Origin: Levilactobacillus lindianensis
GTDB taxonomy: Bacteria; Bacillota; Bacilli; Lactobacillales; Lactobacillaceae
Length of the DNA stretch: 63,265 nt
NCBI RefSeq assembly: GCF_003946095.1
Contig: NZ_RHOD01000016.1
Coordinates: 1-63,265, forward strand
Reading direction: 5' to 3'
Every line of letters starts with the position of its first letter. Position 1 is the first letter of the stretch. This document shows, piece after piece, positions 1 to 63,265 of this stretch. The notes beneath the pieces are model-generated. The model was given only the letters and a program-made list of their open reading frames with translations, was not told the origin of the DNA and searched no databases. The position numbers were made by a program, and so were the translations under genes.

Positions 1-2
1 CT

Positions 3-281
3 AAGGAACGCACACAGCTTTCAAAACCAGAAAACAAGGCTATCTATGGGCGTCGAAAGATTGATGTAGAGCCAATTTTTGGCAAGACGAAGGCTTATTT
101 GCATTTCCATCGCTATTCGGTACGCGGCCTAGAAAAGGTCAAAAAAGAAACTGGAATCCTCGTTCTGGCATTGAACATCCTCAAGTTAGTCTCTACTAGA
201 GAAAAATGGATTAAGAATCAAGATCATAGAAATAAGGCACGAAACCAAAATTCGGTTTCGTGCCTTATTCTTGTCCTATAG
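3..281 (+). mobile_element. 3' end of an IS transposase gene (IS1182-like), cut by the window edge
   Basis: The reading frame is open from base 3 to the stop at 279-281; the 5' part lies outside the window. The visible tail contains a YGRRK block, then DVEPIFGKTK and HFHRYSVRG, which is the C-terminal part of a DDE transposase. The E of VEPIFG is the likely third catalytic acid. The last residues are encoded by the left arm and loop of a perfect hairpin (231-269). The sequence just after the stop (about 285-303, ending GTCACAGCCTC) could be the right terminal inverted repeat, but the left end is not available for comparison. IS1182 assignment is from recall of the family motif. Confidence 0.75.
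231..269 (+). terminator. 16-bp perfect hairpin at the end of the IS
   Basis: The arm at 231-246 (AATAAGGCACGAAACC) pairs perfectly with 254-269 across a 7-nt loop. It overlaps the transposase stop region and probably ends transcription of the IS or blocks read-out from it. Confidence 0.6.
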
Positions 282-557
282 AGGTCAGTTATGTCACAGC
301 CTCTTTTTCTTTTGACGCTAATTAATTAACATTAGTGGTAATCTCAACGGTAGTAGGCAATTGGATTTGATATAGTCTTTAAAAGATTCAATCGACAAAT
401 AAATATTTATCAGTTTATCCAATAAATATCTCAATTCGTGCGTATAATTAATGATGAATGTAACCGTTTGCCAATAAAATTAAGCTACCTTTTCCGAAAA
501 AATGACGTTTAGGCGACGTCATACCCAAATGGTTTTTTTAATCAAAGGAGCATTACA
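282..557 (+). promoter_or_regulatory. Upstream region of the MucBP surface protein
   Basis: AT-rich region between the IS end and the surface-protein gene. A TATAAT lies at 443-448, with no good -35 box at the right distance. An inverted repeat ATGACGT / ACGTCAT (502-508 and 516-522) lies just upstream of the ribosome site AAAGGAG at about 545 and could be an operator or a 5' UTR hairpin. Nothing else was recognised. Confidence 0.4.
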
Positions 558-2039
558 ATGAAAATTAATAAATGCTATATTGCCTATCTTGCAGCACTTA
601 GTCTCCTAACAATTGGTGGAATAACACTGCCCCAGATGTATCCAACTAGTCATCAATCAATTGCTCAAGCTGACGATACTCCCTCTACGAACTTCACCAT
701 GAGTGGACCAGGCTTACCCTCTGTGGGCTATGCACTCCCCCTTTCATCTGCTCCCAACCCACCTGTATTAGGTAAGTTCATAACAGCGGACGAAACATTT
801 GGTAATATGAAACAGGGGACTTTTCTCGAAAACTATCGCCTAATAAGTGAAGTAGCAAATAATACTTTGACAGCAGGACAGGCTGCCCTCATCTTTTATC
901 ACCTCACGAATATAGGATCTGTCTCAGCACTTACAGATCTATTTAACAATGACGCTGAAATCTTCAAGAAAGAGAATAGTGAGATCGATGAACCAACCCT
1001 GCAGTCGCAATTAAAAACTTATGTCATCACCTATAAGGATGTTCCTGGCGGAGACCCAGCTTCTAACTACACTGTACCCACAAGAGCTATCAATACCCAC
1101 ACAAGGATCACTTACAAGACTAATGATGGTACCGATCTTCCTGAAAAAGTCTTCCAGGACATTAACGCCACCATCACAGGAAATACAGCTTCAAAGGTCA
1201 TTACCGGGATCAGCGGTAACACCTACCAAGATGATAATCACACGCTAATCCCTGAAATTTCCGGATACACAGCTAGTGCCAACAGCGTCACCTTCGAAAA
1301 TGGCGGCGATTCCACAAAAGAACAAGCAGTTACGATTACCTATACCAAAAACAGTAGCCCGGCCACATCGGCACCGAATGCTTCCCAAAGTTTCCGGGTC
1401 TACGGCAAACAAAAGCTTTACCGTTACCAACACGTTGACTTCAAGAAGAGTGAACGGATTCGCAAGTACGCCACGAAGCCGAGTGCTTATGCGCCAGTAT
1501 TCACCGTCGTTAACACGACGCAATCTAAGGCCGGCAATCCACGTTACGAGTTAAGTGATGGCAGTTATATCACGGCCAAATCAGCTTACGTGGGTAAACT
1601 CTTCCTCGAAGATGAAACGGCCAAGACTCTTTACGTCACAAATCCTAAGGGAATCTGGACGCACACTGCAACGGACTTTAGCGATCAACTCAACCATCTC
1701 AAACAAGGATCAAAAGTGGCTGTAACCAAACTTGTCAAAGATGGCGACACGACGCGCTACCAGCTTGCCAATGGCACCTATGTTACTGGTAATCAACGAT
1801 ACGTCACCACCGATAAACCTCAGTGGGTCACCCGCGTTAAAGCCGAGGGTGGTCGCAATCTTTATAGCGACGTCGATCTCACTCACCGTCTCAAGCACTA
1901 CCGCAAAGGTCACATTTTTACGGTAAAGGGCTGGGATTACTCCTATGGCCACAACCAACTCATCTCTGGCACCAAGCGCTACAAGATTTCTGGTGGCTAC
2001 ATTACCGGGAACCCTAAACTTGTTAAAATCATCAAATAA
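558..2039 (+). CDS. Secreted MucBP-domain surface protein with DUF5776-like repeats
   Basis: 493 aa. Residues 1-38 form a signal peptide (charged MKINK start, hydrophobic core, cleavage near AQA-DD). Residues 39-180 are a unique region. Residues about 181-264 (TRITYKTNDG to VTITYTKN) match a MucBP mucin-binding module. From residue 281 to the end there are three divergent repeats of about 70 aa, with the pattern LYRY..DFK.S.R...Y and P.F.VV...SKAG.PRY.L.DGSYIT, which look like DUF5776 wall-associated repeats. There is no LPXTG motif, so wall attachment is probably non-covalent. The ATG is set by AAAGGAG about 7 nt upstream. It lies alone between the IS tail and a terminator. Role in adhesion is inferred from the MucBP family. 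Confidence 0.8.
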   Translation: MKINKCYIAYLAALSLLTIGGITLPQMYPTSHQSIAQADDTPSTNFTMSGPGLPSVGYALPLSSAPNPPVLGKFITADETFGNMKQGTFLENYRLISEVANNTLTAGQAALIFYHLTNIGSVSALTDLFNNDAEIFKKENSEIDEPTLQSQLKTYVITYKDVPGGDPASNYTVPTRAINTHTRITYKTNDGTDLPEKVFQDINATITGNTASKVITGISGNTYQDDNHTLIPEISGYTASANSVTFENGGDSTKEQAVTITYTKNSSPATSAPNASQSFRVYGKQKLYRYQHVDFKKSERIRKYATKPSAYAPVFTVVNTTQSKAGNPRYELSDGSYITAKSAYVGKLFLEDETAKTLYVTNPKGIWTHTATDFSDQLNHLKQGSKVAVTKLVKDGDTTRYQLANGTYVTGNQRYVTTDKPQWVTRVKAEGGRNLYSDVDLTHRLKHYRKGHIFTVKGWDYSYGHNQLISGTKRYKISGGYITGNPKLVKIIK

Positions 2040-2053
2040 GACAACTCACTTTG

Positions 2054-2084
2054 GACCCACAACGTTCCCGTCGTGGGTCTTTTT
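2054..2084 (+). terminator. Terminator of the MucBP gene
   Basis: GACCCACAACG and CGTCGTGGGTC form a near-perfect stem (one mismatch) followed by five Ts, 14 bp after the stop codon. Confidence 0.85.
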
Positions 2085-2103
2085 CGTGTCATCAAGTTTT
2101 TTT

Positions 2104-2149
2104 AAATAAGACAACTTGTCTGAATTAACTAATACAAGTTGTCTTATTT
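2104..2149. terminator. Second 16-bp inverted repeat behind the MucBP gene
   Basis: AAATAAGACAACTTGT (2104-2119) pairs perfectly with 2134-2149 across 14 nt, with Ts next to both arms. It could act as a bidirectional back-up terminator. Each arm also contains a small palindrome (ACAA-TTGT spacing) reminiscent of the operator at 2366. From 2150 to 2360 I see nothing recognisable. Confidence 0.5.
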
Positions 2150-2365
2150 TATCGTAAAACGGTAAACCAGTAATTTTTTACATAATCAATTGTTAGTTCC
2201 TTAAGACTCCTGTTCTATCGCACTTTTCACAAGCTTACACCATCCGTTAACCCATTGATGTTACACCGCACTATCAATTTTATTATTAATTTGTGAATTC
2301 CCACAATCCGCATGATTCCTGATTTTTCACGGTTCTCAATAATTGATCCCAGTCATCGTTTTTAA

Positions 2366-2402
2366 ATACAACGTTGTATTATTTAAGACGACGTTGTATA
2401 CT
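2366..2402 (+). promoter_or_regulatory. Promoter and tandem GntR-type operator of the nucleoside hydrolase operon
   Basis: The -35 box TTGTAT (2374-2379) and -10 box TATACT (2397-2402) are 17 bp apart. A perfect 14-bp palindrome ATACAACGTTGTAT (2366-2379) covers the -35 box. A second, imperfect copy (2387-2400, GACGACGTTGTATA) covers the -10 box, exactly 20 bp further on. This layout suits repression by the GntR protein encoded at the end of the same locus. Confidence 0.65.
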
Positions 2403-2439
2403 CCGTGTAAGCGCTATTATAAATTTCAAAGGAGTTCTT

Positions 2440-3387
2440 ATGCTCATGCCAAATACAACTCAAACCAAACGTCCCGTCATCATCAGTACCGACCCCGGCA
2501 TTGACGACGCCGTGGCCATTGCCATCGCCCTCTTCAGTGATCAACTCGAGGTTAAACTCATCAGTCCCTTGGCCGGTAACGTCAGCCTTGAAAAAACAAC
2601 GTTCAATACGCAACGCCTACTGAGCTTCTTGGAAAAGCCCGTGGCCATCGTTCCCGGAAGTCGCAAGCCGCTGCTGTATCCCGTACGTGACGCCAGTGGT
2701 GTCCACGGCAAGACCGGGATGGACGGCTATCCTTTCCCTGAACCCACGGTATTCCCCGACACCTCAAAGACAGCCGTTGAGGCCATGCACGACGTGGTCG
2801 CTCACAGCGACGCTAAGGTCACGCTGGTCGGCATCGGCCCACTGACCGATATTGCCCTGTTCATCCACCTCTACCCCCAAGATCTCGCCAATATCGACGA
2901 GTTGGTCTTGATGGGTGGTGCCTTGGGCCGCGGTAACTTCGGTGTCCTGACCGAATTCAACTTTGGGTCCGATCCCGAAGCCGCCAAGATTGTCATGGAC
3001 AGTGGCCTAAAGATTCGGATTGCCCCCATGGAAGTTGGCCGCCAAGCCAAAGTCATGCCCGAAACTTCAGCCAAGATTAAGGAATTTGGCAAGGTCGGCG
3101 ACATGTTCTACGACCTCTTCTCTCGCTACCGTGGCGGCAGCTTCAAGACTGGTCTTCACATGTATGATGCCTTAGCCATGGGCCTCATCTTGAATCCCAA
3201 GATGTTTACCGAAGTTGAGACCCACGTTGCTATCGAGACGCAAGGGACCATGACCGCCGGAGCCTCACTCATGGACCTCCGCGGCTACCTGAACCTGCCA
3301 AACAACGCGACAGTCGCAACCGATGTTGATTCAGAACAATTCAGTGACTGGCTGGTAGATGCTATCAGTCAAACCGTAAAACCCTAG
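2440..3387 (+). CDS. Inosine-uridine-preferring nucleoside hydrolase (IUNH family)
   Basis: 315 aa. It hydrolyses the N-glycosidic bond of ribonucleosides to give ribose and free base in the cytosol. The N-terminal STDPGIDDAVAI is the Asp-rich Ca2+/ribose-binding motif of the family. Later family blocks include HGKTGMDGYPFP, LVGIGPLTDIAL, LVLMGGALGRGN, EFNFGSDPEAA and a C-terminal MYDALAMG. The length is usual. I chose the ATG at 2440, not the longer frame from 2374, because AAAGGAG (2428-2434) sits 5 nt before it and the longer start would lie inside the promoter. It is the first gene of an operon with a carrier (12-nt gap), a GNAT and a GntR regulator. Exact substrate preference is not readable. 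Confidence 0.9.
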   Translation: MLMPNTTQTKRPVIISTDPGIDDAVAIAIALFSDQLEVKLISPLAGNVSLEKTTFNTQRLLSFLEKPVAIVPGSRKPLLYPVRDASGVHGKTGMDGYPFPEPTVFPDTSKTAVEAMHDVVAHSDAKVTLVGIGPLTDIALFIHLYPQDLANIDELVLMGGALGRGNFGVLTEFNFGSDPEAAKIVMDSGLKIRIAPMEVGRQAKVMPETSAKIKEFGKVGDMFYDLFSRYRGGSFKTGLHMYDALAMGLILNPKMFTEVETHVAIETQGTMTAGASLMDLRGYLNLPNNATVATDVDSEQFSDWLVDAISQTVKP

Positions 3388-3399
3388 GAGGGACTATTC

Positions 3400-4806
3400 A
3401 TGAATGCGATTTTAATTTCTGTCATTGGTATCCTTGCCGTTGCCGTATTGGTTTACATGCTCTTGAAGAAAAATGACATTAAGATGGCCCTACTTTCCTT
3501 AGGGTTAATCCTGATGTACGTCGCCATCATTCTCGGCAACAAGATCGACGTCTCCGCAACCACCGGGTTGACCTGGCTCAACCCTTTCCAGGCGATCGTT
3601 GATCAATTCTCAAATACTTTAATCGGTCCCGGGTTCGTGATCTTAATCCTGGGTGGGTACAGTGCCTACATGAACTACATTGGCGCTAACCAAGTCACGG
3701 TTCACGCCCTGACAAAACCGATTGCGAAAATCAAATCCGTCTACATCTTGGTGCCAATCGTGTTCTTATTAGGGAACTTACTCTCCCTGGTTGTGCCAAG
3801 TGCTTCCAACTTAGCTATTATCTTATTAGCAACCTTATATCCCGTCCTGCGGGCCACTGGAATGTCACGTTTAACGGCGGCCGCTATCATCGGGACCTCC
3901 GCAACCATTGTCCCAACCCCACTGGGTTCTGACAACGTTGCCGTGGCCGCACAGCTTCACATGTCCGTTACCGACTACGTCTTCCAGAAACACGCGCTGG
4001 TTTCCATTCCAACGTTGATTGCCATTGCGTTAGTGCACTATTTCTGGCAGAAATACCAGGATAAGAAGCACCCTGAAGAACTCACTTATGAACAAGAACT
4101 GCTGCAAAGTGACGACAAGGAAGCCCAAAAGGCAACCGAGGATCTGCATTACACCGGCTTCAAGGGCTTTGTCTACGGTCTCTTACCCCTGTTACCAATC
4201 GTGCTGTTACTGGTGGTCTTCTTCACCAATATCTTTGCTGGCACTAAGTTCGAAATCAGTGTTCAAGTGGTCAGTCTGATTAGTTTCGTCATTGCTGTTA
4301 TTGTCGAACTCTCCTACAAGCACCAGGTTCGTCAGGTTTTGAAGGAAACCAACGCCTTCTTCGACGGGATGGGTGCCGTTATGGGTATCGTAGCCCTACT
4401 GGTTTCGGCGCAGGTCTTCGTTCAAGGGTTAACGTCCATCGGAATTATTAACCTGGTTCAAGATACCATGCAACACATGAGTAGCTCGGGGATTGTCTTG
4501 CCAATCGTCATGGTGCTCTTCACCGCCGTCATCGTCTTGCTCAGTGGGAGTGGGACTGCCCTGATCTTTGCCATGATTCCTCTGATTATTCCACTGTCTA
4601 AGGCTGCTGGAATTTCACCAGTTGCGTTGTCCGTTCCCATGCAACTGGCTGGGAACCTTCTGCGGGCCGTTTCCCCAGTCGCAGCCGTGGTCTTGATTGT
4701 TGCCGGAACCACGAAGCTTTCTCCGGTTCAGATCGTTAAACGGACCTCGGTACCCATGGTCTTTGGGGTTATCATGATGCTCGTGATGTCCCTCATGATT
4801 TTCTAA
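3400..4806 (+). CDS. DcuC-like anaerobic C4-dicarboxylate carrier family protein, possibly a nucleoside importer
   Basis: 468 aa integral membrane protein with about 11-12 hydrophobic segments. The blocks VVPSASNLAIILLATLYP and IGTSATIVPTPLGSDNVAVAA, plus the C-terminal LSGSGTALIFAMIPLI and NLLRAVSPVAAVV, resemble the DcuC/YfcC carrier superfamily. Ribosome site GGAGGG lies 9 nt upstream. It follows the nucleoside hydrolase by 12 nt and shares its operon, so I infer that its real cargo may be a nucleoside or related compound, not a dicarboxylate. That is context, not proof. Confidence 0.7.
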   Translation: MNAILISVIGILAVAVLVYMLLKKNDIKMALLSLGLILMYVAIILGNKIDVSATTGLTWLNPFQAIVDQFSNTLIGPGFVILILGGYSAYMNYIGANQVTVHALTKPIAKIKSVYILVPIVFLLGNLLSLVVPSASNLAIILLATLYPVLRATGMSRLTAAAIIGTSATIVPTPLGSDNVAVAAQLHMSVTDYVFQKHALVSIPTLIAIALVHYFWQKYQDKKHPEELTYEQELLQSDDKEAQKATEDLHYTGFKGFVYGLLPLLPIVLLLVVFFTNIFAGTKFEISVQVVSLISFVIAVIVELSYKHQVRQVLKETNAFFDGMGAVMGIVALLVSAQVFVQGLTSIGIINLVQDTMQHMSSSGIVLPIVMVLFTAVIVLLSGSGTALIFAMIPLIIPLSKAAGISPVALSVPMQLAGNLLRAVSPVAAVVLIVAGTTKLSPVQIVKRTSVPMVFGVIMMLVMSLMIF

Positions 4807-4822
4807 AGGTGGCGAGATAGTC

Positions 4823-5296
4823 ATGATTGCAACCCTGAACAAGCGCCTTGCCCAGTCCAGTGATTTACCCGGCTTAACGGAGCTACTGGCCGATGCCCAA
4901 CGCCAAATGCAACAGGCAGGTATTACCCAGTGGAATCCACGTTATCCCAATCCAGAGACCCTGCAGGCCGACATTGACCAGCAACTCCTATGGTTGTATG
5001 GCCGCCAACAACACGCGGCCATTACCCTTACCCTGGCAGACAACACGTTACAGCTCCACCGCCTGATGGTGCACTCCGAATGTCGGGGGCGCGGCCTGGC
5101 GACTCAGATCTTACAGGATCTGATCGCTGTCGCCGCCAGTCGCGACCTAACTAGCCTACAGATCACCACCAATCATACAAACCGGCCCATGATACACCTG
5201 CTCGAAAAGGCTGACTTTCAACTCACTCGTGAGTTTCTCATGCCAGACCGGACAGCCTATGGCGCCTTCTATGAATATAATTATGCTCTCAACTAA
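4823..5296 (+). CDS. GNAT-family N-acetyltransferase
   Basis: 157 aa. The acetyl-CoA loop is visible as CRGRGLATQIL (about residues 91-101), preceded by the beta-strand LHRLMVHSE and followed by LQITTNHTNRPMIHLLEKADF, the usual GNAT C-terminal half. The acceptor substrate cannot be told. It begins 16 nt after the carrier with AAGGTGG as ribosome site, so it is probably co-transcribed with the nucleoside hydrolase genes. Confidence 0.85.
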   Translation: MIATLNKRLAQSSDLPGLTELLADAQRQMQQAGITQWNPRYPNPETLQADIDQQLLWLYGRQQHAAITLTLADNTLQLHRLMVHSECRGRGLATQILQDLIAVAASRDLTSLQITTNHTNRPMIHLLEKADFQLTREFLMPDRTAYGAFYEYNYALN

Positions 5297-5345
5297 ACCC
5301 ATGCTAAAATGAGTTTGTAATGAAATAGATTGTGAGGGCTTATGA

Positions 5346-6077
5346 ATGCACCGTTCACCCAAATATGTTCAAGTCTATAACCAAATATTAAAAATGATTA
5401 AGCAGGGCCAACTCATCCCCGGGGAAAAACTCCCGTCCGAGGAGGTCCTCCGCACTGAATTTGACGTTAGCCGTGTCACGCTCCGTACCGCCCTCTCCCT
5501 ACTGAAGGAAGACGGCGTGCTCGTCAGTGTTCACGGAAAGGGTCACTTCATCAAGCGGGAAAACAATTTCAGTGAGCGGGGCATCGAGTCCCTCGACTCA
5601 CCGATCTTTAAAAGCCTGACCACCCCCGTCACCGACCGGGAAGTCTACTACCATGAGAATCTGCCGAGTGCCTTCACCGACCAGCTCTTCCATCGGTCCG
5701 ATGAACCCTACTACACGCTCAACATCTGGTATCAAAATGACGATGGCAACCTGGCCAACAACCTCGCGATCATCATGCCGGAAACGGTTAAGACCTTCGA
5801 CATCGACCTGGAAGACTCGGCCAGCATCACCCAGTTTTTGGAAAAGAATCTCTACCAACACGCCGCCAGCTCTCAGCTGACGATCACCGTGTCGGAACGT
5901 GATCGGTCAACCTTCCGCCGCGCCTTCGTCGGTCGGGGACCGTTGGTGCTCATGACCGAAGATGTCTTCGGTCTCAATGGCCAACGGCTGGCTCAAAACA
6001 AGTATTACGTGCCGAGTGACGTGTTTCGCACCACACTCAATCGCTACCCGATTAAGTTTCAAAATCGAGAACGATAG
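5346..6077 (+). CDS. GntR-family transcriptional regulator (HutC subfamily, UTRA effector domain)
   Basis: 243 aa. Residues about 1-70 are the winged helix: VYNQILKMIKQGQLIPGEKLPSEE-type start, FDVSRVTLRTALSLL recognition helix and VSVHGKGHFI wing. Residues about 90-235 form a UTRA ligand-binding fold. It sits 49 nt after the GNAT as the last gene of the operon, and its most likely target is the tandem palindrome at 2366-2402. The effector may be a nucleoside or sugar phosphate (inference). The ATG at 5346 has GAGGG upstream. The 3' UTR carries a structured repeat and then a terminator. Confidence 0.85.
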   Translation: MHRSPKYVQVYNQILKMIKQGQLIPGEKLPSEEVLRTEFDVSRVTLRTALSLLKEDGVLVSVHGKGHFIKRENNFSERGIESLDSPIFKSLTTPVTDREVYYHENLPSAFTDQLFHRSDEPYYTLNIWYQNDDGNLANNLAIIMPETVKTFDIDLEDSASITQFLEKNLYQHAASSQLTITVSERDRSTFRRAFVGRGPLVLMTEDVFGLNGQRLAQNKYYVPSDVFRTTLNRYPIKFQNRER

Positions 6078-6078
6078 A

Positions 6079-6190
6079 GTGTGACAGAAGGCGGTTAGCC
6101 GGTGAGCATTAAGGCTGGTAACTGGATAATCCCGGGCTTGGATTATTTAGTTACCAGATTTAAGCGGAACCGGCTGCCTTTTGGCGCACG
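6079..6190 (+). ncRNA. Structured 3'-UTR element, copy 1 (family 1)
   Basis: About 112 nt between the gntR stop and its terminator. An inner helix of 18 bp is formed by 6115-6132 and 6140-6157 (CTGGTAACT pairs with AGTTACCAG, then GGATAATCC with GGATTATTT). A second helix, AGCCGG (6097-6102) with CCGGCT (6170-6175), is extended by AAGGC/GCCTT with a GGTT bulge. A second copy on the minus strand at 30535-30647 has different arms that still pair. The single-stranded parts GGCGGTTAG, TGAGCATTAA and TTAAGCGGA are identical. I do not recognise it as a named RNA. Confidence 0.65.
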
Positions 6191-6222
6191 TTTCGACAAC
6201 AGTAATGGTTAATTTTCACCTT

Positions 6223-6255
6223 AGTATCCGAACTAACCTTCGGATACTTTTTTTC
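6223..6255 (+). terminator. Terminator of the nucleoside hydrolase-gntR operon
   Basis: AGTATCCGAA (6223-6232) pairs with TTCGGATACT (6239-6248) and is followed by seven Ts. A further hairpin AGAAGCCC / GGGCTTCT lies near 6295-6318, in the leader of the next gene. Confidence 0.9.
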
Positions 6256-6344
6256 TCGACACGGGTAGCCACCATGGCTATACTGAAGCTTGGTAGAAGC
6301 CCTTCGGAGTGGGCTTCTAAATCATTTTTCGGGGAGGTAACAAC

Positions 6345-6875
6345 ATGACCAATAACCACCCTTTTCATGACAAATTCAGTATCTGGTTCTACGGTGTTAA
6401 CGGAGAGTTCGATGACACCAAACGCCTAGCGGCCAAGCGAATCGAGGACAAGGCGCTCCTCTGGGGGGCCATCTACGTTTTCCTGGCCCCGATCATCACG
6501 AGTATCTTTGCCCAACATCATCCCACCACCGCGCTCTCCTGGTTAGCTCTCATTAGCCTCTTCTTTCTAACCGGAACCGTTGTATATCTGCTAGGAGCGG
6601 GCTACGTGCTCGGTATTGGGAACCGCAAACAGCAGCGATTGAGCCGCAAACAACCAGTCTGGCTTCAGGCAATTACCACGGGGATCGGCGCTGGCGGGCT
6701 TTATGGCGGCCTAACCTACCTGTACTTTGCTGCCATTGATGCCATCGAATCTAAGACTAGCATTTGGGCTAACTTGATTTTACTCAATAATATTGAAGCT
6801 GCCCTCGGCAGAGTCGCTGAGTTTAGCATCTTTATCGTTATCTTTTACTGGCTATATCTTAAATTTCATCGCTAA
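6345..6875 (+). CDS. Small multi-pass membrane protein of unknown function
   Basis: 176 aa. Residues 1-45 are hydrophilic (MTNNHPFHDKFSIWFYGVNG). Four hydrophobic segments follow at roughly 46-62, 68-92, 105-128 and 155-172. No catalytic motif is recognisable. The ATG follows GGGAGG. The gene stands alone: a terminator lies before it (6223-6255), and a bidirectional terminator (6880-6912) separates it from the convergent MFS gene. Function unknown. Confidence 0.7.
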   Translation: MTNNHPFHDKFSIWFYGVNGEFDDTKRLAAKRIEDKALLWGAIYVFLAPIITSIFAQHHPTTALSWLALISLFFLTGTVVYLLGAGYVLGIGNRKQQRLSRKQPVWLQAITTGIGAGGLYGGLTYLYFAAIDAIESKTSIWANLILLNNIEAALGRVAEFSIFIVIFYWLYLKFHR

Positions 6876-6879
6876 CCTA

Positions 6880-6912
6880 ATATGGACGACCGGCAAATGC
6901 CAGTCGTCCATA
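6880..6912. terminator. Bidirectional terminator between convergent genes
   Basis: ATATGGACGAC pairs with GTCGTCCATAT, extended by GGC/GCC around an AAAT loop. Ts follow on the plus strand. Confidence 0.85.
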
Positions 6913-6916
6913 TTTT

Positions 6917-8323
6917 TTACTTATCAGTTTTTTGGTGCTTGAACACAATCATATATAGGCCAAAGTTAAGAATACTCAGAACCAGAATCAAGCCAAAGGC
7001 TAACTGACTTCCTTGCGCCGTCTGTTGCGCATTGGACAATCCTGGCGTCTTAACTGAAGACATCAAGGCCGCCAGAATCGTGGTTCCTAAGGACCCAGCG
7101 AACTGCTGCCCCGTGTTATAAATGGCATTGGCATCGGCTCGCTGTGTCAGCGCAACCTCTTTCAATCCATTTGTCAGGGTATTACTGAAAGCCATTGACC
7201 GGCCAATACTGAATAAAACGTAAAGGATCGCAATGATCAGTACACTCAAGTGTTGCCCCAATACGGTGAAGAAGACCGCCGCTAAGGTAAAGAGACTGCT
7301 TCCCAGTAAGATTGGCAACCGCGCTCCGTGCGCATCCAACAAGTGGCCAAACCAAGGTTGGAGCAACGCCGTCACCAGGCTTCCGGGAAGTAACATCATC
7401 CCGCCGGCTAATGAACTCGCAGCCACGACAATTTGGGCGTAGTTAGGGAGCGCAAAGTTAATCCCAATGTTACAGAATTGCAGGCTCACGTAGGCTAAGA
7501 AGCTAAACGTGAAAACGGGATTCTTGAAGATTTCTAGTTTGAGAAGTTGATGCTCGCTGTGCTTGGATAGGTGAATGTAGCCCCAAATCATCACAAGAGC
7601 CAGGCCAACGCCACCCAGGAATTCCCAGCTCAGGAGACCCGCGGTACTGAGACTATTGACCCCCATCGTAAAGCTGACAAAGGCGATGGCGAGTAGGATA
7701 AATTGAAGCCAATCGAAGTGAACCTTCGACACGGGATCGAACTGCTTAATGGCCCGGAAACCCAGGAGTAAGACCAGGGCTTCCACCGGAATTGTGGACC
7801 AAAAAATCATCCGCCAATCAGCCAAGGAAACCATGACTCCCCCGAAGGTTGGGCCACTGGCCGGCGCGATCATAAGGATTAACCCGGCCATCCCCATATA
7901 GAACCCAAGGCGCGAGCGGGGCACACTTTCCATGACCACGTTAAACATCAACGGAATGGCAATCCCGGCACAACCGGCTTGGATGATCCGACCGAATAAT
8001 AAAATTCCAAAACTGGGTGCGAGCGCACAAATCGAAGCGCCCAAAATAAAAGCGGTCGCGGCCGCCACGAAGAGTTGTCGATTCGTAAAGCGTTGTTTGA
8101 GGAAGGCCGAGGTAATCATCAGCAGCGCTACCGTCAACAGATACCCCGTGGTAATCCACTGCACGGTACTGAGGGACACGTGCATGGTTTTCATTAACGT
8201 TGGGAATGTCACATTCATCGAAGTTTCCACTAGAATTCCCAGGAAGGCCATCAGCGCTACCGCAAAGATGGCGATTAAGTTACTCCGCGAGACCTTATCT
8301 GGGTCAGAATTTACTTGCGTCAT
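6917..8323 (-). CDS. DHA2-family (EmrB/QacA-type) MFS drug:H+ antiporter
   Basis: 468 aa with about 14 hydrophobic segments. Early family signatures are visible: the first-helix ETSMNVTFPTLM (motif D1) and the second-helix VQWITTGYLL. A motif-A-like loop KQRFTNRQLF and a motif-C-like APASGPTFGGVM follow. Predicted role: proton-driven efflux of small molecules. It is convergent with the gene before it and stands alone. A 16-bp perfect palindrome about 50 bp upstream of the start (8372-8387) suggests its own repressor, not encoded next door. A related pump is at 39469-40893. Confidence 0.88.
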   Translation of the reverse strand: MTQVNSDPDKVSRSNLIAIFAVALMAFLGILVETSMNVTFPTLMKTMHVSLSTVQWITTGYLLTVALLMITSAFLKQRFTNRQLFVAAATAFILGASICALAPSFGILLFGRIIQAGCAGIAIPLMFNVVMESVPRSRLGFYMGMAGLILMIAPASGPTFGGVMVSLADWRMIFWSTIPVEALVLLLGFRAIKQFDPVSKVHFDWLQFILLAIAFVSFTMGVNSLSTAGLLSWEFLGGVGLALVMIWGYIHLSKHSEHQLLKLEIFKNPVFTFSFLAYVSLQFCNIGINFALPNYAQIVVAASSLAGGMMLLPGSLVTALLQPWFGHLLDAHGARLPILLGSSLFTLAAVFFTVLGQHLSVLIIAILYVLFSIGRSMAFSNTLTNGLKEVALTQRADANAIYNTGQQFAGSLGTTILAALMSSVKTPGLSNAQQTAQGSQLAFGLILVLSILNFGLYMIVFKHQKTDK

Positions 8324-8371
8324 TTTAACATCTCTCTTTCAAATTAGCGTCACTGCTTACTATCATACGCA

Positions 8372-8387
8372 CATTTTCCGGAAAATG
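8372..8387. promoter_or_regulatory. Perfect palindromic operator upstream of the MFS pump
   Basis: CATTTTCCGGAAAATG is a 16-bp perfect palindrome. On the minus strand it is followed closely by TATGAT, a plausible -10 box, so a bound repressor would block the promoter. The cognate regulator is not in the immediate neighbourhood. Confidence 0.5.
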
Positions 8388-8459
8388 CATGGGGGAATTT
8401 ATATTTCCTTAAATCGTGCCACCTGCAGTGGGTAAAGATAGTTACTCCTACCCAAGAAA

Positions 8460-8485
8460 AAAGGGACCAGCATCACTGCCAGTCC
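8460..8485 (-). terminator. Terminator of the short 6PGDH gene
   Basis: On the minus strand GGGACTGGC and GCTGGTCCC form an imperfect stem (two mismatches), followed by a run of six Ts. Confidence 0.65.
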
Positions 8486-8509
8486 CCACCACAAATTCAA
8501 TTTAAAAAT

Positions 8510-9415
8510 TTACTTCTTAGCCTTATCGACCGCGTGACCACCGAAACCGTTCCGCAAGGCAGCAACAACTTTACCCGTCATCGTGTCGGTTTCCATTGAG
8601 CGGTAACGCATCATCAGGGAAAGCCCGATAACTGGCGTTGCCACTTGTTGGTCGAGGGCTTCTTGCAAGGTCCACTTACCTTCACCGGAACTGTGCATAA
8701 CACCCTTGATGTCATCCAGCTTCTCATCATCCGCAAAGGCTTCTTGAATCAATTCCATCAGCCATGAACGAACCACGGAACCTGAATTCCAAAGTTTGGC
8801 AACGGCTTCGTTATCGTAATCGAAGTCACTGTGCGCCAGAACATCGAACCCTTCACCGATGGCTTCCATCATCCCGTATTCGATCCCGTTGTGGACCATC
8901 TTCAGATAGTGACCAGAGCCAGCGGCACCAGTGTAGAGATAACCGTTCTTGTCGGAAATGCCTTCAAAGAGTGGCTTCAAAGTTTCAAAAGCTTCGGCAC
9001 TCGTCCCACCGATCATGAAGTTCCCATTCTCGCGGGCCCCGGATTGACCACCGGAAGTCCCACAGTCAAAGAAGTTGATGCCTTGAGCTTCTGCCAGCTT
9101 AGCAGCGGCTGCCGAATCCTTCCAGAAAGAGTTCCCACCATCGATGATGAAATCGCCCGCACTCAACTTTTCCGTCAGTGTGGTGATGGTCGAGTCAGTT
9201 GGCTTGCCGGCTGGCAACATCAACCAAACAATCTTGGGCGTGGTTAACTTGCTTAGCAAGTCCTCGAGTGAGGTTGCGGGTTGCGCACCAAATCCCGCAG
9301 CGTCATTGACGAAGTCTTGGTTCAAATCGAACGCAACAACTTCATTTCCGTGGTCCATCATGTTTTGAGCTAAGTTACTACCCATTTTTCCTAATCCAAC
9401 TAATCCAATCTTCAT
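8510..9415 (-). CDS. Short-form 6-phosphogluconate dehydrogenase (decarboxylating, GndA/YqeC type)
   Basis: 301 aa. It oxidises and decarboxylates 6-phosphogluconate to ribulose 5-phosphate. The N-terminal GLVGLGKMGSNLAQN is the dinucleotide loop; DFIIDGGNSFWKD and FFDCGTSGGQSGARENG bind substrate; [17 protein letters not shown] carries the catalytic Lys and the nearby Asn. The length (about 300 aa) is that of the short, often NAD-linked class, unlike the 480-aa enzyme at 57556-58995, so the window encodes two versions of this step. It is transcribed alone, ending at the terminator near 8470. Confidence 0.9.
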   Translation of the reverse strand: MKIGLVGLGKMGSNLAQNMMDHGNEVVAFDLNQDFVNDAAGFGAQPATSLEDLLSKLTTPKIVWLMLPAGKPTDSTITTLTEKLSAGDFIIDGGNSFWKDSAAAAKLAEAQGINFFDCGTSGGQSGARENGNFMIGGTSAEAFETLKPLFEGISDKNGYLYTGAAGSGHYLKMVHNGIEYGMMEAIGEGFDVLAHSDFDYDNEAVAKLWNSGSVVRSWLMELIQEAFADDEKLDDIKGVMHSSGEGKWTLQEALDQQVATPVIGLSLMMRYRSMETDTMTGKVVAALRNGFGGHAVDKAKK

Positions 9416-9610
9416 GGTTTAAGTTCCTTCCTTTAATCGAAAATTCGCATCAACCTAACGACTCCTAGTATATGAAAAAAAGTTACAGATTTCAAGATAT
9501 TTTTGTAAATAATATACAAAACAAACTAAGAAACCCGTTATACTGGGATTTTGCATTTGTCATCTTGTGAAGAAAATAACTGAAAAAATGACCGATCACT
9601 CATCAGGACT

Positions 9611-10270
9611 TTAAGCTTGAGCGTTCCACTCTGCCTTATATTCTGCCAAGAAATCGCGCATCACCTGTTGGCGGTGTTCGGCCACCCGCTTAGCGGCATC
9701 GGTGTTCATCAGGTCTTTCAGCTTTAATAACTTTTCATAGAAGTGGTTAATAATGGTTTCGTTGTCCAGGTTTCGGTATTCCGCATGTGTCATGCTTGTT
9801 CGGGGCTTAACAGCTGGATCGTAGATCTTTTCGCCAAAATGACCACCAAAATAAATTGCGCGAGAAATCCCAATTGCCCCGATTGCATCCAGCCGATCGG
9901 CATCCTGAACAATTTGACCTTCCAATGGCAATGGCTTTGCTGTCCCATCAATCGTCTTGTGATAAGACATGTTGTCCATAATCAGAAAGACCGTGTCACT
10001 GTCAGCGGTACTGAAACCCTGCTGGGTGAGAAAATCTCGTACCTCAGCACTGGCCACCGCTGTGTCTTCAACCAACTTCTCGTCAATGACATCGTGAAGG
10101 TAGGCCGCGGTGACTGTTAGCACGTGGTTGGCCTCAGGATATTCTTGAACGAGTTTGTCCGCCAAACTCACGACACGTTGGATGTGATCGAAGCCGTGCC
10201 CGGTCTCGTCATCCCCCATCTTGCTCTGTGAAAAGACTCGAACTGCTGCTAAAACATCATTTTCCGTCAT
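9611..10270 (-). CDS. HD-domain metal-dependent phosphohydrolase (YedJ-like)
   Basis: 219 aa. The metal-binding residues are visible in order: H of GHGFDHIQRVV (about residues 24-34), HD of AAYLHDVIDE, and D of VQDADRLDAIGAIG. The start is at MTENDV (10270), preceded by AAGGAG; a longer frame would only add residues inside the upstream gene. It overlaps the end of the tetR gene by 14 nt, so the two are translationally coupled. Substrate unknown; the family cleaves phosphate from nucleotides or similar compounds. Confidence 0.82.
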   Translation of the reverse strand: MTENDVLAAVRVFSQSKMGDDETGHGFDHIQRVVSLADKLVQEYPEANHVLTVTAAYLHDVIDEKLVEDTAVASAEVRDFLTQQGFSTADSDTVFLIMDNMSYHKTIDGTAKPLPLEGQIVQDADRLDAIGAIGISRAIYFGGHFGEKIYDPAVKPRTSMTHAEYRNLDNETIINHFYEKLLKLKDLMNTDAAKRVAEHRQQVMRDFLAEYKAEWNAQA

Positions 10271-10910
10271 GTTTACGCTCCTTAGAAGTTTTTCCTTCCA
10301 CCGCGTCCGGGGCAACCCCAACGAACCCATAGAAGAATAATTGCATTAATTGGTCAATCAGTTGCCGATATTCTGGAATATCATGATCCGGCGAACTGAA
10401 ATAATCGACATACATGTCCAGATACATCGTCAAAGCGGCATTGGAGATATCCGGATTAATCATCCCCGCATCGCGCCCGCGTTGAATCACGGCATCCCAG
10501 AAGGATTGTTTGCCGGCATCATAGGTGGCCTTGGCCTCCCCATTACCGAACTTTCCTTGCATGTCCGCCACCGTGAAGTTGTAGAAGTCCTGACTCATCC
10601 CCGCGGACACCTTAACCTTGGTCTTCATCATGAACTGAACGATCTCACGAAATGACTTTTTCTGGTCGTCGACTACTGTACGGTACTGGGCATAGCCTCC
10701 CACGATCAGGTCTAAGACGACCTGGTGGGCCAAGTCATACTTACTATCAAAGTACTTGTATAGGGTGACCTGCGACACATTGGCCTCATCCGCGACCCCC
10801 TTGACGTGCGTGGGTTTATAGCCATCCCGGAGGAATAATTTAGTTGCGGCGGCCAGAATTTTACGCCGCTGTTGGTCCTTTCTCTCTTGGTTCGTTGCCA
10901 CTTGGTTCAC
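10257..10910 (-). CDS. TetR-family repressor, divergent from an ABC exporter
   Basis: 217 aa with a GTG start and AAAGGG as ribosome site. Residues about 10-60 form the TetR HTH: RRKILAAATKLFLRDGY and ANVSQVTLYKYFDSKYDL. The C-terminal ligand domain is not diagnostic. It is divergent from the ABC exporter at 11095-13619, and a perfect 11-bp-arm palindrome sits between them. Regulation of the exporter, and probably of itself, is the natural inference. The overlapping HD hydrolase is its operon partner. Confidence 0.88.
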   Translation of the reverse strand: MNQVATNQERKDQQRRKILAAATKLFLRDGYKPTHVKGVADEANVSQVTLYKYFDSKYDLAHQVVLDLIVGGYAQYRTVVDDQKKSFREIVQFMMKTKVKVSAGMSQDFYNFTVADMQGKFGNGEAKATYDAGKQSFWDAVIQRGRDAGMINPDISNAALTMYLDMYVDYFSSPDHDIPEYRQLIDQLMQLFFYGFVGVAPDAVEGKTSKERKHDGK

Positions 10911-10996
10911 GTCCCTTTGCCTGTTTTTTAAATGTCAGCGGTTTCTTCTTAGCTGTTATTATTTTAGCACATTCATCCCCAGCGTATTTAAATTTT

Positions 10997-11023
10997 GTGA
11001 ACTATTTTAGATAAATAGTTCAC
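10997..11023. promoter_or_regulatory. TetR operator in the tetR-ABC intergenic region
   Basis: GTGAACTATTT, a 5-nt spacer TAGAT, and AAATAGTTCAC form a perfect 27-bp dyad. It lies 7 bp upstream of the -35 box of the ABC operon. Confidence 0.75.
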
Positions 11024-11030
11024 TTTTATA

Positions 11031-11059
11031 TTGACTTCCCCCAAACCAAGGCTTACGAT
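11031..11059 (+). promoter_or_regulatory. Promoter of the ABC exporter operon
   Basis: The -35 box TTGACT (11031-11036) and -10 box TACGAT (11054-11059) are 17 bp apart. The ribosome site GAGGAGGGG follows near 11081. Confidence 0.6.
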
Positions 11060-11094
11060 AATAGCGATTTAATAACCGTGAGGAGGGGATTCAA

Positions 11095-11991
11095 ATGGCG
11101 ACACAGCCTATTTTACAAATTCATCAGTTACAGAAAAAGTTTGGCCGTTTTCAAGCATTAAAAGATATCACCTTCAGTGTGAATGCCGGTGAGGTGTTCG
11201 GGTTCATTGGACCTAACGGTGCTGGTAAATCAACCACGATCCGGGTACTTCTGGGGTTGATCCGTGCGACTGGCGGATCGGCTACCATCTTCGGTCAGGA
11301 CGTCTGGCAGGATAGCGTCACGATCCACCAACGTCTGGCCTATGTGCCCGGCGACGTGTACCTCTGGCCAAATCTGACCGGGGGCGAAATCATTGATCTG
11401 TTACTCAAAATGAACGGCACGGCCCATTCCGACAAGACCGATGCCCTAATCAAACAGTTCGGGCTTGATCCGACCAAGAAGGCGCGGACCTACTCCAAAG
11501 GGAATCGCCAGAAGGTGGCGCTGATTGCCGCCTTCTCCCAAGATGCCGATTTCTACATCTTTGACGAACCAACCTCTGGGCTCGATCCACTCAACGAACG
11601 GGTCTTCCAGGAAGCCGTCTTAGACTTAAAGCAACGTGGCAAGGCCGTCCTGCTTTCAAGTCATATTCTCTCCGAAGTGGAACGCATGTGTGACCGCATC
11701 GGGATCATCCGTGAGGGACAAATCATCGAGACCGGGAGTCTCGCTGAGATGCGCCACCTGACGCGCACCATGGTTACTGTTACGCTGGGCGATGACTTTG
11801 ACGTGACCACCCTGCCCGGGGTTCACGGTGTCACCGCTGGCCATCAAGCCCACGAGTGGCAATTTGCCGTCGAAGATTCGCAATTAGCCACCATCATGGC
11901 TACCCTGGCGCAACACCAGGTCATGGCCCTACAGAGTACGCCACCAACTCTTGAAGATCTCTTCATGCACTACTACACGGGAAAGGAGTGA
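11095..11991 (+). CDS. ABC transporter ATP-binding protein
   Basis: 298 aa. Walker A is GPNGAGKST (about residues 39-47), the signature is YSKGNRQKVALIAAF (a variant of LSGGQ), Walker B is FYIFDEP, followed by the H-loop SSHIL. The C-terminal 75 residues are the usual extension of exporter ATPases of the drug-resistance type. It forms an exporter with the permease encoded next. Under likely control of the divergent TetR protein. Confidence 0.93.
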   Translation: MATQPILQIHQLQKKFGRFQALKDITFSVNAGEVFGFIGPNGAGKSTTIRVLLGLIRATGGSATIFGQDVWQDSVTIHQRLAYVPGDVYLWPNLTGGEIIDLLLKMNGTAHSDKTDALIKQFGLDPTKKARTYSKGNRQKVALIAAFSQDADFYIFDEPTSGLDPLNERVFQEAVLDLKQRGKAVLLSSHILSEVERMCDRIGIIREGQIIETGSLAEMRHLTRTMVTVTLGDDFDVTTLPGVHGVTAGHQAHEWQFAVEDSQLATIMATLAQHQVMALQSTPPTLEDLFMHYYTGKE

Positions 11992-11996
11992 TCGCC

Positions 11997-13619
11997 ATGT
12001 CACGTTATGGACGTACCGGTCAACTGATCCGGTTAGCCTTTCGCCGCGATCGCTTCCGGATTCTCATGTGGATTGTCATTCTAGCCGCTCTGATGGCTAG
12101 TGTGGCCTGGAAATTTCAAGACATCTACGGCACGCAATCCGAAATTGCGGCCATCAAGGGAACTCTCGCTAGTCCCGGAATTATGGCGATGTTTGGGGCC
12201 TTCACTTTCAAAGGGAAGGTCACTACTGCCGAAATCTTTGCGAACGAAATGCTCCTATTCATGGGACTGATTCAAGTCGTCATGAACCTCGCCCTTAGCA
12301 TCCACGCCACCCGTGGCGAGGAAGACTTAGGAATCACCGAACTTGTGAGAGCCCACGCCGTTGGCACGGCCGCCCCATTAGCCGCCGCGGCCTGGGAACT
12401 AGTCATCGTTAACGGCCTTCTAGGTATCCTCTACGGCGTCGGTTTAACCGCCGCTAACATGCCGGGTGCCACCCTTGAAGGGAACTGGCTGATTGGTCTA
12501 GGTTTAGCCACCACCGGCCTCCTCTTTGGGTTCTTGGGCCTCCTGATGTCCCAGATTGCGGATCACTCTGCCAGCGCCACTGGACTCGCCTACACTCTTT
12601 TTGGAATCAGCTATTTAGCTCGGATGATTACCGACGTTCAGCATCCCAAGCTCACCTGGTGGTCCCCACTGGGTTGGGTGGAAAAGTTAGCGCCGTACAA
12701 CGATGCCAACTGGCTGCCCGTCTGGCTGAGTCTAGGCACTGCCCTGATTCTCTTTGGTCTGGCCGTCATGGCCAACAATCGCCGAGACCTCGGTGCCGGT
12801 GCACTGACCACCCGGCCCGGTAAGCGTCACGCTTCAGCACTTCTACGGGGACCACTTTCCCTACTGTGGCGCCGTCAACGCAATGTTATTATTGCGTGGA
12901 TCCTAGCGGTCATCATCTTCGGAGTTGCCTACGGAACGGTCTTTAATACCATCGGTGATATTCTGAAAACTAACCCGACGATGCAACAGGTCTTCGGCGC
13001 GGCCATGGTCCACGAGGCTAACCACAAAGTCCTGTTAAGCTTCACGTCACTCCTGGCCGTCGTCATGGCCGCCGTGGCCACCATCCCTGGCATTCAGCTA
13101 ATCTTAAAGGCCCACACCGACGAAACTCGGGGCTGGTTGGAAGCCGTTTACGCGCGGCCAGTGAGCCGCACCCGCCTCTTCTTCAGCTACGTGGGTCCCG
13201 CCTTTCTAACCAGCACTCTGGCCTACATTGGCGGTCTGGGTGGCATCGTCATCATGGGGGATGCCAGTCTGGATCACGTGAAGGACGGCATCAGTGCCCA
13301 CGAATTCTGGCAAGGTATTGCCGGACAACTTCCAGAAATCTGGGTCTTTCTGGGAATTGCCGTATTACTCGTTGGCTGCTGGCCACGGATCAAGACCTTT
13401 ACCTGGCTCTACCTGGCATTGGGCTTTGTCTCCGTCTACATGGGGAGCCTACTCAAGCTGCCTAGCTGGGTTAAGAATGTCACCCCTGCTGGCTGGATGC
13501 CTCGGATTCCGCAACACGCGGTCGACTGGACAACCTTTAGCTGGATGATTGGTTTAGCTATCGTTCTGGTTATCGTTGGTTGGCTAGGTTACCGCCGTCG
13601 GGATCTTCAGATGAGATAA
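11997..13619 (+). CDS. ABC-2 type exporter permease (two repeated halves)
   Basis: 540 aa with about 12 transmembrane segments in two similar halves, as in permeases annotated as exporters of polyketide-type antibiotics. The two halves share RLAFRRDRFRILMWIVI-like and LLWRRQRNVIIAWIL starts. I chose the ATG at 11997, because the GTG at 11988 would sit within the ribosome site AAAGGAG (11982-11988). It starts 5 nt after the ATPase gene and ends the operon. Cargo unknown; the TetR control suggests an inducible export function. Confidence 0.85.
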   Translation: MSRYGRTGQLIRLAFRRDRFRILMWIVILAALMASVAWKFQDIYGTQSEIAAIKGTLASPGIMAMFGAFTFKGKVTTAEIFANEMLLFMGLIQVVMNLALSIHATRGEEDLGITELVRAHAVGTAAPLAAAAWELVIVNGLLGILYGVGLTAANMPGATLEGNWLIGLGLATTGLLFGFLGLLMSQIADHSASATGLAYTLFGISYLARMITDVQHPKLTWWSPLGWVEKLAPYNDANWLPVWLSLGTALILFGLAVMANNRRDLGAGALTTRPGKRHASALLRGPLSLLWRRQRNVIIAWILAVIIFGVAYGTVFNTIGDILKTNPTMQQVFGAAMVHEANHKVLLSFTSLLAVVMAAVATIPGIQLILKAHTDETRGWLEAVYARPVSRTRLFFSYVGPAFLTSTLAYIGGLGGIVIMGDASLDHVKDGISAHEFWQGIAGQLPEIWVFLGIAVLLVGCWPRIKTFTWLYLALGFVSVYMGSLLKLPSWVKNVTPAGWMPRIPQHAVDWTTFSWMIGLAIVLVIVGWLGYRRRDLQMR

Positions 13620-13635
13620 GAGTGAAAATGGATGT

Positions 13636-13825
13636 AGACGACCGCCTGCGGCTGTCAGGGATTACGCCTGCTGTGGGGACGCTTCAGCCCCTTGGGCTTC
13701 TCGCTCGATTTGAAGCCCCGCCAGGGACGCGGGTCTTCAAAGTCGCCCGTGGCGTAAGGCCGAGAAAAACGCTCAGTCTAACGCCACCACCACGGCCGGC
13801 TCCATCCCTGACCTCCTCCGGCTAG
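13636..13825 (-). repeat. Family-2 structured repeat, copy a
   Basis: About 190 bp. Read on the minus strand it starts GCCGGAGGAGG and ends CCGCAGGCGG. The closing helix GTCAGGGAT/ATCCCTGAC, an arm GGCGT/ACGCC around a conserved TTAGACTGAG..CTCGGCCTTA, and a hairpin GAAGACCCGC..GCGGGGCTTC are all intact. It lies head to head with copy b. Short ORFs cross it, but the conservation pattern is that of RNA helices. Confidence 0.7.
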
Positions 13826-14112
13826 ATTGGTTTTTAACCGCTACATGGCCGTTCAAAATTTGATACTTTCTATCTGATGGCAAACCACAATACCAGATTG
13901 GGCACTACTGTTCTAACAACGAGGTTCAATCTGAACCAGTATGTTTGTCTGTCATCTTGACTCGCAAGCAGTCTCACAATCGCAGCAATTGTAAAGCCCT
14001 CAACCATGCTAAACTGCGTGGTTGAGGGCTTTTTGACTGTTAAATTGGTGCTACCAGCATATGACTCTGGCAATTCCAACAAGAGTCATCAGGCCGCCAC
14101 GACTCACTACCT
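13826..14112. other. Spacer between head-to-head repeats a and b
   Basis: No gene. It contains a hairpin at 13993-14032 (AAAGCCCTCAACCA with TGGTTGAGGGCTTT, then a T) that can end transcription on the plus strand. No promoter stood out. Confidence 0.5.
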
Positions 14113-14304
14113 GAGCCGGAGGAGGCCAGGGGTGGAGCCAGCCGTGACGAGTCTGTTAGACCGAGCGCTTTTCTCGGCCTTACAGACTGGGACGACTTGG
14201 GAGACTCGCGGTTCTCAGCGGGGCTTCCAAGCGAGCCGGAAGCCCGCCCTTTGGCTGTAGGCGGTCCCCACAGCAGGCGTAACCCCTGGCAGCCGCAGGC
14301 GGCC
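14113..14304 (+). repeat. Family-2 structured repeat, copy b
   Basis: Full-length copy. The closing helix is GCCAGGGGT/ACCCCTGGC, the first arm TCTGT/ACAGA around TTAGACCGAG..CTCGGCCTTA, and the second hairpin CTTGG..CCAAG. Each helix differs in sequence from copy a but still pairs. It lies between the ABC permease (plus) and ackA (minus). Confidence 0.7.
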
Positions 14305-14357
14305 CAATTACCTACTTTTAAAATTCAGAGCGGCCTATCGGCCTTTTACAACAGGAT

Positions 14358-15545
14358 TTAGTGGGACAGACGGTTCACGTCGCGAACAATCATGAGTTCC
14401 TCGTTAGTTGGCACGACCAGCACCTTAACGGCCGCGTCATCGGGGCTCACGATATGTTCTTCACCCCGGAAGTCATTCTTAGCGGGATCGATGGCAACAC
14501 CGAAGACTCCCAATTTATCAGCAATGGCCTGGCGCATGGCGATCCCATTCTCACCGGAACCAGCCGTGAAGACAATGGCATCCAAGCCACCGAGTTCAGC
14601 TACATAGCTTCCTACGTAGCAGACCACGCGGTTAACGAACATGTCCAAAGCCAGCTTGGACTTGGGCCGCTCATCTTGCGTATCTTCCAGGTCACGTTGA
14701 TCGGGTGACAATTCGGACACCCCTAACAGCCCAGACTTGTGGTTTAAAATATCCACCATGGCTGGCATATCAATCTGGAGTTTCTCCGCCAGGAAGGCGA
14801 CCAGGGAAGCGTCGATATCCCCCGAACGTGTCCCCATCATGACCCCTGCGAGGGGCGTGAAACCCATCGAGGTATCGAGGGCCTGACCGTGGTCAAACGC
14901 CGTGACCGAGGAACCAGAGCCCAAATGCAGGGTGATCAGTTTCAGGTCTTCTAGGGGTTTGCCGAGAAGTTCTGCGGTTCGGTGCGCCACGTAACGGTGG
15001 CTAGTCCCGTGAGCCCCGTACTTACGGGCCCCAAACTTTTCGTAGTATTCGTAAGGCAGGCTATACATGTAGTTCACAGCCGGCATATCCGTATACAGGG
15101 AGGTGTCGAAGACCGCAACCTGTTGGGCATCAGGCAATAACTGCTGGAAGACCTCGATGTAATAGGCCTGAACTGGATTGTGGAGTGGTGCATAGTCCTT
15201 TAAAGACTTGATCTGGTCCAAGACTTCCGGCGTAATCAGCGCAGAATCCTTGAAGATTTCACCCCCGGCGACGATTCGATGACCGACACCGGTGATTTCA
15301 CTCAAGTGGTCCAAAATCCCGTAGGACTTGAGGCGTGTCAATACCATGGCCGCCGCTTCTTGATTGGTGATGTTGTCCTGGGTATCCGTAAACTTTTCGC
15401 CGTTGGCCAGCTTGACCTTAAAGATCGAGCCGGGCAGATTTAAGCGATCGACCAAACCAGATGCAATGACCGTCTCCTCTGGCATTTCAAAGAGTTTCCA
15501 CTTCAGTGTTGAACTTCCCGCGTTAATCGCCAATGTTTTTCCCAT
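14358..15545 (-). CDS. ackA: Acetate kinase
   Basis: 395 aa, usual length. It converts acetyl phosphate and ADP to acetate and ATP, the ATP-yielding end of the acetate branch in heterofermentation. Visible motifs: NAGSSTLKWKLFEMP at the N-terminus (residues 7-21), GHRIVAGGE, FDTSLYTDMP, GAHGTSHRYVA, LHLGSGSSV, GTRSGDID and the C-terminal TAGSGENG. The start has AGGAGG upstream. A predicted promoter and an overlapping cre-like site lie at 15580-15608. It is not linked to pta. Confidence 0.96.
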   Translation of the reverse strand: MGKTLAINAGSSTLKWKLFEMPEETVIASGLVDRLNLPGSIFKVKLANGEKFTDTQDNITNQEAAAMVLTRLKSYGILDHLSEITGVGHRIVAGGEIFKDSALITPEVLDQIKSLKDYAPLHNPVQAYYIEVFQQLLPDAQQVAVFDTSLYTDMPAVNYMYSLPYEYYEKFGARKYGAHGTSHRYVAHRTAELLGKPLEDLKLITLHLGSGSSVTAFDHGQALDTSMGFTPLAGVMMGTRSGDIDASLVAFLAEKLQIDMPAMVDILNHKSGLLGVSELSPDQRDLEDTQDERPKSKLALDMFVNRVVCYVGSYVAELGGLDAIVFTAGSGENGIAMRQAIADKLGVFGVAIDPAKNDFRGEEHIVSPDDAAVKVLVVPTNEELMIVRDVNRLSH

Positions 15546-15579
15546 AATTTCCTCCTACGCTTTTTCTCAGTTAATTACT

Positions 15580-15608
15580 AGTGTAATCAACTTTGTATCC
15601 GCTTTCAA
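15580..15608 (-). promoter_or_regulatory. ackA promoter with overlapping cre-like site
   Basis: On the minus strand TTGAAA (15603-15608) and TACACT (15580-15585) are 17 bp apart. The cre-like TGAAAGCGGATACA (plus-strand positions 15594-15607) matches the CcpA consensus except for two positions in the right half and covers most of the -35 box. The -35 also overlaps the stop of the upstream tetR gene. Confidence 0.5.
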
Positions 15609-16192
15609 GAATTATTTGAAAAGCTTTCATTGTCACCGACTAATTGTTGGGGTGAAAGCGTCCGTGTTACCTTGAAAATCGCGTAGGCTCGCCGCGGAGA
15701 TAAAATCACGTCACGCGTCAACCAATAACGAATGAAGTCGAGAACTCCCTGGACCACGATCTCCTGCGCAATGTCTTGTGGAATCGCAGCTTCACCATCG
15801 ACTGGAACCGCGACAATCGCCACAATGAGTGCCTTGAGGCGGGGGCCAATCTTTGACGCCGGACACCGCAATAATGTGGCGCTCAAAGCCCGTTGGTGAT
15901 ACAAATATTGAAACAATTGCCAAAAAGCATCCCGCTGATCCGGTACCGGTTTCCCCATTGGCTTGGGATACTGTGTAAAAATCCCCTGCACGGCTCCCAC
16001 CAGCTCATTTTCATAGCTCGTTAGTAAATCAAATTTATCCAAATAGTGCTGGTAAAAGGTTCCGCGATTAATCGCGGCTTCACGAGCTAAATCTCGAACT
16101 GTGAGACGGTCAAATCCCTTGTCTGCCAGCAATTTAACGAAAGCCCGCTGCAACTTAACCTCCGTTGTCAGAACCCGCGTATCTGTCTCCAT
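15605..16192 (-). CDS. TetR-family regulator, divergent from a YhgE/Pip-like exporter
   Basis: 195 aa. N-terminal TetR HTH (about residues 8-55): LQRAFVKLLADKGFDRLTVRDLAREAAINRGTFYQHYLDKFDLL. The C-terminal region resembles the TetR_C_8-like group often encoded beside YhgE/Pip membrane proteins. Ribosome site GTGAGGAG. Likely target: the intergenic region 16193-16452 and the exporter gene. Its end overlaps the predicted ackA promoter. Confidence 0.88.
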   Translation of the reverse strand: METDTRVLTTEVKLQRAFVKLLADKGFDRLTVRDLAREAAINRGTFYQHYLDKFDLLTSYENELVGAVQGIFTQYPKPMGKPVPDQRDAFWQLFQYLYHQRALSATLLRCPASKIGPRLKALIVAIVAVPVDGEAAIPQDIAQEIVVQGVLDFIRYWLTRDVILSPRRAYAIFKVTRTLSPQQLVGDNESFSNNS

Positions 16193-16452
16193 GCCCTCAT
16201 CTCCTCACTGAATCACGCCATTTTAAATCAATTAGATAACTTTTCTTTAACAGCGTCAATCAACACTTCCGGTAAACCTGTTGTTGGCCTTTTCAGTTAA
16301 TCAAGCCAGCCTTTTATGGGAAAACTCACGACAATGTTGGTCATTTTTACCCAACACTTCCACCTATATTGTCGATTGCACCACTTGGCCGGTGGCCTTA
16401 CGCTAAGGGTGTTTTAGAGCAACGCAACAGCTCCTCGAAAGGTGGGATTTTC

Positions 16453-17850
16453 ATGTTAAAGAGTGAATGGCACGCTTTATGGCAACACAAATCTCTGATT
16501 CTAGTTCTACTCATGATTGCCCTAATCCCGGCAATCTACTGCTACCTTTACCTATCGTCCATGTGGAACACTTATGGTCATACCGATGATATTCCCGTAG
16601 CCATCGTGGATCACGACCGACCAGCAACGATCCATGGTAAAACGATTGCGATTGGCCGACAACTCACCCACAACCTCATTCGATCTGACAGCCTCGACTT
16701 CCACCATCTCTCGGCAACTACGGCAGAGCGACAACTAAAATCCGGGAAAGTTTATCTCGTCGTCACGGTTCCCCGCGACTTCTCTCAGGACGCGACGACC
16801 TTACTCACGACTCATCCCCAGCAAATGCAACTTCACTACACCCAAAACTCCGGCCAAAACTTCATCGTTTCCAAAATTACTAGCGGAATGGCCACTAGCA
16901 TTACGACCAAGGTCAGCCGAGAAGTCACACAGTTGAACGTTCAAGCTCTCTTAACTGCTGTCCACGGCGCATCTGCTGGCATGGCTGCCGCGGCCAAGGG
17001 AACGACTGCTCTCTCAGCTGGGAGCCAGCAACTTGGTCTGGGAACGCAAAGACTTCTGACCGCCACGACACCGATTCATAATCAAGCGTTGACCATGGGC
17101 TTAACTGCTTCACAGCAAGGTATTCAGCGTCTTCAGCAAGGATCCGTTACGATGGGGCAAGCTCTCACTAATGGCCATCAACAACTCGCAACAATTGCCG
17201 ATACCACGGCAACAGCAATGGCTCTAGCGCAACCCGTGGCGGTTCAAAGCCACGATATTTCCAAGGTTCCCAATAATGGTACCGGGATGGCACCGTTCGC
17301 CATTGCAATTGGCCTCTACGTCGGTGGGATTGCCCTGGGAACCATGTATGACGGAGCGATGTTTTACCGCAAACCACGCTTAGCCCTCACTTGGTGGGGA
17401 AGCAAAGCCAGTGTCGTCGGGGTGGTTGCACTCATTCAAAGTGGCCTACTCTTCTTCACGCTACGACAAGCTAACGGCCTAACCGTCCGCTCGGAGTCCG
17501 CCCTCTTCTGGGCCATTCTTCTGGGATCAGTTCTATTTCTTTCCCTCATCTTCTGCCTTCGACTCCTACTCGGTGGCTTCGGCACCTGGCTCATCTCGAT
17601 CGTCTTGGTTCTACAACTCGCAAGTTCTGGCGGCTTATACCCGACACCATTGGTCAGCTCCTTCGCTCAACGGCTCAATCCATGGCTACCGATGACCTAC
17701 CTGATCGATCTCTTACGGTCAGCCATCTCTACGAATACCGGCACCAATACCGCTTGGGGAATTCTCCTGACTATGATCGTGGGATTCAACCTACTAATCG
17801 TTCTCAAGTTCCACCTGCTTATGAAACAAGATCCACTCGCCGAATCCTAA
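16453..17850 (+). CDS. YhgE/Pip-like ABC-2 membrane exporter
   Basis: 465 aa. One N-terminal helix (residues 15-35, LILVLLMIALIPAIYCYLYL), then a long extracytoplasmic part with IPVAIVDHDRPATIHGK and KVYLVVTVPRDFSQDATTLL, typical of YhgE/Pip N-terminal domains, then five C-terminal helices. It is shorter than the usual 700-900 aa, mainly in the coiled middle region. I chose the ATG at 16453 with GAAAGGTGG upstream, 28 codons inside the longest frame. It is probably repressed by the divergent TetR. Substrate unknown. Confidence 0.82.
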   Translation: MLKSEWHALWQHKSLILVLLMIALIPAIYCYLYLSSMWNTYGHTDDIPVAIVDHDRPATIHGKTIAIGRQLTHNLIRSDSLDFHHLSATTAERQLKSGKVYLVVTVPRDFSQDATTLLTTHPQQMQLHYTQNSGQNFIVSKITSGMATSITTKVSREVTQLNVQALLTAVHGASAGMAAAAKGTTALSAGSQQLGLGTQRLLTATTPIHNQALTMGLTASQQGIQRLQQGSVTMGQALTNGHQQLATIADTTATAMALAQPVAVQSHDISKVPNNGTGMAPFAIAIGLYVGGIALGTMYDGAMFYRKPRLALTWWGSKASVVGVVALIQSGLLFFTLRQANGLTVRSESALFWAILLGSVLFLSLIFCLRLLLGGFGTWLISIVLVLQLASSGGLYPTPLVSSFAQRLNPWLPMTYLIDLLRSAISTNTGTNTAWGILLTMIVGFNLLIVLKFHLLMKQDPLAES

Positions 17851-17852
17851 TT

Positions 17853-17900
17853 AAAAATGGCGTCAAATTCAGCGTAGATACTGAATTTGACGCCATTTTT
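17853..17900. terminator. 20-bp perfect bidirectional terminator
   Basis: The arms 17853-17872 and 17881-17900 are perfectly complementary, with A/T runs on both ends, so it can serve the exporter gene (plus) and the Apf pseudogene (minus). Confidence 0.9.
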
Positions 17901-17962
17901 ATTTATTGGCAAACGCCAAAATAAAAAGCCCAGGAAAATCCCGAGCCGCTACTCATCATGAT

Positions 17963-18312
17963 TTAGAACCAGCCACAAGCCAACCAGTGGCGCTTAGCCT
18001 TGACCCAGGTACCATAACGGCTATGGGCGTATCGATCCGCCGTCTTCTCCTGGTTAGCCTTACTGTAGTCCCCTTTTAAGTAGGACCGGGTGAGCTGGTA
18101 ACGACCATAGTAAAGACCGTTCGTGCCCTGTAGTTTCCACCGGATTCCTTCATGGCAATCCACTTCTTTGCCTGCCGCTCTTGCTTGGAAAGCTTGCAAA
18201 CGTAGGTAACCTTAGCTTCGGCCGTGGTGGTTGACCCCACCAGCGCCGTCACGCCAGAAAGAACCAACGTCCCCATCATTAACATCGTCATCAACAGTGC
18301 CTTTAATTTCAA
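17963..18312 (-). pseudogene. Frameshifted Apf/transglycosylase-like secreted protein
   Basis: It begins with a TTG at 18312 (AAGGAGG upstream) and a signal peptide (MKLKALLM..., ending TTTAEA). It then reads WIAMKESGGNYRAR, the start of the Apf C-terminal domain. Near 18118-18124 the frame breaks: paralogues have SARNGQYVGKYQL, while here one base is missing after GCACGA. The next frame continues NGLYYGRYQLTRSYLKGDY to the family end HWLACGWF. There is no LysM domain. Either a true one-base deletion or a sequencing error. Two intact paralogues follow upstream on the same strand. Confidence 0.8.
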
Positions 18313-18470
18313 GCTGGTTCCTCCTTGTCTGGTGTTCTTCAGTAACCCCAGCATAGGCCTCGACTGTTACAGGCAAATTGAATGCATGTTACAAAATGAT
18401 GACAAACCTTTGCCATTTCCCCACTGATAAGGCACACAATCCCTGACACACCAGCACTTAGCACACAAAA

Positions 18471-18500
18471 ATGGTGGTTCTCCCAAAGAAGAACCACCAT
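18471..18500 (-). terminator. Terminator of the first intact Apf-like gene
   Basis: ATGGTGGTTCT (18471-18481) pairs with AGAACCACCAT (18490-18500); on the minus strand it is followed by Ts. Confidence 0.88.
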
Positions 18501-18534
18501 CGTTATTGATTTCAATTAATTAAGTCGACTAATT

Positions 18535-19170
18535 TTAGTACCAGCCGTTTGCTTGCCAGAATGACTTGGCAGCGGACCATGAACCGTAACGAGAGGTCAC
18601 GTAGTTGTTGGCCACCTTTTCTTGGTTAGCGGCAGAGTAGTCCCCATGCAAGTAAGAAGCGCTCAATTGGTACTTCCCGACGTATTGGCCGTTACGAGCT
18701 GAGTATGAGCCACCAGATTCCTTGTTGGCAATCCATGCCTTAGCGGATGAACTGTTACCGGAAGTTGACGTCGTTGAAGCGGCGCTAGTCGTCCCAGTAG
18801 AAGCAGATTGGCTGCTGTAGTTATTAGTGCCAGTGTAGTTGGCAGAGTTGTTAGTATTCGTAGAATAAGTCGAAGTGGTGGCTTGGCTAGGCGTTGAAGC
18901 TTGGCTGCTAGTCGTAGTCGTACTGGTTGATGAAGCTGATGGCACAACCAGAGATTCACCCACGTAGATTAAGTTAACGTTCTTTAAGCCGTTTGCCTTT
19001 TCGATTGATGACACACTGGAGTTGTATTGGTTGGCAATCTTAGAAACCGTGTCTCCGGTCTTAACCGACACCCGGACGTCGGCGTTAGCGGAAGTGGTGC
19101 TGGCGAAAAATCCGGCACCTAAAACTGCGGCAGTACCTAATGTAGAAACTAAAGCTTTTTTGATATTCAT
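18535..19170 (-). CDS. LysM-containing Apf-like surface protein with transglycosylase-like C-terminus
   Basis: 211 aa. Signal peptide 1-30 (cleavage after SANA). LysM peptidoglycan-binding module about 31-78 (VSVKTGDTVSKIANQY to LIYVGESLVVP). Ser/Thr/Asn-rich linker 79-142. C-terminal domain 143-211: WIANKESGGSYSARNG, GKYQL and SRYGSWSAAKSFWQANGWY, as in aggregation-promoting factors; Glu151 is the likely catalytic acid if it acts on peptidoglycan. The start at 19170 follows AAAGGAGG. It is a close paralogue of the gene at 19738-20334 and shares an upstream block with it. Confidence 0.88.
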   Translation of the reverse strand: MNIKKALVSTLGTAAVLGAGFFASTTSANADVRVSVKTGDTVSKIANQYNSSVSSIEKANGLKNVNLIYVGESLVVPSASSTSTTTTSSQASTPSQATTSTYSTNTNNSANYTGTNNYSSQSASTGTTSAASTTSTSGNSSSAKAWIANKESGGSYSARNGQYVGKYQLSASYLHGDYSAANQEKVANNYVTSRYGSWSAAKSFWQANGWY

Positions 19171-19737
19171 AAAATGAATGTCCTCCTTTGATTGGTGAAG
19201 CGGTCTGTGTCTCAATTACTTAACGAGACCTATCATAACCTGTGGACGTTACACGGTGGTTGTTGCTGCGTTACACCCTGGTTAAGAAAAATCGCCTTAC
19301 ATGACAAACCGTAACATGGTTAACCACGCCGCAACATACGGGGGGTTCCCGGGGCTTATGTTGCTACGGTATGACGGTTGGGCGAGAAAAATTGGAGCTT
19401 CCGCGGCTATCTTCAGTATTTTTTGCCGCAACATACCGCGAATTTTCGGAAAAAAAGGGGGGATTTAGATAGTTTTTGACTATTTCTTCCTAATATAGGT
19501 AACAGTCGACATTGATAACCCGATTCTATCAAAGAAAACTTGGCGGAAGTTCGTCGCTATCGGGAGGCTGCTCGCGGCAACCACGCCACATTTTCACGCA
19601 ACGTTCCGTGTTCAACTCTGTTTGTCTTCGAAAAAGCTGAGTTGACTTGACCCCGCAATTTTCCAGCGCAGCAAAAAAGCACAGCGGACCTGCATCCGCT
19701 GTGCTTACTTGAATTTAAACGTTAAATTAGCTGAGTT
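19171..19737. other. Upstream region of the first Apf-like gene
   Basis: No gene. Near 19268-19320 there is a block (GGTTAAGAAAAAT, then TTACA, then TGACA and CCGTAA) that recurs upstream of the paralogue (about 20415-20460), so it is probably a shared promoter/regulatory site. The 12-mer GCCGCAACATAC occurs twice (about 19330 and 19428). A terminator for the next gene closes the region at 19677-19706. Confidence 0.4.
19677..19706 (-). terminator. Terminator of the second intact Apf-like gene
   Basis: AAGCACAGCGGA (19677-19688) pairs with TCCGCTGTGCTT (19695-19706); six Ts follow on the minus strand. Confidence 0.9.
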
Positions 19738-20334
19738 TTAGTACCAGCCGTTTGCTTGCCAGAATGATTGGGCAGCAGACCATGAACCGTAACGGGAAGC
19801 AACGTAGCTGTTGGCAACCTTTTCTTGGTTGGCAGCTGAGTAGTCACCGTTCAAGTAAGAAGAACTCAATTGGTACTTCCCAACGTATTGACCGTTACGT
19901 GCTGAGTAAGAACCGCCAGATTCCTTACCCGCAATCCAAGCCTTGGCACTAGCTTCTGAACCAGACACACCAGTAGAAGCAGCGGTGTTGCTGCTAGTCG
20001 TGGTTTGTTGTTGGGTAGAAGTCGTGTTTTGGGTTTGGCTAGTGGTGTTGTAGTTTTGGCTAGCAACGTTAGCGGAACTAGTCGAAGTCGTTTGCGTGCT
20101 ACTTGGCACGTTCAACTTTTGGCCAACAAAGATCAAGTTGCTGTTAGCCAGGCTGTTTGCCTTTTCGATAGCATTTACAGATGAGTCATACTTGTTAGCT
20201 AATGACCAAACAGAATCCCCCTGCTTGACCGTAACCTTAACATCGGCATTTGCCGTGTCGCTAGTGGCGAAGAAACCGGCACCGACAACGGCAACCGTTC
20301 CAAGAGTCGTAACTAAAGCTTTTTTGATATTCAT
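19738..20334 (-). CDS. LysM-containing Apf-like surface protein (paralogue)
   Basis: 198 aa. Same plan as the gene at 18535-19170: signal peptide 1-30 (MNIKKALVTTLG..., cleavage after TANA), LysM about 31-78 (VTVKQGDSVWSLANKY), Gln/Thr/Ser-rich linker, and C-terminal domain from residue 130 (WIAGKESGGSYSARNG, GKYQL, SRYGSWSAAQSFWQANGWY) with Glu138 in the catalytic position. The low-complexity linkers are the only part that differ strongly between the paralogues. Start supported by AAAGGAGG. Recent tandem duplication is likely. Confidence 0.88.
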   Translation of the reverse strand: MNIKKALVTTLGTVAVVGAGFFATSDTANADVKVTVKQGDSVWSLANKYDSSVNAIEKANSLANSNLIFVGQKLNVPSSTQTTSTSSANVASQNYNTTSQTQNTTSTQQQTTTSSNTAASTGVSGSEASAKAWIAGKESGGSYSARNGQYVGKYQLSSSYLNGDYSAANQEKVANSYVASRYGSWSAAQSFWQANGWY

Positions 20335-21158
20335 AATAAATGAATGTCCTCCTTTGTTTGCTTAACGGCTATTAGAATAACTGATGGTTATGTCAGTGAG
20401 ATTGGTGTTAGGTTACACCAGCGTTAAGAAAAATATTACAGTATGACATTCCGTAATATTTGTTACCTGGTTGTCATATAAACCGCTTTAATTGCCCACT
20501 TTTTACCCATTTTAGCCAAAAAGAGACCCTTTTTCCCGTGTCTTTTGCACCGAAAAATCGAAAAAATTTGTCATTTTTCATGATAATCTGATGAAATTTT
20601 GACATTTTCCAGCTTCTTTCACGCAAAGTCACCCAAATTTCACGTCTGATCACCCCCATTTTTATCAAAATTAGGGGCCGGGACCTCCGATTTTTTATAA
20701 AAATGCTTATTTCTTAGTGACCCTCCCCCAAATAAGTCCTCAACAACAAACTCCGAACAGCGGCTCACCCATTCATCGAGATGTTAACTTCTAGCAGTTA
20801 TTAATATAGTAGAAAACCGATCTGTTTTTTGATAAATACTACTGAGAAACAGCTACTTAGTCGACATCTAGCAACATTTGCCATTAACCCTATCAGCAAA
20901 TCGACTACCACTTCACCTCAAATATTGGCTACCGTCACGCCATTTCATGGCAATTCGCTACCGTAGTCGGAGGAGGTCAGGGGTGATGACGATGGCGTAA
21001 GATCGAGTGGGCTCCTCGGCCTTTGACTTTGAAGACCCGCGCTTCTTAGTGGGGCTTCAAAGTCAAAGGCCGAGGAGCCTGGTCCCCAGGCCGAAGCGTA
21101 CCCACAGCAGGCGGTTTTTTTTTGGTCTATTTTCAAACCAAAAAGGAAGCATAAAAAA
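20335..21158. other. Long intergenic region before the adhE terminator
   Basis: No gene. 20335-20470 is the leader/promoter region of the Apf-like gene, with the block shared with its paralogue. 20470-20960 is AT-rich and I recognise nothing in it. 20964-21114 holds a degenerate family-2 repeat (copy c). Confidence 0.45.
20964..21114 (+). repeat. Family-2 structured repeat, degenerate copy c
   Basis: It starts TCGGAGGAGGTCAGGGG and ends CCCACAGCAGGCGG. The middle has a 14-bp perfect hairpin CTTTGACTTTGAAG/CTTCAAAGTCAAAG with the conserved ACCCGCG..AGTGGGG inside, extended by CTCCTCGGC/GCCGAGGAG. The first arm and the 3' closing strand of full-length copies are reduced or lost. Confidence 0.6.
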
Positions 21159-21184
21159 GGCGGTACCCTCGCTGGAGTACCGCC
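21159..21184 (-). terminator. adhE terminator
   Basis: GGCGGTAC pairs with GTACCGCC; on the minus strand TTTTTTAT follows. Confidence 0.85.
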
Positions 21185-21193
21185 CGGTGTCGC

Positions 21194-23812
21194 CTATTCT
21201 TCGACGTTCTTTCCGTCGTATTCATCAATCATAATTTGCTTTAATTCAGACACAAGTGGTTCCCGTGGGTTGGCCGTCGTACATTGGTCCTGGAAGGCCA
21301 ATTCAGCTAATTTGTCCACGGTCCGGTCGAAGTGCGCTTTGTCCACGCCGTTAGCCTTCAAACTCAAGGTAACGTCAACGGAGTGTGCCAAATCAATGAC
21401 TTTAGCCACGAGAGCTTCCTTCAACTCCTCCTTAGTCGTCCCAGCTAAGCCAAGGTAACGAGCAATCTGAGCGTAGTCTTCATCAGCTCTGAAGGTTTCG
21501 TACTTCGGCCACATAGCCAGCTTCGTTGGTTCCTGGAAGTTGTACCGGATAACGTGTGGCAAGGTGATGGCAATCGCCAACCCATGTGGTAAGCCGAATT
21601 TCCCACCTAACTTGTGGGCAATCGAGTGATCCACCCCGAGAAAGGCATTGGCGAAGGCCATCCCGGCCAACGTTGAGGCGTTGTGCATTTCCTCTTTGGC
21701 CGTGACATCCCCATTGTAGGAAGCCGTCAGATTATCCATAACTAGCTTGATGGCTTGCAGCGACCATGGTCGCGTGTAATCGGAAGCCATAGCGGAAACG
21801 TAGGATTCGATAGCGTGAGTCAACACGTCTAATCCGGAGTAAGCCACCGTCTTCTTGGGGACCGTTTGGATAAATTGCGAATCTACAATTGCCACGTCAG
21901 GCGTCAACGCATAGTCAGCCAATGGGTACTTCACGTGCGTCTTGGAATCGGTAATGACGGAGAATGGCGTCACTTCTGAACCAGTCCCAGACGTCGTTGG
22001 AATGGCCACGAATTGGGCCTTGTGTGGCTTGTGGAACTTGTAAGTCCGCTTCCGAATATCCAAGAACTTCTGCTTAGCCCCGAAGAAACTAGCGTTAGGG
22101 TCTTCGTAGAATAACCACATGTTCTTAGCGGCATCGATTGGTGACCCGCCACCTAAAGCGATAATGGTATCTGGTTTGAAGGTCCGCATCTGCGCAACCC
22201 CACGTTCAACCGTATCGGTGGTTGGATCAGGTTCCACGTCAGAGAACAGGGAGTATTCGATCCCATTTGGTTGCCGCTTCAATTCATTCAAGACGGTGTC
22301 GATGTAACCCAGTTCAACCATCGATGGACTAGTAACCAGGAAAACCCGCTTGATGCCAGGCATGTCGTCGAGGTAACGAACGGACGTCTTTTCAAAGTAA
22401 ACGCGAGGTAATTTAATCCACTGCATATTATTTCGCCGCTTTGCAATAGTTTTGATGTTCAACAGATCAAATGAGGAAACGTTATGAGACACGGAGTTCT
22501 TCCCCCATGACCCGGTTCCCAACGTCAATGAAGGAATCATTTCGTTGTAAAGGTTCCCAATCCCCCCGATAGCGGAAGGCGTGTTGACGAGGACTCGACT
22601 GGCTTTCATCTTAATCCCAAATTCTGTGGCGAGATCGTCGTTGGTCGTGTGGATGCCAGCCGTGTGACCCAACCCACCGAAGTGCAGCAGGTCGTCACAG
22701 ATTTGGAAGGCATCCGCTTTGTCTTTCGCCTTGTAAATGGAAATCACTGGGGACAGCTTTTCTTGAGAGAGTGGGAACTTTGGCCCGACACCTTTCAATT
22801 CGGCTGCCAAGACTTTGGTGTTAGCGGGAACTTCAATCCCAGCCAATTCCGCAATCTTAACCGCAGACATCCCGGCAATTGGACCCTTAACGCCACCCTC
22901 TGGCCGGAACATCGCATCGGCCAGCGCTTTTTCGTCGGCCTTCTTAATGAAGAAGACCCCGCGATCTTGCATCTCTTGCTTAACAGTAGCATAGATTTCT
23001 TGGTCAACGACGGCACTGTTTTCAGAAGCACAGACCATCCCATTATCAAACGTCTTGGAAAGCACGATGTCATAGACAGCCCGCTTGATCTTCGCCGTCT
23101 TTTCAATGTAAGCCGGACCATTACCAGGACCAACCCCTAAGGCAGGTTTACCGGTTGAATAAGCCGCCTTTACCATGCCGGGACCCCCGGTGGCCAAGAC
23201 ACTGGCAACCATTGGGTGATTCATCAGCGCCGTCGTCGCTTCCAAACTTGGCTTGTCGATCCACTGGATCACGCCTTCTGGGGCACCGGCAGCGATAGCG
23301 GCATCACGAACCACCTTGGCAGCCATCACGGATGAGGCCTGTGCCTGCGGATGGAAGGCAAAGATGATTGGGTTTCGCGTCTTCACGGCAATCAAAGACT
23401 TGAAGAGCGTCGTTGACGTGGGGTTCGTCACTGGCGTTACCCCAGCCAAGATTCCCAGGGGTTCGGCAACGGTGATCAGTTGCCGTTCACGGTCATCTTT
23501 AATGATGCCGACAGTCTTGTCATGCTTAATCGAATGCCAAATTTCTTCAGTGGCAAACATGTTCTTAATGGCCTTATCTTCCATGACACCCCGGCCAGTT
23601 TCTTCGAAGGCAGCCTTAGCCAACGCCATATGTTGGTCTAATCCAGCAATTGCCATCTGGTGGACGATGTGGTCGACCTTCTCTTGGGTAAAGTCATCCA
23701 TGGCGCACAGAGCGTCGTGGGCTTTAGCCGTCAACCGGTCAATCATCTGGTCAACAGTTTCGGTTTTTTCAATTGTTTTGGTTTTTGGATTTTCTTTCAC
23801 GTTCTTTAACAT
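21194..23812 (-). CDS. adhE: Bifunctional acetaldehyde-CoA/alcohol dehydrogenase
   Basis: 872 aa, usual for AdhE. It reduces acetyl-CoA to acetaldehyde and then ethanol with two NADH, the main NAD+ regenerating branch of heterofermentation. The N-terminal half is an aldehyde dehydrogenase, with the catalytic Cys in NGMVCASENSAVV. The C-terminal half is an iron-dependent alcohol dehydrogenase: GGGSPIDAAKNMW, AIPTTSGTGSEVTPFS, and the metal ligands in DHSIAHKLGGKFGLPHG. Start MLKNVKEN is preceded by GGAGG. The upstream region holds Rex-like and cre-like sites. Monocistronic, ending at 21159-21184. Confidence 0.96.
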   Translation of the reverse strand: MLKNVKENPKTKTIEKTETVDQMIDRLTAKAHDALCAMDDFTQEKVDHIVHQMAIAGLDQHMALAKAAFEETGRGVMEDKAIKNMFATEEIWHSIKHDKTVGIIKDDRERQLITVAEPLGILAGVTPVTNPTSTTLFKSLIAVKTRNPIIFAFHPQAQASSVMAAKVVRDAAIAAGAPEGVIQWIDKPSLEATTALMNHPMVASVLATGGPGMVKAAYSTGKPALGVGPGNGPAYIEKTAKIKRAVYDIVLSKTFDNGMVCASENSAVVDQEIYATVKQEMQDRGVFFIKKADEKALADAMFRPEGGVKGPIAGMSAVKIAELAGIEVPANTKVLAAELKGVGPKFPLSQEKLSPVISIYKAKDKADAFQICDDLLHFGGLGHTAGIHTTNDDLATEFGIKMKASRVLVNTPSAIGGIGNLYNEMIPSLTLGTGSWGKNSVSHNVSSFDLLNIKTIAKRRNNMQWIKLPRVYFEKTSVRYLDDMPGIKRVFLVTSPSMVELGYIDTVLNELKRQPNGIEYSLFSDVEPDPTTDTVERGVAQMRTFKPDTIIALGGGSPIDAAKNMWLFYEDPNASFFGAKQKFLDIRKRTYKFHKPHKAQFVAIPTTSGTGSEVTPFSVITDSKTHVKYPLADYALTPDVAIVDSQFIQTVPKKTVAYSGLDVLTHAIESYVSAMASDYTRPWSLQAIKLVMDNLTASYNGDVTAKEEMHNASTLAGMAFANAFLGVDHSIAHKLGGKFGLPHGLAIAITLPHVIRYNFQEPTKLAMWPKYETFRADEDYAQIARYLGLAGTTKEELKEALVAKVIDLAHSVDVTLSLKANGVDKAHFDRTVDKLAELAFQDQCTTANPREPLVSELKQIMIDEYDGKNVEE

Positions 23813-24202
23813 GCTTATGCCTCCGTTTTTGAAAACAGTCTTGTTAAGTTCTTCACGAGTTATATCTTAGCACGTCTTGAAATTTCTGCAAGGCCTTTAT
23901 GTTAAAAAGATCACAAAAAGTTTCGGCACTGATCAAACGTTGATTTATCAGTATTAGCCTTACAAAGGCATGTAAGCGCATACATAAACATTTAAGCGCT
24001 CGTTGAATTTTATTTGTGTGAATCTTGTCACTTTCAGACTGTTTCATTTTCACATGCCCTGCAGTGACCTTTTCATCGATCCGCGAAACGTCCGTCTTTT
24101 CCCAGATATTTAAGCCTCACCACGTCATTCTTCAAATATTTTAGGAAACTCTATGCTAAAGTAAAGATAGCAAAACAATTTTAGGGGAGAAGGATTGATC
24201 GC
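23813..24202. promoter_or_regulatory. Divergent adhE / GDPD intergenic region with cre-like and weak Rex-like sites
   Basis: TGTAAGCGCATACA (23971-23984) is nearly palindromic and resembles a CcpA cre site. ATGTTAAAAAGATCACAA (23899-23916) matches 11 of 14 informative positions of the Rex consensus TTGTGAA-N4-TTCACAA, which suits NADH-dependent control of adhE. Both lie on the adhE side. No clear -35/-10 pair was identified. Confidence 0.4.
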
Positions 24203-25996
24203 ATGCGACCTTGGGCCTTTTGGCGGGAAGCCACCCACCACTTTTTCAATCACTGGGGCAGCTATGTTACCCTGGTCTTCATGACAAATGTCGTTGTGAG
24301 CTATCTGGCCGTTCCAGCCTTTACCTGGCTGACAGCCGAACTCATGCGTTGGCAACACGTCCCATATATTTCTTATACCAATATCGGGTCACTCGTCATT
24401 TCTCACCCACTGGCCCTCGTTGGCCTGGCGTTGATTCTATTGGCGATTATTACGCTGGTCTACTGGCAGTTCGCCTACCTGTTACTGGGAATAACCAACA
24501 TTCGCCACGGACGGCCACAGAGCTCTCTAGCGGTCTTAGGCGACACCGTCCGCAGCATTGCCGGCGCCTCACCCAGCACCTTTCTTTTCTTTATTGGCTA
24601 CTTCATCGTCATTATTCCCTTTGGGAGTGAGCTCTTCTCCACACCTCTCCTTAGCAAGGCCAAGATTCCCGCATTTATTGTCAGTTATCTCTTGGAGAAA
24701 CCGATCATGGCCGTGGCGCTGGGACTCTTCTACGTGGGGGCTGCCTACCTCGGTATCCGGTTGATCAGTGTACTCCCCCTGATGATTCTTGATCAACAGC
24801 ACAGCCGCCAAGCCATTCGCTTGAGTTGGCAGCGAACCCGCGGCCATTTCTGGACTTACCTTAGTCGCATCCTGATTACCTTGGCATTCGTCTCTGTCAC
24901 CATTTGGGCCATCTACGTCGCGATCTACCTCGGACAATTAGGTTTTGACCACACCCACTTCGGACTAGCCGCAGCCACAATTAACCTACTCGTCATGGAA
25001 ATTATTACCGAATTTGTTGTCTGTTACAGCACCGTGATCTTCATGATGGTTATTCTCAGTAGTCATGAGGGCCAACGCCTGACGCCCACGACCTTTCTCC
25101 GGTTCCACGAGCCCGCGAAGACGAAGCTCCGAACTCGACTCTTCATTACGGGTGGGGTCATCTTCATTTCCGGCTTGCTGGTCACCTTCAATCTCGTCTA
25201 TCTTAACGGCTTCGCTATGAGTCGGCCCCTGACGATTGCCCACCGGGGCGTGGACCACGGCAACGGCGTTCAGAACACCATCCCCGCCATGGTCAAGACC
25301 AGCCGGGAACACCCCGATTACGTCGAAATGGACATCCGCGAAACCAAGGATCACCAGTTCGTGGTCATGCATGACGGCAATCTCAAAACCTTAGCCGGGT
25401 TAAACCGTAGCGTTTCCAAGATGACGTTGAAACAACTCACCGCGGTAACCGTCACCGAAAATGGCTACCAGGCGAAGATTCCCAGCTTCGAGGCTTACCT
25501 CAATTCGGCCATCAAGCACAAACAAAAACTCCTGATTGAGATTAAAACCAGTCGCCATGATTCAAAGGATTTGCCAGCCCGCTTCTACCGTCAATTTGGG
25601 CAGCGCATTCTGGCCAATCACGACGAGGTTCACACCCTGAGTTACCGCACCATGAACACTTTGAAGACGGATTATCCGAAACTCTTCGTCAGTTACATCA
25701 TGCCGTACAACCTCACCTTCCCTCACACCAAGGCTAACGCCTATACGATGGAGTCGACGACACTCAACGACACCTTCATCGACCAGGCCGAGAAGCGCCA
25801 CAAGCGGGTCTACGCCTGGGATATTGACGATGCCACGCAGACCGACCAAATGATGTTTTTGGGCGTCAATGGCGTCATCACCAATAACCTCAGAACGATT
25901 CAACAGGAAATCAAGGACAACACGGATCACCCGAGCTATGCCAACCTGTTGTTAACCTTCATGAACGACTTATCCTTAGAGTCACAGACACAATAA
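24203..25996 (+). CDS. Membrane-anchored glycerophosphodiester phosphodiesterase
   Basis: 597 aa. Residues 1-350 hold about 7-8 hydrophobic segments (a GDPD membrane domain). From about residue 345 the catalytic GDPD barrel begins: TIAHRGVDHGNGVQNT (HRG), DYVEMDIRETKD (E-x-D) and FVVMHDGNL (HD), the standard acid-base histidines and metal ligands. Later EIKTSRHDSK and the final AWDIDDATQ..GVNGVITNN are also typical. It would cleave glycerophosphodiesters or lipoteichoic-acid-type polymers outside the membrane. GGGGAGAAGG precedes the ATG. Single gene with its own terminator. Confidence 0.9.
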   Translation: MRPWAFWREATHHFFNHWGSYVTLVFMTNVVVSYLAVPAFTWLTAELMRWQHVPYISYTNIGSLVISHPLALVGLALILLAIITLVYWQFAYLLLGITNIRHGRPQSSLAVLGDTVRSIAGASPSTFLFFIGYFIVIIPFGSELFSTPLLSKAKIPAFIVSYLLEKPIMAVALGLFYVGAAYLGIRLISVLPLMILDQQHSRQAIRLSWQRTRGHFWTYLSRILITLAFVSVTIWAIYVAIYLGQLGFDHTHFGLAAATINLLVMEIITEFVVCYSTVIFMMVILSSHEGQRLTPTTFLRFHEPAKTKLRTRLFITGGVIFISGLLVTFNLVYLNGFAMSRPLTIAHRGVDHGNGVQNTIPAMVKTSREHPDYVEMDIRETKDHQFVVMHDGNLKTLAGLNRSVSKMTLKQLTAVTVTENGYQAKIPSFEAYLNSAIKHKQKLLIEIKTSRHDSKDLPARFYRQFGQRILANHDEVHTLSYRTMNTLKTDYPKLFVSYIMPYNLTFPHTKANAYTMESTTLNDTFIDQAEKRHKRVYAWDIDDATQTDQMMFLGVNGVITNNLRTIQQEIKDNTDHPSYANLLLTFMNDLSLESQTQ

Positions 25997-25999
25997 AAG

Positions 26000-26044
26000 A
26001 AAGGCACCGCAGCAATTCCCAGTCGGAAAAGTTGCGGTGCCTTT
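26000..26044. terminator. Bidirectional terminator
   Basis: AAAGGCACCGCA (26000-26011) pairs with TGCGGTGCCTTT (26033-26044), between convergent genes. Confidence 0.85.
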
Positions 26045-26054
26045 GCACGTTTAC

Positions 26055-26579
26055 TTATTTCTTTTCAATTTTACGAATTGGTCGTTTGATGAGGTGCAGG
26101 AGTTTCTCGGATTGTAGCCGGGAAACGACAGCATCGATGGCCACCTGCATCAGCTTTTCATTTAAGTCCTTGGCGGCCGGCTGAACCTGTTCTTCACCCA
26201 AGTGGTGCAAGCGATCTTCCAGCTGGCTAATGAAGTTGTCATAAGCCTGCTTCGGATAGTCTCCTGCTGTAATCTGGTCGATGCCGGAACGGACTGTATC
26301 CGTCTGAAACATCGGCTTTAAGAGACTAATCATCAGGATATCCGTGAGCTGCATGGGCTGATACTTCTTCTTGACCGGAGCCAAGATTACGTGGTGTTTA
26401 ACATAGTTGTTAATCATCGCTGGGGTAATGGTATCAATACCCAAGGGACCGAGAATATCGTTAATTAGCGCTGTCACCTGGTCCATGTAAAGATCAAACT
26501 TAGGGAGATCATCCCATCGTGGCAATTTAACGCCGTGCATCTGGTGTTCCCACCGCGTGTATTGATTGAAGTCAGCCAT
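26055..26579 (-). CDS. DUF1836 domain protein
   Basis: 174 aa, soluble. Residues about 15-120 (LPRWDDLPKFDLYMDQVTAL, ITPAMINNYVKHHVI, RQL-like QLTDILMISLLKP) are the helical pattern of DUF1836, which resembles a MerR-like helix-turn-helix. DNA binding is possible, but targets are unknown. It lies downstream of the P-type ATPase on the same strand, with a gap of about 90 bp. Confidence 0.75.
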   Translation of the reverse strand: MADFNQYTRWEHQMHGVKLPRWDDLPKFDLYMDQVTALINDILGPLGIDTITPAMINNYVKHHVILAPVKKKYQPMQLTDILMISLLKPMFQTDTVRSGIDQITAGDYPKQAYDNFISQLEDRLHHLGEEQVQPAAKDLNEKLMQVAIDAVVSRLQSEKLLHLIKRPIRKIEKK

Positions 26580-26670
26580 GTCTCATTCCTACCCTTCCGT
26601 TTCTTACTGGCAATTATAACATATTACCTAGTTCTAAGAACTAGATAAGCATTAATTATTGAGTTTTCAG

Positions 26671-29013
26671 CTAGCGCCAACGTATACGACTCAGAATTCG
26701 TTTTCCCAAGACCTCCTGAACCACCAGGAAGATTGGTTGGACACTGATCATTAACGGGATATAAATCAAAGCCAACTGCCAGTTCAGCAGGTTAACCAGG
26801 GAGAAAATCGACCCCAAGAAGAGAAAAACAATAGCAAAGAGTCCCGCCATTAGAGCGACCAAGCCAATCTTGAAACGGTTGAGCGGCCGGGCCACTCGGA
26901 GTAAAGCATTGAGACTGATCAGTCCGGTCATCAGGACACTCAGCGTCGAGGTCGTCGCGAAGTCGAGGTGAAATTGTGTGCCCGCGGCCAGAATGACCAG
27001 AATGTACCCGACTACGCAGACCGCAGCCGGGGCCGCAATCTCCATAACCTGTTGCATGAACCGCCCCTGAATGCGGGCGTAGTTGGGTTGTAACGCCAGG
27101 AAGAAGGTCGGAATACCCACCATTAGCGAGGAAATTGGCGTTAACTGAATTGGTTCAAACGGATAACTCCGACTCATGAAAATAAAAATCAACGTCAGCA
27201 CTACCGAGTACATGGTCTTGATCAGGTAGAGGGAAGCCACCCGCTCAATATTATTAATGACTCGGCGGCCTTCATTGAGAACATTAATCATCGCATCAAA
27301 GTTGGAGTCCACCAGCACGAAGTCCGCCAGACTCTTGGTGGCTTCACTCCCGGAGGCCATGGCGATACTGCAATCCGCCTGCCGCAGGGCCAACAGATCG
27401 TTGACCCCATCCCCGGTCATGGCCACGGTATGTCCCGCCGTCTGATAAGCTTGGATCAGGCTCTGCTTTTGACTTGGGGTTACTCGCCCAAAGACATTAT
27501 AGGTTTCAACCAGTTGGCCGTAGTCGGGCGTTGCCCCCACTTGGCTCATGTCAACCAGCTGGTTGGCACCAGCGATCCCAGCACGTTGGGCAATACTAGC
27601 CACGGTCACGGGGTTATCCCCCGAAATGACCTTGAGGGCCACTTCTTGGGTCGCAAAGTAGCCAAAGGTATCCTTGGCGCGCGGCCGCAATTCATCCGTG
27701 ATGCACAACAGACCCAGCGCTTGCGGTGCGGCGGGTTGTGGCGTCGTCAGCTGATCGACTTGGGCCAACACGAGCACACGATAACCCTTCGCTGCTAGAT
27801 CAGTGATCCGCCGTTTGATTTCGGTGGGAACCGTCGCGAAGATAAACTCCGGCGCACCCAACACATAGGCCGAGCCACTAGCTAACCGTGCGCCACTCCA
27901 TTTTCTCCCGGATGAAAACGGCAAGACCTCGCTAGCCGTCACAGTTGGTGTCCCCAAGGCAGTTTTGACCGCCTGAGCAGTCTCGTTATCATCACCCGTC
28001 GCCGCGACCAACTGAGCCAGCGTCGTTTGTAAAGCCTCTGACGACTGGTTGCCCACGGGTTCGATACGGTCAAATTGTAATTGCCCGTTGGTAATCGTCC
28101 CGGTTTTATCCAGACACAGAACATCAACACGGGCTAAGGCTTCGATTGCTGGTAACTCTCGGACCAACACGTTGCGTCGGCCCAAGGTGAAGGCTCCGGC
28201 CGCCAAAGCCACCGAGGTCAACAGGACCAGTCCCTCGGGAATCATCCCCACCACAGCCGCCACCGTGCCGAGAATGGCTCGGTTCTGATCTTGTCCGCGC
28301 AAGAGTGAGGAGACGAAGAGGGCCACCCCCAACGGGATAATGGTAAACGTCAACACCTTAATAATTCGATTGATAATCGTGAGGAGTTCACTGGCCCCTC
28401 GCTTTTTTTCTTTAGCAGAATTAGCTAGCTTCTTAACAAAACTACCATGGCCAACCGTTGTCGCCTGTACTGTGGCCCGGCCGCCTAGAATAACACTCCC
28501 AGAGATGAGATCATCCCCGGTGCCCTTCATAATGGGTGTCGATTCCCCCGTAATCTGAGACTCATCGACTTCGATTCCAGCCGTTTCTCTGACGCGGCCA
28601 TCCACCGGTAACTGGTCCCCACGGCCTAAAATCATCAGGTCATCGATCACCAAGTCATCCTGCGAATACGTCGCCACCTGGCCATTACGGCGGACATTAA
28701 TTTTACTTTCCGAAAGCAGGGCCAGCTTATCGACCTGTCGTTTCGATCTGATTTCTTGGAAAATTCCGATCCCCGTATTGAAAACCACAACGCCAATGAA
28801 TAGAAGGTTTTTATAACTCCCCGTCAAGAACACTAATCCACCCAACAGGAGGTTGATCAGGTTGAATAGCGTTAAGAGGTTGTCACGAAAGATTTGTTTG
28901 ACGCTTCTCGTCAGTGGGGGCAAGGGATCATTCTGTTGGCCCGCTGCAATCCGCTGACGGACGGCAGCATCATCTAGACCTTGATCCAGTAAGGGTAACT
29001 CACGTTCTGGCAT
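26671..29013 (-). CDS. Cation-transporting P-type ATPase (P2-like, PEGL motif)
   Basis: 780 aa. Actuator TGES at 155-158; TM4 motif GMIPEGLVLL (about 256-265); phosphorylated Asp302 in DKTGT; nucleotide-domain KGYRVLVLA; hinge TGDGVNDLLALRQADCSIAM. Ten helices in the P2 layout. PEGL in TM4 and no CPx motif argue for Ca2+, Mg2+ or a similar light cation, not a heavy metal; the exact ion is not readable. Start MPEREL follows AAGGAGG. Transcribed with or just ahead of the DUF1836 gene. Confidence 0.9.
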   Translation of the reverse strand: MPERELPLLDQGLDDAAVRQRIAAGQQNDPLPPLTRSVKQIFRDNLLTLFNLINLLLGGLVFLTGSYKNLLFIGVVVFNTGIGIFQEIRSKRQVDKLALLSESKINVRRNGQVATYSQDDLVIDDLMILGRGDQLPVDGRVRETAGIEVDESQITGESTPIMKGTGDDLISGSVILGGRATVQATTVGHGSFVKKLANSAKEKKRGASELLTIINRIIKVLTFTIIPLGVALFVSSLLRGQDQNRAILGTVAAVVGMIPEGLVLLTSVALAAGAFTLGRRNVLVRELPAIEALARVDVLCLDKTGTITNGQLQFDRIEPVGNQSSEALQTTLAQLVAATGDDNETAQAVKTALGTPTVTASEVLPFSSGRKWSGARLASGSAYVLGAPEFIFATVPTEIKRRITDLAAKGYRVLVLAQVDQLTTPQPAAPQALGLLCITDELRPRAKDTFGYFATQEVALKVISGDNPVTVASIAQRAGIAGANQLVDMSQVGATPDYGQLVETYNVFGRVTPSQKQSLIQAYQTAGHTVAMTGDGVNDLLALRQADCSIAMASGSEATKSLADFVLVDSNFDAMINVLNEGRRVINNIERVASLYLIKTMYSVVLTLIFIFMSRSYPFEPIQLTPISSLMVGIPTFFLALQPNYARIQGRFMQQVMEIAAPAAVCVVGYILVILAAGTQFHLDFATTSTLSVLMTGLISLNALLRVARPLNRFKIGLVALMAGLFAIVFLFLGSIFSLVNLLNWQLALIYIPLMISVQPIFLVVQEVLGKRILSRIRWR

Positions 29014-29420
29014 CGCCGATTCCTCCTTTTACGGGTTCTTTAATCACTATTGTACTCGATAATCCGCTTTCAATCCTGTAATCACGCGACATTTTCAGGA
29101 ACTTTAAAAATTCGGTAATAGTTCACAGGACCTCGTTGGAGTGTTTAAATGGACGTATGGGGTTGTGGAAGGGGTCACCTGTGGCTGCCAGGGATTACGC
29201 CTGCTGTGGGGACGCTTCAGCCCTGACCTCCTCCGGCTTAGATCGACCCTTTCCGCAACGAAGCTCTCGCCCCACCTTTTTTAATTCTACGGACTGAGAC
29301 GTATCCAAATGACGTCTCGATCTACCAAATTTATCGTTAATTTCCGACATAATCATTGCGGCCGGCAACCATTTAGTCGGTCACAAATATCTCGCTTCAC
29401 TACATAAAGGAGGCACCACC
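29014..29420. other. Intergenic region with deleted family-2 repeat
   Basis: It separates the ATPase gene from the small membrane peptide. Apart from repeat remnant d (29178-29239), I see only the ribosome site AAAGGAGG (29407-29414) of the next ORF. Confidence 0.5.
29178..29239 (-). repeat. Family-2 repeat remnant d, internal deletion
   Basis: On the minus strand the 5' block GCCGGAGGAGGTCAGGG is joined directly to the 3' block CTGAAGCGTCCCCACAGC and ATCCCTGGCAGCC of the full-length form. About 120 nt containing both inner arms are missing. The closing helix strands are kept. The junction sits at a short CCC shared by the two sides in copy a. Confidence 0.65.
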
Positions 29421-29582
29421 ATGAATCACAAATCTTCATCTGTTATCCTGTTCATTCTCTACGTTGTCCTCTTCGGTTGTATGTTAGCCCATAAGGACAT
29501 GCTGGCCATGTGGCTAATGACTTTCGGCATGTTAATTGAAGCCTCAATCAACCTGTACGACCAATTCAAGCGACCACGCTAA
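29421..29582 (+). CDS. 53-residue membrane peptide
   Basis: ATG with a strong AAAGGAGG 6 nt upstream. MNHKSSSVILFILYVVLFGC starts a hydrophobic helix (residues 8-23); a second one (about 26-42, ML..MWLMTFGMLIEASI) follows a short HKD turn, and the end is polar (NLYDQFKRPR). It stops 21 nt before the aldo/keto reductase gene, so the two are probably co-transcribed. No family recognised. The strong ribosome site and the clean two-helix layout argue that it is translated. Confidence 0.7.
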   Translation: MNHKSSSVILFILYVVLFGCMLAHKDMLAMWLMTFGMLIEASINLYDQFKRPR

Positions 29583-29603
29583 TTAACCAAGGAGACGATA
29601 GTC

Positions 29604-30452
29604 ATGACTATTAAAAATCTTGCTTCAACCCGCCCACTGGCAGATGGTAACGCCATCCCCGGCATGGGCTTTGGAACCTACTTATTGAGTGACCAGGAGA
29701 CCATGGACGCCACGATTAAGGCCGCCTGGGATGCCGGATATCGACTCTTCGATACGGCAATGCTCTACCGCAACGAAGATATCCTCGGCACCACTTTGCA
29801 AAACCTTCAGATTCCTCGTCAGGAGCTCTTTCTGACCAGTAAGGTCGCCGAAGTGGCCCAGGGTTACGATGAAACCCTGCAGGCCGTCACCGGCTCTTTA
29901 AAGCGGCTTCAGACCGATTACCTGGACCTCCTGCTGATCCATTGGCCCGTCCGGGAACACTTCTTTGACACCTGGCGCGCCCTCGAACAACTCAAGGCCA
30001 ACGGTCAGGTAAAGTCGATTGGGGTATCCAACTACACCGTAGCTCACCTGGAGTTACTGGCAACCAAAGCAAAAGAGATGCCCGTCATCAACCAAGTTGA
30101 ATACCACCCTTACCTGAACCAACAAGCGTTAAACGACTTCGATGCCGCTCACCACATTATCACTGAAGCTTGGAGTCCCCTGGGTCGGCGCGTGGACTTG
30201 GCCGACCCAATGATCGCTAAGATTGCCGGGCACCATCACAAGTCAGTTGCCCAGACCATCTTACGCTGGGAACTGCAACACGACATTTTGCCAATTCCGA
30301 AGTCGCAACACGCCGAACGAATTCGCCAGAACGCCGCGGTCTTTGACTTCACCCTCAGCGAAGATGAAATGACGATGATCGACCTGCTGAATAAGAATCA
30401 GCGAAACGGCAATGAACCCGAGATCGTTTACGAAACCGGGAAACAGTATTAA
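29604..30452 (+). CDS. Aldo/keto reductase
   Basis: 282 aa, usual AKR length. Catalytic tetrad visible: Asp in LFDTAMLYRNE, Tyr of the same block, Lys in LTSKV, His in LLIHWPV. The cofactor end has LPIPKSQHAERIRQNAAVFDF, typical for NADPH binding. It would reduce aldehydes or ketones in the cytosol; the substrate cannot be read. Ribosome site AAGGAG. Follows the 53-aa membrane peptide by 21 nt. Confidence 0.92.
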   Translation: MTIKNLASTRPLADGNAIPGMGFGTYLLSDQETMDATIKAAWDAGYRLFDTAMLYRNEDILGTTLQNLQIPRQELFLTSKVAEVAQGYDETLQAVTGSLKRLQTDYLDLLLIHWPVREHFFDTWRALEQLKANGQVKSIGVSNYTVAHLELLATKAKEMPVINQVEYHPYLNQQALNDFDAAHHIITEAWSPLGRRVDLADPMIAKIAGHHHKSVAQTILRWELQHDILPIPKSQHAERIRQNAAVFDFTLSEDEMTMIDLLNKNQRNGNEPEIVYETGKQY

Positions 30453-30475
30453 TTAGCATTTAATAGCAAAAATAA

Positions 30476-30501
30476 GGGTCTGGGACAAAAGTCCCAGACC
30501 C
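30476..30501. terminator. Bidirectional terminator between AKR and hsp20 transcripts
   Basis: GGGTCTGGGAC (30476-30486), AAAA loop, GTCCCAGACCC (30491-30501). On the minus strand CTTATTTTT follows, so it can end the hsp20 transcript after the family-1 element. Confidence 0.85.
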
Positions 30502-30534
30502 TTTGTGCACTCCGAACGTATATTGCGGAAACGT

Positions 30535-30647
30535 GCGACAAAAGGCAGTCAACTCCGCTTAACCCCGATAGACAAACAATCCAAAACCGGGATTATTCGT
30601 CTATCGACGTTAATGCTCATTGACTAACCGCCTTTTGTCCCACTCTC
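30535..30647 (-). ncRNA. Structured 3'-UTR element, copy 2 (family 1)
   Basis: Read on the minus strand it aligns end to end with 6079-6190. The inner helix CGATAGACGAATAATCC pairs with GGATTGTTTGTCTATCG, although at least four base pairs differ from copy 1. The outer helix is AGTCAA/TTGACT where copy 1 has AGCCGG/CCGGCT. Loops GGCGGTTAG, TGAGCATTAA and TTAAGCGGA are the same. It follows the hsp20 stop and precedes a terminator, the same placing as copy 1 behind gntR. Confidence 0.65.
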
Positions 30648-30724
30648 TTATTTTCTTGTTTCCTGAAGGTTTTTAAGAAACACAATCACAATCCTGAAAT
30701 CACGGAACCAGTGACTACTCGCTG

Positions 30725-31150
30725 TTAGTCAATACTAATTTCGTGGTTATTGTCAACTTCGGCTTGCTTTGGCAAGGTCAGTGTCAAAACACCATCCTTG
30801 AAGGCGGCCTTGACCTGCTTCAAATCGATGTTTGGCAGATAGAAGGAACGAGCCACGTTTTGGCTGTGGCGTTCTTGCCGCAAGATCCGACCGTCGTCAT
30901 CCTTGGTGGATTCATTGACGTCTGACTTACCGGAGATCCGCAAGGTTTCATCACGATAGTCGATGTGAATGTCATCCTTCTTGAAGCCTGGCAATTCAGC
31001 GGTAACCACGTAGTCCTTGTCATGTTCGACGACATCAGTCTTCATAGCCGCATCGCCACTAAACATGTCGTGACCTAAGTTGCCCACTTCATTGAAGAAA
31101 TTCATTGGATCAAAGAAATCATAATTCCGGTTCATTAAATCGTTAGCCAT
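30725..31150 (-). CDS. Hsp20/alpha-crystallin small heat-shock protein
   Basis: 141 aa. The alpha-crystallin domain runs from about residue 38 (MKTDVVEHDKDYVVTAELPG) to 130 (AAFKDGVLTLTLPK, the conserved GVLxLxxPK end), followed by a short tail. It is an ATP-independent holdase for unfolding proteins. ATG at 31150 after GAAAGGGG. A CIRCE element sits directly upstream of its promoter, so HrcA control is likely. Its 3' UTR carries a family-1 element. Confidence 0.93.
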   Translation of the reverse strand: MANDLMNRNYDFFDPMNFFNEVGNLGHDMFSGDAAMKTDVVEHDKDYVVTAELPGFKKDDIHIDYRDETLRISGKSDVNESTKDDDGRILRQERHSQNVARSFYLPNIDLKQVKAAFKDGVLTLTLPKQAEVDNNHEISID

Positions 31151-31191
31151 AATCAATTAACCCCTTTCTGCTTTGCTTGATTACATTTTCT

Positions 31192-31220
31192 ATAATAGTC
31201 AGCATTGGTCAGAAATGCAA
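31192..31220 (-). promoter_or_regulatory. hsp20 promoter
   Basis: On the minus strand TTGCAT (31215-31220) and TATTAT (31192-31197) are 17 bp apart, with the CIRCE element 4 bp upstream of the -35 box. Confidence 0.65.
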
Positions 31221-31224
31221 ATAA

Positions 31225-31251
31225 TTAGCACTCATCTCATCAGAGTGCTAA
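31225..31251. promoter_or_regulatory. CIRCE element (HrcA operator)
   Basis: TTAGCACTC-N9-GAGTGCTAA, a perfect match to the HrcA consensus. It lies upstream of the hsp20 promoter. Confidence 0.93.
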
Positions 31252-31349
31252 TTTGTCGTGCTCAATCACTGCTACTACTGATCTATTAGGATAGCTATCC
31301 TAGATCATTCCATCATCATTTTCAATGATTTTGCTTAAAGGTCAAAAAA

Positions 31350-31378
31350 GGTAAGCAATTCATCACGAATTACTTACC
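31350..31378 (-). terminator. Terminator of the beta-helix/AAA+ operon
   Basis: GGTAAGCAATTC (31350-31361) pairs with GAATTACTTACC (31367-31378), with Ts on the minus strand. Confidence 0.85.
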
Positions 31379-31394
31379 CTTTAGCATCACCAAA

Positions 31395-33911
31395 TTAACG
31401 AGCCGTTTCGATCACGACATCGTCTGGAATGGCCGTGACATCTTCCACGGTCTCCAGATTGGCAACTAACCAATTTTTATCATTTTGAATGAGTTTATCC
31501 GTAAAGTTCCGGGCCCAACGACCGTTAGACTTTTCTTCAGCCGGTAGGCTGGCATACTTGTTGGCAACCAGGTGCCGCAGGAGGGACTCATTGACATGCC
31601 ATTTCTTACGTAAGGTCCGGCAAACAATCTCCCCGATCTCGTCCGGCGTGTAGTCGGCGAAGTTCAACGTCAGTGGAATCCGTGACCGCAGTCCCGGATT
31701 AGCTCCCAAGAATTCATCCATCTGGTCGGTATACCCGGCGAAGATGGCGATAAACTTATCCCGATTATTTTCCAGTTGCGTAATCAAGGCTTCAACGGCT
31801 TGTTTTCCAAAGTCATTGCCGCCGTTACCACTCGCCGTCAGCTGATAGGCTTCATCGACAAAGAGCACCCCGCCCATGGCGTCTCGTACGGCGTTAGCGG
31901 TCTTCTGCTCCGTCTGACCGATGTACTGGCCAACGAGGTCGGTCCGACCAACTTCCATGACTGTCTTCTTCTCTAGAATACCGAGATTGTAGAAGAGCTG
32001 CGCGAGAATCCGCGCAACGGTCGTCTTCCCGGTCCCGGGATTTCCGGCAAAGACCATGTGATAGGTCGGTTTCTGCTCATCTGGCAAGGCGTCCTTCAGC
32101 TTCCGGTCACCGGCGACGCGGTCCACCAGCTTGTGGACGAAGTCTTTGACCTCATCCAGTCCAACCAACTGATCGATCTGCGTCAGGAGTTCCTGAACCT
32201 TGGCTTCCTTTTCTTGTTCGTCGCCCCCGACGAGTTCATTCAAGTCGCTGTCTAAGATCGCCGTGACATCACGGTCGGGATCTTCGATACAATTGTTGGC
32301 GACGATCCGGACCAATTTTTCGTTAAAGTTCCGGACCCAACGGCCATTACTGTTTTCAATATTGGTCTTATAGGCCTCTTCAATCGTCTGGGTGTAGAGA
32401 TCACGATTAAAGGTGAATTGCTGGTCGTTCAACAACTTCATCCCGATCTCGGCCACTTCTTCACCAGTGTAGTCCTGGAAATCAAAGATGTTCGGCGCCC
32501 GTGAGATTAAGCCCGGGTTCATGTGCATAAAGTCCTTCATTTCCTTGGTGTACCCGGCAAAGATGATCATCAGGTCGTCACGGTGGTCTTCCATGAATTT
32601 CAGAATGGTATCGACCGCTTCTTGACCCCAGTTCACCGAACCACCCTCCTGATACAAGGTGTAGGCTTCATCGATAAAGAGCACGCCGCCCAGCGCCTGC
32701 TCCAGCACCTTCTTGGTCTGAATGGCTGTGCCCCCAACGTTTTGGGAGACCAAATCTTGGCGGGAAACTTCGACGTAGTTGTCCTTAGGTAAGATACCTT
32801 CTTCAAACATAATCTTACCAACCAACCGCGCAACCGTCGTCTTCCCAGTCCCTGGATTTCCTAAATACAAAGAGTGGTAAGACTGCGCCACGCCCTTCAG
32901 ACCCTGTTCCTTACGCTTTTGATTGAAGATGGCAAGTCGAATGAATTGAGTCACGGCTTCTTTGACATTGTCCAACCCGATCATCGCGTTGAGTTCATCT
33001 AGTGCTGACTCTTCTGGCTCAGCTTCGGGCTCCGCAACCTTTTCCTCTGGGTCCTTGGTTTCAACCACTGGTGCTGGTTTCTTCTCTTCTGGTTTCGGCT
33101 CTGGTTCGGCAGGCGTACTGCTGACCCCTTCCAGACGAACCTCTGCTCCCTCAACTTCGGCTGAAGACTGTTCATCCATTGAGACGATAAGCCACGTCAG
33201 ATCACTTAGGTTATTACTGCCAGCCTGCAAAAGCGCGTGCGTCAATGACGCGGACGTTTGTGGGTAATCGAAGTTTAAGGCATCCACCACGAACTGTGAT
33301 CCCGAACGCAAGGTAATCATGTTATCACCGTCAGCAGCACCACTAAAGTATACGTCACTCCCCTTATACTGAGAGTTGTCAACGCCACCTAAATACCGCT
33401 GAATCTGCGTGGTCTGTAAATCAACGACTGCGCCATCCCTGGCCCAAATCCCCTGGACGACGGACTTGTTAAGGAGAACATTTGCTCCTTTCCTACAGTT
33501 CAGACCTTCCCCTTTGTTCTGGCGAATCTCAGAGTTTGTCAGTGTAACATTACCGCCCTCGGTCCACAAAGCAGGATAGCTTTCCGTCGTATGACTGTCT
33601 AGGATGGCGCGATTCAAAACGACCGTTCCATTTCTCTTGTTAGAAATAATGTTGTATTCCGATGAATAGATCGTCAGATTTTCAACTTCCAAGTAGCCAT
33701 TTTCCTTCATGGAAAAATGCGAGTCAATCACCACGTCGCCAGGTTGTTGGCCGTTTCCACGGAGGTGTAAATTTCCCACGTCAAAACCGTTGGGAAAAGT
33801 GTAAGTTCCCGGATCAATGACCACAACATCCCCGACGTGAGACGCCTTAATGCCTTCATCAAAAGCCTTTTTCCCAAAGCCTTTACCAACTGAAATTGCT
33901 TTCTTCAACAC
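31395..33911 (-). CDS. Beta-helix protein fused to tandem CbbX/SpoVK-type AAA+ ATPases
   Basis: 838 aa, no signal peptide. Residues 20-260 look like a right-handed beta-helix (repeated GDVVVIDPGTYTF, GTVVLNRAIL, GNVTLTNSEI, ANVLLNKSVV, AVVDLQTTQI). Residues 265-303 are a Pro/Glu/Lys linker. AAA-1: Walker A GNPGTGKTT 351-359, Walker B GVLFIDEAY 409-417. AAA-2: Walker A GNPGTGKTT 623-631, Walker B GVLFVDEAY 681-689. Both carry the CbxX/SpoVK NGRWVRNF/NGRWARNF block. CbbX and EccA are remodelling ATPases of this class. It lies 22 bp after a membrane-protein gene. Target unknown. Confidence 0.88.
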   Translation of the reverse strand: MLKKAISVGKGFGKKAFDEGIKASHVGDVVVIDPGTYTFPNGFDVGNLHLRGNGQQPGDVVIDSHFSMKENGYLEVENLTIYSSEYNIISNKRNGTVVLNRAILDSHTTESYPALWTEGGNVTLTNSEIRQNKGEGLNCRKGANVLLNKSVVQGIWARDGAVVDLQTTQIQRYLGGVDNSQYKGSDVYFSGAADGDNMITLRSGSQFVVDALNFDYPQTSASLTHALLQAGSNNLSDLTWLIVSMDEQSSAEVEGAEVRLEGVSSTPAEPEPKPEEKKPAPVVETKDPEEKVAEPEAEPEESALDELNAMIGLDNVKEAVTQFIRLAIFNQKRKEQGLKGVAQSYHSLYLGNPGTGKTTVARLVGKIMFEEGILPKDNYVEVSRQDLVSQNVGGTAIQTKKVLEQALGGVLFIDEAYTLYQEGGSVNWGQEAVDTILKFMEDHRDDLMIIFAGYTKEMKDFMHMNPGLISRAPNIFDFQDYTGEEVAEIGMKLLNDQQFTFNRDLYTQTIEEAYKTNIENSNGRWVRNFNEKLVRIVANNCIEDPDRDVTAILDSDLNELVGGDEQEKEAKVQELLTQIDQLVGLDEVKDFVHKLVDRVAGDRKLKDALPDEQKPTYHMVFAGNPGTGKTTVARILAQLFYNLGILEKKTVMEVGRTDLVGQYIGQTEQKTANAVRDAMGGVLFVDEAYQLTASGNGGNDFGKQAVEALITQLENNRDKFIAIFAGYTDQMDEFLGANPGLRSRIPLTLNFADYTPDEIGEIVCRTLRKKWHVNESLLRHLVANKYASLPAEEKSNGRWARNFTDKLIQNDKNWLVANLETVEDVTAIPDDVVIETAR

Positions 33912-33933
33912 GCCATCTCCTTACGCAACCAAC

Positions 33934-34527
33934 TTAAATGTGCATTTTCTTCGCTTGACTGTTCATGTAGATTAATCCGATGGTTCCCAGAATAAAGCCC
34001 AGGCCCCAACGAACGAAGAAAAGCACAACTTGACTTAACCACACAACGGGCGCCATAATGCCACCCCATCCGAGGCGCTTAAAGTCCCCTAAGAGGAAAA
34101 AGGCCACATTTCGCAGACTGCTTGGGAAGTTTTCAATGGCATTGTCAGCTTCGAGCATAATCGTTGTCGCAACCGGATAGAGAACCAGGTTCAGCAACAA
34201 CCACAGTGGTTCCAAGGGGACACTAATCTTTGAGTCCCAGACTAGGACACAGGCAATGATCGAGAAAATGTATTGCTTAACCCAGAAATTTGTGGGTTGC
34301 AAGGCATAAATCCGTTGAAAAAAATTAGACTCCTGTTCGGTCGTTGCCTCTGTGGCCTGCGTGCCGAATTTAGGAGCCGTCTTGGCCTTCGGCTGTTCTT
34401 CTGGTGCTGCGGCCTGGGTCCCGAACTTAGGGGCTTCGCTAGCCTGTGGCTGCGTCTCAGCCGGTTGTTGCTTTGGTTCGTCTGGTGCACTATTGACCCC
34501 AAACTTAGGTTTCTTTTCGTCATCCAT
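33934..34527 (-). CDS. Membrane protein with three PKFG repeats, partner of the AAA+ protein
   Basis: 197 aa. Residues 1-65 are low-complexity, Pro/Gln/Ala/Glu-rich, and contain the same short motif three times: KPKFGVNSA, APKFGTQAA, APKFGTQAT. Residues about 80-190 carry three or four hydrophobic segments (WVKQYIFSIIACVLVW, LWLLLNLVLYPVATTIML, MAPVVWLSQVVLFFVRWGLGF). It is the first gene of a two-gene operon with the beta-helix/AAA+ protein, with GGAGG upstream of the ATG. The PKFG segments may be a recognition tail for that ATPase (inference). No family recognised. Confidence 0.72.
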   Translation of the reverse strand: MDDEKKPKFGVNSAPDEPKQQPAETQPQASEAPKFGTQAAAPEEQPKAKTAPKFGTQATEATTEQESNFFQRIYALQPTNFWVKQYIFSIIACVLVWDSKISVPLEPLWLLLNLVLYPVATTIMLEADNAIENFPSSLRNVAFFLLGDFKRLGWGGIMAPVVWLSQVVLFFVRWGLGFILGTIGLIYMNSQAKKMHI

Positions 34528-35184
34528 GTTGATTCCTCCTAAATATAGGTCAGATTATCTGTCGTCATAGCCAAGTTTAACCACTGAAAAAATGCTGAAT
34601 GGCTAAATGGTCTCAAAAACTATGTATAGCACCCAATCGCGTGCTCAAAATGATTATATCACAAGGGTTTACCCGTCAACAGGCCCAATCCCACCGCCTT
34701 GCGCCAACTTAACGACGTCTAACTTCACAACCCAAACGCAATCCTGGGCCCCTACTTATACTAACGAAATCCAGCTAGACTTTTTCGCAAGTTTTGAAAA
34801 ATTAACTATTAAAATGGTAATTTATCGGCGGCAAATTCGCGAAAAAGTGGGATGGCGAGTGGTAGTTAGGCAGACACTCGACCACCGTCATCAAAACATC
34901 GGATTGTCTAACAACCAATTGTGGCAACTCCAAAGATCAACATATGTTGCGGCAACGCTCAAACCTAGCCGGAGGAGGCTAGGGATGACGCCGGCCGTGG
35001 TGGTGATGTTAGACCGAGTGATTTTCTCGGCCTTACATCACGGGCGACTTTGAAGACTCGCGTTCTTAGCGAGGCTTCAATTCGAGCGAGAAGCCCAAGG
35101 GGCTGAAGCGGCCCCACAGCAGACGCAATCCCTGGCATCCGCAGGCGGCCAATTTCATCCAACAATTCCCAAGCTATATAAAAA
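34528..35184. other. Intergenic region with family-2 repeat e
   Basis: No gene supported. 34528-34600 is the upstream region of the membrane-protein gene. 34600-34960 is AT-rich with nothing recognised. 34964-35150 is repeat copy e. ORFs that cross it have no ribosome site or family. Confidence 0.5.
34964..35150 (+). repeat. Family-2 structured repeat, copy e
   Basis: Full-length copy. Closing helix GCTAGGGAT/ATCCCTGGC; first arm GATGT/ACATC around TTAGACCGAG..CTCGGCCTTA; second hairpin TTGAAGACTCGCG..AGCGAGGCTTCAA; third hairpin GAGAAGCCC..GGGCTGAAGC. Each arm differs from copies a and b by changes on both strands. Confidence 0.7.
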
Positions 35185-35213
35185 GAGGCACCCGGAACAA
35201 GTCCGAGTGCCTC
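35185..35213 (-). terminator. Terminator of the 122-aa acidic protein gene
   Basis: GAGGCAC with CGGA pairs with TCCG and GTGCCTC; Ts follow on the minus strand. Confidence 0.85.
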
Positions 35214-35230
35214 CAAATTCACTAATAATT

Positions 35231-35599
35231 TTAGTAAGTTTCTTGATCCTCAACTGGCTTAGGCTTAACAATCTTTTCGCCTAAAGCATCCGCCAAGTCC
35301 TTCAATGCGGCTTCACGGGTTGGGATAACGTCCATGTTGAAGATGATAGAGTCGATGTCTCCACCGGCAAAATCAAATTGTTCGAAGTAGACGTATGGGT
35401 CATGTTCGTCGTCATGATTCAAGAAATGATCGGTAACGGCTTCTGAAAGTGCGGTTGCCCAAGACAAGTCTTTCATCTTTGGTAGATCGTGCTTCGTCAC
35501 ATACCCCGGTTCCAACAACAATTTAGCTGCCTTGTCCACGTCTTCCGTTGGAATTTGAACAGCTTCTTTTTCTGTGTCTTCCTTTGGTGTATCTGCCAT
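35231..35599 (-). CDS. Acidic protein of unknown function
   Basis: 122 aa, strongly acidic, no signal peptide or membrane segment. It starts MADTPKEDTEKEA; the centre has ATALSEAVTDHFLNHDDEHDPYVYFEQFDFAGGDIDSIIFNMD; the end is KPKPVEDQETY. I chose the ATG at 35599 with AAAGGAG upstream, 25 codons inside the longest frame. No family recognised. It is monocistronic with its own terminator. Confidence 0.7.
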   Translation of the reverse strand: MADTPKEDTEKEAVQIPTEDVDKAAKLLLEPGYVTKHDLPKMKDLSWATALSEAVTDHFLNHDDEHDPYVYFEQFDFAGGDIDSIIFNMDVIPTREAALKDLADALGEKIVKPKPVEDQETY

Positions 35600-35814
35600 A
35601 ATCAAAATCTCCTTTGATGTTACTAATTTCAGTCTAATCCTTTTTCCCGGAAACGTTAAGTATGTCATTGGCAAACGATAATCGAGTGTTCTTACGCTGT
35701 TCGGTTGCCAGGCAAGTGAAAAACAGGTACAATTTTGGTCAACTCATCTACTATAAAAAGGCACGGAGACGCGCTATAATAAAGGGATAGAAATAACGAA
35801 ATGAGGAATGATGT

Positions 35815-37185
35815 GTGGATAGCGGTCAGATAGTTGTGAACTTAATTATTATTTTAATTACTTTTCTCTTTGCAGCTTTCTTTGTTGCCTGCGAGTTTGC
35901 CTTAGTTCAGACGCGGCCTAGTGCCCTCGAAGAAAAAATCGAGGCACAAGACAAACCGTCGACGAAGCTTAATCGGGCTTTGAAAATGGTCACCAATTTA
36001 AATGAATATTTATCAACAACTCAGGTTGGGGTTTCCCTAGCCGGAATCATCTTAGGGTGGATCGGGGAAACGTTCTTCGTGGACATTCTCCTGGCGGGGA
36101 TTGCCCCGGCCCACATTAACAATGCCACCGCTCACACGATCAGTGTGATTATCGGGGTGCTCCTGTTAACTTACCTAGAAGTGGTCTTTACCGAAATTGT
36201 GCCAAAGAACATTTCCATCGATATGCCAATGCGGGTTCTGATGCTAGTCGTCACGCCCTTACACTACTGTCACGTGATCTTCTACCCCTTCGTTTGGTTG
36301 TTGAACTCCAGCGCGTCTGGGGTCGTCAAGCTGATGGGCTTGAAGGTTGCCAATGAAAGTGACGAAGTCTTCTCTCAAGCTGAAATTCTGAACCTCTCAC
36401 GGAGTGCCGTGGAAGGTGGGGAACTCGAAAAGAACGACCTGGTTTACATGCAACGGGCCTTCGAACTCAACGATAAAGTTGCTAAAGATATCATGATTGA
36501 CCGGACGCAATTAATCGTGATCGACATTACGTCAACGGTTAAGAGTGCCCTCAACGTTTATCTGCAAGAACGCTTTAGCCGTTTACCCGTCGTTGCGGAC
36601 GGTGACAAGGACAAGATCCTGGGTTACGTCTACAACTACGACCTGATTCGCCAACAACAGGTGGATCCCAAGGTCAGAGTCGACAAGCTGATTCGAGACA
36701 TTTCCACGACGCCAGAAACGACGCCAATTACGGAAGTTCTTCAACAGATGATTAAGAAACGGACGCCAATCGTGGTCGTGGTTGATGAGTACGGGGGGAC
36801 CTCCGGAATCATCACTGATAAGGATATCTACGAAGAGTTATTCGGAACGGTTCGTGATGAGATCGACGATGCCAACGACCAGTACATCTTCAAACAACCA
36901 AATGGAACCTTCCAGGTTAATGGGAAGATGACCACTTACGACTTTGAACGGTACTTTAACACCGACATCAAGGGCTTCGAGACGACGGAAATCGTCACGA
37001 TGGCCGGTTACATCATCGACAATTATCCCGACGTTAAGGTTAACGACGTCGTTCATCTCCAAAACTTCGATCTGAAGGTCTTGGACTACGAGAACTCCTT
37101 CATTAACTGGTTTGAGGTCACGGTTAAACCGCAACTTCCAACCGTCAATCCGGATGACGCGGACGATGACGATTCAGACAACTAA
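35815..37185 (+). CDS. CNNM/HlyC-CorC family protein (DUF21, CBS pair, CorC_HlyC)
   Basis: 456 aa, GTG start with GAGG 8 nt upstream. Residues 1-200 are the DUF21 membrane domain: four helices with FVACEFALVQTRPSALEEK and TEIVPKNISIDMP. Residues about 215-340 are two CBS modules (MIDRTQLIVIDITSTVKSAL, RFSRLPVV, TPIVVVVDEYGGTSGIITDKDIYEELFG). Residues 360-440 are the CorC_HlyC domain. The C-terminus is acidic (PDDADDDDSDN). CNNM proteins are linked to Mg2+ export or homeostasis; the older haemolysin name is misleading. Confidence 0.92.
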   Translation: MDSGQIVVNLIIILITFLFAAFFVACEFALVQTRPSALEEKIEAQDKPSTKLNRALKMVTNLNEYLSTTQVGVSLAGIILGWIGETFFVDILLAGIAPAHINNATAHTISVIIGVLLLTYLEVVFTEIVPKNISIDMPMRVLMLVVTPLHYCHVIFYPFVWLLNSSASGVVKLMGLKVANESDEVFSQAEILNLSRSAVEGGELEKNDLVYMQRAFELNDKVAKDIMIDRTQLIVIDITSTVKSALNVYLQERFSRLPVVADGDKDKILGYVYNYDLIRQQQVDPKVRVDKLIRDISTTPETTPITEVLQQMIKKRTPIVVVVDEYGGTSGIITDKDIYEELFGTVRDEIDDANDQYIFKQPNGTFQVNGKMTTYDFERYFNTDIKGFETTEIVTMAGYIIDNYPDVKVNDVVHLQNFDLKVLDYENSFINWFEVTVKPQLPTVNPDDADDDDSDN

Positions 37186-37196
37186 AGAACTAGTGT

Positions 37197-37232
37197 AAAA
37201 CAGCCGTTGGGGCCATCCCCAGCGGCTGTTTT
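37197..37232 (+). terminator. Terminator of the CNNM gene
   Basis: AAAACAGCCG and CGGCTGTTTT, extended by TGGGG/CCCCA around a CCAT loop. Confidence 0.88.
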
Positions 37233-37345
37233 CGTGTGCATTAGGCGCCTCTGTAACGGATGTGATGCCTGAATTTACCATTGACGGTTCCCCACGCCAC
37301 GACCATAATTGAACGCGTATGTTCATTTAGAAAGGAAGCCGCGTC

Positions 37346-38263
37346 GTGGCTATCACACAATTAACCAATCAAATTATGCTCATGTTTCTCCTGATGGCTG
37401 TGGGACTGTTAATCAATAAGCTCGGCTTTATGCATCCCCAAACTGCCAGCGACCTCACTAACATCTTGCTCTACGTGGTGTCACCTTGCTTGATTATCAA
37501 GGCCTTCGAACAACACTTTTCGGCAATTCGACTGCGGAGTCTCGGACTCGTCATGCTGGGGATCATCCTCACGTATCTGGCGATGGTGCTCATCACCCAG
37601 GTCGCCTTTCGGTCAGTCAAAGACCGCAATCTCCAGCGTATCATGCGCTTCGGCGCCGTCTATTCCAACGCCGGCTTTATGGGAATTCCCTTAGCTAGTG
37701 CCCTTTTCGGTAACAACGGGGTCTTCTTCGCGGTGGCGTCATTGGCTGGTTTCAACCTTTTCTGTTGGACGCACGGTATCGCCCTCTTCCGGTCCCACAC
37801 TGGTGATCGAGACTGGCGTGCGATCCTCTTGAACCCGAACATCGTCGCCATTGTCTTGGGATTGCTGCTCTTCGTCAGTCCATTTCACTTGCCTAGCCTG
37901 TTGAATCAAACCGTCACGGCGGTCAGTTCAATTAACACCCCGCTCTCCATGATCGTCATCGGCAATAGTTTGGCAGCGGTTCGCTTGAATCGACAGGCCT
38001 TGAACTATCGGTTATTGTGGGCCCTGGCTTGTCGCAACCTGCTATTTCCAATCATCGATATTCTTTTACTACGACTTTTGGGTGTCACGGGAATTCCGTT
38101 CTACACTACGGTGCTCATGGCCGCCTGTCCGGTAGCTGGTAATGTGGTCTTGTTCACCCTTCAGGCTCATGGTGAGACCACACCGGCCGTGACGCTAATG
38201 AGTGTCTCGACAATCTGTAGCCTCGTAACGATTCCATTGGTCTTTGCTCTGGGAAGCTTATAA
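37346..38263 (+). CDS. AEC-family (auxin efflux carrier/malate permease-like) transporter
   Basis: 305 aa, GTG start with AAAGGAAG upstream. About ten hydrophobic segments in two five-helix halves. Typical blocks: LLMAVGLLINKLGFMHPQ, LTNILLYVVSPCLIIKAF, YSNAGFMGIPLASALFG (half 1), and LAALRLNR-like NSLAAVRLNRQ with AACPVAGNVVLFTLQ (half 2). In lactobacilli such proteins are often malate or other organic-acid permeases, but no malolactic gene is nearby. Single gene. Confidence 0.88.
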   Translation: MAITQLTNQIMLMFLLMAVGLLINKLGFMHPQTASDLTNILLYVVSPCLIIKAFEQHFSAIRLRSLGLVMLGIILTYLAMVLITQVAFRSVKDRNLQRIMRFGAVYSNAGFMGIPLASALFGNNGVFFAVASLAGFNLFCWTHGIALFRSHTGDRDWRAILLNPNIVAIVLGLLLFVSPFHLPSLLNQTVTAVSSINTPLSMIVIGNSLAAVRLNRQALNYRLLWALACRNLLFPIIDILLLRLLGVTGIPFYTTVLMAACPVAGNVVLFTLQAHGETTPAVTLMSVSTICSLVTIPLVFALGSL

Positions 38264-38330
38264 CTAAACTAAAAACGACCGTTCGCCAGGATATTCTTCT
38301 TCCTGATGAACGGTCACTTTTAGTTTAGTT
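38262..38330. terminator. Long bidirectional terminator
   Basis: AACTAAACTAAAA plus GACCGTTC pairs with GAACGGTC plus TTTTAGTTTAGTT, between convergent genes. Confidence 0.9.
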
Positions 38331-39272
38331 TTAATTTTCTTGATCCGAAGCCACTTGCCGGCGGTTCGCGAAGAAACCACTCACCATTGGGGCAACCTTC
38401 TTATAACCATAGGCCATTCCCAACAACAAGCAGGAAGCCAAGACCGCTGCGATTGGCAGGGTATGGAACATTTCCGCTGGTAAAACTAGGGCTAGAGGTG
38501 GAAAAGCATAGGCTGCGGGCAACTTGATCCGCAAGAGTTGCAGAAGCAAGAATACCAGTGGCAGACTAATCAGCGTCGTCAGCAACCATGAGGCAATGAA
38601 GACGTGTACGACAACCCCAAACGTTGCGGCCCCACTGAGGGCAATGATCTGTTTGATGGCCACTTTCCCCGCATATTCTGGCTTTTGGAGAACTTCGAAG
38701 AAGACCACAAAGACCGGTGGAATTCCGGCCATCTGTGGATGACCAGAGGCCCACACAAGCGCAATCCAAATCACGGCAGCAACGGAGAATAGCGCCATGT
38801 GCTTGAATTGAATCGGTTCAGGCGTTGGCTGGCCCTTCTGTAGGCCCGCAAGCAACACCCCAGCCATTAGAATCAAGGTGAAGGCAAAGATGGCCACGAT
38901 AAAGGACATGTGCGTGGCATTCACGATAATTGGTAACAGGCCAGTCGCAAATGACGGTGCCAGTACTGACCGTAATCCCTTTAAAAGAATTAAGACGAAC
39001 AGTAGGGTTAACAGAACCTTTTCGGGATAGTTAACCGGCAGCTGATTCACAAAGAACCCGATCACAGCGGTGCCTGATGGGGCCAAGAATATCTTCAAGG
39101 GTTGACTAACCCAATCGCTCTTGTGGTAAATCCACGTTCCGGTGGTCAGTGCGGCAATCTCGGGGAGAATAATTTCGTAGTCATTTAACCAGGTTGCTAC
39201 GCCAACCATTGCCAACACGAAAACAAATCCTATTAGATAATCTCGACCTTCACGTTTACTCAAATGCATCAC
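38331..39272 (-). CDS. Multi-pass membrane protein, duplicated halves, function unknown
   Basis: 313 aa with about 10 hydrophobic segments. The two halves look related: LKIFLAPSGTAVIGFFVNQLP in the first, IKQIIALSGAATFGVVVHVF in the second, each followed by a hydrophobic pair. The motif PPVFVVFFEVLQKPEYAGK and PPLALVLPAEM vaguely recall HPP-type integral proteins, but I am not confident. Start GTG (39272) or ATG three bases on; AGGAGG upstream. No neighbours share its operon. Confidence 0.65.
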   Translation of the reverse strand: MMHLSKREGRDYLIGFVFVLAMVGVATWLNDYEIILPEIAALTTGTWIYHKSDWVSQPLKIFLAPSGTAVIGFFVNQLPVNYPEKVLLTLLFVLILLKGLRSVLAPSFATGLLPIIVNATHMSFIVAIFAFTLILMAGVLLAGLQKGQPTPEPIQFKHMALFSVAAVIWIALVWASGHPQMAGIPPVFVVFFEVLQKPEYAGKVAIKQIIALSGAATFGVVVHVFIASWLLTTLISLPLVFLLLQLLRIKLPAAYAFPPLALVLPAEMFHTLPIAAVLASCLLLGMAYGYKKVAPMVSGFFANRRQVASDQEN

Positions 39273-39422
39273 GTTCTTTGATCCTCCTAACTGTCATTCA
39301 ATGGTATACAATTCGTTCATTAACAAAGTATTTTCGATTATAGCACAATCGTTCTTGAGATTCAGGTCAGATCACCCTTTCTGTGGAACGATCGTCGCTC
39401 TAGAGTTTTCTGAAAACAGCAA

Positions 39423-39452
39423 AGGGACCCCAGTTAATCCACCGAGGTCCCT
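39423..39452 (-). terminator. Terminator of the second DHA2 pump
   Basis: AGGGACC (39423-39429) pairs with GGTCCCT (39446-39452), with only three Ts after it on the minus strand. Confidence 0.6.
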
Positions 39453-39468
39453 CTATATTAAATTTAAA

Positions 39469-40893
39469 TTACTGGACTTGTTTAGGCAAACGGAGGGCTA
39501 AGAGAAAGCCGACCAACGCCAACACAAAGGTAAAGTAGAAGCCATAGTGTGCCCCGTTAACGAAGGCTGCGGCGTGACTTCCGGCACCGTAGGCAACTTG
39601 CCCGATACCCAGCAGGCTCGTGGCGATCGCCGTCGAAATGGCCCCAACAATCTGTTGGAGCGTGTTCATAATCGCACTGCCATCGGCCGCAATCGGCCCC
39701 GTCAAGGCGTTGAGTCCATGTGTCTGCGATGGTGACATCGCTAGTGGTGCCCCAATCATCAAGATGACGTGAGCCAAGATGATGTACCAGATAGCACTGC
39801 TAGTCGTCGTGAAGGCCAACAAGAGAGCCCCTACCATCGAGATGATAAAGCCCAGACGTGCGGGCACTCGTGCCCCAATTCGATCATATAACCGACCGGA
39901 AACGGCGGAAACGATAGCATTCATGACCCCACCAGGAAACATGATGATCCCCGTCAGCGCGACGGGAACCAATGCCCCCTTTTGAATGTACATGGGCAAC
40001 AAATACATCGCGGAGAGAATGATCCCGAAGTTAATCATGACTAAACTAGCCCCAATCCGGAAACCAGGAATGGCGAAGGCACGTAAGTTTAGAATTGGCT
40101 TTTCCATATTTAACTGTCGGTGCGTATACCAAGCTAAAACAATGATCCCGAGAACCAGGCTAGCAATCACGGGTAGCGAGCCCCAACCATGATCACTGGC
40201 CAGACTGACACCCATGACCAAACTGCCAAATCCAATCGTCGATAACACAATCGAAAGGAAATCAACCTTAGGCCGGGTGACTGGCGCAATGTTCTTCAGT
40301 GATAACAAGGCAAAGACCAAAGCAATTACCAAAAACGGCACAAACAACCAGAAGATCCACCGCCAAGAGGCGATCCCCAGGACCAGACCAGCCAGTGTCG
40401 GTCCCACAGCAGGGGCGAACATAATGACCAGACCAACCATTCCCATGGCAGCCCCTAACTTATAAGGCGGAAAGATCTGCATGGCTACTGTAAACATTAG
40501 TGGCAGAATCAGTCCGGTGGCAATCCCTTGGATCATCCGACCGAAGAGTAACACACCAAATCCCGGGGCCGAGGCCGAGATGACGGCCCCAACCGCAAAG
40601 TCCACTAATGCAAACAGGATAACCTGCCGTGTCGTAAACCATTTCGTGATAATACTGGATAATGGCAAAACCACACCAACCATTAACATATAACCGGTAA
40701 CCAACCATTGTACCGTTGCAGTAGTCACATTTAGTTGCGCCATCAACTGAGGTAACGCGATATTCAAGGATGTTTCTGAAAACATCCCGACAAAGCCCCC
40801 GATGAGCATCCCCATCATGGCAAGCATTGGGTGCGCCACGGGTACTCGGGCCTGTTTGGCCACGTTAGTTTGGCTACTTTGTACTGAATCCAT
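39469..40893 (-). CDS. DHA2-family (EmrB-type) MFS drug antiporter
   Basis: 474 aa, about 14 transmembrane segments. Same signatures as the pump at 6917: ETSLNIALPQLM in helix 1, VQWLVTGYMLMVGVV in helix 2, motif A-like KWFTTRQVILF, and APAVGPTLAGLVLG (motif C). I use the ATG (MDSVQSS) at 40893; a GTG four codons upstream is possible but has poorer spacing. It stands downstream of the ABC-F gene on the same strand, separated by a terminator. Substrate unknown. Confidence 0.88.
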   Translation of the reverse strand: MDSVQSSQTNVAKQARVPVAHPMLAMMGMLIGGFVGMFSETSLNIALPQLMAQLNVTTATVQWLVTGYMLMVGVVLPLSSIITKWFTTRQVILFALVDFAVGAVISASAPGFGVLLFGRMIQGIATGLILPLMFTVAMQIFPPYKLGAAMGMVGLVIMFAPAVGPTLAGLVLGIASWRWIFWLFVPFLVIALVFALLSLKNIAPVTRPKVDFLSIVLSTIGFGSLVMGVSLASDHGWGSLPVIASLVLGIIVLAWYTHRQLNMEKPILNLRAFAIPGFRIGASLVMINFGIILSAMYLLPMYIQKGALVPVALTGIIMFPGGVMNAIVSAVSGRLYDRIGARVPARLGFIISMVGALLLAFTTTSSAIWYIILAHVILMIGAPLAMSPSQTHGLNALTGPIAADGSAIMNTLQQIVGAISTAIATSLLGIGQVAYGAGSHAAAFVNGAHYGFYFTFVLALVGFLLALRLPKQVQ

Positions 40894-40949
40894 TTGTTTT
40901 CTCACTCTCTTTCATAGAATCACACAATGGATTACTTTAGCAGAAAAAA

Positions 40950-40985
40950 AGAGACTTCGTAAGCGATCCCGCTCAAAAAGTCTCT
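40950..40985 (-). terminator. Terminator of the ABC-F gene
   Basis: AGAGACTT (40950-40957) pairs with AAGTCTCT (40978-40985), with an inner AGCG/CGCT and seven Ts on the minus strand. Confidence 0.85.
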
Positions 40986-41027
40986 AAAATCCTGATTTTA
41001 TCTTGATTTCGTCATTCGAAGTTGTCA

Positions 41028-42542
41028 CTAGTCCCGTTGAGCTGCCGCAATCTGGTCGCGCAGCTCCCGTAACCGTTTCGTATCTAGCTCCGGTGCCATC
41101 ATCAACTGATCATATTCAAACTGCAGTCGCGGTAAATCCGAAGCCGGAACACCTTGAGCACTGTGCGCCGGATCACGTAATTCTTGGTTCTGTAGAACCA
41201 CCGTGCGCGTAGCCACCCGCTGGCGAAAGGCCTGATCGTGCGCCACGAAGAGAACGGTACCCGGGTATCCCACCAGAAAGTCTTCCAGAGCCTGTAACGC
41301 CGGTAAATCTAGATAGTTCGTGGGTTCGTCTAGGACCAAGAGATTGCTGGCACTTACCAGAATTCCCAGGAGCTGTAACTTCACCCGCTCACCCCCACTG
41401 AGATCGCCGATCGGCCGGTCATAGAACGTCGCGGTCAGGCCAAAGGCCCCCATGATCTGCCGGGTACGGTTATGATCGAGCGTCGTGGCGCGACTAAGAA
41501 AGCTCCAGACCGTTTGATCGGCGGGCAATGCCGTCATATCCTGATGAAAATACCCCACCCGGGCACTGGGCGCTAGCCGGGTGTGATCGGCGTGATTCAG
41601 CACCGCGGTAATCAGTGTCGTCTTCCCACTGCCATTTGGGCCACTCAGAGCGACCCGTTCGCCGGGCTTAATCCGCAACCGAACGTGGTTGGCTAAATCA
41701 TGCTTGCCATGGGTCAGATGCAGGTCATCCACGGTAATCAGGTACTTCCCCGTCACTGGTGGCAAGTCGGTCGCTAGTAATTTAACCGGGGCGGCCTCAT
41801 GGGGCTTGACCGTCGTCGTTTGACGATCGGCCCGGTCCTGTAAGGATCGGGCACCACGCTCCATCTTACCGGCATTCTGTTCTCGAATTGAACGCGTGTT
41901 ACTCCGTTCGGCCGGTGTCAATCGGCGACCACCCTTACGGACCCGAGCGGCCTTCTCGTGGCGCGCTTGGACCGCCTGTTGGAGCTCACGGCGTTCTCGT
42001 TGTTCCCGATGATACTGCGACAGGGTGTTATCCCGTGCCTGTTGCCGGGCGCTCATGAAGTGGGTGTAATCCCCGTTATATTGCGTGTATTGTTGATTTT
42101 CGAGTGACCAAATCTGCGTCGCCACCCCCGTTAACAGATCCCGGTCATGGGAAATCACAATCAGAAGGCCCGGATAGTGTAAGAGCTGTTGTTGTAGCCA
42201 GTCCTGATGACGGTCATCCAAGTTGGCTGAAGGTTCATCCAAAATCAGAATGGCTGGATGCTGACTCAGGGCGCGGCGAACGCGATCCAACATACTTTGT
42301 CCACCAGATCGACCGACGACCGGCGCAATCTGGGGCACCAACTGAACACTCTCGCTCACGGCGCAAGTCCCCTCAAAGTCAGTATCAACGCCCGTGATGA
42401 TGCGGGCCAATGTGGTTTTCCCACCCCCATTAGCCCCGATAATGCCGACGCGATCGCCAGTTTGTGCCGTTAAGCGTTCTGCTGTAAAAAGTGTTTCACC
42501 AGCAACTATTTTCGTTAAATTTGTTAAGGTTATTTGTGTCAA
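41028..42542 (-). CDS. ABC-F family ribosome-protection-type ATPase
   Basis: 504 aa with two ABC domains and no membrane segment. Domain 1: Walker A GANGGGKTT, Walker B ILILDEPSANLD. A basic interdomain linker (about residues 180-280, QARDNTLSQYHREQRERRELQQAVQARHEK region, KGGRRLTPAERS). Domain 2: Walker A GPNGSGKTT, signature LSGGERVKLQLLGIL, Walker B LLVLDEPTNYLD. The start is the TTG at 42542 with AAAGGGGG upstream; the longer frame would run through the leader. Family members displace antibiotics from the ribosome or act as translation factors. The attenuator-like leader favours antibiotic response. Confidence 0.88.
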   Translation of the reverse strand: MTQITLTNLTKIVAGETLFTAERLTAQTGDRVGIIGANGGGKTTLARIITGVDTDFEGTCAVSESVQLVPQIAPVVGRSGGQSMLDRVRRALSQHPAILILDEPSANLDDRHQDWLQQQLLHYPGLLIVISHDRDLLTGVATQIWSLENQQYTQYNGDYTHFMSARQQARDNTLSQYHREQRERRELQQAVQARHEKAARVRKGGRRLTPAERSNTRSIREQNAGKMERGARSLQDRADRQTTTVKPHEAAPVKLLATDLPPVTGKYLITVDDLHLTHGKHDLANHVRLRIKPGERVALSGPNGSGKTTLITAVLNHADHTRLAPSARVGYFHQDMTALPADQTVWSFLSRATTLDHNRTRQIMGAFGLTATFYDRPIGDLSGGERVKLQLLGILVSASNLLVLDEPTNYLDLPALQALEDFLVGYPGTVLFVAHDQAFRQRVATRTVVLQNQELRDPAHSAQGVPASDLPRLQFEYDQLMMAPELDTKRLRELRDQIAAAQRD

Positions 42543-42768
42543 AAGATCGTCCCCCTTTTGAAAGCAGGGATTGATGGCACCGCACAAAAAAAGTGGTCGT
42601 ATTTCCCCATTGGAAACGGCGCCCACCGGTTGCTCTGGCAACTCAGTCGGCGTAACCATCAATCCCAAATGCAGGCCCACTCCACCCCTAGACTCGTGGG
42701 ATGGCGCTGACAAACAGTTGAGAATTGATTAGTTACGCATCGGCTGAATACCTCGTTCTTTCTTAAAG
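42543..42768 (-). promoter_or_regulatory. ABC-F leader with attenuator-like hairpin
   Basis: About 226 nt on the minus strand between predicted start and TTG codon. GGGATTGATGG (about 42653) is perfectly complementary to CCATCAATCCC just before the ribosome site (42567-42577). Between them lies an accompanying T-run (ACCACTTTTTTT). A three-codon ORF lies near the 5' end (42729-42740). The layout suits ribosome-mediated attenuation, known for several ABC-F genes. Confidence 0.55.
42729..42740 (-). CDS. Three-codon upstream ORF (M-R-N-stop)
   Basis: ATG CGT AAC TAA on the minus strand, with GAGG 10 nt before the ATG (42751-42754), about 30 nt after the predicted transcription start. Minimal uORFs are known as drug sensors in front of ABC-F and erm genes. 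Translation is an inference. Confidence 0.4.
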   Translation of the reverse strand: MRN

Positions 42769-42775
42769 TAGCCCT

Positions 42776-42804
42776 AGAATAGCATATCGATAGGCTTTTG
42801 ACAA
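42776..42804 (-). promoter_or_regulatory. Promoter of the ABC-F gene
   Basis: On the minus strand TTGTCA (42799-42804) and TATTCT (42776-42781) are 17 bp apart. Confidence 0.6.
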
Positions 42805-42909
42805 GTCATCCCCCAAACGAAGGAAATTAGCGGACTACTTCTAAGAGCATTTCGCCCCCAATCCGAGTACACTAAGAGTAATTGCAAATTCGAAGCGGAG
42901 GGAAATTTT

Positions 42910-43383
42910 ATGCAGCCATTACGTGTTTTATACATTTCAATTGAGGGTAACACCCAGAACTTTGTTGAAAATCTTACGGCCTTCGCCGCCAAACAACACG
43001 AAAGTGATTCAGAATTACCAACTATTGAGCCCACGGAAATCAGTGAAGCCAGTGACTTTGTCGACGAAAATCAGCCCTATTTCTGTTTTGTCCCCACTTA
43101 TCTTGATGGTGGGAATGGCATCGACAATGGCGTCAAAGAACTCATGACTAATGTTCTCGGCGAGTACATTGCTTACAACCACAACGCGGATCACTTGATT
43201 GGTGTCGTCGGTAGTGGCAACCGGAACTTTAACGAGCAATATTGTTTGACCGCTAAACGCTACGCCCAGAAGTTCAATGCGCCCTTCATTGCCAACTATG
43301 AACTTCGTGGGGTACCTCGTGACGAACAACGCGTCTATGACGCTTTGGTAACTCGCATGAAGGCCGTGATGGCTAATGACTAA
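42910..43383 (+). CDS. nrdI: NrdI-like flavodoxin
   Basis: 157 aa. Flavin-binding P-loop-like start VLYISIEGNTQNFVENL (residues 6-22), then CFVPTYLDGGNGIDNGVKEL and VVGSGNRNFNEQYCLTAKRYA, the signature blocks of NrdI. NrdI supplies oxidant for the manganese cofactor of class Ib ribonucleotide reductase. No nrdE, nrdF or nrdH lies nearby. ATG with GGAGGG upstream. It overlaps the nitroreductase gene by 8 nt, so both are translated from one message. Confidence 0.88.
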   Translation: MQPLRVLYISIEGNTQNFVENLTAFAAKQHESDSELPTIEPTEISEASDFVDENQPYFCFVPTYLDGGNGIDNGVKELMTNVLGEYIAYNHNADHLIGVVGSGNRNFNEQYCLTAKRYAQKFNAPFIANYELRGVPRDEQRVYDALVTRMKAVMAND

Positions 43384-44137
43384 TCCAACGATCACCACCC
43401 TAATGGCCCACCGGAGTATTCGCCACTTCACTTCAGAAAAACTGACAACCGCAGAAGTTGATACCCTGGTTACAGCAGCCCAACACGCGGCCACCAGTAC
43501 CTTCTCCCAACAGGTCAGCATCATCAGCGTCACTGATCCCGCTAAACTCGCAATTCTCGGGGAAATCACCGGTCACCACTGGCTCGAACAGGCGGGACAC
43601 TATTTCCTATTCGTGGCTGATCAGGCGCGTAACGCCCGACTGGCGGGAGACTCGACCACGGCACAAGCGAACCTCCACAGCACCGATAAACTACTAGCCG
43701 GGATCTTCGATGCCACAATTGCTATCGAGGCGATCGTCACGGCTGGGGAAAGTCTAGGACTCGGGAGCACCATCATGGGGAGCGTCCTCAACGATGTACC
43801 ACGCCTCATCGAAACCTTTGACTTGCCCAGCCTCACCTTTCCCGTGTTAGGCTTAGCCATCGGTCACCCAGCAGAACAACCTGAACAAAAGCCACGGTTG
43901 CCCCAAGAACTCATGCACTTTAATAATGCCTACAAACCTTTGACAGCTACCGAACCGCAACTAGCGGCTTACGATCGCGCCATTACCAGTTATTACCAGC
44001 AACGTGGTAGTCATCAACGTAAAGAAACCTACACGCACCACATTCTCACGGAATTTTCTCGTGATCCCAAGCAACGGGCTGGCATCACGGCGGCCCTCAA
44101 ACAACAGGGATTCCTCACTGACGTGCCCACGCAATAA
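43376..44137 (+). CDS. NADPH-dependent flavin nitroreductase (NfrA/Frp type)
   Basis: 253 aa. N-terminal LMAHRSIRHFTSEKL (FMN-binding Arg-Ser-x-Arg), then THSSAFQQ-like AATSTFSQQVSIISV, VTAGESLGLGSTIMGSV and GLAIGHPAEQPEQKPRLPQE, the standard order of the NfsA/NfrA group. It reduces nitro compounds, quinones or free flavin with NADPH. The ATG overlaps the end of nrdI by 8 nt. Supplying reduced flavin to NrdI is an attractive but unproven idea. C-terminal tail ALKQQGFLTDVPTQ. Confidence 0.9.
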   Translation: MTNPTITTLMAHRSIRHFTSEKLTTAEVDTLVTAAQHAATSTFSQQVSIISVTDPAKLAILGEITGHHWLEQAGHYFLFVADQARNARLAGDSTTAQANLHSTDKLLAGIFDATIAIEAIVTAGESLGLGSTIMGSVLNDVPRLIETFDLPSLTFPVLGLAIGHPAEQPEQKPRLPQELMHFNNAYKPLTATEPQLAAYDRAITSYYQQRGSHQRKETYTHHILTEFSRDPKQRAGITAALKQQGFLTDVPTQ

Positions 44138-44147
44138 TTCCAATGAT

Positions 44148-44178
44148 GACCCGGAAGCTTATCTTCCGGGTCTTTTTT
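44148..44178 (+). terminator. Terminator of the nrdI-nitroreductase operon
   Basis: GACCCGGAAG (44148-44157), 5-nt loop, CTTCCGGGTC (44163-44172), seven Ts. Confidence 0.92.
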
Positions 44179-44230
44179 TAATTGATGGCCTTGAATCAGC
44201 GGTCGTGCCTAACTCATTCCACAAAAAATC

Positions 44231-44260
44231 CCCCGAACTGGTTCAGCACCAATTCAGGGG
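44231..44260 (-). terminator. Terminator of the MFS gene
   Basis: CCCCGAACTGGT and ACCAATTCAGGGG form an interrupted stem; ATTTTTTG follows on the minus strand. Confidence 0.75.
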
Positions 44261-44267
44261 AATCTAG

Positions 44268-45446
44268 TTATTTACTCTGTTCCTTACGTAATCGCATTTG
44301 ATTATGCCGGTTTCGTAACATGACGGCAGCCAATGCCACCAACATCACGGCCGTTACGGATAGGAAGAGCGAATGGTAACTTCCGTATTCAATAATCAAC
44401 CCACCATATAACGGGCCAACCGCTCGACCAAAGGAGATCGCCATATTATAGATCCCTTGGAACTTCCCTTTTTCGTTGTCGCCGGCCAGCTTGTCGATCC
44501 ACGCGGGGATCCCCGGAAATCCGGTCATTTCACCCAACGTTAAGACAATCATGGTCACCACGAACATTGCATAGGTCTTGGCGAAGACCAGCATTAAGAA
44601 CGACATGATGAAGACAAACGTCCCGATTCCAATCTGCGAACTCATCTTGAAATAAGTCCCGATTCGATTGGCCAATGGTTGCCCGAAAACGATGAGAATC
44701 CCATTTAACGTCCAGAGCAAACTATACTTTTCAAAGGAGATTCCCAGGCTGGTCATGTGCACGGAAATCACACTTTCCCAAAGGGAGTACCCGACGTATA
44801 GGCAGAAGACCAAGGCACTGATCATCCAAATTAATTTCAGTTGCGCTGGCTTGGCCGGACCCTTGGCGTGTTTATGCGTCTTGGTCGTGATATCCATCCG
44901 GAAATCTACGACGAAGATAATCAGCAACGCGGTATAACAGATACTGGCAGCCATGAAGACCAAGGTGACCCCGTGGTCCATCAGGTATCCCACCATCAGC
45001 GTCCCTACAACAACCCCTAAGTTCATCCCAATATAGAGGTAATTAAAGACCCGGCGACTACCAATCGATTGCACATTGGCCGCATAAGAGTTCACTACGG
45101 TCATCACGATTCCGTCACCCAGGCCAATGAAGAGTAGCATAATCCCGAAGATGGGCCAGCCATGGAAAAAGATTAACAGAAGCATCGGAATGAACGAAAT
45201 CAGCGTTCCCGAAAGCCCTGTCTTAAATGGGGACCAGTTATCAAACAACCAGCCACCCAGCCAGTTCCCTAAAATCATACACAGCGACATTCCCAACAGC
45301 GCGATCCCTGCAAGCGTCAGAGTTTGATGTAACTCATCATGCATATACACAGTCGTTAATGGCCACATACACGCCGCAGCCGCATTAAGTAACAGGGTTG
45401 CTGAGAGAATCCCTGCTAGACTGACTTCCTTGTTGCTTTTCGACAT
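44268..45446 (-). CDS. MFS transporter (DHA1-like, 12 helices)
   Basis: 392 aa, about 12 hydrophobic segments. Motif A-like region in the 2-3 loop, GNWLGGWLFDNWSPFKTGL; FIGLGDGIVMTVVNSYAANV and a second-half counterpart GEMTGFPGIPAWIDKLAGDN. It resembles MdtG/MdtH-type exporters. Start with GAGGGAAA upstream. Divergent from the HMA/Dps operon, with a 237-bp intergenic region. Confidence 0.85.
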   Translation of the reverse strand: MSKSNKEVSLAGILSATLLLNAAAACMWPLTTVYMHDELHQTLTLAGIALLGMSLCMILGNWLGGWLFDNWSPFKTGLSGTLISFIPMLLLIFFHGWPIFGIMLLFIGLGDGIVMTVVNSYAANVQSIGSRRVFNYLYIGMNLGVVVGTLMVGYLMDHGVTLVFMAASICYTALLIIFVVDFRMDITTKTHKHAKGPAKPAQLKLIWMISALVFCLYVGYSLWESVISVHMTSLGISFEKYSLLWTLNGILIVFGQPLANRIGTYFKMSSQIGIGTFVFIMSFLMLVFAKTYAMFVVTMIVLTLGEMTGFPGIPAWIDKLAGDNEKGKFQGIYNMAISFGRAVGPLYGGLIIEYGSYHSLFLSVTAVMLVALAAVMLRNRHNQMRLRKEQSK

Positions 45447-45593
45447 TTACTTTCCCTCACTTATTTTGTCTCATTAGTCCCATTGTCTCATATTCATAGA
45501 TAAACTGAAACTACAACGCTCCGAAATTGCTGTTAAACCGCCCTTTTTCGCGATTTTCGTTCACTTTTCAAAAATTTTGAAATATTTACGCAA

Positions 45594-45636
45594 CTTGATT
45601 TGAGTCAAGTATTTCCAAATCGCGACCCCTTATACT
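45594..45636 (+). promoter_or_regulatory. FNR/FLP-type box and promoter of the HMA-Dps operon
   Basis: ACTTGA, TTTGAG, TCAAGT (core TTGAT-N4-GTCAA, 45595-45608; centre 45601.5). The -10 box TATACT is at 45631-45636 and there is no good -35 box. With the start predicted at 45643, the box is centred at -41.5, the class II activator position of the CRP/FNR family. Confidence 0.65.
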
Positions 45637-45683
45637 AGGTTATGTAATCAAGACAAGCGAAAAACCTAAGGAGGTTTTTATTT

Positions 45684-45911
45684 ATGAGTAAAGTAACCAT
45701 GAAATTAGACGACCTGACCTGCCCATCTTGCATGACCAAGATTGAAGGCGCCCTTAGTAAGAAAAACGGCGTGAAGAACGTCAAGGTGCTCTTCAACGCC
45801 AGCAAGATTAAGGCTGAGTTTGATGATGCCACTGTCACCGCTGAAAACCTAGCCGATACGGTCACCGACCTCGGCTACACTGTTAAGAGTTCTAAAGTTA
45901 AGGCACTCTAA
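45684..45911 (+). CDS. Stand-alone heavy-metal-associated (HMA) domain protein
   Basis: 75 aa, one ferredoxin-like HMA fold. The metal loop is DLTCPSCMTKIE (Cys15 and Cys18 approximately), then KKNGVKNVKVLFNASKIKAEFDD and LADTVTDLGYTV. Family role: soluble chaperone passing Cu+ or Zn2+ to an ATPase or sensor. The context (FLP-type box, Dps-like partner; matching P1B ATPase at 52369 that lacks its own HMA domain) suggests a shared metal-handling job. Ribosome site AAGGAGG. Confidence 0.9.
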   Translation: MSKVTMKLDDLTCPSCMTKIEGALSKKNGVKNVKVLFNASKIKAEFDDATVTAENLADTVTDLGYTVKSSKVKAL

Positions 45912-45946
45912 TCTGTAATCCCTAAATTTGAAAGGAAGTTCATCTA

Positions 45947-46510
45947 ATGACCACAACGACTATGAGTATTGAAGACCGCTACGCTGCCGAACAAGCCCAA
46001 ACCGAACATGACCACCACGTCCCTACGGCGGGAGCCATGACTAACCACATCCTGGCTAACCTCCACATTTCCATCGTGAAATTTCACCAGGTTCGCTGGT
46101 CCGTTAAGGGGCCACTGGCACTTAGTGTTCGCCAGTTACTCAGCGACTACATTGCCACCTACCGGACACAATTCGATGCCTTAGGCGAACTCCTTTTGGA
46201 TGAGGGCGAGATTGTTTCAACTACCACCAAAGAATTCCACGACTACAACATGTTGCAAGAGGGCGGCGACAAGAAGTATTTGCCCGCCGAAGACCAAGTT
46301 AGCGAACTGGTCCATGATGCTGATACCCACAACCTCTTCATCGACCGGGCTATCAAGCTCGCCGAGAAAGAAGAACGGCCAGCTTTAGCTAGTTTCTTAA
46401 CCAGCTTGCGTGGGACTAATAACCACATCATCCGTGAACTCCAAGCCTTGCTGGGCAACGATGCTCGCGACGGTCTGGATGAAGAAGACGATGATGATGA
46501 CGAAGACTAA
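45947..46510 (+). CDS. Dps/ferritin-like protein with acidic C-terminal tail
   Basis: 187 aa. Dps fold signs: MTNHILANLHISIVKFHQVRWSVKGPLAL in helix A, then DYIATYRTQFDALGELLLDEGEI in helix B, and NHIIRELQALLG in the last helix. The usual LH after W-x-V-x-G-x-x-F is VR here, and a later conserved Asp/Glu set is only partly present, so the ferroxidase site may be altered. The tail DEEDDDDDED is strongly acidic. It follows the HMA gene by 35 nt. Predicted role: iron or other metal binding and DNA protection; the metal is uncertain. Confidence 0.85.
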   Translation: MTTTTMSIEDRYAAEQAQTEHDHHVPTAGAMTNHILANLHISIVKFHQVRWSVKGPLALSVRQLLSDYIATYRTQFDALGELLLDEGEIVSTTTKEFHDYNMLQEGGDKKYLPAEDQVSELVHDADTHNLFIDRAIKLAEKEERPALASFLTSLRGTNNHIIRELQALLGNDARDGLDEEDDDDDED

Positions 46511-46525
46511 CCTGTAAATTTTAAA

Positions 46526-46570
46526 CAGGATCGCTTACACACTGCGAGGTGTAAGTGGTCCTGCTTTTTT
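46526..46570 (+). terminator. Terminator of the HMA-Dps operon
   Basis: The stem CAGGA..CTTACAC pairs with GTGTAAG..TCCTG, followed by six Ts. Confidence 0.88.
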
Positions 46571-46575
46571 GACAA

Positions 46576-46609
46576 AAATCCCCGCGATCTTCGTTGATCA
46601 CGGGGATTT
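46576..46609 (-). terminator. Terminator of the lacI-family gene
   Basis: AAATCCCCG (46576-46584) pairs with CGGGGATTT (46601-46609); Ts follow on the minus strand. Confidence 0.85.
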
Positions 46610-46612
46610 CTT

Positions 46613-47590
46613 TTACTTTTTCAGTTGTTTAACACTGCCACGTTCCTCAATCTTGACCGGGACAAACGTCTCCACGTCGTGACCCATGACCTGATCGACG
46701 CTCCGACTTCCAATATGATAGAAGTCCTGCGTCACACTGGTCAAACCTGGCGTCGTGATATTACAAATGATCGTCCCATCAATGCTCACCAGCGACAGAT
46801 CCTCGGGTACCCGAATCCCTGCCTCTTGCGCGGCATTCAACAGGCCGGCAGCAATCATGTCACTAGCCGTGATGATTGCCGTCACTTTAAGTGGGAGAAA
46901 TTCTTGAAGGAGTTGACGGCCAGACTCATAACTATAGTCCCCATACTTGATGCAAGAAGTGGTGATCCCATGGGCTCTCAACCCAGCCTCGTATCCGGCA
47001 ATCCGTTGCGTCCCGGTATGGTATCCGTCGATTCCGGCTAAAGCAATCGCCGTATGCCCCTGTTCGACCAGGTAGTCCACAGCTTGCGACGTGATACTTT
47101 CATTATTTGAACTGACCGACAAAATTTGAGGTTGATTTAAGTAGAGGGAGACGAAACAAAATGGAATTCCCGAGTCCTTTAATAGGGTGAGATCTGCTTC
47201 ATCCGGTTCAATGGCCGTCAATAGGATTCCGGAGACGGCCCGCTCCAACGCCGTCACAATCGCCTTGTGGAGCATCTGTGCATCCCGGTTCCCGGCATAC
47301 AGAATGATGACCCCTTGTCCCAACTCGCTGGCTCGTTTTTGAATCCCATCGATGACGCCGGTTGAAAAGTTGGTGGGAGTTGCATTCAAGATCACGGCGA
47401 GCACTGCTGATCGTTTCTTCACTAACTCGACCGCCGCCGTGTTTTTTCGGTAGCCGAGTTCTTTCGCAATTCGTAAAATTTTAGCCTGGGTCTTTTCGCT
47501 GTAAGTGCCGGTTTTCTGGCTCAGCACTCGTGAAACTGTCGCAATTGAGACACCGGATCTGGCCGCAATATCTTTGATTGTTGGCTTCAT
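46613..47590 (-). CDS. LacI-family regulator of the maltose-type permease/GH31 genes
   Basis: 325 aa. HTH: MKPTIKDIAARSGVSIATVSRVL (residues 1-23), then the hinge helix region KILRIAKELGYRKN. The remainder is a periplasmic-binding-protein-like sugar domain (GVIDGIQKRASELGQGVIILYAGNR, DGTIICNITTPGLTSVTQ). It is divergent from the permease gene, with two identical palindromes between them. I place the start at the ATG (47590); a GTG four codons earlier is possible. Local repressor of the alpha-glucoside genes by position. Confidence 0.9.
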   Translation of the reverse strand: MKPTIKDIAARSGVSIATVSRVLSQKTGTYSEKTQAKILRIAKELGYRKNTAAVELVKKRSAVLAVILNATPTNFSTGVIDGIQKRASELGQGVIILYAGNRDAQMLHKAIVTALERAVSGILLTAIEPDEADLTLLKDSGIPFCFVSLYLNQPQILSVSSNNESITSQAVDYLVEQGHTAIALAGIDGYHTGTQRIAGYEAGLRAHGITTSCIKYGDYSYESGRQLLQEFLPLKVTAIITASDMIAAGLLNAAQEAGIRVPEDLSLVSIDGTIICNITTPGLTSVTQDFYHIGSRSVDQVMGHDVETFVPVKIEERGSVKQLKK

Positions 47591-47659
47591 CACAACCCCC
47601 ACTTCCGTTTAGGATACGTCTATTATAGTCTAATTTGACCCACTTTAACAGCTCGTAGC

Positions 47660-47703
47660 GTAAACGTTTACCTTAGCGCGAATAAAGTATTGTAAACGTT
47701 TAC
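47660..47703. promoter_or_regulatory. Pair of LacI-type operators
   Basis: GTAAACGTTTAC occurs twice as a perfect 12-bp palindrome (47660-47671 and 47692-47703), centres exactly 32 bp apart, about three helical turns. It could be bound by the adjacent LacI protein and, as TGTAAACGTTTACG-like cre, also by CcpA. Confidence 0.75.
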
Positions 47704-47772
47704 GTAAAGTGCTACGATGATCTTGTCAAAAGGATTTCTGAAATTATACATACCAAGGGGATGCAATTATTT

Positions 47773-49203
47773 ATGAATCAACCAACAGCACATGCAGCTC
47801 GCCCAGTAGGAGATCACAAAGTCACGGCCGATACCGGTAAAAAGACCGCTTCACTTTCTAACTCACTACCTAACTTACCGTGGAAGACTCTCTTCGCCAT
47901 CACATTTGGTTTCTGTGGTGTCAACATGGCCTTCTCATTACAATCGTCTCAAATGAGTCGGATTTTCCAAACCATCGGTGCCGACCCGAACAGCTTAGGG
48001 TTCTTCTTCATCTTGCCACCATTGGCTGGATTGCTCGTTCAACCCCTCGTTGGGAAGTACTCCGACCGGACCTGGAACCGCTTTGGCCGACGGATGCCTT
48101 ACCTGTTATTCAGTGCCCCAGTTGCCGCACTGGTCATGATTCTCTTGCCTAACGCCGGATCATTTGGCTTCGGTTATGGTTCTCTAGCCGCGTTACTCTT
48201 CGGGGCTATTGCCATTGCCTTCATGGACCTGTCCAGTAACATTTGTATGCAACCATTCCGGATGATTATTGGGGACATGGTCAACGAAAGCCAAAAGGAT
48301 AAAGCTTGGTCTTGGCAGCAAGCCTTCAGTAACCTTGGTGGGGTGCTTGCCACCTTACTCCCATTCGTCTTAACTTTCTTTGGGGTTGCCAACGTTGCTA
48401 AGAAGGGTGTCGTACCCTTATCCGTTCGTTTAGCCTTCTACATCGGTGCCGCTATCTTGCTAGGAATTTCTGCCTACACGATCCACACCGTTAAGGAATA
48501 CGATCCTGAAACATTTGCGATGTATCACCACATTGATCCCGAATCACACAAGAATACCAAGCCCATCTGGCAATTAATCAAGGAAGCCCCAAAGGCTCTC
48601 TGGGAAGTTGCCGTCGTTCAAATGTTCGCTTGGATTGGAATTCAATACATGTGGACTTACACCACTGGTGCTATCGCTCAAAACGTTTGGAACACGACCA
48701 ACGCCACTTCTGCCGGCTATCAAGCCGCTGGGAACTGGTACGGAATTTTAACCTTCGTTCAATCCATGGCCGCCGTTTTATACGGATTCTTAGTCTTGTC
48801 TCACACCAACCCATTCAAGCGTAAGTTCTGGTACCGCTTCGGGATTGGAAGTTTCGCCGTTGGATTAATCTGGGTCTTCTTCATTCACAACCAGTACTTA
48901 TTAATCTTGCCATTCATCTTAATCGGGATTGGTTTCTTCACGGTCCACGTTGAACCCTTCAACATCTTCACCTCATCATTGGATGGATCTAATGAAGGAT
49001 CTTACATCGGGATCTTTAACGGAACCATTTGTTTACCACAAATCATTGCGTCAGTTGCTAGTTTCTTCGTCTTCAAGTTGGTCGGCAAGTCCATGCCTGG
49101 CATGATGTTAGTTGCCGGGATCTCCATGTTAATTGCCGTATTGACGATCAGCGTTATCAAGCAAGACAAGCCACAAAAGGACTTATCCGACGACGCTGCC
49201 TAA
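47773..49203 (+). CDS. SLC45/GPH-like sugar permease (maltose or related alpha-glucoside)
   Basis: 476 aa, 12 hydrophobic segments. Early sequence FAITFGFCGVNMAFSLQSSQMSRIFQTIG and PLVGKYSDRTWNRFGRRMPYLL (DR.x.RxGRRxP, as in SLC45 sugar/H+ symporters). Later FMDLSSNICMQPFRMIIGDMV. I use the ATG at 47773; the one at 47761 sits almost on the ribosome site AAGGGG. It precedes the GH31 enzyme by 31 nt, and the pair suggests uptake then intracellular hydrolysis of an alpha-glucoside. Divergent LacI regulator. Confidence 0.87.
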   Translation: MNQPTAHAARPVGDHKVTADTGKKTASLSNSLPNLPWKTLFAITFGFCGVNMAFSLQSSQMSRIFQTIGADPNSLGFFFILPPLAGLLVQPLVGKYSDRTWNRFGRRMPYLLFSAPVAALVMILLPNAGSFGFGYGSLAALLFGAIAIAFMDLSSNICMQPFRMIIGDMVNESQKDKAWSWQQAFSNLGGVLATLLPFVLTFFGVANVAKKGVVPLSVRLAFYIGAAILLGISAYTIHTVKEYDPETFAMYHHIDPESHKNTKPIWQLIKEAPKALWEVAVVQMFAWIGIQYMWTYTTGAIAQNVWNTTNATSAGYQAAGNWYGILTFVQSMAAVLYGFLVLSHTNPFKRKFWYRFGIGSFAVGLIWVFFIHNQYLLILPFILIGIGFFTVHVEPFNIFTSSLDGSNEGSYIGIFNGTICLPQIIASVASFFVFKLVGKSMPGMMLVAGISMLIAVLTISVIKQDKPQKDLSDDAA

Positions 49204-49234
49204 CGGATTTTTAAAGGAAGAGGAGCGAATTTCT

Positions 49235-51544
49235 ATGCCTGAATTACCACAATATAAACAAGCTAATCAAACCGTGACCTTTGACTATCCAGAGCATCCT
49301 TTACAAGTAACGGTGCTCACCGATGCCATCGTTCGAATCTTCGAAGACCGCGGTGAAAAGGGTCAGTCTTATGCCATTGAAGGCAATAAGGAAACCAAGA
49401 CGGCGTACACCGTCACAGATGCCGGCGACCACTATGAATTAAAGACGGCCGCTCTCACCATCAAGTTAGATGCCGACCGTCACGTCGACGCCTACGACCA
49501 GAACGGCAACGCCCTGGTCACGGACTACCGTGGCAAGCGTCAGCTGCTCGACAAGGGAATTGACAAGGTCCACGAACGCCTAGTGAAGGCCGAGGGCCAC
49601 TCCGTTTCCAAGTCCACTGTCAGTTCCGACACCGGCTTCTTCGAATTGATCAAGTCATTGGCGCCGGATGAACACCTCTATGGACTCGGTGATAAGACCG
49701 GGTACCTGGATAAGCGGGGCTTCGAATACGATAACTGGAACGCCGACAATCCTCAACCACAACTGGAACACTTTAAGAATCTGTACAAGTCCATTCCTGT
49801 TTTGTTGGGCTTGAAGAACGGTCACCCATTCGGTCTGTTCTTTGACAATACCTACAAGGCCCACTTCGATATGGGTAAGGAAAGCCCTCACTACTACTTC
49901 TACTCAGCCGTTGAAGGTAACCTAGACTACTACATCTTAGGTGGTTCTAGCTTGAAGGACGTTGTCACCAACTACACCTACTTAACCGGTCGCGTACCTT
50001 TACCACAAAAGTGGACGCTGGGTTACCAACAATCGCGTTGGGGCTACAGTGCTAGCCAGAAGCAGGTTCAAGACATTGCGGATGGTTTAAAGAAGTATGA
50101 TTTACCATGCGATGCCATTCACTTTGACGTCGACTACATGGACGGCTATCGGGTCTTCACCTGGGACAAGAACAAGTTCGAGGGTGACCCTAAGGCCTTC
50201 GTGGCCAAGTTAAAGAACCGCGGTATCAAGGTTATCCCCATCATCGATCCCGGTGTTAAGAAGGATCCTGACTACAAGACCTATGCCGAAGGGGTTAAGC
50301 ACGACTACTTCGTCAAGACACCAGACAACAAGGTTTATATCAATAAAGTTTGGCCTGGTGACTCCGCCTTCCCTGACTTCGGTCGTCCCGAAGTTCGCAA
50401 GTGGTGGGCTAACAACAATAAATTCTTAACTGACAACGGTGTTGGTGGTGTCTGGATCGATATGAATGAACCCGCTAGCTTTGAGGGTGACATCCCTGAC
50501 GATACGGTCTTCAGTGACCAAGAAACCCCATCCACTCATAAGAAGATGCACAACGTCTATGGTCACAACATGGCCAAGGCAACCTACACTGGGTTAAAGG
50601 ATCAACAAGGCCGTCGTCCTTACGTAATCACGCGGGCAGCCTATGCTGGGACTCAGAAGTACGCCACCGTTTGGACCGGTGATAACCGCAGTATCTGGCC
50701 ACATATTCAAATGATGATTCCTCAAATCTGTAACTTAGGGATGAGCGGATTCAGCTTCGTCGGAACCGATATCGGGGGCTTTGCTTCAGATACCAACGCC
50801 GAACTGTTGACACGGTGGATTGAAGCCGCTATCTTCAGTCCCCTGTTGCGGAATCACGCGGCCATGGGTACTCGGCACCAAGAACCTTGGAGCTTCGGTG
50901 AACCAACCTTGTCGATTTACCGGAAATACCTGAAGTTGCGTTACCACTTCATTCCATACCTGTATGACCTGTTCGCTCAGGAAAGTCAAAATGGTCTGCC
51001 AATCATGCGGCCATTAGTCTTGAACTACGATGACGACCCACGGACTCGCGACTTAAACGACGAATTCATGGTTGGTGACGACATCCTCGTTGCCCCTATC
51101 GTTGAGAAATCTAAGATCAAGCGGTTAGTCTACCTGCCAGCTGGCAAGTGGATTGACTTCTGGAACAACCGCGAATACGATGGCCAACAAGACATCGTCG
51201 TGGATGCCCCACTCGACAAGTTGCCACTGTTCATCAAGGCTAACACCCTCTTACCATGGGGTCCTAGCGTTGACCACATCAGTGAAGAACCTGATAAGGC
51301 CATGACGTTCAAACTCTTCGGTAACGAAGGCACCTATGAACACTACCAAGACGATGGCTTAGACTTCAATTATCAAAACGGTGAATTTAACCGTTATGAA
51401 GTGACCGTCAAGGATGGTGAAGTTGCGGTTAACTTATTACACCACGGCTTCGAACCAGCCTACCAGACGATTACCGTCGACTTGCCTGACAATTCTGTTA
51501 CCTTACATTACGACACAGCTAGCGATGGCTACGTCCTCAAATAA
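49235..51544 (+). CDS. GH31 alpha-glucosidase
   Basis: 769 aa, no signal peptide, so intracellular. The nucleophile region reads GGVWIDMNEPASFEGD, with Asp409 as the predicted nucleophile; the acid/base region is VWTGDNRSIWPH near residue 484. N-terminal beta-sandwich and C-terminal beta domains are typical of the family. It releases glucose from alpha-glucosides such as maltose-type or isomaltose-type sugars; linkage preference is not readable. Start with AGGAG upstream. Last gene of the operon, followed by a terminator. Confidence 0.93.
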   Translation: MPELPQYKQANQTVTFDYPEHPLQVTVLTDAIVRIFEDRGEKGQSYAIEGNKETKTAYTVTDAGDHYELKTAALTIKLDADRHVDAYDQNGNALVTDYRGKRQLLDKGIDKVHERLVKAEGHSVSKSTVSSDTGFFELIKSLAPDEHLYGLGDKTGYLDKRGFEYDNWNADNPQPQLEHFKNLYKSIPVLLGLKNGHPFGLFFDNTYKAHFDMGKESPHYYFYSAVEGNLDYYILGGSSLKDVVTNYTYLTGRVPLPQKWTLGYQQSRWGYSASQKQVQDIADGLKKYDLPCDAIHFDVDYMDGYRVFTWDKNKFEGDPKAFVAKLKNRGIKVIPIIDPGVKKDPDYKTYAEGVKHDYFVKTPDNKVYINKVWPGDSAFPDFGRPEVRKWWANNNKFLTDNGVGGVWIDMNEPASFEGDIPDDTVFSDQETPSTHKKMHNVYGHNMAKATYTGLKDQQGRRPYVITRAAYAGTQKYATVWTGDNRSIWPHIQMMIPQICNLGMSGFSFVGTDIGGFASDTNAELLTRWIEAAIFSPLLRNHAAMGTRHQEPWSFGEPTLSIYRKYLKLRYHFIPYLYDLFAQESQNGLPIMRPLVLNYDDDPRTRDLNDEFMVGDDILVAPIVEKSKIKRLVYLPAGKWIDFWNNREYDGQQDIVVDAPLDKLPLFIKANTLLPWGPSVDHISEEPDKAMTFKLFGNEGTYEHYQDDGLDFNYQNGEFNRYEVTVKDGEVAVNLLHHGFEPAYQTITVDLPDNSVTLHYDTASDGYVLK

Positions 51545-51556
51545 GCTAACCTCATT

Positions 51557-51591
51557 ACCCGCTACAAACCTATTACTGGTTTGTGGCGGGT
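51557..51591 (+). terminator. Terminator of the sugar operon
   Basis: ACCCGCTACAAACC pairs with GGTTTGTGGCGGGT (one A/G position), followed by TTTTATT. Confidence 0.88.
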
Positions 51592-51608
51592 TTTATTGTG
51601 TTCTGAAT

Positions 51609-51819
51609 TTAGTCCGTGGGTTGGTCCGCCTACGGCGGGCGGGTGCTCCCAGCCTATGGGGCACGGTTGAAGCCAAAGACCGGTCTTCAACCTCGTCCTC
51701 AAGCCCCCAGGATCGGGGTCTCGAAGACGTCCCGTGCTGTAAGGCCGGAAACCCACCGCCCTAACACCACCGACACAGGCTTCCGCACCCGCCCGCCGAA
51801 GGCTAAGATTGCGGACTAA
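51609..51819 (-). repeat. Family-2 structured repeat, diverged copy f
   Basis: It lacks the GCCGGAGGAGG start of the other copies but has a perfect 13-bp closing helix GGCGGGCGGGTGC/GCACCCGCCCGCC (51634-51646, 51785-51797), an outermost TTAGTCCG/CGGACTAA, and inner arms matching copy g (third hairpin GGTTGAAG..CTTCAACC where g has GGGTGAAG..CTTCACCC). The order of arms and the TTCCGG..CTTACAG..GGGACGTC block are shared with g. Confidence 0.6.
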
Positions 51820-52040
51820 TTTTAACTAACATCAAACATATTCAGCGTTTAATTCAATGTTCCATATAACTATATTGAAACTATCTATATTTTATGGATA
51901 CGGATAGGGTCCCCTTAACAGTTTCACCTGACGAATGCTTGTCATTTCTAACTGACCGCTATCTAATTTAAGACAAGTCTCATTCTCTGTAAGAGGTAAA
52001 CAGGAAACCTGTAACAACAACTTTCTTAATTTCAGCCGTT

Positions 52041-52229
52041 GTCGCCATAGCCGGAGGAGACCAGGGGCGTAGTCCTGTGTCGGGGCTGTTTGACCGGTGA
52101 CTTTCCGGTCTTACAGCCCGGGACGTCTTTAAGACTCACGGTTTGGGTGAGGTTTAAAGCGAGGGTGAAGACCGCCCTTCGGCTTCACCCGTGCCCCACA
52201 GGACGAAGCTTCTGGTCACCGCAGGCGAC
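52041..52229 (+). repeat. Family-2 structured repeat, diverged copy g
   Basis: It starts GTCGCC, then GCCGGAGGAG, and ends CCGCAGGCGAC. Helices: GTCGCC/GGCGAC (outermost), GACCAG/CTGGTC (52059-52064, 52212-52217), GTCCTGTG/CACAGGAC, GGCTGT/ACAGCC around TTTGACCGG..CCGGTCTTA, CTTTAAGACTCAC..GTGAGGTTTAAAG, and GGGTGAAG..CTTCACCC. Each has a different-sequence counterpart in copies a, b and e. Confidence 0.68.
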
Positions 52230-52262
52230 CCAAAACAAAATGATCTTTCAATTAAATTCGCC

Positions 52263-52307
52263 AACTTGATTCACATCAAGTTAATCATCCCCCGTCGCAG
52301 GCATAAT
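52263..52307 (+). promoter_or_regulatory. FNR/FLP-type box and promoter of the P1B ATPase
   Basis: AACTTGAT-TCAC-ATCAAGTT, perfect 8-bp arms around 4 nt (52263-52282, centre 52272.5), matching the FNR consensus TTGAT-N4-ATCAA. The -10 box is CATAAT (52302-52307), start predicted at 52314, so the box is centred at -41.5. Confidence 0.7.
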
Positions 52308-52368
52308 AGAGACATAAACAAGGACGAAACAATTTAAATCACTCAGTTAAAGAAAGGATCGCTCACTT

Positions 52369-54270
52369 ATGGCATTTCAACGTTATATCTACTCACACAC
52401 GAATCCAATTACCTTCTGGTCAGCCGGACTTATCATTCTCGGCTTTCTAAACACCTGGTTCACCCAGGTTCCTTACATCACCGACACGGCGTGGATCATT
52501 GCTTCCGTTATCGCCGCAGCCCCCATCGTTCTCCGGGCTATCAGTGCCTTACGTGCCAAGGTCTTCAGTATTGAACTCTTGGTCGGCATCGCCGTCATCG
52601 GGGCCTTTGCCATCGGTGAATTTGAAGAATCAGCCATCGTGACGTTCCTCTTTCTCTTCGGGTCTTACCTCGAACAAAAGACGTTGGCCAAGACGCGGGG
52701 TGCCATTCAGTCACTCACTGAAATGGCCCCAACCACGGCACTTCTAGTCGGTGACGACGGCGCAACCGAAGAAGTCGATGTCGATGACCTTGAAGAGGGC
52801 AACGTCGTCTTAGTTAAGGCTGGTGGGCAGGTACCTGTCGACGGCCATGTGGTCGACGGTTCCGGATACGTTAACGAATCTTCCATCACCGGTGAATCTC
52901 GCCCCTTAAACAAGCACAACGGTGACAGCGTCTACTCTGGCGCTATTGTCGAAAGCGGGACGTTACAGGTCGAAGCCACCCAAGTTGGGGACGAAACGAC
53001 CTTCTCTAAGATTATCGAACTGGTCGAAGAAGCCCAAGACACCAAGTCTCCTGCCGAAAAATTTATCGACAAATTTGCCCAGTACTACACACCGGCTGTC
53101 CTAGTGATTGCCATTCTGGTCTTCGCCTTTTCACAGAACTTACGCCTCGCCATCACGGTCCTGGTTCTCGGATGCCCTGGTGCCTTAGTTATCGGCGCCC
53201 CCGTTTCCAACGTTGCCGGTATCGGTAATGGGGCGAAGAACGGGATCCTCATCAAAGGTGGGGACGTCGTGGACAGCCTAGCCAAGGTCGACACGTTAGT
53301 CTTTGACAAAACTGGTACCTTAACAACTGGTAAGATGGACGTCGCTAGCCTCAAGCGTTACACCGATGATGACCAGATCCTGGGCGCCGTTGCTCAGGTC
53401 GAACAGACTTCCGATCACCCCTTAGCCACCGCCATTAGCCAACATTTAGCTGCGCACGTCGCTGCAGATGCCAACAAGATGGCCACCGAAACAATTAAGG
53501 GCCGCGGTATGGTCGGTCAGTGGCACGATGCCCCCCTCTACGTTGGGAACGCTGCTCTCTTAAAGGACAATGGGATCGACTTAACGGCTGCTCAACTCAC
53601 TGACCTCCATGCTCTGCAAGACGAAGGTCAATCAACGGTCCTAGTCGGTTACCAAGGTCAATTAGCTGCTATTCTCGGTGTCGCTGACACGGTTCGTCCA
53701 GAAGTTCCAGCCGCTCTGGCTGCTCTCAAGCGCCAAGGTATCAAGCATTTAGTTATGTTAACTGGTGACAACCAGGCCACAGCCCAGGCCGTCGCCGAAT
53801 CTCTGGGGATCGATGAGGTTCATGCCGACCTCTTACCAAGTGACAAGGTCACCTTCGTCAAGAAGTTCCAAGACATGGGGCGTAACGTTGCCTTCGTTGG
53901 AGACGGGATCAACGATAGCCCTTCCTTAGCCACCGCCAACATCGGGATTGCCATGGGTGGTGGGACTGACGTCGCCATCGAAACGGCTGATGTGGTCCTG
54001 ATGCAATCGAGCTTCACTGCCCTGAATCATGCAATTGGTTTGGCCAAGAAGACTTCAGCCAACACCAAGGAAAACATCTTTATCGCCATTGCCACAGTAG
54101 TCTTCCTGTTAATCGGGTTAGTTTACGGCTACATCTACATGGCCAGTGGGATGTTCGTTCACGAGGCTTCCATCCTCGTCGTTATCTTCAACGCCATGCG
54201 TCTGATTGGGTACCGGCCACGGTTGAACAAACCCACCTCGGAACCTGTTCAACAACTCGCTACAAATTAA
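52369..54270 (+). CDS. P1B-type heavy-metal ATPase with a CPG membrane motif and no HMA domain
   Basis: 633 aa. TGES (174-177), phosphorylated Asp313 in DKTGT, TSDHPLA (the P1B His-Pro motif), and GDGINDSPSLATANIGIAMG. The ion-binding helix reads LGCPGALVIGAPVS (Cys269-Pro270-Gly271) where most P1B pumps have CPC, SPC or CPH. The N-terminus begins at the first helices with no metal-binding domain. Ribosome site GAAAGGAT. Its FNR-type promoter is the same in layout as that of the HMA-Dps operon. The transported metal (Zn, Cd, Co, Fe) cannot be told. Confidence 0.9.
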   Translation: MAFQRYIYSHTNPITFWSAGLIILGFLNTWFTQVPYITDTAWIIASVIAAAPIVLRAISALRAKVFSIELLVGIAVIGAFAIGEFEESAIVTFLFLFGSYLEQKTLAKTRGAIQSLTEMAPTTALLVGDDGATEEVDVDDLEEGNVVLVKAGGQVPVDGHVVDGSGYVNESSITGESRPLNKHNGDSVYSGAIVESGTLQVEATQVGDETTFSKIIELVEEAQDTKSPAEKFIDKFAQYYTPAVLVIAILVFAFSQNLRLAITVLVLGCPGALVIGAPVSNVAGIGNGAKNGILIKGGDVVDSLAKVDTLVFDKTGTLTTGKMDVASLKRYTDDDQILGAVAQVEQTSDHPLATAISQHLAAHVAADANKMATETIKGRGMVGQWHDAPLYVGNAALLKDNGIDLTAAQLTDLHALQDEGQSTVLVGYQGQLAAILGVADTVRPEVPAALAALKRQGIKHLVMLTGDNQATAQAVAESLGIDEVHADLLPSDKVTFVKKFQDMGRNVAFVGDGINDSPSLATANIGIAMGGGTDVAIETADVVLMQSSFTALNHAIGLAKKTSANTKENIFIAIATVVFLLIGLVYGYIYMASGMFVHEASILVVIFNAMRLIGYRPRLNKPTSEPVQQLATN

Positions 54271-54281
54271 CAGCCTAATAA

Positions 54282-54318
54282 AAAAGTACCGCTCATCATC
54301 ACTGACGAGCGGTACTTT
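54282..54318. terminator. Bidirectional terminator
   Basis: AAAAGTACCGCTC pairs with GAGCGGTACTTTT between the convergent ATPase and secreted-protein genes. Confidence 0.9.
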
Positions 54319-54351
54319 TACTATTAGCTATTTTATAAGAACAGGGATCGT

Positions 54352-55176
54352 TTACTTCTTAGCAAACGTCCACTTAGCGGCTGGTGCAACGCCGGCCTTA
54401 GTGGAGATAACTTTATTCTTAGAGTTAACGATCTTGAATTTCTTAGCAGAAGTGAATCGTAAGTATGCGGTCTTCTTGCTCTTAGAATTCTTAGGAGCGT
54501 AGGTAATCTTCCAGAATGTCGGAGTCTTAGCAGAAACGCTGTAAGTTGCGTAAGACGTCAAGGTCTTAACTTTCTTACCATTCTTGTAAAGGTACTGGTT
54601 TAAACCAGTCTTTTGGCTAAATTTCCATACTTGAGAATACTTGTTGGCCGTGTTGGACTTCCAAGTACCTGTTGGCGTCTTAACCGTAAACTTAGCGGCG
54701 TGCTTCTTAGCCGTCGTGGTCTTCTTGGCAGTCGACTTCTTCGTGGATTTCTTGGTTGTCTTCTTAGTAGACTTCTTAGAAGTTGTCTTCTTAGTAGCGG
54801 CTGCGGCAGCCTTCTTAGCTTCAACCCGAATGATCCGGTAGAAGGAAGTCTTGGACTTCGTTGCGTAAACGTAGACGTTACTGTTCTTCTTCAATGACTT
54901 AGCTAACTTAACTGTGTACTTCCCCGTCTTGCTAGAAGCCTTGGCACTACCTAAGTTCTTCTTGGCGTTCTTAGTCGCCTTAATGGTAATCTTCGAGCCC
55001 TTTGTGGCCTTCCCCGTTACCTTCTTGGCGGAACTGTAGATCGCGTTAACACTCAAACTAGGCCCAACATGTGCGGCATGTGCCGTGACAACAGAGTTAA
55101 CTGCCGTAGCTGGAACAACGGCCCCTACTGTTGCCAATGTTACTAACCCAGTCAAAGCCACCATAAATTTTTTCAT
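54352..55176 (-). CDS. Secreted Lys/Thr-rich protein with an Ig-like domain
   Basis: 274 aa. Signal peptide about 1-35 (MKKFMVALTGLVTLATVGAV, cleavage near AHA). Residues about 38-122 resemble a bacterial Ig-like fold (VTGKATKGSKITIKATKNAKKNLGSAKA, KTGKYTVKLAKSLKKNSNVYVYATKS). Residues 125-160 are a repeated linker of Lys, Thr and Ser (TKKTTSKKSTKK, KKSTKKSTAKK). Residues 162-274 are a basic domain with many Tyr, Trp and Lys. The very high positive charge suggests binding to teichoic acid or the cell wall. No LPXTG. Family not identified. Only a weak ribosome site (GGAAAA). Confidence 0.75.
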   Translation of the reverse strand: MKKFMVALTGLVTLATVGAVVPATAVNSVVTAHAAHVGPSLSVNAIYSSAKKVTGKATKGSKITIKATKNAKKNLGSAKASSKTGKYTVKLAKSLKKNSNVYVYATKSKTSFYRIIRVEAKKAAAAATKKTTSKKSTKKTTKKSTKKSTAKKTTTAKKHAAKFTVKTPTGTWKSNTANKYSQVWKFSQKTGLNQYLYKNGKKVKTLTSYATYSVSAKTPTFWKITYAPKNSKSKKTAYLRFTSAKKFKIVNSKNKVISTKAGVAPAAKWTFAKK

Positions 55177-55749
55177 TGTTTTCCTGACCCCTTAGTTGTC
55201 CGACGGAAGCCCGCCAGAACAGTATTTTCTAACCGATTGCTAGTATACCAGAAATCCCTCAAAACGGTTCAGATCCACCATCAAATTTATCGTTTTTTAA
55301 TAACACTTAAAATTAACCTTATATAAAATTTTCAATGGCCAGAGTTACACCCCGTTTGTCGTCCGGATTAGCGAGTCTTTCTTCGTTACTTCCCATGATG
55401 ATTCTGCTAGACTGTGCGTGACAGCGATTTCATTGGTAGCTAACTACGAAACCCGTTTTCACGATCAACTAAGCCAAATTATTTTGTTTTCATAATATAT
55501 GAAAGTCGTTGCAAGCGTTGTTTTCATTACATTGCAACCGGTTGTCTTTATTTTGATTTCTTGCTTTAAAAACGGTCGCGTTTCAATGAGAACTGGCGTA
55601 TAATGAATGTCAGAAGTGGTCTAGACACACCGTCTGGACAAATCACGGATCCCGGCATTGGCACTGACCCGGGGGAGTAACGCGTGCACCGCCGATTTTC
55701 TTTGACAGACACACTAACGGATTTTATAAATTTAAGGAGTGACGATCTC
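55177..55749. promoter_or_regulatory. Upstream region of zwf
   Basis: A TATAAT at 55599-55604 is the best -10 box; no good -35 precedes it. Two LacI-family-like sites lie upstream: the perfect palindrome CAACCGGTTG (55535-55544) and the near-palindrome GCAAGCGTTG (55511-55520), about 23 bp apart. The first 200 bp (55177-55400) have nothing recognised. Confidence 0.45.
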
Positions 55750-57237
55750 TTGGCAACTGAACGCAAAGCTGTATTCTTATTCTTCGGGGGTACCGGTGAC
55801 TTAGCTTACCGGAAACTCTATCCAAGTCTTTTTAACCTGTACCGTAAAGGTAACTTACGGTCCCATTTCGCTGTGATCGGTACCTCACGGCAAAAGATGG
55901 ACAACGAAAAGTTCCGCGAAGCCATCAAGAAGTCTTTAGCAGATAGCGGTAACCGGACTGACTCCAAGGAAGCCACCGATTTCGTTTCCCACTTCTACTA
56001 CCAAGACCATGATGTGACCAACGCGGCCCACTACTCGGTCTTGAAAGAGCTCATCGAAAAGCTCGATAAGAAGTACAAGGCAGAAGGCCACCGGATTTTC
56101 TACCTATCAATGGCGCCTCAATTCTTTGGCACGATTGCCCAAGACTTAAAGACCCAAGGCTTATTATCCGAAGGGGAAGATGTCTTCAACCGTCTGGTCA
56201 TCGAAAAGCCTTTTGGCCGCGACTACGATTCCGCAAAACAACTAAACGATGCCCTGAGCCAATCCTTTGATGAAAACCAAATCTTCCGGATTGACCACTA
56301 CTTGGGTAAGGAAATGATTCAAAACATCGAAGCCCTGCGCTTCGGGAATACCTTAGTTGAATCCCTTTGGAACAACCGGTACATCGACAACATCCAAGTC
56401 ACGTTGTCTGAAAAGCTGGGGGTTGAAGAACGGGCCAACTACTACGACAACAGTGGGGCCTTACGTGACATGGTGCAAAACCATATCATGCAAATTGTTT
56501 CCCTGTTGGCCATGGAACAACCTGTCGCCTTCACGGATACCGATATCCGAGCTGAAAAAGTGAAGGCCTTACGGAGTCTGCGGGTCTACAACGTTGCCGA
56601 CGCCGCAACCAACTTCGTTCGGGGTCAATATGGCGCCATCAACGATCAAGCTGACTACCGTCATGAAGACAATGTGCCTCACGACTCAACGACTGAAACT
56701 TTCGTTGCCGGGAAACTCCTCTTTGACAACTACCGTTGGTCAGGGACCCCATTCTATATTCGGACTGGTAAGATGTTAGCCGACAAGTTTACCCGAGTTG
56801 ACGTGGTCTTCAAACGCCCACTCGTCGACATCTTTGCCTTCCCACAGAGCAAGAACACACCATTGGCTGCCAACGTTTTAACGATCTTCGTTGAACCACA
56901 CGCTGGGTTCTCCTTACAATTGAACGCCAAGACCAACGACACCGGCTTCTCTACGGAACCAATCAAGTTGGACTACCTGGTTGACGCCGAAAAGTCTAAG
57001 GAAACGCCAGAACCCTACGAACGTCTGTTACACGACGTCCTGAAGGGTGACGGGACCAACTTCTCCAGCTGGCCAGAAGTTTCCTACGCTTGGAAGTTCG
57101 TCGACCAAATCCGTCGTGTTTGGGACCTACAAGAACCACAATTCCCTAACTACACGCCACATTCTATGGGACCAGCCGCCGCTGAAGAACTCATTCAACG
57201 CGACCACCGTGAATGGATCTACCGTTTAAACAAATAG
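55750..57237 (+). CDS. zwf: Glucose-6-phosphate 1-dehydrogenase
   Basis: 495 aa, TTG start (LATERKAVFLFFGGTG) set by AAGGAG 10 nt upstream; the longer frame to 55684 has no ribosome site. It oxidises glucose 6-phosphate to 6-phosphogluconolactone, the entry into the phosphoketolase route. Visible: coenzyme loop FGGTGDLAYRKLYPSL, active site RIDHYLGKEMIQN, EKPFG, and the C-terminal YAWKFVDQI block. Upstream lie palindromes of LacI type. Followed by gnd 318 bp further on, each with its own terminator. Confidence 0.96.
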   Translation: MATERKAVFLFFGGTGDLAYRKLYPSLFNLYRKGNLRSHFAVIGTSRQKMDNEKFREAIKKSLADSGNRTDSKEATDFVSHFYYQDHDVTNAAHYSVLKELIEKLDKKYKAEGHRIFYLSMAPQFFGTIAQDLKTQGLLSEGEDVFNRLVIEKPFGRDYDSAKQLNDALSQSFDENQIFRIDHYLGKEMIQNIEALRFGNTLVESLWNNRYIDNIQVTLSEKLGVEERANYYDNSGALRDMVQNHIMQIVSLLAMEQPVAFTDTDIRAEKVKALRSLRVYNVADAATNFVRGQYGAINDQADYRHEDNVPHDSTTETFVAGKLLFDNYRWSGTPFYIRTGKMLADKFTRVDVVFKRPLVDIFAFPQSKNTPLAANVLTIFVEPHAGFSLQLNAKTNDTGFSTEPIKLDYLVDAEKSKETPEPYERLLHDVLKGDGTNFSSWPEVSYAWKFVDQIRRVWDLQEPQFPNYTPHSMGPAAAEELIQRDHREWIYRLNK

Positions 57238-57248
57238 TCTTCTAACCG

Positions 57249-57276
57249 ACAGGATTGACTAATTGGTCAATCCTGT
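57249..57276 (+). terminator. zwf terminator
   Basis: ACAGGATTGAC pairs perfectly with GTCAATCCTGT, followed by TTTTATTT. Confidence 0.92.
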
Positions 57277-57555
57277 TTTTATTTACGCGCTACTTCTAAT
57301 AAGTTTTAACCATTTGATCATGCCGGTTACTGATTGGAAAAGCTATTTTAACAGAACTTTAGGCCCAACTCTTAACAATAGTCGGCGCTTTTAGATCAAG
57401 TAAGCGTTTACTGACGTTAGTAAAAGAAATTTTTTTACAAAAATATATATTTTTTGAAAAAAAGTAGTCAAAATAGTTTAATTTCCTATTGTTCAATGCT
57501 ACACTAGGAGATGGAAAATTCGAATCTAATTTCAACCAGAAAAGGAAGGTTTCTA
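57277..57555 (+). promoter_or_regulatory. zwf-gnd intergenic region
   Basis: AT-rich with A and T tracts at 57428-57470, upstream of the gnd ribosome site AAAGGAAGG. ORF frames start earlier, but no ribosome site supports them. TACACT (57500-57505) is a possible -10 box. Nothing else seen. Confidence 0.4.
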
Positions 57556-58995
57556 ATGGCAGAAAAAGCTAACATTGGTGTTGTTGGTATGGCAGTTATG
57601 GGTAAGAACCTTGCCCTTAACATCGAAAGTCGCGGCTACACAGTCGGGATCTTCAACCGTTCCGAAAGCAAGACTAAACAAGTCATGCAAGACCACAGTG
57701 AAAAGAAATTAATCCCTAGTTACAATGTAGAAGACTTCGTTAAGTCTTTGGAAACACCTCGTCGGATTCTTTTGATGGTTAAGGCTGGTAAGCCAACCGA
57801 TGCCGTCATTCAAGAACTCTTACCCCTGCTTGACAAGGGTGACGTGTTAATCGATGGTGGGAACACGAACTTCCACGACACAATGGCACGGAACGCTGAA
57901 CTGGACAAGTCCGGTATCAACTTCATCGGGATGGGTGTTTCCGGTGGTGAACTGGGTGCCTTACAAGGGCCTTCCTTGATGCCTGGTGGCCAAAAGGAAG
58001 CTTACGACTTAGTTGCCCCAATCTTGGAACAAATCTCTGCTAAGGCAGAACAAGATGGCAAGCCATGTGTAACGTACATCGGGCCTAATGGTGCCGGTCA
58101 CTACGTTAAGATGGTCCACAACGGTATCGAATACGGTGATGAAGAGCTGATCGATGAGGCTTACAACATCATGCGTAACGTTGCTGGCATTTCAGTTGAT
58201 GATATGGCTGACATCTTCAAAGACTGGAACAAGGGCGAACTTGACAGTTACTTGATCGAAATCACCGCTGACATCTTAACTCGTAAAGATGACTTAGGCG
58301 ACGACAAGAGCAAGCCTATCGTTGACATGATCTTAGACCGTGGGAACAACAAGGGTACTGGTAAGTGGAGTTCAGAAGATGCTTTGAACATTCAAGTACC
58401 TCAATCTGTTATCACTGAATCCGTCTACGCTCGTTACATCTCAATGATGAAGGACGAACGTGTGAAGGCTTCTAAGGTCTTACCAGCTGCTGCAAAGCAA
58501 GGCAAGGCTGACTTCGGTGACAAGACTGAATTCATTGAAAAGGTTCGTCAAGCCCTCTTCTTCGGTAAGTTGATGAGCTATGCGCAAGGTTTCGAACAAC
58601 TTCGGATCGCTTCAGAATCCTACGATTGGGATCTCCAATTCGGTGAATTGGCACAAATCTGGCGTGGCGGATGCATTATCCGGGCCCAATTCCTCCAGAA
58701 CATTACGGATGCCTTTGACAAGGATCCTAAGTTGACCAACTTGCTGTTCGACGACTACTTCAAGGACATCGCCACTAAGTACCAAGAATCAATCCGCGAT
58801 GTTGTCGCTGTAGCCGTTCAAGCCGGGATTCCAGTACCAGGTCTGTCAGCTTCAATTACCTACTACGACAGTTTCCGTGCTGAAGTCTTACCAGCTAACT
58901 TGCTGCAAGCACAACGGGACTACTTCGGTGCTCACACGTACGAACGTACTGACCGCCCAGGTAACTTCCACTACTCATGGTACGAAGAACAATAA
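57556..58995 (+). CDS. gnd: 6-phosphogluconate dehydrogenase, decarboxylating (long form)
   Basis: 479 aa. [21 protein letters not shown] is the dinucleotide loop; [35 protein letters not shown] and [21 protein letters not shown] are the substrate and catalytic blocks; the C-terminal [11 protein letters not shown] and [13 protein letters not shown] complete the usual length. I place the ATG at 57556 (MAEKAN) with AAAGGAAGG upstream. It produces ribulose 5-phosphate and CO2 for heterofermentation. A short second 6PGDH is at 8510-9415. The codon use is that of highly expressed genes. Confidence 0.96.
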
Positions 58996-59009
58996 ATCTT
59001 TAAACCTAA

Positions 59010-59036
59010 AAAAAGACGCCCTCGCGGCGTCTTTTT
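59010..59036 (+). terminator. gnd terminator
   Basis: AAAAAGACGCC, CTCGC loop, GGCGTCTTTTTT. Confidence 0.92.
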
Positions 59037-59066
59037 TCGTTCATTAAATTCAGCGTTAATCCCCGT

Positions 59067-59330
59067 TCATTGCCGCGTGTGACCCCGGTAGGTCCGACCG
59101 GTGAGTTTATCCGTCACTGCCATTTGCAGGGCGTGGAGGCTTTCCCAGTGGTCAATTTCGCTGGCTAGGCCGGCTTCCCACTCTGACTTCTCACGACTCT
59201 TGGCAATGAAGTGATCCCAGTTGGTATCGGCTGTATCGCGGTCTTTCATCTGCCGCCAATGAGACCACTCGTTGAGGTGGTCGGCTAGCACTTGCAGGTC
59301 CTTAGGATCTAAGAGTAGTTTTTCAGGCAT
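59067..59330 (-). CDS. Small protein of unknown function
   Basis: 87 aa, rich in Trp, His and Asp/Glu: MPEKLLLDPKDLQVLADHLN, WSHWRQMKDRD, NWDHFIAKSR, DHWESLHALQM. It has no signal or membrane segment. The start is fixed at 59330 by AAAAAGGAGG 8 nt before it; a TTG eight codons upstream overlaps that site. A perfect 8-bp-arm dyad (59355-59372) lies between its promoter region and the start, so it appears regulated. No family recognised. Confidence 0.7.
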   Translation of the reverse strand: MPEKLLLDPKDLQVLADHLNEWSHWRQMKDRDTADTNWDHFIAKSREKSEWEAGLASEIDHWESLHALQMAVTDKLTGRTYRGHTRQ

Positions 59331-59354
59331 TGGAAATTCCTCCTTTTTAGACAA

Positions 59355-59372
59355 AACTAATGGTCATTAGTT
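59355..59372. promoter_or_regulatory. Palindromic operator before the 87-aa gene
   Basis: AACTAATG-GT-CATTAGTT, perfect 8-bp arms. The spacing is like that of TetR- or MarR-type operators. Likely -10 sequences (TATATT, TATAAA on the minus strand) lie just upstream. Confidence 0.5.
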
Positions 59373-59584
59373 GGTTTTATTTATAAATATAGTGTAACAA
59401 AGTTAATACCCTATGACAATAGTTTTCCACAAAAAAGTTATGCGGTCTCATTGAAATCCCACCCGCACCGAAAAAATTTCACCAGTTTACTTTACCCGCG
59501 AGTAAAATGTGCCATAATAAAGATAGTGCACCGATCGACACGACCGATACCAATAGGAACTTAGACTTTGAGGAGGTCACCATT

Positions 59585-59932
59585 TTGCAAAACCCAGATT
59601 TATCAATCACTGACCTGGATGAACACGCTCAGTCAACCGCATTGACCGACTTCGTCCACTTTTACATTGCGCACTACCGCAAGAACGACTTGGAAATCTT
59701 GTCTCAGTATAAGGTGGACTACGTGATGAACGACGTTAACCAGTACCTGTACGCTAACCAGTCGTTCAGCCCAGAACAACTCGCCGCTGGGGTGTTGCAG
59801 TATAAGCAATCGTCATTCATTGAGATTTTAAAGACCATCGGTTTATCATTTACCGATAATGGTGCCCTGAAGGATAACACTTGGGAAGGCTGGTACACCC
59901 AGCAATACGCCAAGGTACAACAAGGGATCTAA
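59585..59932 (+). CDS. Small acidic protein of unknown function
   Basis: 115 aa with TTG start (LQNPDLSITDLDEHAQS), preceded by the strong ribosome site GAGGAGGT. The longer frame from 59507 would begin inside the promoter, where CATAAT (59513-59518) lies 16 bp after TTTACC. No signal peptide or membrane segment; helical and mildly acidic, ending TWEGWYTQQYAKVQQGI. An imperfect dyad TTTAC..GTAAA sits in the promoter. Family not recognised. Confidence 0.72.
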   Translation: MQNPDLSITDLDEHAQSTALTDFVHFYIAHYRKNDLEILSQYKVDYVMNDVNQYLYANQSFSPEQLAAGVLQYKQSSFIEILKTIGLSFTDNGALKDNTWEGWYTQQYAKVQQGI

Positions 59933-59964
59933 CTGAGAAGTCCGGTTTGTTTACCGGCCTAAAT

Positions 59965-59999
59965 AAGGGAGGCCCACCGATTAGCGGTGAGCCTCCCTT
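59965..59999. terminator. Bidirectional terminator
   Basis: AAGGGAGGC plus CACCG pairs with CGGTG plus GCCTCCCTT, between convergent genes. Confidence 0.88.
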
Positions 60000-60019
60000 G
60001 CGATATACTCAGGTCAAAT

Positions 60020-60583
60020 TTATAGTTTACCCACGAGATCGGTTCCCGGCTTCAGGGTACTTTCGCCGGGGTGCCAGTTGGCTGGGCAGACCCGATCGCC
60101 ATGTTCCGCCACGAATTGTGCGGCTGTCAGCGTCCGGAGAATCTCCTCAGCGTTCCGACCAACGCCCATATCATTTACGGTATAGGAACGAACCCGTCCC
60201 GCTTCATCGAGGATAAAGACCCCACGATAGGCTTGCCCCGCTTGTTCGTCTAGCACCTCGTAGTGCCGAGCAAGAACGCCGGCTGGATCAGCAATCATGG
60301 GATAGGCCACCTTACCAACCTTGGGACTCTGCGCGTGCCAAGCCTGGTGAACGAACTCCGTATCTTCCGAAATACTATAGATTTCAGCATTTAACTTCTG
60401 GAAGGCCTCGTAGTGATCGGCCAGATCACCCAGTTCGGTAGGACAGACGAAGGAGAAATCCGCTGGATAGAAAAATAGAACCGACCAATGGTGTTGCAGG
60501 GTTGCCGGCGTGACCGGAATAACCGTTCCTGCTTGAAACGCGTTAACTTGAAAGTCGGGTAATGCAGTACCAATAAAGTTCAT
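60020..60583 (-). CDS. ahpC: Alkyl hydroperoxide reductase C, 2-Cys peroxiredoxin
   Basis: 187 aa. It reduces H2O2 and organic peroxides. Peroxidatic Cys in FFYPADFSFVCPTELGDLAD (about residue 47); resolving Cys in GDRVCPANWHPGESTL near residue 166; the C-terminal helix is complete. ATG at 60583 after GAGGGGAG. No ahpF partner gene is near, so reductant must come from elsewhere. A weak PerR-like sequence (TTATAATAATCATTC, 60706-60720) lies about 120 bp upstream, and may equally belong to the M-box promoter. Confidence 0.93.
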   Translation of the reverse strand: MNFIGTALPDFQVNAFQAGTVIPVTPATLQHHWSVLFFYPADFSFVCPTELGDLADHYEAFQKLNAEIYSISEDTEFVHQAWHAQSPKVGKVAYPMIADPAGVLARHYEVLDEQAGQAYRGVFILDEAGRVRSYTVNDMGVGRNAEEILRTLTAAQFVAEHGDRVCPANWHPGESTLKPGTDLVGKL

Positions 60584-60741
60584 AATATTTGCTCCCCTCA
60601 TTCTAAATAGTCATGGTTCACCCTCAGGATAACCGCTCACCACCAACTAGTCAAGAATCATTCTAAATTAAACCGAGATATTATAAATATATTTTTAGTT
60701 CGTTATTATAATAATCATTCGATTTTCATTAAGCTAAAGGG

Positions 60742-60770
60742 TTGCAATTATCATGAAAATCAGTTAAACT
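60742..60770 (+). promoter_or_regulatory. Promoter of the M-box transcript
   Basis: TTGCAA (60742-60747) and TAAACT (60765-60770) are 17 bp apart; the transcript would begin near 60777, just before the riboswitch. Confidence 0.6.
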
Positions 60771-60789
60771 GAATTTGTAAGATAAATTA

Positions 60790-60945
60790 GAAGCTGTTAG
60801 GTGAGGCTCCTATACGGAAAATGCTACTGCTCAGAAACGTCGAGAAACGCCAATGAGTCAGCTGTGCAGGTCAAATTAAGGCCTGCTCTAATGTAGCTGT
60901 TATGATTCTTTAACTACGCCGTATAGTGCTAAAACTCAACGACTG
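60790..60945 (+). ncRNA. M-box (ykoK) Mg2+ riboswitch aptamer
   Basis: Contains the conserved series GTTAGGTGAGGCTCCTATA, then TGCTACTGCTCAGAAACGTCG, AGACGCCAATGAGTCA-like GAAACGCCAATGAGTCA, GTAGCTG and CGCCGTATAGTGCTAAAACTC. This is the order of the M-box, which binds several Mg2+ ions and ends transcription when Mg2+ is high. No Mg2+ transporter follows on this strand. Confidence 0.88.
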
Positions 60946-60978
60946 GCTAAATTAGTTCGCAAATTGCTTTTTAATTGT

Positions 60979-61008
60979 GCGCTTAGCCAGCCGTGGCTAA
61001 GCGCTTTT
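60979..61008 (+). terminator. M-box expression-platform terminator
   Basis: GCGCTTAGCCA (60979-60989) pairs perfectly with TGGCTAAGCGC (60994-61004), then TTTT. GGCTAA at 60945-60950 can pair with TTAGCC (60983-60988) instead, giving a possible antiterminator. Confidence 0.85.
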
Positions 61009-61055
61009 AATTTACCACAGTTGTCACTGTCGTTTACTTTAGGAGGTGATTGAAC

Positions 61056-61148
61056 ATGACAACGCCACATATTGATGATCCTGGAGCGAGTTATTACTCG
61101 CCGGTGGGAAAGTTATTGCCAGTTCACACCTCTTGGTTGACGCTTTGA
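61056..61148 (+). CDS. 30-codon leader ORF downstream of the M-box
   Basis: ATG with the complete consensus ribosome site AGGAGGTGAT (61041-61050) 5 nt before it. It reads MTTPHIDDPGASYYSPVGKL and ends SWLTL, 30 residues, neither a signal peptide nor a clear membrane helix. The DNA has a hairpin GCGAGT-TATT-ACTCGC (61086-61101) in the middle. It is the only ORF with a ribosome site between the riboswitch and the terminator at 61649. It may be a regulatory leader peptide. No family recognised. Confidence 0.55.
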   Translation: MTTPHIDDPGASYYSPVGKLLPVHTSWLTL

Positions 61149-61648
61149 GGAGACCTGTTCTCTAGCTTTCCCGTGCCCGGACTCCGTAGCTTGATGCGGA
61201 GGTTCGACCACTAGAAGTTGAACGGAATCGATTAGCTGCCTTTATTCAGCCGTCGTTGGTGTTGCAACCAACCGCATGGCGACTGACCTTCTCTGAACTC
61301 GTTTGGAGCTAATCGGATTCGAACCACTTAATCGATAACGCAAGCTAGAGTTACTTCGTTTTTCTCGGCACTATTCCACTATGATGCACTGACGTGTTAG
61401 TCCGAATAGCGTTACAACAACTGTAACCCGCTCTACCCCTGGGGGAACTCTGAGGTGAGAAGAACTTCCCGTAACTGACGCCGTTTCAACTAGGTCGGTT
61501 TTTAATCTCTGACGGTCGATACGACTAACAACCACAAATTTAATTTTATCTGATTACTAGCCGGTCACCGTGACCCATGGGCTGATGGGAATCACCCCGC
61601 AAGCACGGCAAGCCACTATTAATCGGTTATAGCTATTATCAATGTAAA
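61149..61648 (+). ncRNA. Probable long structured RNA after the M-box
   Basis: About 500 nt without an ORF of 60 codons or more and with many helices: CTCCG..CGGAG (61182-61201), TTCGAC..GTTGAA (61203-61220), a long-range GATTAGCT (61229-61236) with AGCTAATC (61307-61314) enclosing GTTGGT..ACCAAC (61254-61271) and GTCG/CGAC, and GTTACA..TGTAAC (61410-61426). It ends at a strong terminator (61649-61684). No known RNA recognised; a decayed gene cannot be excluded. Confidence 0.45.
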
Positions 61649-61689
61649 AATTCCCAACAATTCTAGCCAGAATTGTTGGGAATTTTTTT
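61649..61689. terminator. Bidirectional terminator after the M-box transcript and the symporter gene
   Basis: AATTCCCAACAATTCT (61649-61664), AGCC loop, AGAATTGTTGGGAATT (61669-61684), Ts on the plus strand. Confidence 0.92.
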
Positions 61690-61696
61690 ATCCTAT

Positions 61697-62983
61697 TTAT
61701 TTAGCACTAGCTTCTCGCAATTTGGCAAGATAAGCCTGACTCTTTTCTTCGCTAAATTCATGCTCAGATTTACCGATAATGACAGTCGCTAGTGAGTTCC
61801 CGACCACGTTAACGGCCGTTCGACCCATGTCGACCAACCGGTCAATCCCAGCAATAAAGGTCAACCCACTCATCGGAACTCCGATAGTGGAGACCGTTGC
61901 CAACAGAACGACGAAGGAGGCCCCTGGGACACCCGCCATGCCCTTACTGGTGATCATGAGGACCACGAGCAGCGTAATCTGTTGGCCAAGGCTCAGGTGA
62001 ATGTGGTAGGCCTGAGCGAGGAAGAGTGCAGCCAGCGACTGATAAATTGCAGACCCATCCAGGTTAAAGGTGTACCCGGTTGGAATCACAAACGACACGA
62101 TCCCCTGACTGACGCCAAATTTGTCCATCTTGTCGATCAGCCGTGGCAAGGCAGCTTCGGAACTTGCCGTTGAAAAGGCCAGAACCGCCTCATTCTTAAT
62201 GACATAAAGTAGATCCTTTAGGTGAAAGCCAAACATCCGCGCGGCAAGGCCCATGAAGACCACAATGAACAGCGCCATCGTAGCATAGGCCAACAGGATA
62301 AAGTAACCCAAGGGTGCCAAGGCTGACAACCCCATTTGCGCGATGGTCACCCCAATTAAGGCACAGACTCCAATTGGTGCGGTATGCATAACCCAGTTGG
62401 TTACCCGGAACATAACTTGCGAGACTGCGTCCAGAAAGTCAATAATAACCTGACCTTGTTTCCCAATGGCTGCGGTCCCTAGTCCGAAGAAGACGGAGAA
62501 GAAAATAATCGGCATCATATCACCCTCGGAAAGTGACTTGAAGAAGTTGGTGGGAATAATTCCCATCAGTGTGGCCCAGATGCCGGAATCCTTGGCAGAC
62601 TTGGCCGAGGAGACGTATTGACTGATATCGGAACTATGTAGTTGATGAATGTTGATAAAGTCCCCTGGGTGGAAGATATTGCCGACCAGTAGCCCCAGGG
62701 CAATCGCAATGGTCGTCATGATTTCGAAGTACAGGATGGTCTTGCCGCCGACCCGGCCGAGCTTCTTGATGTCGCCCATGTTGGCAATCCCAACAGTTAG
62801 ACAAGACACCACAATTGGCAAAACGATCATCTGGATTAAGCCAATAAACATGTTTCCAATGTTCTGCATGGCTGTGATGGCAATCTTGTTTTGATAAAAG
62901 ATTGAACCCAGTACAATGCCAAGTACCAGCCCAATCAAGATCTGCCACCCCAGGCTCAGGCGGTAGCTACGATACGTCTTCAT
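61697..62983 (-). CDS. Dicarboxylate/amino-acid:cation symporter (DAACS, GltP/DctA-like)
   Basis: 428 aa. Typical blocks: GNMFIGLIQMIVLPIVVSCL, a first hairpin region AFSTASSEAALPRLIDKM (the serine-rich motif), TGYTFNLDGSAIYQ (NMDGT variant in TM7), GAVPGGS-like MAGVPGASFVVLLATVS, and GIDRLVDMGRTAVNVVGNSLATVII. It takes up glutamate, aspartate or C4-dicarboxylates with H+ or Na+. I place the start at the ATG at 62983 (MKTYRS), with GGGTGG upstream; a GTG four codons earlier is possible. It runs convergent to the M-box transcript. Confidence 0.92.
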   Translation of the reverse strand: MKTYRSYRLSLGWQILIGLVLGIVLGSIFYQNKIAITAMQNIGNMFIGLIQMIVLPIVVSCLTVGIANMGDIKKLGRVGGKTILYFEIMTTIAIALGLLVGNIFHPGDFINIHQLHSSDISQYVSSAKSAKDSGIWATLMGIIPTNFFKSLSEGDMMPIIFFSVFFGLGTAAIGKQGQVIIDFLDAVSQVMFRVTNWVMHTAPIGVCALIGVTIAQMGLSALAPLGYFILLAYATMALFIVVFMGLAARMFGFHLKDLLYVIKNEAVLAFSTASSEAALPRLIDKMDKFGVSQGIVSFVIPTGYTFNLDGSAIYQSLAALFLAQAYHIHLSLGQQITLLVVLMITSKGMAGVPGASFVVLLATVSTIGVPMSGLTFIAGIDRLVDMGRTAVNVVGNSLATVIIGKSEHEFSEEKSQAYLAKLREASAK

Positions 62984-63154
62984 AATATTTTCCACCCATT
63001 TCCAAGATAGTTTGTTTTTAAGTTCTGTTTTATCACTAAACTAACGACAAGTACCAGCATAGCACATTATTTTGGCCCGACCAAGGGCCCTACAGAACAA
63101 CTAGAGTTAGCCCTTTACTAATTAACTCGGTCGCAAATTTAGCTTATAAAAAAA

Positions 63155-63178
63155 GTGGAATCCATCTCTGGATTCCAC
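63155..63178 (-). terminator. Terminator of the rRNA operon
   Basis: GTGGAATCCA (63155-63164) pairs with TGGATTCCAC (63169-63178); seven Ts follow on the minus strand, just after the 5S gene. Confidence 0.92.
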
Positions 63179-63181
63179 AAG

Positions 63182-63265
63182 TCGCGTGGCAACGTCCTAT
63201 CCTCGCAGGGGGCGATCCCCCAACTACTATCAGCGTGCTGAAGCTTAACTTCCGTGTTCGGCATG
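63182..63265 (-). rRNA. 5S ribosomal RNA, 3' part, cut by the window edge
   Basis: On the minus strand it begins CATGCCGAACACGGAAGTTA, continues with AGCTTCAGCACGCTGATAGT and ends GGATAGGACGTTGCCACGC, the conserved loop-B to 3'-end stretch of bacterial 5S rRNA. About 30-35 nt of the 5' end lie outside the window. It implies that an rRNA operon runs leftward into the window. Confidence 0.95.

Follow-up and report, generated by a model that had tools for sequence, protein, structure and literature searches.

The bacterial MITEs treated in the portion of the review drawn on here are roughly 100-155 bp in length, and their use is mostly unclear (PMC2229807). Among the families in that account, RUP of Streptococcus pneumoniae is 107 bp long, uses TA target sites and shares its TIRs with IS630-Spn1, with no structural signature reported there; NEMIS/Correia and ERIC measure ~105-155 bp, and the CIR repeats of Caulobacter, an alpha-proteobacterial family of ~110 bp, are only partly MITE-like (PMC2229807). 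REPINs consist of paired REP sequences associated with RAYT transposases, and 93% of 430 doublets are inverted according to the part of the report available to us (PMC3116915).

A comparison of these systems with a structured repeat family in Levilactobacillus lindianensis, found in a stretch of 63,265 nucleotides (hereafter the window), reveals both similarities and differences. As far as the cited part describes REPINs (PMC3116915), the inverted doublet is the unit in both cases (36 of 38 and 38 of 40 neighbor pairs here), the spacer is less conserved than the ends, the copies are extragenic with compensatory changes, and singlets occur as relics; however, each half of the present unit is a ~180-nt branched fold rather than a short palindrome, the two halves are mostly of different types, and a DDE transposase of the IS4 type, instead of a RAYT, is indicated by the ends and the 7-8-bp duplications. 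Like RUP as reviewed (PMC2229807), the family is non-autonomous and intergenic, has TIRs in common with a host IS and reaches about 100 copies, whereas its ~600-bp unit with two branched domains, 7-8-bp duplications and IS4-family ends differs from RUP. The MITE-like intergenic position is also a feature of NEMIS/Correia and ERIC, whose RNA is proposed in the same review to fold and to affect neighboring messages (PMC2229807), but the domain described here comprises a closing stem and three hairpins and shows in-place compensation across orthologues. The CIR repeats, in the reviewed description (PMC2229807), likewise combine a conserved RNA fold of two arms and a linker with an intergenic location and unclear mobility. 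Finally, an IS4-family IS (NF049925) has the same terminal CTRAAGGTTGAAAG and 8-bp duplications as the structured units but, unlike them, carries a transposase and has no CM hit inside.

In the first-pass annotation of the window, a structured repeat was placed at seven loci. A covariance model (CM) was built from 49 copies, including four of the seven window copies and leaving out those at 20966-21130, 29174-29237 and 51625-51803, and a search of the 2.33-Mb genome from which the window comes (G000) recovers all seven, with E-values of 2.8e-6 to 3.1e-54 and within 16 bases of the ends first proposed; the helix letters originally quoted are also present in the sequence. Copy a (13641-13822, minus strand, 191.3 bits) is the left member of divergent pair 1, and its 3' end lies 21 bp beyond the stop of the plus-strand ORF 11988-13619. 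The spacer (13823-14114) separates it from the right member, copy b (14115-14303, plus strand, 212.1 bits), the 3' end of which is 54 bp from the end of the minus-strand acetate kinase ORF 14358-15545 (PF00871). The 5' edge motif of copy b, AGCCGGAGG (14114-14122, plus strand), is a near-direct repeat of 14291-14299, and its 3' hairpin, AGCCGCAGGCGGC (14291-14303, plus strand), is the same piece that remains in three deletion scars elsewhere. Divergent pair 2 is composed of copy f (51625-51803, minus strand, 115 bits) on the left, a spacer (51804-52049) and copy g (52050-52229, plus strand, 153.3 bits) on the right, whereas copy e (34968-35149, plus strand, 178.4 bits) is without a CM-detectable partner nearby. 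Copy c (20966-21130, plus strand) is degenerate and weak at 33.8 bits, and copy d (29174-29237, minus strand, 42 bits) contains an internal deletion, which is visible when the deleted site is aligned with the filled one. Both are decay products, because their syntenic orthologues in L. humaensis (G007) are intact (L144:2601-2787, 189.9 bits, for copy c; L144:10848-11030, 185 bits, for copy d). No promoter-like sites are found in either window pair. A symmetric terminator-like hairpin, read by eye, occupies 13993-14032 in the spacer of pair 1 (AAAGCCC...GGGCTTT, with arms AAAGCCCTCAACCA / TGGTTGAGGGCTTT followed by T's) and is absent from the output of a hairpin scan with a loop limit of 8; several other pair spacers, also read by eye, hold terminator-like hairpins of the same kind but of different sequence. 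Elsewhere in the window, an M-box (ykoK) magnesium riboswitch is present at 60786-60954 on the plus strand (Rfam RF00380, 135.6 bits).

The family is present in many copies in Levilactobacillus genomes. The CM search of G000 gives 81 hits, or 74 distinct places after subtraction of seven opposite-strand shadows; about 75 copies lie in the fetched parts, the weakest at 20-30 bits, and this number is a lower bound, with 150 of 562 CM candidates scored. The fetched parts of the L. humaensis genome contain 50 copies, and 127 CM hits are obtained in the related genome G014. A blastn search gives matches in 16 of 40 genomes, counting G000 itself; every one of the 16 is among the 24 listed Levilactobacillus genomes, and this count is too low because a CM hit is present in L178 of the blastn-negative genome G004. 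A 29-base exact pattern finds 18 stretches in L. paucivorans, L. humaensis, L. andaensis, L. fuyuanensis and one uncultured MAG. A CM scan of the order, run with stricter filters and with eight candidates scored per genome, is positive in 9 of 295 genomes and 5 of 74 genera, every one in the Lactobacillaceae; the hits in the four genera other than Levilactobacillus are weaker. Distant blastn searches of plasmid and phage collections gave no match to the elements. The earlier statement that no named RNA contains these blocks is in agreement with Rfam, in which the whole window and the elements, compared at loose thresholds, yield no credible family match to the elements. A weak Rfam match, mir-5879, was discarded, as it falls on the spacer's terminator hairpin alone and not on the elements. 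At the level of titles and abstracts of freely accessible journal papers, no description of this repeat family was found in the literature.

The copies, of roughly 185 bases, share a branched fold. The RNAalifold consensus is a domain of ~180 nt in which a closing stem, a second stem and three hairpins contribute 48 pairs, and small GCC..GGC hairpins are located at both edges of the element. Two-sided changes are observed in 33 of the 48 pairs, and 97.7% of 2374 cells are paired in the consensus fold versus 85.9% in shuffles; when the partners are slid by one to three columns, 32.6-39.4% of cells are paired, a control that leans toward the fold because the fold was derived from the same alignment. 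Of the checks proposed by the first-pass annotation, a CM was built and covariation was tested, and significant covarying pairs were found: with 50 sequences the tree-based null leaves eight significant column pairs, seven of them within the consensus fold, and with a 139-sequence MAFFT alignment it leaves 11, nine of which are at least 75% canonical, where the test is our own R-scape-like procedure, not R-scape, with smallest reachable E-values of 0.01 and 0.017. These results bear out the claim that the helices are kept by paired changes, and the single-strand fold of the elements is genuine. Folding energy cannot tell which strand folds, because a window copy (-99.4 kcal/mol, z -3.1) and its complement (-99.1 kcal/mol, z -4.0) fold alike. 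Across the family, GT and TG pairs outnumber CA and AC pairs by 95 to 23, a modest argument for RNA because C/T changes also exceed A/G changes in the loops; against that baseline, the count with one column removed is 69 of 92 (p 0.014).

The domains are arranged in a characteristic manner that the first-pass annotation had missed, namely as divergent and mostly heterotypic pairs. Within the fetched stretches of G000 and L. humaensis, 36 of 38 neighbors within 1.2 kb are divergent, two are head to tail (L111:4300-4624 in G000 and L145:2511-2936 in L. humaensis) and none face each other, although these cases are not independent because many loci are common to the two genomes. Similarly, 38 of 40 close neighbors in G014 are divergent, with a median spacer of 84 bp, and the other two face each other ~1.1 kb apart; in a second related genome, G003, 15 of 17 are divergent in a subset picked for closeness of hits. 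The members belong to different clusters in 27 of 35 pairs (0.30 distance cut), and the same-cluster pairs comprise seven (2,2) and one (4,4). The spacers of G000 pairs span 45-357 bp, with one of 879 bp, and 15 of these longer than 110 bp (with 30 bp beside each copy excluded) show no mutual match by blastn. Among 122 copies placed in G000 and L. humaensis, the median distance from the 3' end to the nearest gene is 84 bp, and none lies within a called ORF, where the caller drops ORFs of less than 250 aa that overlap a copy. High copy number (~75 copies in G000) and intergenic position, both traits of MITEs, are therefore found. The gene on the 3' side is antiparallel to the copy in 75 of 122 cases, and its stop is 15-35 bp away in 24 of these 75 versus 4 of the remaining 47. 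A replication-strand bias was considered and rejected: if the contig start is taken as the origin, co-directional copies number 31 of 45 strong ones in G014 (p 0.016), compared with 36 of 84 in G003 (p 0.23).

A dispersed cis-regulatory RNA, riboswitch-like or an attenuator, amplified in the genus would be expected to show a branched fold as elaborate and strongly conserved as this one, with loop letters that do not vary. Such an element is nevertheless very improbable here, since the strand combinations of the 5'-side and 3'-side genes (46, 29, 24 and 23 of 122 copies) reveal no fixed orientation to neighboring genes, and the window copies are adjacent to genes unrelated to one another.

The pairs of two relatives indicate how the family may spread. 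In G014 and G003, the divergent pair with its ~84-bp spacer forms the body of a non-autonomous unit of ~600 bp, which has 14-bp inverted ends, CTRAAGGTTGAAAG, and 7-8-bp target duplications. Of 19 aligned G014 pairs, 12 form one related set, and their likeness mostly runs 40-80 bp outside the pair, up to CTRAAGGTTGAAAG. With at most one mismatch, the CTRAAGGTTGAAAG pattern gives 74 matches in G014 versus 2 for the reversed control, and 5 versus 2 in G000. Exact target duplications of 7 or 8 bp are present in 9 of 14 two-ended G014 units, a count for which both lengths were accepted after the duplications had been seen and five 175-176-bp matches to an internal site were left out; for all 19 G014 rows, 8-bp duplications with at most one mismatch number 5, compared with a mean of 0.3 and a maximum of 4 in 2000 shuffles. 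Every one of the 14 units overlaps a CM hit with an E-value of 0.01 or better, L210 only weakly. The left end of L225 coincides with a domain start, which may be chance. Both ends are recognizable in three of the 20 G003 regions that were read (11 pairs and 9 single hits), and exact 8-bp duplications accompany two of the three, which measure 605 and 615 bp. A ACGGTAAGGCGGCC-like motif is also seen tens of bases beyond the A domain in G003 (L248, L249, L250 and L252) and G014 (L187 and L201); ACGGTAAGGCGGCC is the 3' end of the B domain, and its extra occurrences are perhaps a B scar outside the pair.

The same ends delimit transposase-bearing elements. In G000, the unit C9:10151-13516 (L124) has CTRAAGGTTGAAAG ends and an exact 8-bp duplication, GAAAAGAT, and carries an FMN oxidoreductase and a MerR-type regulator in addition to a transposase split over two ORFs; a further end-like site at 11708 (two mismatches) would delimit an inner part the size of an IS, which lacks a duplication. 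An intact-looking IS of 1559 bp in G018 (L229:1420-2978) has the same ends, a 450-aa ORF and an exact 8-bp duplication. The transposase belongs to the IS4 family (NCBIfam NF049925), with 255.5 bits for the first piece (cut-off 250) and 192 bits, below the cut-off, for the second, and is found in 8 of 29 Levilactobacillus genomes; no match at E 1e-10 is present in G014, which has the youngest-looking units. No CM hit lies inside the IS copies that were read. In L233 and L234 (G011 and G318), a structured copy is located beside, and not inside, an IS4-family fragment.

The G014 and G003 units thus have shared TIRs and target duplications, and are MITEs by these features. Inverted doublets around a spacer and the small GCC..GGC hairpins at both edges recall REPINs, but a DDE transposase is indicated by the 7-8-bp duplications and by ends common to an IS4-family element, so that mobilization through single-stranded DNA by a Y1 transposase of the REP-associated kind is highly doubtful. 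IS200/IS605-type elements are not known to produce a target duplication, and the 7-8-bp duplications in G014 and G003 therefore argue against an IS200/IS605-type or omega RNA identity. The first-pass annotation had opposed a selected structure to a simple IS remnant and named, as a refutation, MITEs with terminal repeats, target duplications and no transcript, an outcome that the G014 and G003 units provide in part. The selected single-strand fold stands, whereas the contrast with mobile elements does not: structure and MITE nature hold together, because the structured pair of G014 and G003 itself bears TIRs, duplications and IS4 ends, features of which none were found around the copies in the window's species. 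In G000 and L. humaensis, TIRs with a duplication surround 0 of 35 pairs and 3 of 55 single copies, the latter versus 0-1 in shuffles. A fixed-offset scan for duplications around single copies and pairs is not above control, G014 pairs included, and is blind even to these because their ends lie at varying distances. The arrival of the G000 copies by the same IS is consequently an extrapolation from G014 and G003, as no ends were found around the G000 copies, and it is the weakest link of the explanation.

These ends and duplications would also be expected of a purely selfish MITE, the fold of which would be needed only while the element spreads, in single-stranded DNA or RNA (e.g., for strand pairing, protection or transposase binding), and the resident copies of which are neutral relics. 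The existence of decayed and deleted copies is consistent with this, as is the finding that a pair close behind the acetate kinase gene is present only in G000 and L. humaensis among 27 genomes with a close orthologue (at least 84% identity). Around the same gene, CM hits in L165, L166 and L178 lie ~0.8-1.2 kb past its end, and one in L183 is on its 5' side. However, the evolution of the old copies in G000 and L. humaensis makes the purely selfish account possible but rather unlikely, since they change far more slowly than their flanks and show in-place compensation, which dead copies would not. For 31 orthologous copies paired by synteny, identity is higher in the element than in the 45 bp of flank next to its 5' end in 30 (medians 0.943 and 0.822; p about 3e-9). 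At ten loci, 19 elements have 93.0% identity and 1.6% gap columns, whereas the ten spacers have 80.2% and 16%; for pair 1 of the window, the spacer is 0.783 identical to that of L. humaensis and the two copies 0.923 and 0.974. The four orthologue pairs of low identity (<0.85) may reflect replacement by another copy.

The changes between orthologues, counted in an alignment that was fitted to the CM and leans towards its fold, tend to preserve pairing. Of the double changes, 49 preserve the pair and 7 do not, with 7.4 doubles expected in all; in the 22 orthologues at an identity of at least 0.9, 18 keep it and 4 do not, with 2.3 expected, and isolated double changes occur across several different helices. 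Pairing is kept in 53 of 89 single changes, compared with at most 39% expected from the loop spectrum. GC changes to GT in 39 cases versus 12 to AC; this strand-specific signal is modest (39 of 51, p 0.036) because the loops also favor C/T change, with 105 C/T versus 60 A/G differences on the element strand in the 31 orthologues. The C/T excess in the loops could reflect transcription, replication or base composition.

Some of the compensatory changes could result from templated hairpin repair instead of selection, and in its full form this account holds that hairpin DNA copies arm to arm at replication, which produces compensation without function. Significant covariation clusters in the first hairpin, which is variable, and the near-direct repeats and scars suggest slippage on these sequences, as such a process would predict, but it fails to explain why whole elements evolve more slowly than the flanking DNA, why wobble-keeping single changes are in excess and why isolated doubles occur in several helices, and is therefore improbable as the main cause. 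Selection instead seems to act on the resident copies.

The manner in which copies are lost is apparent at polymorphic sites. In ten sites chosen by hand that differ between G000 and L. humaensis, eight hold remnants or scars and represent losses, two (77 and 92) are ambiguous, and no clean empty site is present. At three G000 sites (cases 97, 99 and 109), the element has left precise scars that retain its 3' end, AGCCGCAGGCGGCC, which in case 109 differs at the first base; the five others show remnants or an internal deletion. The edges of an intact element carry AGCCGGAGG at one end and AGCCGCAGG at the other, and slippage between them may explain the scars. The solo hairpin AGCCGCAGGCGGC was also considered as a pre-existing insertion target, which is unlikely, as it is absent from the blastn-negative genomes G004, G005, G006, G012 and G013, a control that is weak because G003 and G010, which do bear the element, lack the hairpin as well.

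Taken together, we consider it reasonably probable, though well short of assured, that this is a bipartite family of structured MITEs in which resident copies are maintained for the sake of a fold adopted by a single strand, probably of RNA. The family is of MITE type because of its anatomy in two relatives, and the resident copies are not simply dead because they are constrained in the window's own species. The non-autonomous repeats would comprise two diverged domains of ~180 nt, A and B, pointing apart, and the pair would move as a ~600-bp unit in trans by an IS4-family transposase that recognizes CTRAAGGTTGAAAG and makes 7-8-bp target duplications, an enzyme suggested by the shared ends; ends and duplications are seen in two relatives, and for the window copies this dispersal step is extrapolated. 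After intergenic insertion, the outer ends and the spacer would decay once the unit is resident, while each folded domain would be kept by selection on its single-strand structure, consistent with the constraint observed in place. The folded strand is most likely RNA read through intergenic or 3'-untranslated DNA, and its benefit to the host is likewise presumed. A domain would be lost by slippage between AGCCGGAGG and AGCCGCAGG, brought together by the closing helix, which may leave the 14-nt hairpin scar observed at three loci.

The combination of transposon anatomy with constrained resident copies is unusual. Covariation, in-place constraint on individual orthologues and transposon ends are all visible in one family, and the question of whether repeats of this sort are junk or owe their retention to their RNA is therefore testable in a culturable genus. 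Additionally, the family offers a built-in contrast, since some species have the ends and duplications and others have old, constrained copies. A bolder reading, which we regard as unlikely and speculative, is that of a domesticated network, in which a transposon-borne two-domain RNA at about a hundred places per genome would be individually maintained at each and would serve as a shared RNA module, such as a binding platform, a processing site or a ribozyme-like domain at gene 3' ends. If true, this network would represent a new class of mobile, host-retained structured RNA.
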